Assembly (NCBI GenBank): GCA_030698575.1
Contig: JAUYMQ010000276.1
Location: 1-14,353, forward strand
Direction: 5' to 3'
From: Deltaproteobacteria bacterium
Lineage (GTDB): Bacteria; JAUYMQ01
Length of the DNA: 14,353 nucleotides
The notes under the pieces were generated by a model that saw nothing but the letters and a program-made list of their open reading frames with translations, made no database searches and was not told the origin of the DNA. Shown here piece by piece: positions 1 to 14,353 of the stretch. A program made the position numbers and the translations under genes. Position 1 is the first letter of the stretch. Each line of letters begins with the position of its first letter.

Positions 1-1238
1 GCGCGGTGCCGGTAGGCCGTTCCGAGATTGGTCTCGACCATGGCGTACGCGACCGTCAGGACGGTGGCGAAGCTCAGCAGCGTGGCCGCCGCGCGAAAGT
101 TCGTGCGAAGCGCGTAGCGGATGCCCTGCCAGATGGCGGGCAGCAGGCAGTACCACAGCAACATTTCGGGGAAGGTGAGCGCCTGCCGCAGGTTGAAGAT
201 CTGCCAGGGCGCGGGCGCCAGCAGGAAATAGGACAGCCCTATCGGCAGGTATGCGATCGCAGCGATAGGCGAGGCGATCTCGTGCTCCATGCCGTAGGCC
301 GAGCCACCCGAGGCCATCCCCTCGCGCATCTCATTGACCGTCGCCAGCCCCTGGTTCTCGACGATGTCACTCCCGAAGCCGTATTCCTGGTAGAGCCCGA
401 CGAACCCCAGCATGAGCAGCAGGGCCAGGGCGAGCCCCCTGAAGCTCACGCCCAGGCGCCCCAGCATCAGGCTTCCCACGAGAGAAACACCCGTGAGCAC
501 GAAGAGGTAGCTCCGGAGGGTCCCCAGAAGCGTCATGAAGCCGAGGAGCACGGCGAAGCGGCCCAGGCTCATGTGTCGCTGGAGCATGAGGGTGTGCCAG
601 AGCACCATGACGATGGCGAACGTGGTGAGGGCGTCCTTCAGGTTGATGCTCGACCAGAGCATCAGGCTCGGGAAGAACATCGCGAAAAGCGACGCCCATA
701 CCGCCGTCGGCCGGTCGAAGACCTCGCGGCAGAGATAGAAGACGTACAGCGAGCAGAGGGGACCGATGACGCAGTTCAGGAACGCCGGAACGAGCGGCAC
801 GAATCCCCAAAGCCAGTAGATGGCCCCGTTCACGTAGAACCAGCCCACCTGGTCGGAGTGCGCGATGTAGACCGGATACCCCCCCGTGCCCTTCCAGTAG
901 GAAACCAGCTGCTGGCCCACTTCGTTGTAGCGGCCGTCGTCGAGCGCGAAGCTCCCGGCGGGGAGCAGATAATGGTTCACCAGCGCAATGATGCACCGGA
1001 GAGTGATACCGAGCAGGAATATGGCGCAGAGAAACTGCACGTCCTCGACCCGGGATCGGGAACGGATGAACAAGAGCCCGCAGAAGGCGCCGACCACCGC
1101 CACGATGAATGCGACGGGAATCTGATTGTCCGTTCCGCCGGCGATGAAGCCGAGGCCGGCGACGAGGAAGGCCGTTGCCAAGGCCGTCCGGACCGCGCCG
1201 CGATTTCCTCCGGCAATCCCGTCGAAAAGCTTCCTCAA
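1..1238 (-). CDS. Polytopic GT-C-like membrane protein of the EPS cluster (3' end beyond window)
   Basis: Incomplete: 412 residues are visible and the frame is still open at base 1. The start is TTG at 1238, which overlaps the TGA of the upstream polymerase gene (TTGA) and has a G8 ribosome binding site six bases ahead. The product is very hydrophobic with many predicted membrane spans (first about residues 20-35 and 40-58). An acidic pair, Asp100-Asp101, follows the third span in the loop FALDDGRYN, where GT-C fold glycosyltransferases (ArnT/PMT-like) carry their catalytic acid. Other recognisable blocks are WSSINLKD (195-202), LRSYLF in the middle and ETNLGTAYRHR (402-412). The last is a block I associate with membrane proteins of exopolysaccharide clusters. 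I infer a lipid-linked-sugar-dependent glycosyltransferase or related assembly protein in the inner membrane. A polymerase role is possible, and the substrate cannot be read from the sequence. Confidence 0.72.
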   Translation of the reverse strand, partial: MRKLFDGIAGGNRGAVRTALATAFLVAGLGFIAGGTDNQIPVAFIVAVVGAFCGLLFIRSRSRVEDVQFLCAIFLLGITLRCIIALVNHYLLPAGSFALDDGRYNEVGQQLVSYWKGTGGYPVYIAHSDQVGWFYVNGAIYWLWGFVPLVPAFLNCVIGPLCSLYVFYLCREVFDRPTAVWASLFAMFFPSLMLWSSINLKDALTTFAIVMVLWHTLMLQRHMSLGRFAVLLGFMTLLGTLRSYLFVLTGVSLVGSLMLGRLGVSFRGLALALLLMLGFVGLYQEYGFGSDIVENQGLATVNEMREGMASGGSAYGMEHEIASPIAAIAYLPIGLSYFLLAPAPWQIFNLRQALTFPEMLLWYCLLPAIWQGIRYALRTNFRAAATLLSFATVLTVAYAMVETNLGTAYRHR

Positions 1239-3763
1239 GATTCTCCCCCCCCGCTCGCTTCCTGCGACCCCTCGCCCGCTGTCCTATCCTCCAGGATGGC
1301 CCTGGCGCTCGATGTGAGGCCGCGCTCCAGATAGAGATCAATCAGCAGGTCATGGCAGGCCCGGTTTCCCGGACGTGCCGCAGACAGTCCGCGGCAGGTT
1401 TCGACCGCCTGGTTCCAGTTCCCCGCGCGGCGATGCGCGCGCGCCAGCTCCACGCGGGCCTCTGCATTACCCGGAGCGGCCTCGCTCACCCGGGCCCAGG
1501 CGCTGATTGCGTCCTCAGGCCGTCCGCGCTGCGTCGCAACCTCCGCGAGCCCGCGTGCGGCCCCCAGATCGCCGGGCCGGAGGGCAAGAATCGACTCGTA
1601 CGCCTCGCCCGCGGCGGCCGGCTTCCCCGAAGCCATCAGCGCCCCGGCCAGAACTCGCATCGCAGGGACATGGCGGGCGTCGCGCCCGACGGCTTCTCGC
1701 GCCAGCACCAGGGCCGCGGCATGGCGTCCGCCGGCGAGGGCGATTCTTGCGCGGGCCGCGAGCGGTTCGGCCATGGCGGGATCCAGCGCGGCGGCCTCGG
1801 CGAATGCGGCGTCGGCCGCCTCTGCCCTGCCCTTCGTATCGAGAAACTCGCCCAGATAAATCAGCGCCGGGGGCGACGAAGGCGTGACGGAACGCGCAAG
1901 GATCGGATCGGCGGTCACCTCCCACAGAAGCGGGAGCACCCGCGAGAGGCCGCGCGCATCCGCAGCCACCGAGGCCTCGAGATCCACAAGCGCCTCAGCT
2001 CTTAGCCCTTCGGCCAGGCGGAAACGCGCCCGGGCTTCGCGTGCGGCGCCCGCCCTGGGATCCAGGCGGACGGCGTCGTCAAGCGCCGCCGACGCAACCG
2101 GGCGCTCACCGCGCGCCTCGGCCACGAACGCCAGCGCAAGGTACGAGGAGGCATCCCGCGGATTCAGCTTCACGGCGGACGCAAAAGCCGCCCCGGCCTC
2201 GCGCAGGGCAAGATGGCCGCCCTGCCCGCTCTGCCTCGACTCGAGAATCATCCTTCCAAGAAAGCCATGCGCCCCGGCGGAACCCGGATCGAGCGCCGTT
2301 GCACGGCGCCCAAGTTCGACTGCCCGTTCGGGCGCCAGGGCCGAGAGCGATGCTTCGGCCTCGGCGATGGCCGCCGCCGCCCGCGCGTCACGCAGAGTGA
2401 AAATCGAGAAAGAGACCGTCACCAGCAAACAGGCGGCCGCCCCCATCGCCGGGGCCATCCCCCTCGGCCGGAGGGCCGGAACTGACCCCCGGCGTCCCAT
2501 CCCCGCGGAGGCGGTGATGAGCCCGGCGTAGAGCCCCCAGAGCCACAGAAGCGGCGCCATCTGAAGCGGCGAGTCGACGAGCGCGTGGGCGCCGAGGGCG
2601 ACAAGGCCCGACAGCCCCGCCGCCGCCGAAGCCACTGCAACGCGATCGTTGCGCGTCCGGGATGTCACGATCGCCTGCCGCGCGAACGTCACGGCCGCGC
2701 CCAGTGCGAGAAGAGGAAAGGCCCAGCCCATTTCCAGCGATCCTTCAACCCAGTCGTTGTGGGCGTGCTCGACCCGATAGGGCACGTCGACCCCGCGATG
2801 CGCCGGATAGACCCAGGGAAAAGTCCCGAGCCCCCAGCCTGCGGCGCCCCCTGAACCGATTGCATCGACCGTGCTCTTCCAGATTGAGATCCGGAAACCC
2901 ATGGAGCTCTCGCTCGTCCCCTCCGGCGGCTTGAAACGCGAAAGAACCTCCGCGTGGCCGAGCGACAGACCTCCGAGAAGCGTCAGCGCCAGTGCGGCTG
3001 CGCGTCCGCGTTTTCGCCACCGGCCCGCGTCCTTCCCCTTCGCGAGGCTCACGCAGAGCGCGAGCGATCCCAGGCCGGCGATCGCCGCCAGCAGCCCACC
3101 CCGTGAGCCGGTCGCCAGCAGACCCGCCAGGCAGACGGCGACCCCGGCCGCCTGCAGGAGGGCGCCGATACGGGAGGCGGGTTGCTTCCCCAGGAAGAGC
3201 ACGCCGGCCAGGGCGACGGGGAGGATCGAGGCCAGCAGGGCCGCAAGATGGTTCGGATTGATGAAAGGGCCGCCCGTGTGTGGCGCGTCTCCTGGATGGC
3301 CTGTGAGCGCGCCCGGGATGCCGGCCGTCATCGGTTCGATGTGAATCAGCGCCAGAACCGCGGCCGCGGCGCCCAGGAGCACGAGGCCCGTGCGCAATCG
3401 CTCGCTGGCTGCGCGGCTGGCGGAGGCCACAAGCGTCGTTGCGTAGACGCCCGCCGCGCCCACAATGATCGCGAGCCGGAGAATGGCGGCGTGGGTATAG
3501 AAGGCGTGGAGCGCGGCCACACCCGCCAGCGCGAGGAGGCCTGACACCAGGAGTCCCGATCGGCCGGGCCGGCGAAGCGCCGGAAACGAGAGGGTGTCGC
3601 CCAGGGCGAAGGCGCATGCGGTTGCGAAGCCGAGGAGCATCCCCGCGCCTGCAAGCGGCGCCGCGGCCGCGCCGCCGCAGCCGAGAACCGCCACGGCGAT
3701 GGCAAGGAGCAACGCCGACCCTAGGATCGTGGCGTGGCGCGCCCGGCGCTTTGCTCGTTCCAA
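1235..3763 (-). CDS. Wzy/O-antigen-ligase-like polymerase with C-terminal TPR domain
   Basis: 842 residues. Residues about 10-455 form a polytopic membrane domain of the Wzy_C (O-antigen ligase/polymerase) family. The landmarks are GPFINPNHLAALL (165-177), ATGSRGG (217-223), GWGLGTF (309-315), the periplasmic-loop block VEHAHNDWVEGSLEMGW (331-347) and HALVDSPLQ (393-401). After a last span near 436-456, residues about 465-825 are an Ala-rich helical array of TPR-type repeats, for example ALDPGSAGAHGFLGR (490-504), KLNPRDASSYLALAF (532-546) and LRPGDLGAARGLAE (728-741). The family joins polysaccharide repeat units or transfers glycan in the inner membrane; polymerase is favoured here because of the Wzz and OPX neighbours. 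Start is TTG with a G6 ribosome binding site six bases ahead, 33 bases after the kinase gene. Plain Wzy or WaaL proteins are about 400-450 residues, so the TPR half is an addition. Confidence 0.88.
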   Translation of the reverse strand: MERAKRRARHATILGSALLLAIAVAVLGCGGAAAAPLAGAGMLLGFATACAFALGDTLSFPALRRPGRSGLLVSGLLALAGVAALHAFYTHAAILRLAIIVGAAGVYATTLVASASRAASERLRTGLVLLGAAAAVLALIHIEPMTAGIPGALTGHPGDAPHTGGPFINPNHLAALLASILPVALAGVLFLGKQPASRIGALLQAAGVAVCLAGLLATGSRGGLLAAIAGLGSLALCVSLAKGKDAGRWRKRGRAAALALTLLGGLSLGHAEVLSRFKPPEGTSESSMGFRISIWKSTVDAIGSGGAAGWGLGTFPWVYPAHRGVDVPYRVEHAHNDWVEGSLEMGWAFPLLALGAAVTFARQAIVTSRTRNDRVAVASAAAGLSGLVALGAHALVDSPLQMAPLLWLWGLYAGLITASAGMGRRGSVPALRPRGMAPAMGAAACLLVTVSFSIFTLRDARAAAAIAEAEASLSALAPERAVELGRRATALDPGSAGAHGFLGRMILESRQSGQGGHLALREAGAAFASAVKLNPRDASSYLALAFVAEARGERPVASAALDDAVRLDPRAGAAREARARFRLAEGLRAEALVDLEASVAADARGLSRVLPLLWEVTADPILARSVTPSSPPALIYLGEFLDTKGRAEAADAAFAEAAALDPAMAEPLAARARIALAGGRHAAALVLAREAVGRDARHVPAMRVLAGALMASGKPAAAGEAYESILALRPGDLGAARGLAEVATQRGRPEDAISAWARVSEAAPGNAEARVELARAHRRAGNWNQAVETCRGLSAARPGNRACHDLLIDLYLERGLTSSARAILEDRTAGEGSQEASGGGES
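1245..1252 (-). promoter_or_regulatory. G8 ribosome binding site that fixes a TTG start
   Basis: A run of eight G on the minus strand lies six bases (AGAATC) before the TTG at 1238. It sits inside the end of the polymerase gene. With no ATG nearby and a TTGA stop/start overlap, it supports TTG as the real start and suggests translational coupling. Confidence 0.5.
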
Positions 3764-3769
3764 GACCTT

Positions 3770-3775
3770 CCCCCC
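3770..3775 (-). promoter_or_regulatory. G6 ribosome binding site for a TTG start
   Basis: Six G on the minus strand precede the TTG at 3763 by six bases (AAGGTC), the same spacing as the G8 site at 1245-1252. A more standard GGAGG lies further upstream at about 3782-3786, but it is too distant from any in-frame start. The first in-frame ATG would cut off the first membrane span. Confidence 0.5.
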
Positions 3776-3796
3776 GCTTACCTCCGGAATGCTTGG

Positions 3797-5695
3797 CTAG
3801 ACTGCCGCCCCCGGCTGTTGGGCCGTTTCCTGCCCCGAGGCGTACTGCTGATACTGGTAGTAGTAGCCAAGGCGCTCGCGCCGGCTCTTGTTGATCACGA
3901 CCCCCAGAATCCGCCCCTGCGACTTTTCGATCTGCTCCTTCGCGCGCTGGATCGGTCGCCATTCGAACTTGCCCGCCTCCACGACGAGCACCGTTCCGTC
4001 GACCAGCCCAGCGAGGATGGAGGCATCGATGACCGAGCCGATTGGAGGTGAATCCAACACGACGTAGTCAAAGCGCTCATGGAGCTGCTTCAGCACCTCC
4101 CGCAGGCGGTCGGAATCGAGCAGCTCGGCCGGATTTGGCGGAAGCGATCCGCGCGGTATCACGAACAGATTCTTGATGGCGGTCGGCTGTATCACTTCGT
4201 CGAGCTCCGATTCGCCAACGAGCACCTCGACCATTCCTTTCCCGTTCTTCAGGCCGAACACCTTGTGCAGCCTCGGCTTGCGGAAATCCGAGTCGACCAG
4301 CACGGTCCGCTTCATGCCGCTGGCAAGCGTGATTCCAAGGTTCGCCGAGACAGTGCTCTTCCCCTCCTCCGGACCGGTGCTCGTGACGAGAAGGGTTTTA
4401 GGAACGCCGTCGGGCCGGGAGAACTTCAGGTTCGTCCGGAGGGTCCGGAACATCTCACTCTCGGGCGACGAGGGGTGCTGGGCAGAAATCAAGAAAGGGT
4501 TGCCCAGCCGGTCCTTCTCGTCCAACTGGATGATCGACGCGAGCACCGGCGTCTTGAGGAAACGCTCGGCGTCCTCGGGCGTCTGCACGGTGCGATCGAA
4601 GATCTCCAGATAGAGGACGAGTCCGATTCCCAGCAGGACACCCAGCAGCCCACCGATGGTAATGTTGCGCCTGGTGTTCGGGCTTATCGGTCTCGACGGG
4701 ATCTGCGCGTATTCGACGATCGACACGTTGTTGTCCGCCAGGCCACCGGTGAGATCCATCTCCTTCAGCTTCTTCATGAGAAGGATCATCATTTCCTTGT
4801 TGAGCTCCGATTCGCGCCGCTTGATGTTGTACTGAATGAGCTGCTTGTTCTGCGCCGAGTTCTCCACCATGTCTTCTGAGATCTTGCCCCTCAGCGTCTC
4901 GACCTCAGTGCGCTTCGCGACAACCTTCGGGTGTTTGTCGAGGTATCGCTGCAGCAGGCCGTTCAGCTCCATCTCAGCCGCTGCGAGCTGGTTCGAGAGC
5001 GCCTGAACGGTAGAGGTCTGCGACGCCATCCCCTCCTCCCCGCGTCCGGCGCCGGAGTCGGATGCCAGGCCTGTCGTCGGGTCAATGTTTGTTTCCTGGA
5101 GGTAGTCGATCAGCTCCTCGTCGAGCCCCCGGATCTTCCCCTCCAGGGTCGCCAGCTCTTCGGTCAGCCAGGCGACCGAGCGCCGGGTGGTCTCGAGTTT
5201 TCTTTCCTGATTCATCTCGATGTAGACCTCGGCCACCGTGTTCGCGATGCTGCTGGCGAGTTCCGCGTTCGGGCCCACGACGTTGATGTCGAACAGCCGT
5301 GTGTCCGGAATCCGATCGACCATGATCGAGTTCTTCACCCGCATGGCGGCGCCGCGCAGGGCTTCAGGCGAAGCATCGTCCGGGGCAAGCTTCAGTCTGC
5401 CCACCACTCGCTCGGCCACCGGATCGCTCTTGATCACGTGAATCTGCGTCTCGAAGGAGAGCCGCTCGGCGAAGTAACTCTCGTAAGGATTGGTCTGCTC
5501 GGGCAGGAGCGCGCGCACCAGGGTCTGCCCCATGATGATGCGGCTGGTGGCCCGGTAGACGGCCTGCTGCTTCCAGGTAAGCAGCCAGGCAACCGCGAGC
5601 ACACCTGCAGCGCAAGCCAGAACGAAGCGCCAGCGTCGCAGCAGAATAGAAACGAAGTCAGCTATGTGGGCGCCTTCCTCGAACTGGAATCGCAT
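3797..5695 (-). CDS. Wzz chain-length determinant fused to BY-type tyrosine kinase
   Basis: 632 residues, the full-length proteobacterial fusion architecture. The Wzz part has a first span at about 23-40, a periplasmic coiled-coil region (about 165-320), the proline motif PSRPISPN (333-340) and a second span (346-364). The cytoplasmic kinase carries EMFRTLRTNLKF (414-425), Walker A GPEEGKST (441-448), Walker A' VLVDSD (465-470) and Walker B YVVLDSPP (544-551). The tail has a Tyr cluster YYYQYQQY (611-618), the expected autophosphorylation site. Proteins of this family set polymer length and couple polymerisation to export through cycles of phosphorylation and oligomer assembly in the inner membrane. 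The ATG at 5695 has AGGAGG about ten bases upstream, overlapping the stop of the OPX gene (15 bases between coding regions). All three Walker elements are intact, so an active kinase is expected. No partner tyrosine phosphatase is seen in the window. Confidence 0.95.
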   Translation of the reverse strand: MRFQFEEGAHIADFVSILLRRWRFVLACAAGVLAVAWLLTWKQQAVYRATSRIIMGQTLVRALLPEQTNPYESYFAERLSFETQIHVIKSDPVAERVVGRLKLAPDDASPEALRGAAMRVKNSIMVDRIPDTRLFDINVVGPNAELASSIANTVAEVYIEMNQERKLETTRRSVAWLTEELATLEGKIRGLDEELIDYLQETNIDPTTGLASDSGAGRGEEGMASQTSTVQALSNQLAAAEMELNGLLQRYLDKHPKVVAKRTEVETLRGKISEDMVENSAQNKQLIQYNIKRRESELNKEMMILLMKKLKEMDLTGGLADNNVSIVEYAQIPSRPISPNTRRNITIGGLLGVLLGIGLVLYLEIFDRTVQTPEDAERFLKTPVLASIIQLDEKDRLGNPFLISAQHPSSPESEMFRTLRTNLKFSRPDGVPKTLLVTSTGPEEGKSTVSANLGITLASGMKRTVLVDSDFRKPRLHKVFGLKNGKGMVEVLVGESELDEVIQPTAIKNLFVIPRGSLPPNPAELLDSDRLREVLKQLHERFDYVVLDSPPIGSVIDASILAGLVDGTVLVVEAGKFEWRPIQRAKEQIEKSQGRILGVVINKSRRERLGYYYQYQQYASGQETAQQPGAAV

Positions 5696-5710
5696 GGTTG
5701 GTCGTTCCTC

Positions 5711-6835
5711 CTAGAAGAAGCTCTTCGGGACCACGATCACGTCTCCTGGGAGCAGATCCACGTCCAGCGATCGATCTCCCTTTTCCATCACGTCGCCCAT
5801 CTTCACGGTCTTCTCTTCCTTCTGGCCATCCTTGTCGCGCACGAGCTTGGTCTTGTTCGAGCGCGCGTATTCGCTGAAGCCGCCCGCGTCGAGAATGGCG
5901 GTCATGGCCGAGATCCCCTCCTTGTATTTGTAGGCCCCGGGGTTCTTGACCTCACCGAGCACGAAATAGCTGCGGTCCTCGCTGCCGAGAGCACCGCGTT
6001 CGGTCTCATCCTTCGGATGCACGTAGATGACGTCGCCGTTTTCCACCTGCCGGTTTTGACTGACGTCGCCCTTGACGAGCAGATCGTCCAGCCGGACGGT
6101 CACCCCCTGGACGCGCTCGCCGCCGCTGGCACCAGTCTGAAGCAGCGTGCACTCGCTCCCCGCATCGCGGGTGAGGCCGCCCGCGTCGAGCAGCAGCTTG
6201 AGCAGATCGGTCGGCCCCCGGAGCGCGTAGACCCCCGGACGCATGATCGAGCCGTGAACGGAGACCTTCTGCGACTGGTAGTCGACCACCTCGACGGTTA
6301 CGCGCGGATCACGCAGATACCCCTGGGCGAGCGCGTCGCGCAAAACATCGGCAATCTGCTTGGTGGAGTGCCCTGCAACGCCCACTTCACCCACGAGGTA
6401 GTGGTGGACAGTGCCGTCGGGTCCCACCTTGAACTCCCCGCTGACATCGGGCTCCTGCCAGACGGTGATCTGCAACACATCGCCGGGCCCGACGGTGTAC
6501 CCCTCGGGGGAATCGGTTGAAGCCAGTCCGACGCTGGCGCGGGCGGGTGCCTGCCCGGCCCCGGGAGGCGGGGAGATCTCGGTCACGGGCCCGCCGGGCG
6601 CGGCTGACCCGGCCGCCTCCTGCGGGATTGCCCCCGGCGGTGTCTCCGCCTCGGCCGCGCGCGGCGTGGGGGAGCCGAAGGGTGACTGGACGGGATCGGG
6701 CCGCGCGGTCGAGAGTGCCGGCCCCGTTGCCCCTGCCTGTTGTGCGACGGCGGTTCCGCCGTGCGCCACGAGCAGGAGCGCCGTCAGTGCGCAGAGAAGC
6801 GATTCAAATTCGGGCCGATTCAGCTTCCAGGTCAT
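5711..6835 (-). CDS. Polysaccharide export (OPX/Wza-like) protein with SLBB domains
   Basis: 374 residues. Residues 1-31 are a signal peptide ending AVA before QQ, with no lipobox Cys at the cleavage site, so unlike E. coli Wza it is probably not a lipoprotein. A Pro/Ala/Gly-rich linker (about 33-108) leads to the Poly_export domain starting GYTVGPGDVLQITVW (112-126), with VTVEVVDYQSQKVSVHG (179-195) running into the first SLBB domain (about 190-275). A second SLBB domain (SYFVLGEVKNPGAYKY onward) spans about 289-370. The protein ends four residues after VIVVP, so it lacks the C-terminal amphipathic helix with which Wza crosses the outer membrane. It should form a periplasmic conduit between the Wzz-kinase and an outer-membrane pore. 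The barrel encoded next to it is the obvious partner. Start is ATG with a G6 tract three bases upstream. Confidence 0.93.
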   Translation of the reverse strand: MTWKLNRPEFESLLCALTALLLVAHGGTAVAQQAGATGPALSTARPDPVQSPFGSPTPRAAEAETPPGAIPQEAAGSAAPGGPVTEISPPPGAGQAPARASVGLASTDSPEGYTVGPGDVLQITVWQEPDVSGEFKVGPDGTVHHYLVGEVGVAGHSTKQIADVLRDALAQGYLRDPRVTVEVVDYQSQKVSVHGSIMRPGVYALRGPTDLLKLLLDAGGLTRDAGSECTLLQTGASGGERVQGVTVRLDDLLVKGDVSQNRQVENGDVIYVHPKDETERGALGSEDRSYFVLGEVKNPGAYKYKEGISAMTAILDAGGFSEYARSNKTKLVRDKDGQKEEKTVKMGDVMEKGDRSLDVDLLPGDVIVVPKSFF

Positions 6836-6838
6836 TTT

Positions 6839-6844
6839 CCCCCC
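6839..6844 (-). promoter_or_regulatory. G6 ribosome binding site of the OPX gene
   Basis: Six G followed by AAA directly precede the ATG at 6835. It is the same style of site as before the two TTG-start genes and the GTG-start gene of this cluster; no ordinary AGGAGG is nearby. Confidence 0.45.
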
Positions 6845-6868
6845 GCGGTGCGTTGAAACCGTTCATCG

Positions 6869-6897
6869 GGTTCCGGGTCTCTCCGAGATCCGGAACC
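6869..6897 (-). other. Intercistronic RNA hairpin between barrel and OPX genes
   Basis: In the transcript, GGUUCCGG pairs with CCGGAACC (8 bp). After one A-C mismatch, UCUC pairs with GAGA around a GGA loop, giving about 12 paired bases. It starts seven bases after the stop of the barrel gene. No U-run follows, so it is not a standard intrinsic terminator. A role in mRNA 3'-end protection or in setting expression of the barrel against the downstream genes is inference. Confidence 0.6.
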
Positions 6898-6903
6898 GCG
6901 TCC

Positions 6904-8067
6904 TCAGAAATCGTAGCGAAGCCCGATGGTCGCCCGGAGCCCCTCGAAGTCGTCCGTCTCGAGTGTGCCCGCGTTCTGGCGGTAGCCCACGCCGGTGATG
7001 ATCGACGTTCTCGGACGGAGCTTGTGCTCCAGGCTGAGGTCTCCCCCGAAATAGTTGTTGTCGGGCGAAGCCGATCCTCCGTCGTCGAAGAGCGTGTAGA
7101 ACGAGCTCAGCCGAAGAAGGCTCCTTGGAGAGATCTCCCGTTCGAGGCCGAGGTTCGCGCGGTTCTGCCGGAACAGATTCCCGAAGACGTCGCTCGTGAA
7201 AATCTGGTCGTAGCCGACGGTCGCACGGGTCCGGTGATTCGGCGTGTAGGTGATCGACGCCTCGATGACGCTCCCGTTCTGGTTTCCCAAATCGTCGAAC
7301 TTGATCCAGTTGTAGCCCCCCGACAGGTTCACGGAGAATCGCCGTCCGAGCCTGAGACGCATGCCTATCTGTGAAAGCAGGCCGTTGAAGCTCGCGGCGC
7401 TGTCTTCTTTGTACTCCCGGCTCGTGAACTCCTGGGACGTGTAGACCAGGATGCGCTCGGTCATCTCCCGATCGAGATACAGGTTCGCCCGGGACTCGCC
7501 AAAGTTCGGAAGCTCCCCCTCTTCAGAGTCCTCGCCCAGGAAGTCCGTCTGCCCGTAGAGAAGCTCCATTCTGGCGTGGCTTCTCGACCCGATGTCGCTC
7601 CGGAGCACGGGGCCGACCCACCAGCTGTTCGACTGGACGAGGTTCGTGGAGATATCCTCGGGCTGTCCCACCCTCTCGTTCACATAGGTGAACAGGTCTT
7701 CCGCCTTGAGTGAGAGATGAGGCGTAAGGCGGTACTCCAGCACCGCCCGCTCGTGGAAAAACTGCCCGTTCAGATCCTCGTTTTTCCCGTAAACGAAGAA
7801 GCTGGCGCCGGACTCGGAGTCGAAGTCGGTCCGGTTGCCGCGATAGCTCAGCGTCACCAGCGGCGCGATCGTCGTGAAGAAGTCCCCCACCTTTCCGCGC
7901 CGCTCGAGGTAAGCGTTGTTGTCGTAGGTCTCCCGGAGCTCGAAGCTCCCGTTGACCTGCACTCGTCCCGCGTCCGCTTCAGGCGGGATCAGCGCCGTCA
8001 TGCCCCAGAGGAGCGCGGTCAGGAGGATGGCGAGTGAGAAGCGCATGTCGTTTCTTCGTCCGTTCAT
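6904..8067 (-). CDS. Outer-membrane beta-barrel protein of the EPS export cluster
   Basis: 387 residues. Residues about 8-33 are a signal peptide (MRFSLAILLTALLWGM then an Ala-Asp-Ala end). The rest is alternating polar/hydrophobic strands rich in Tyr, Phe, Arg and Gly with acidic loops, and the chain ends in LRYDF. A terminal aromatic residue on the last strand is the standard Bam-recognition signature of outer-membrane barrels. About 355 mature residues would suit roughly 16-18 strands. It resembles beta-barrel proteins encoded in other EPS loci (outer-membrane proteins of PEP-CTERM-type and myxobacterial clusters) rather than a classic porin. It lies between a secreted beta-sandwich-like protein and the OPX gene, so its likely job is the outer-membrane exit pore. 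The start is uncertain: ATG at 8046, beginning MRFSLAIL, is also possible, and neither start has a strong ribosome binding site. Confidence 0.85.
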   Translation of the reverse strand: MNGRRNDMRFSLAILLTALLWGMTALIPPEADAGRVQVNGSFELRETYDNNAYLERRGKVGDFFTTIAPLVTLSYRGNRTDFDSESGASFFVYGKNEDLNGQFFHERAVLEYRLTPHLSLKAEDLFTYVNERVGQPEDISTNLVQSNSWWVGPVLRSDIGSRSHARMELLYGQTDFLGEDSEEGELPNFGESRANLYLDREMTERILVYTSQEFTSREYKEDSAASFNGLLSQIGMRLRLGRRFSVNLSGGYNWIKFDDLGNQNGSVIEASITYTPNHRTRATVGYDQIFTSDVFGNLFRQNRANLGLEREISPRSLLRLSSFYTLFDDGGSASPDNNYFGGDLSLEHKLRPRTSIITGVGYRQNAGTLETDDFEGLRATIGLRYDF

Positions 8068-8093
8068 CTATGAGCTGATGCCAGTTGGCGTCC

Positions 8094-8124
8094 GTCGCAC
8101 GTCGTGCGTCGCGCCCCTAGGGGC
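8094..8124. repeat. Triple GTCG heptamer abutting a 12-bp palindrome
   Basis: Three imperfect heptamers (GTCGCAC, GTCGTGC, GTCGCGC) run back to back at 8094-8114. They adjoin GCCCCTAGGGGC (8113-8124), a perfect palindrome that contains the TAG stop of the secreted-protein gene. Together they fill most of the 49-base spacer before the barrel gene. The pattern is clear, but its function is unknown and it may be chance in G+C-rich DNA. Confidence 0.3.
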
Positions 8125-9490
8125 TGATTGACGTCTCGGGCGCCGTGGGGTAGACCAGCCCCGGAGACGTGCCGGGAAAGGGCCCCGATCCCGGCCCGAT
8201 GCCCGCGCCGGGCTGCGTGTAAAAACCCGCCACAAGCGTGTTCACCCGTTCCTGGAAACGGGCGTTTTCGGTGTTGTCCATCGCGGCCGCCATGCTCACG
8301 ACCGCCTCCGGGTCGGATTCGTGAAAACCGAGGTCTTCGAGAAGCATGAGAGAAGCCTCCGGACTCGGATCGCGATAGATCAGCCTCAGCACGTCGAGGC
8401 CGGCGCCGGCGTCCAGCCGAACATCGAGGCCCTGCGCCCCGCCGCCGAGCGGCAGCGTCGCCAGATCATTCCAGACGAGGCGGTCCGAAGGATCGGGCGC
8501 CCTCCAGGCGCGCTCGACCGAATCATTCAGAAGGAGCCGCCCGCCCCCGGCGCCCGTCACCCGGGCAAGGAGCGTGTAGGTCCCCGGTTGCGGCACCTCC
8601 ACCCGGTAGAGCATCCGAGAACCGCTTCCGGCCCCCTTCACCAGGGCCCCCTCGGAGGGTTTGTCGCGCGTTCCCTCGTTCGTCTGCTGGCCCGGCAAAG
8701 GGTCGGCGTCATACCGCTCCCCCTCGCGCTGCACCCGCCATTTCGAGATGTCCGGCAACTCGTGCTCGAGCTGCATGGCCTGAACCATCGTGACGGCCTT
8801 GACCCCGAAGGTGAGCGCCTCGCCGGGATGCCAGCCACCCGGCGGAAGAACGTGAGGGAAAGGCTGCCTGAGCAGTTCGAACCGGCCCAGGGCGCCGCCC
8901 AGCGGAATCTCGACGGTGACCTCGTGGTCCCCCGCGGAGAGCAGGAAGTAGCCGAGGAGATCCCCCTTTTCCTTTTCCGCCCCCAGCGACTCCATCGTTC
9001 CGGACGGCCGGCCGAGGCGAACTTCGTTTTCATCCATTCGCCAGCGCTGAAGCTCGCCGGCGCCCGTGAAACGCAGGGCGTAGATACCGGGCTGCGGAAT
9101 CCGAACCAGGTAGCGGCCACTGGCCGTTTCGTTACCCGCACGGACCCCGGCTTTCCCGTCGCCGCCGTCCGCGGGGACGCTTTGCGCCTCGGCCGGGAAC
9201 GGTTTTGCGGAAGCGGCCCACACGCGAATGGCGGGAGCCGGCGTTCCGGATAGAAATTCCATGAGAGCCGCGTCGTCCTGCCCCGACGGATCAACCGCCT
9301 CCGAAAGCCCCATGGCGTCGACGAGGAGACGCGCCCATGCGGCTTGCGTGATCGGGCCCGCCGAGGCGCGCTCTGCCCCGAGCAGGATGAAAACGGCCGG
9401 AAGCAGCGCCAGAATTGCGGCGACAACCCTGAGAGCCGGGATGCGACGCGCGCCGCCGCGAATGCGGCCGCCGAAAGTCGATGCGTCCAC
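8117..9490 (-). CDS. Secreted/membrane-anchored protein with two beta-sandwich-like repeats, function unknown
   Basis: 457 residues from the GTG at 9490. That start overlaps the TAG of the HTH gene (TAGTG) and has a G7 tract four bases upstream; a longer frame back to 9568 would only read through the HTH gene. Residues about 19-44 form a hydrophobic signal or anchor segment ending RASA. A helical stretch, ITQAAWARLLVDAMGL (47-62), follows. Two related modules come next: RYLVRIPQPGIYALRFTGAG (126-145) and LYRVEVPQPGTYTLLARVTG (294-313). Each continues into a second strand pair (GDHEVTVEIPLGG, 187-199; GAQGLDVRLDAG, 351-362) and then a helix. The PQPG-Y-L pattern recalls carbohydrate-binding-module-like jelly rolls. 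The Pro/Gly-rich tail (427-457) is probably disordered. I do not recognise the family. The position suggests a periplasmic or surface factor that binds polymer or helps the export pore. Confidence 0.75.
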   Translation of the reverse strand: MDASTFGGRIRGGARRIPALRVVAAILALLPAVFILLGAERASAGPITQAAWARLLVDAMGLSEAVDPSGQDDAALMEFLSGTPAPAIRVWAASAKPFPAEAQSVPADGGDGKAGVRAGNETASGRYLVRIPQPGIYALRFTGAGELQRWRMDENEVRLGRPSGTMESLGAEKEKGDLLGYFLLSAGDHEVTVEIPLGGALGRFELLRQPFPHVLPPGGWHPGEALTFGVKAVTMVQAMQLEHELPDISKWRVQREGERYDADPLPGQQTNEGTRDKPSEGALVKGAGSGSRMLYRVEVPQPGTYTLLARVTGAGGGRLLLNDSVERAWRAPDPSDRLVWNDLATLPLGGGAQGLDVRLDAGAGLDVLRLIYRDPSPEASLMLLEDLGFHESDPEAVVSMAAAMDNTENARFQERVNTLVAGFYTQPGAGIGPGSGPFPGTSPGLVYPTAPETSISP

Positions 9491-9681
9491 TATTCCCCCC
9501 CTTTCGCTGCGCCCTTGCTCCGGTGCTTCTGGATGAGGGCCTCGATATCGCGGCGGCTGAAGCGCCACTGCTTGCCGATCTTGGAGGCCGGGAGCTTCCC
9601 CTCCCGGGCGAGCCGGTAGACGGTCTGCTCGTTGAGTTTCAGGTACCGCGCGACCTCACGCACGCTGAGGACGTTATTCAT
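9490..9681 (-). CDS. Small helix-turn-helix (excisionase/MerR-type, HTH_17) DNA-binding protein
   Basis: 63 residues. LSVREVARYLKLNEQTVYRLAREGKLPASKIGKQWRF, read in pieces, is a textbook HTH_17 fold: helix (VREVARYL, 7-14), turn and recognition helix (NEQTVYRLAREG, 17-28), then the wing with conserved KIGKQWRF (34-41) and the helix SRRDIEALI (42-50). The short basic tail ends KGGE. Such domains occur in excisionases and in small transcription regulators; no integrase is nearby, so a regulator is favoured. The ATG at 9681 has AGGAA about nine bases upstream. It is the first gene after the putative promoter, and its stop overlaps the start of the secreted-protein gene by one base, so the two are translationally coupled. 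It may autoregulate the EPS operon. Confidence 0.88.
   Translation of the reverse strand: MNNVLSVREVARYLKLNEQTVYRLAREGKLPASKIGKQWRFSRRDIEALIQKHRSKGAAKGGE
9495..9501 (-). promoter_or_regulatory. G7 ribosome binding site deciding the GTG start at 9490
   Basis: Seven G followed by AATA precede the GTG. The tract lies inside the last codons of the HTH gene (Lys-Gly-Gly-Glu), so ribosomes ending there can restart at once. It supports GTG at 9490 over the longer frame beginning at 9568. Confidence 0.5.
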
Positions 9682-9733
9682 AGGGACGGATTCCTGTAGG
9701 CGGGGAAAGTCGTGAAAAGGCAGCCCCCCCCGA

Positions 9734-9749
9734 AGAAGCCACCGTGCCA
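9734..9749 (-). promoter_or_regulatory. Sigma-54-like promoter upstream of the EPS operon
   Basis: Minus-strand TGGCACGGTGGCTTCT matches the -24 element TGGCACG exactly, and the spacing to the -12 element is right. The -12 element reads CTTCT against consensus TTGCW, so the conserved G of GC is missing. A transcript would start around 9722, about 40 bases before the HTH gene, beside a G8 run at 9724-9731. No convincing sigma-70 -35/-10 pair was seen in 9682-9865. Sigma-54 control of exopolysaccharide clusters is known in PEP-CTERM-type systems, but the imperfect -12 keeps this tentative. Confidence 0.35.
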
Positions 9750-9770
9750 GGTATCTTTTTCGGGACTTCC

Positions 9771-9786
9771 TTGAGCAGACTTGAGC
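9771..9786. repeat. Tandem TTGAGC repeat, 10-bp period
   Basis: TTGAGC occurs at 9771-9776 and again at 9781-9786, one helical turn apart and about 22 bases upstream of the sigma-54-like -24 element. A same-face tandem site is what a dimeric activator or the HTH protein encoded downstream could bind. It is short, so chance cannot be excluded. Confidence 0.35.
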
Positions 9787-9847
9787 GGTAACGCACTCTG
9801 GTGATCAGGAGCGCGCTTTGTGCCGGATCTGTGGGGTTCCGGGGCTT

Positions 9848-9863
9848 CCCCGGGATCCCGGGG
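9848..9863. repeat. 16-bp perfect palindrome next to the glpX terminator
   Basis: CCCCGGGATCCCGGGG is a perfect palindrome lying two bases past the A-run of the terminator. It could be an operator, or a second hairpin that strengthens the terminator boundary. Confidence 0.4.
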
Positions 9864-9865
9864 GC

Positions 9866-9893
9866 AAAAAAAGACCCCTCAGGCGAGGGGTCT
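9866..9893 (-). terminator. Intrinsic terminator of the glpX transcript
   Basis: In the minus-strand transcript GACCCCUC pairs with GAGGGGUC around a GCCU loop, followed directly by seven U. It lies about 50 bases after the glpX stop and before the EPS control region, so it separates the metabolic unit from the EPS operon. Confidence 0.93.
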
Positions 9894-9944
9894 CGGTCGG
9901 ATCAGGGTCGGATAGAGGCTGGCTGGGGCCCTAGAGGCGGCCTC

Positions 9945-10898
9945 CTAGTAGACCGGCTTGGAATCGAAATGGTGGGTAGCCTCGATGTAGCGGACGGTCC
10001 CGCTCTTCGAGCGCATGACGACGCTGTGGGTATGCGCCCCTCCCCTGAAGAAGCGGACGCCCTGCAGGAAATCACCGCTGGTCACGCCCGTCGCCGCGAA
10101 CATGACATCTCCGCCTGCGAGGTCGGTGATGGTGTAGGCCCGATTGAAATCGTCCACGCCCATCCGCTTGGCGCGCTCGCGCTCCTCATCGTTCCTGAAC
10201 TTGAGGACGCCCTGCATGTCTCCGCCGACGCATCTCAGCGCGGCGGCCGCAATGACGCCCTCCGGGGCGCCGCCGATGCCCAGGAGGATATCGATGCCGG
10301 TATCTTCACGGCAGGTGGCGATCGCGGCCGACACGTCGCCGTCCCGTATGAGCTTGATCCTCGCGCCGGTCGCCCGGACTTCCTTGATCAACTCGGAGTG
10401 GCGCGGACGATCGAGGATGACGGCGGTCACCTCGTCGGGCCGGCGTCCGATGCACTCGGCAACCGCCCTGATGTTTTCCGAAGCCGACTTCCGGATGTCG
10501 ATGCATCCGGCCGCGGCGGGACCGACGGCGATCTTGTCCATGTAGGTGTCGGGCGCGTGAAGGAACTGCCCCTCGTTCGCCACGGCAATCACGCTGAGAG
10601 CGTTGGAGCCGCCGATTGCAGTGATCGTCGTCCCCTCGAGCGGATCAAGAGCGATGTCCACCTTCGGCTCCTCGCCGCTTCCGACTTTCTCGCCGATGTA
10701 GAGCATGGGGGCTTCGTCACGCTCTCCTTCGCCTATCACGACGGTGCCTGCCATATGGATGGAATTGAGCGTGCGGCGCATCCCGTCCACCGCCGCCTGA
10801 TCCGCTGCCTTCTCGTCTCCACGCCCCATGAGGAGCGCGCTAGCGAGCGCCGCGGCCTCAGTGACGCGAATGAACTCCAGCGCAAGGTTCCGATCCAT
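9945..10898 (-). CDS. glpX: Class II fructose-1,6-bisphosphatase
   Basis: 317 residues, near full family length. It hydrolyses fructose 1,6-bisphosphate to fructose 6-phosphate in gluconeogenesis, with divalent metal, in the cytosol. Visible signature blocks are VVIGEGERDEAPMLYIGE (53-70), DPLEGT (85-90), GIGGAPEGV (207-215), GGDMQG (225-230) and TITDLAGGDVMFAATG (256-271). Counted from ATG at 10898, the expected metal and substrate residues fall at Asp33, Glu57, Asp85, Glu88, Thr90 and Glu213, the same numbers I recall for E. coli GlpX. This supports the start and an active enzyme. GAGGAG lies seven bases before the ATG; the frame extends upstream to 10994, but that part has no family similarity. 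It follows the apgM-like gene by 56 bases, probably co-transcribed, and is followed by an intrinsic terminator. Some homologues also act on sedoheptulose 1,7-bisphosphate. Confidence 0.96.
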   Translation of the reverse strand: MDRNLALEFIRVTEAAALASALLMGRGDEKAADQAAVDGMRRTLNSIHMAGTVVIGEGERDEAPMLYIGEKVGSGEEPKVDIALDPLEGTTITAIGGSNALSVIAVANEGQFLHAPDTYMDKIAVGPAAAGCIDIRKSASENIRAVAECIGRRPDEVTAVILDRPRHSELIKEVRATGARIKLIRDGDVSAAIATCREDTGIDILLGIGGAPEGVIAAAALRCVGGDMQGVLKFRNDEERERAKRMGVDDFNRAYTITDLAGGDVMFAATGVTSGDFLQGVRFFRGGAHTHSVVMRSKSGTVRYIEATHHFDSKPVY

Positions 10899-10954
10899 GC
10901 CAAGTCTCCTCGGTTTTGTACTTAGGTGATTTCGCTCAAGCGGAAGGCGCGGCC

Positions 10955-12163
10955 CTAGATATCCCCCGAAAGAAAACGCTCCATGATCGTCCATCCCCGG
11001 TCGACGGTCAAATCCGATTTCGCCGCCTCCGCCTCGGTGAAGGCCCGCGCACCGCTGGGCGGCCGTCCGGGAGGCGCGGGCCAGACGGCGAAGGGGACCG
11101 GCTCGGGGGTGTGCGTCTTGATCGCGCAGGGTGTCGGATGGTCGCTGATAACGAGAAGCCTGTGATCGCCGACACCAGGCAGGCCGTCCAGAAGCGGCCG
11201 GAGCACACGGGAATCGATGTCCTCGATGGCCTGGACCTTCGATTTGAAATCACCCTGATGCGCCGACTCGTCGGTGGCCTCAATGTGAATGAAGACGAGA
11301 TCGAGCTGGCGGAGCGCATCAATCGCGTGGGAGGCCTTCCCTTCGTAGTTGGTGTCGGTCCAGCCGGTGATCCCCGGAACGTGAATGATCTCCATTCCGG
11401 CCAGACGGGCGATTCCACGGATGATGTCCACCGCGCTGATGGCTCCGCCCCGCAGGCCGCGGAGTTTCTCGAAGGGCTCCAGAACCGTTGCCCGCCCCTG
11501 CCCCCAGAGCCAGATGCTCGAGGCTGAACGTTCGCCCCGGGCCGCGCGGGCCCGGTTCACGGGGTCCGCGGCCAGGATCTCCCTGGACCGCGCCATCAGT
11601 TCCCGCAATGGCTCTGCTCCGTCGCCGGCGGGCAGATGGGGAGTGACCGGACGGTCGCTGATGTCGTGCGGCGGCGTGGTGGTCATCTTTTCGACCCCGC
11701 CGTGCCACACAAGAAGGTGCCGGTAGGATACTCCGGGATGGAACGAGAACTCCCCCCCGCCGAGCGCCTCATCGAGGCGCCTGATGATCTCGTGGGACTC
11801 CTCGTTGGGGATGTGACCGCAGGCGAAGTCCTCCATAACGGAGTCCGGGCCTTCCTCGCGCAGCGTTACCAGATTGCAGCGAAAAGCCACGTCCTCAGGT
11901 CCCAGTGAGACCCCCATCGCGGCGGCCTCGAGCGGGGAACGGCCGGTGAAGTAGCGCGCCGGCTCGTAGCCGAAGATCGAAAGGTTTCCGATGTCGCTCC
12001 CGGGCGGAAATCCCTCGGGGATGACACGGCAGAGGCCGAAGCGGCCCTCGCGCGCGATCCTGTCGAGCAGCGGCGTCCGCGCCGCCTGGAGGGGCGTTCT
12101 ATCACCAAGTTCCTTTATGGGCCGGTCGGGCATCCCGTCGCACTGGAGGATCACGTACTTCAT
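10955..12163 (-). CDS. apgM: ApgM-family phosphomutase homologue, candidate homoserine kinase
   Basis: 402 residues, alkaline-phosphatase superfamily, cofactor-independent archaeal-type phosphoglycerate mutase branch. Metal and nucleophile residues are in place: CDGMPD (8-13), PPGSDIGNLS with nucleophile Ser56, GRSPLEAAAMG (74-84), FRCNLVTL (94-101), ACGHIPNEE (114-122), EATDESAHQGD (295-305), SDHPTP (340-345) and THTPEPVPF (350-358). One subgroup of this family has been proposed as the homoserine kinase in genomes that have hom and threonine synthase but no thrB. Being next to hom fits that proposal; interconversion of 2- and 3-phosphoglycerate is the alternative and also suits the glpX neighbour. 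ATG at 12163 is chosen because GGGAG lies five bases upstream; a GTG two codons earlier overlaps that site. The 163-base gap to hom holds an inverted-repeat element. Confidence 0.92.
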   Translation of the reverse strand: MKYVILQCDGMPDRPIKELGDRTPLQAARTPLLDRIAREGRFGLCRVIPEGFPPGSDIGNLSIFGYEPARYFTGRSPLEAAAMGVSLGPEDVAFRCNLVTLREEGPDSVMEDFACGHIPNEESHEIIRRLDEALGGGEFSFHPGVSYRHLLVWHGGVEKMTTTPPHDISDRPVTPHLPAGDGAEPLRELMARSREILAADPVNRARAARGERSASSIWLWGQGRATVLEPFEKLRGLRGGAISAVDIIRGIARLAGMEIIHVPGITGWTDTNYEGKASHAIDALRQLDLVFIHIEATDESAHQGDFKSKVQAIEDIDSRVLRPLLDGLPGVGDHRLLVISDHPTPCAIKTHTPEPVPFAVWPAPPGRPPSGARAFTEAEAAKSDLTVDRGWTIMERFLSGDI

Positions 12164-12210
12164 TGGCACTCCCGGATCGAATGTGGGTCCGTTTGCGCGC
12201 CCCGCCGCAT

Positions 12211-12318
12211 GTCATTGCGAGGAGCGGAGCGACGAAGCAATCCCCCCAGCAGACGCCACCCGTGCCTAGTTCGCAGGGGATTGCTTCGTCGGCGCCTGCG
12301 GCCCCTCCTCGCAATGAA
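12211..12318. repeat. Imperfect inverted repeat (REP/MITE-like) between hom and apgM
   Basis: The left arm contains CATTGCGAGGAG (12213-12224) and CGACGAAGCAATCCCC (12230-12245). The right arm carries the reverse complements of both (12276-12291 and 12305-12316). The arm centres differ: the right arm is about five bases longer and diverged there. The loop between arms is about 30 bases. Repeats with the core CATTGCGAG...GAAGCAATC are widespread as dispersed small elements in proteobacterial genomes. In RNA it would form a long hairpin just after the hom stop, without a U-run. The apparent short frames across it, such as one reading CFVAPLLAMT, are known translation artefacts of such repeats. 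Confidence 0.85.
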
Positions 12319-12326
12319 ATGCGCCC

Positions 12327-13637
12327 TCAGGCGAGATCGGGTTCGACGCGAACCATCTGGGTCGGGGCCTGGACTGTATCCGAGCCGTCTATGCCAGCGA
12401 GCGCGTCGCGCAGATTCTTCTCGCGCGCGGCATGGGTCATGATAACGATTGGGACGTTCCGTGCGTGCTCGCGCCTCTTCTGGATGACGCTCGAGATCGA
12501 GATGTCGTGATCCCCCAGGATCCCCGAGATCCGCGACAGGATTCCAGGCCGGTCGGGAACGGTGAAGCGCAGGTAGTAGTGACACACGATTTCGTTCATC
12601 GGTTTGAGCTGCCCTCTTGCGAGAAAGCTGTTGTGAACCGAGAGGCCGCTCCCGCGGCGGGGTGCCTTGCGCAGGAGGCCGCGCGCGATGTCCATCGCGT
12701 CGCTCACAACGGCGGTCGCGGTGGGCATTTCACCGGCGCCGAGCCCGTAGAGCATGGTCGATCCCACGGCCGCGCCGTGCACATAGATGGCGTTGTAGGC
12801 GCCGTCGACGGTGGCCAGCAGATGCGACGAGGGGATCATCGTCGGATGCACGCGTGCCTCGATCACACCGTCTTTCGCGCGGGCGATCGCAAGCAGCTTG
12901 ATGGTAAAACCGAACTCGCGGGAAAATTCGATGTCCGCCGGCGTGATCTTCTCGATCCCCTCGCGGTAAATGTGATCGAGATCGAGATAGTAGCCGAAAG
13001 CCAGGGCGCTCAGAATGCAGAGCTTGTGCGCCGCGTCGGTGCCGTCGACGTCGAAGGCCGGGTCGGCCTCCGCCAGCCCCTTCTCTTGCGCCTTCCTGAG
13101 GACGGCATCGAAGGGGCGCCCCTCGGCGGTCATCTTCGAGAGCACGTAATTGGAAGTCCCGTTGATGATGCCGTGGATGCTCTCGATCCGATCAGAGGCG
13201 AAGCCTTCCTGGATGGCCCGGATGATGGGGATTCCGCCACCCACGCTCCCCTCGAAGCGCACCTCGACCCCGCGCTTCTCCGCCGCATCGAAGATCTCCT
13301 TGCCGTGGACGGCGAGAAGCGCCTTGTTGGCGGTGACGACGTGCCTGCCCCCTTCAATCGCGCCGAGGACGATTTCGCGGGCCACCGTGGTTCCGCCAAC
13401 CAGTTCGACGACGATTTGAATCTCATCGTCCTCGAGGAGACCGCGGTAGTCCGCGACGAGAACGCCGGCCTCGAGCGCAACGCCCCGATCGCGGGCGGTG
13501 TCAACGTCCGCGACGTGCCGGAGGACCAGGGGCGCACCGGTCCGGTCGCCGATGAGCGATGCGTTCTCCTGGAGGAGCCTGACCACGCCTCTTCCGATGG
13601 TCCCGAAGCCCACCAGACCGATGCCGACGGCCTTCAT
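12327..13637 (-). CDS. hom: Homoserine dehydrogenase with C-terminal ACT domain
   Basis: 436 residues. It reduces aspartate semialdehyde to homoserine, the branch point to threonine and methionine, in the cytosol. The N-terminal Rossmann motif is [13 protein letters not shown] (7-19). NKALL (104-108) and [14 protein letters not shown] (156-169) follow. The family signature runs through [20 protein letters not shown] (186-205), with Lys205 and the Asp residues forming the catalytic centre. The ACT domain begins near [18 protein letters not shown] (358-375) and runs to the end, so feedback control by threonine or another amino acid is likely. Start is ATG at 13637, overlapping the aminotransferase stop by ATGA and preceded by a GGGGCGGGGG-type ribosome binding site. 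The longer open frame to 13883 only crosses the aminotransferase gene. Length and architecture are typical of the monofunctional ACT-bearing enzyme. Confidence 0.97.
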
Positions 13638-14353
13638 TCCCCCGCCCCTTCCCGGAGCATCCGCCGGATACCGCGGACCGCCTGCCGGATTCTCTCTTCG
13701 TTCTCGATGAGGGCGAAGCGGACGGCATTGTCCCCATGCGGGCCGAAACCGATGCCCGGGGAGACCGCCACTTTCGCCTGCTTCATGAGCCGCATGGAGA
13801 ACTCCAGGGAGCCCAGGCTCCGGTACTCCTCCGGCACCGGCGCCCAGACGAACATGGTCGCCCGGGGTTTCTCGATCTTCCACCCGGCCTTGTCGAGTCC
13901 GTCGACCAGCGTGTCACGCCGTTCACGGTAGAGCTGCTGGGTCTCCCCCACGCAATCTTGCGGACCGTTCAGCGCGATGATCGAGGCTATCTGGATTGGC
14001 TGGAAGATCCCGTAGTCGAAGTAGCTCTTCAGCCTCGAGAGCGCCGCTATCATGCGCCGGTTGCCCACGCAGAAGCCCACCCGCCATCCCGGCATGTTGT
14101 AACTCTTCGAGAGGCTGGTGAACTCGACGGCGACGTCGCTCGCTCCGGGAACCTGAAGGATGCTGGGCGCCTGGTAGCCGTCGAACACGAGATCGGAGTA
14201 GGCGAAATCGTGAATGACCAGGAGATCGTTCTCGCGGGCAAACGCGATGACGCGCTCGAAGAAAGACAGCTCCACGGTCGCCGTCGTGGGGTTGTGCGGG
14301 AACGAGAGTATCAGGAACTTCGGCCGCGGGAACGCGCTGGCGTGGACCGAGCG
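13634..14353 (-). CDS. alaC: AlaC-type class I/II aminotransferase (N-terminal part beyond window)
   Basis: The C-terminal 239 residues are visible; the 5' end lies past the right edge. PLP-fold landmarks are FPHNPTT (substrate-side Asn loop), [19 protein letters not shown] (Asp for the pyridine nitrogen, Tyr nearby) and [15 protein letters not shown] with the PLP Lys in SKSYN. Late [21 protein letters not shown] includes the carboxylate-binding Arg. The [16 protein letters not shown] block and the [11 protein letters not shown] stretch are those of the AlaC/YfdZ group (pyruvate-glutamate transaminase), close to LL-diaminopimelate aminotransferases. With hom overlapping downstream, an aspartate-family substrate is conceivable, so the exact substrate is open. 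The stop TGA overlaps the hom ATG, so the two genes are coupled. Confidence 0.9.

Follow-up and report, generated by a model that had tools for sequence, protein, structure and literature searches.

The closest described relatives of the gene studied here belong to the family of model TIGR02535 (ThrB2), which was proposed to act as homoserine kinase in TIGRFAM, where the proposal originates. In the GapMind study, mutants in the Bacteroides thetaiotaomicron member BT2402 were found to require threonine, and BT2402 gave no rescue of an Escherichia coli thrB mutant (PMC7311316); conserved zinc sites were recognized in BT2402 by SitesBLAST (PMC9765024). Among gut genomes ThrB2 is complementary to ThrB, and within otherwise similar Bacteroidetes operons thrB2 is replaced by thrB (PMC9026213). 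In predictions of amino-acid pathways, homoserine kinase is one of the steps most often found missing (20% of 148 prototrophs; PMC7311316). A literature search for biochemical proof of ThrB2 activity found no family member with demonstrated activity.

The reaction proposed for ThrB2 is the same as that of three homoserine kinase types with unrelated folds, i.e. the GHMP-type ThrB, the APH-type ThrB (TIGR00938) and the shikimate-kinase-like enzyme of Desulfovibrio, none of which was found in the source genome of the present gene. The fold itself is shared with the archaeal ApgM phosphoglycerate mutases (2zkt, 3kd8/3idd; TIGR00306, PRK04024), as are the serine nucleophile and the metal ligands. 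A precedent for intermolecular transfer in the ApgM family is PhpG, the CMP-5'-phosphonoformate--3-phosphoglycerate phosphonoformyl transferase (NF038358), which like ThrB2 is described as a transferase and not as a mutase; the protein studied here differs from it, reaching 237 bits on NF038358 against a cut-off of 545.

The window, i.e. the whole analysed stretch of 14,353 nucleotides, represents one entire contig (C27) of the draft genome G000, and its relevant features are collected in Table 1. The first-pass annotation had described an intact ApgM-type active site directly downstream of hom on the same strand, and this description proved accurate with regard to Ser56, the metal ligands and the coordinates. 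Like BT2402, the window gene scores over the TIGR02535 cut-off and lies beside hom in a genome with thrC and a separate phosphoglycerate mutase, where thrB was not found; it differs from BT2402 in having no adjacent thrC, in the glpX gene downstream and in the REP-like pair within the gap of 161–163 bp that separates it from hom. The exact pattern of these repeats occurs in 95 copies in the source genome, the reversed control pattern in none; they exist in two forms, CATTGCGAGGAGCGNAGCGACGAAGCAATC and CATTGCGAGGAGGGCCGNAGGCCCGACGAAGCAATC, and are often arranged as inverted pairs. Another part of the window (positions 3–9568, minus strand) resembles, on inspection by eye, an exopolysaccharide cluster, with a polymerase/TPR protein, a Wzz-type tyrosine kinase, a Wza-type export protein and an outer-membrane barrel.

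Table 1. Features around the candidate homoserine kinase gene (positions in the window)
Positions	Strand	Feature	Details
9866..9905	-	Hairpin with T run resembling an intrinsic terminator, downstream of glpX	Recognized by eye; gagacccctcgcctgaggggtctttttttg
9945..10899	-	glpX, class II fructose-bisphosphatase	Separated by 55 bp from the ThrB2 gene, which precedes it; TIGR00330 394.7 bits, match from residue 33 of a longer frame; likely true start ATG 10899
10955..12163	-	ThrB2 (TIGR02535), candidate homoserine kinase; ApgM/alkaline-phosphatase-superfamily fold	402 aa, intact; ATG start (12163), with a GTG at 12169, two codons upstream
12213..12316	.	REP-like inverted pair of palindromic repeats	Inside the hom–ThrB2 gap; hairpin -62.3 kcal/mol
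12327..13637	-	hom, homoserine dehydrogenase with ACT domain	436 aa; NCBIfam PRK06349 531.7 bits; Homoserine_dh and ACT domains; PF00742, PF03447, PF01842
13634..14353	-	Class I/II aminotransferase, 3' part (LL-diaminopimelate/alanine aminotransferase-like)	Truncated at contig end; PF00155; PRK08175 394 bits across the part present; overlaps downstream hom by 4 bp (ATGA)

Whereas hom and glpX are identified by NCBIfam unambiguously, the protein between them matches several models. It contains the domains PF10143 and PF01676, with a profile match (E 1e-149) far beyond chance. As for the earlier remark that a subgroup of ApgM has been proposed as homoserine kinase, it passes TIGR02535 ('proposed homoserine kinase') with 498.0 bits against a cut-off of 446.3, but in the scoring against the two kinds of models, suggested as a means of deciding, the mutase models were passed too: PRK04200 ('cofactor-independent phosphoglycerate mutase') with 517 bits, the best-scoring NCBIfam model, and TIGR00306 (apgM) with 498.6 bits, both above cut-off. 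The function of the gene is not settled by profile libraries alone. The family set of metal ligands and nucleophile is complete (Asp9, Ser56, Asp298, His302, Asp341, His342 and His351, numbered from the ATG at 12163), Ser56 being located in the segment PGSDIGNLS, and it aligns with that of the archaeal mutases of known structure, 2zkt and 3kd8. The AlphaFold model (pLDDT 97) has 2zkt as the closest solved fold (TM 0.81); the sequence identity to the archaeal enzymes is about 28%.

The source genome is a draft of 4.13 Mb in 653 contigs, 91.6% complete and 4.6% contaminated, so that the missing thrB falls short of proof. Among the genomes compared, none is related to it more closely than at the level of the domain. 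The search of the whole genome with the thrB model TIGR00191 gave nothing over the cut-off, with a best match of 31.8 bits to a protein that we take, from reading its sequence, to be IspE; as this is the sole GHMP match, a hidden thrB was rejected. The APH-type homoserine kinase (TIGR00938) gave no match in the genome at 1e-5. A shikimate-kinase-like homoserine kinase was rejected as well, since no second SKI-domain protein besides AroK was found in the genome, the single one being encoded between a secretin-like gene and aroB. On the other hand, thrC is present (contig C599; 227.5 bits, cut-off 167.1), and MetX, through which the methionine route was checked, was not found in the genome, leaving threonine as the evident fate of homoserine; a hom serving methionine alone was rejected on these grounds. 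Furthermore, a separate, intact GpmI is encoded on contig C481 (631.6 bits, cut-off 330.65) with its motifs GNSEVGH, DGRD, FRADR, EKYAH and DHG kept, which makes the ApgM-type gene dispensable as the mutase of this genome. It follows from these checks that the genome possesses hom and thrC without a known homoserine kinase, and a glycolysis with its own mutase. This is the opposite of the pattern, thrB together with no other mutase, that the first-pass annotation had named as speaking against its candidate non-orthologous homoserine kinase, which every genome check that it had asked for supported. Its view that the neighbourhood allows two readings stood as far as the aminotransferase, hom and glpX are all in place, but the whole-genome searches favour the homoserine kinase over the mutase.

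The same profile searches were applied to 116 deep-lineage bacterial genomes, one per family. TIGR02535 was exceeded in 32 and thrB in 31 of them, and never both in the same genome, i.e. thrB occurs in 0/32 carriers of TIGR02535 as compared with 31/84 others. The one-sided Fisher test for this exclusion yields 6e-6 for all 116 genomes and 1e-8 among the 86 with thrC, values to be taken as a guide only, the lineages being not independent and the lists transcribed from search tables. thrC is present in each of the 32 carriers, 29 of which also possess another phosphoglycerate mutase (GpmI, GpmA or a second ApgM), the three in which no other one was found being G020, G032 and G113. Such near-perfect mutual exclusion fits interchangeable enzymes, as does the replacement of thrB2 by thrB in otherwise similar Bacteroidetes operons (PMC9026213), and both argue against a role in threonine synthesis other than that of the kinase, e.g. 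as a partner or as a repair or regulatory phosphotransferase or phosphatase, with an unknown homoserine kinase encoded elsewhere. In favour of such a role are the failed complementation by BT2402 (PMC7311316) and two observations from the genomes. First, one small phylum (G112 and G116–G118; loci L048:7866-9889 and L121–L123) has, in each of its four genomes, a member of the threonine-related half of the family described below directly upstream of a bona fide GHMP-type thrB, which is followed by lysC in G112; these members are long-branched, with the signature residues intact in G112, the sole one examined, and the phylum is the only case seen in which that half co-occurs with thrB. The side-by-side arrangement may reflect redundancy, a recent takeover or another role of the family in the pathway. 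In addition, 17 genomes of the sample have thrC over the cut-off and neither thrB nor ThrB2 (G013, G028, G050, G057, G059, G068, G073, G076, G079, G088, G090, G096, G098, G099, G100, G103 and G105), from which it follows that further homoserine kinases of other kinds probably exist among these lineages. On balance, a role of ThrB2 other than that of the kinase is considered unlikely.

The maximum-likelihood tree of 65 ApgM-family proteins (quick search) divides into two halves, the split being supported by an SH-aLRT value of 100 and reproduced by FastTree, and the window protein belongs to the threonine half (43 rows). The two halves differ clearly in gene context, for which the gene had to lie within 3.2 kb of hom, thrC or lysC and be read in the same direction. 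Of the 32 carriers of TIGR02535, 26 have the gene in such a position, and with eight members below the cut-off included the count in the threonine half is 33/40; in the mutase half, which served as a control and in which many genes are second ApgM copies of the same genomes, it is 0/22. The recurring gene order is aminotransferase, hom, thrC, ThrB2, lysC and a citramalate-synthase-like gene, where the names of the first and the last are presumed from reading the sequences, with no profile results. Of this order the window shows the aminotransferase, hom and ThrB2, and in many relatives an aminotransferase-like gene likewise precedes hom. Proteins 41–45% identical to that of the window were seen in MAGs of Deltaproteobacteria (L090, with hom directly upstream of the threonine-type gene), Methanoregula (L091, a threonine-type protein in a MAG labelled as archaeon) and Delongbacteria (L092).

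Both halves retain the nucleophile and the metal ligands. Around these, the mutase half together with 2zkt and 3kd8 exhibits the motifs D-R-R-A-G-R, H-R, D-P, L-x-R and K-x-x-D, which correspond to D-[YFH]-S-x-G-H, Y-R, P-P, W-x-W-G and H-x-E-A-x-D-E in the threonine half; the window protein reads DFACGHI, IWLWG and HIEATDE. In window numbering, the replacements from the mutase to the threonine half are Arg113 to Phe/Tyr/His, Arg114 to Ser (Ala in the window protein), Arg117 to His, His147 to Tyr, Asp164 to Pro, Leu218 to Trp, Arg220 to Trp and Lys295 to Glu, with Glu299 gained. The window protein accordingly has DFACGH, Trp220 and Glu295 instead of DRRxGR, Arg220 and Lys295. The swapped residues presumably line the pocket, since they lie beside the catalytic residues and are swapped throughout the clade, and the loss of positive residues with the gain of acidic and aromatic ones would suit a pocket that receives an amino acid in place of doubly anionic phosphoglycerate.

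It is therefore very unlikely that the gene encodes an archaeal-type cofactor-independent phosphoglycerate mutase that lies next to hom incidentally and serves gluconeogenesis together with glpX. The fold common to 2zkt and 3kd8, the scores on PRK04200 and TIGR00306 and the directly adjacent glpX would agree with such an enzyme; the complete GpmI of the genome, thrC without a thrB having been found, the replacement of the Arg/Lys/His set that is invariant in the mutases and the absence of the mutase half from the threonine-synthesis context contradict it, and GpmI elsewhere in the genome, the residue replacements and the control on gene context led to the rejection of a function as phosphoglycerate mutase only. 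A bifunctional enzyme, i.e. a homoserine phosphotransferase using phosphoglycerate (or phosphoenolpyruvate) as donor with residual mutase activity, would suit the conserved catalytic core, the glpX neighbour and the three carriers without another mutase found, but is extremely improbable given that the threonine half has throughout exchanged the residues that never vary in the mutase half and that 29/32 carriers keep another mutase.

Taken together, thrC being present, the known kinases not found, the separate GpmI, the exclusion of thrB, the gene context and the replaced residues make the window gene a candidate homoserine kinase, and it quite probably encodes ThrB2, a non-orthologous homoserine kinase from the ApgM branch of the alkaline-phosphatase superfamily. 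We infer a reaction in which the two-metal site would activate Ser56, which would take the phosphoryl group off a phosphorylated donor and pass it to the gamma-hydroxyl of homoserine, whereas a mutase returns it to the molecule it came from; the O-phospho-L-homoserine so formed would be the substrate of ThrC, encoded elsewhere in the genome. With regard to the donor, 2- or 3-phosphoglycerate seems less likely because the residues invariant in the mutase half have been lost, and phosphoenolpyruvate, suggested by the TIGRFAM curators, is possible. Tentatively, and with somewhat less than an even chance, ThrB2 proteins could be dedicated phosphotransferases that refuse phosphoglycerates, the mutase pocket (DRRxGR, Arg220, Lys295) having become an amino-acid pocket (His117, Trp218, Trp220, Glu295, Glu299) and the donor being an unusual one other than ATP.

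If that were true, the alkaline-phosphatase superfamily would include a homoserine 'kinase', and this could account for the growth of E. coli not being restored by expression alone. The window gene joins a known family as a candidate homoserine kinase; new here are the exclusion test across 116 lineages, the control on gene context and the catalogue of residue replacements. With clear sequence rules for telling phosphoglycerate mutases and ThrB2 apart, many annotations would be corrected and false calls of threonine auxotrophy removed, and such rules would supply concrete residues for testing the homoserine kinase reaction.
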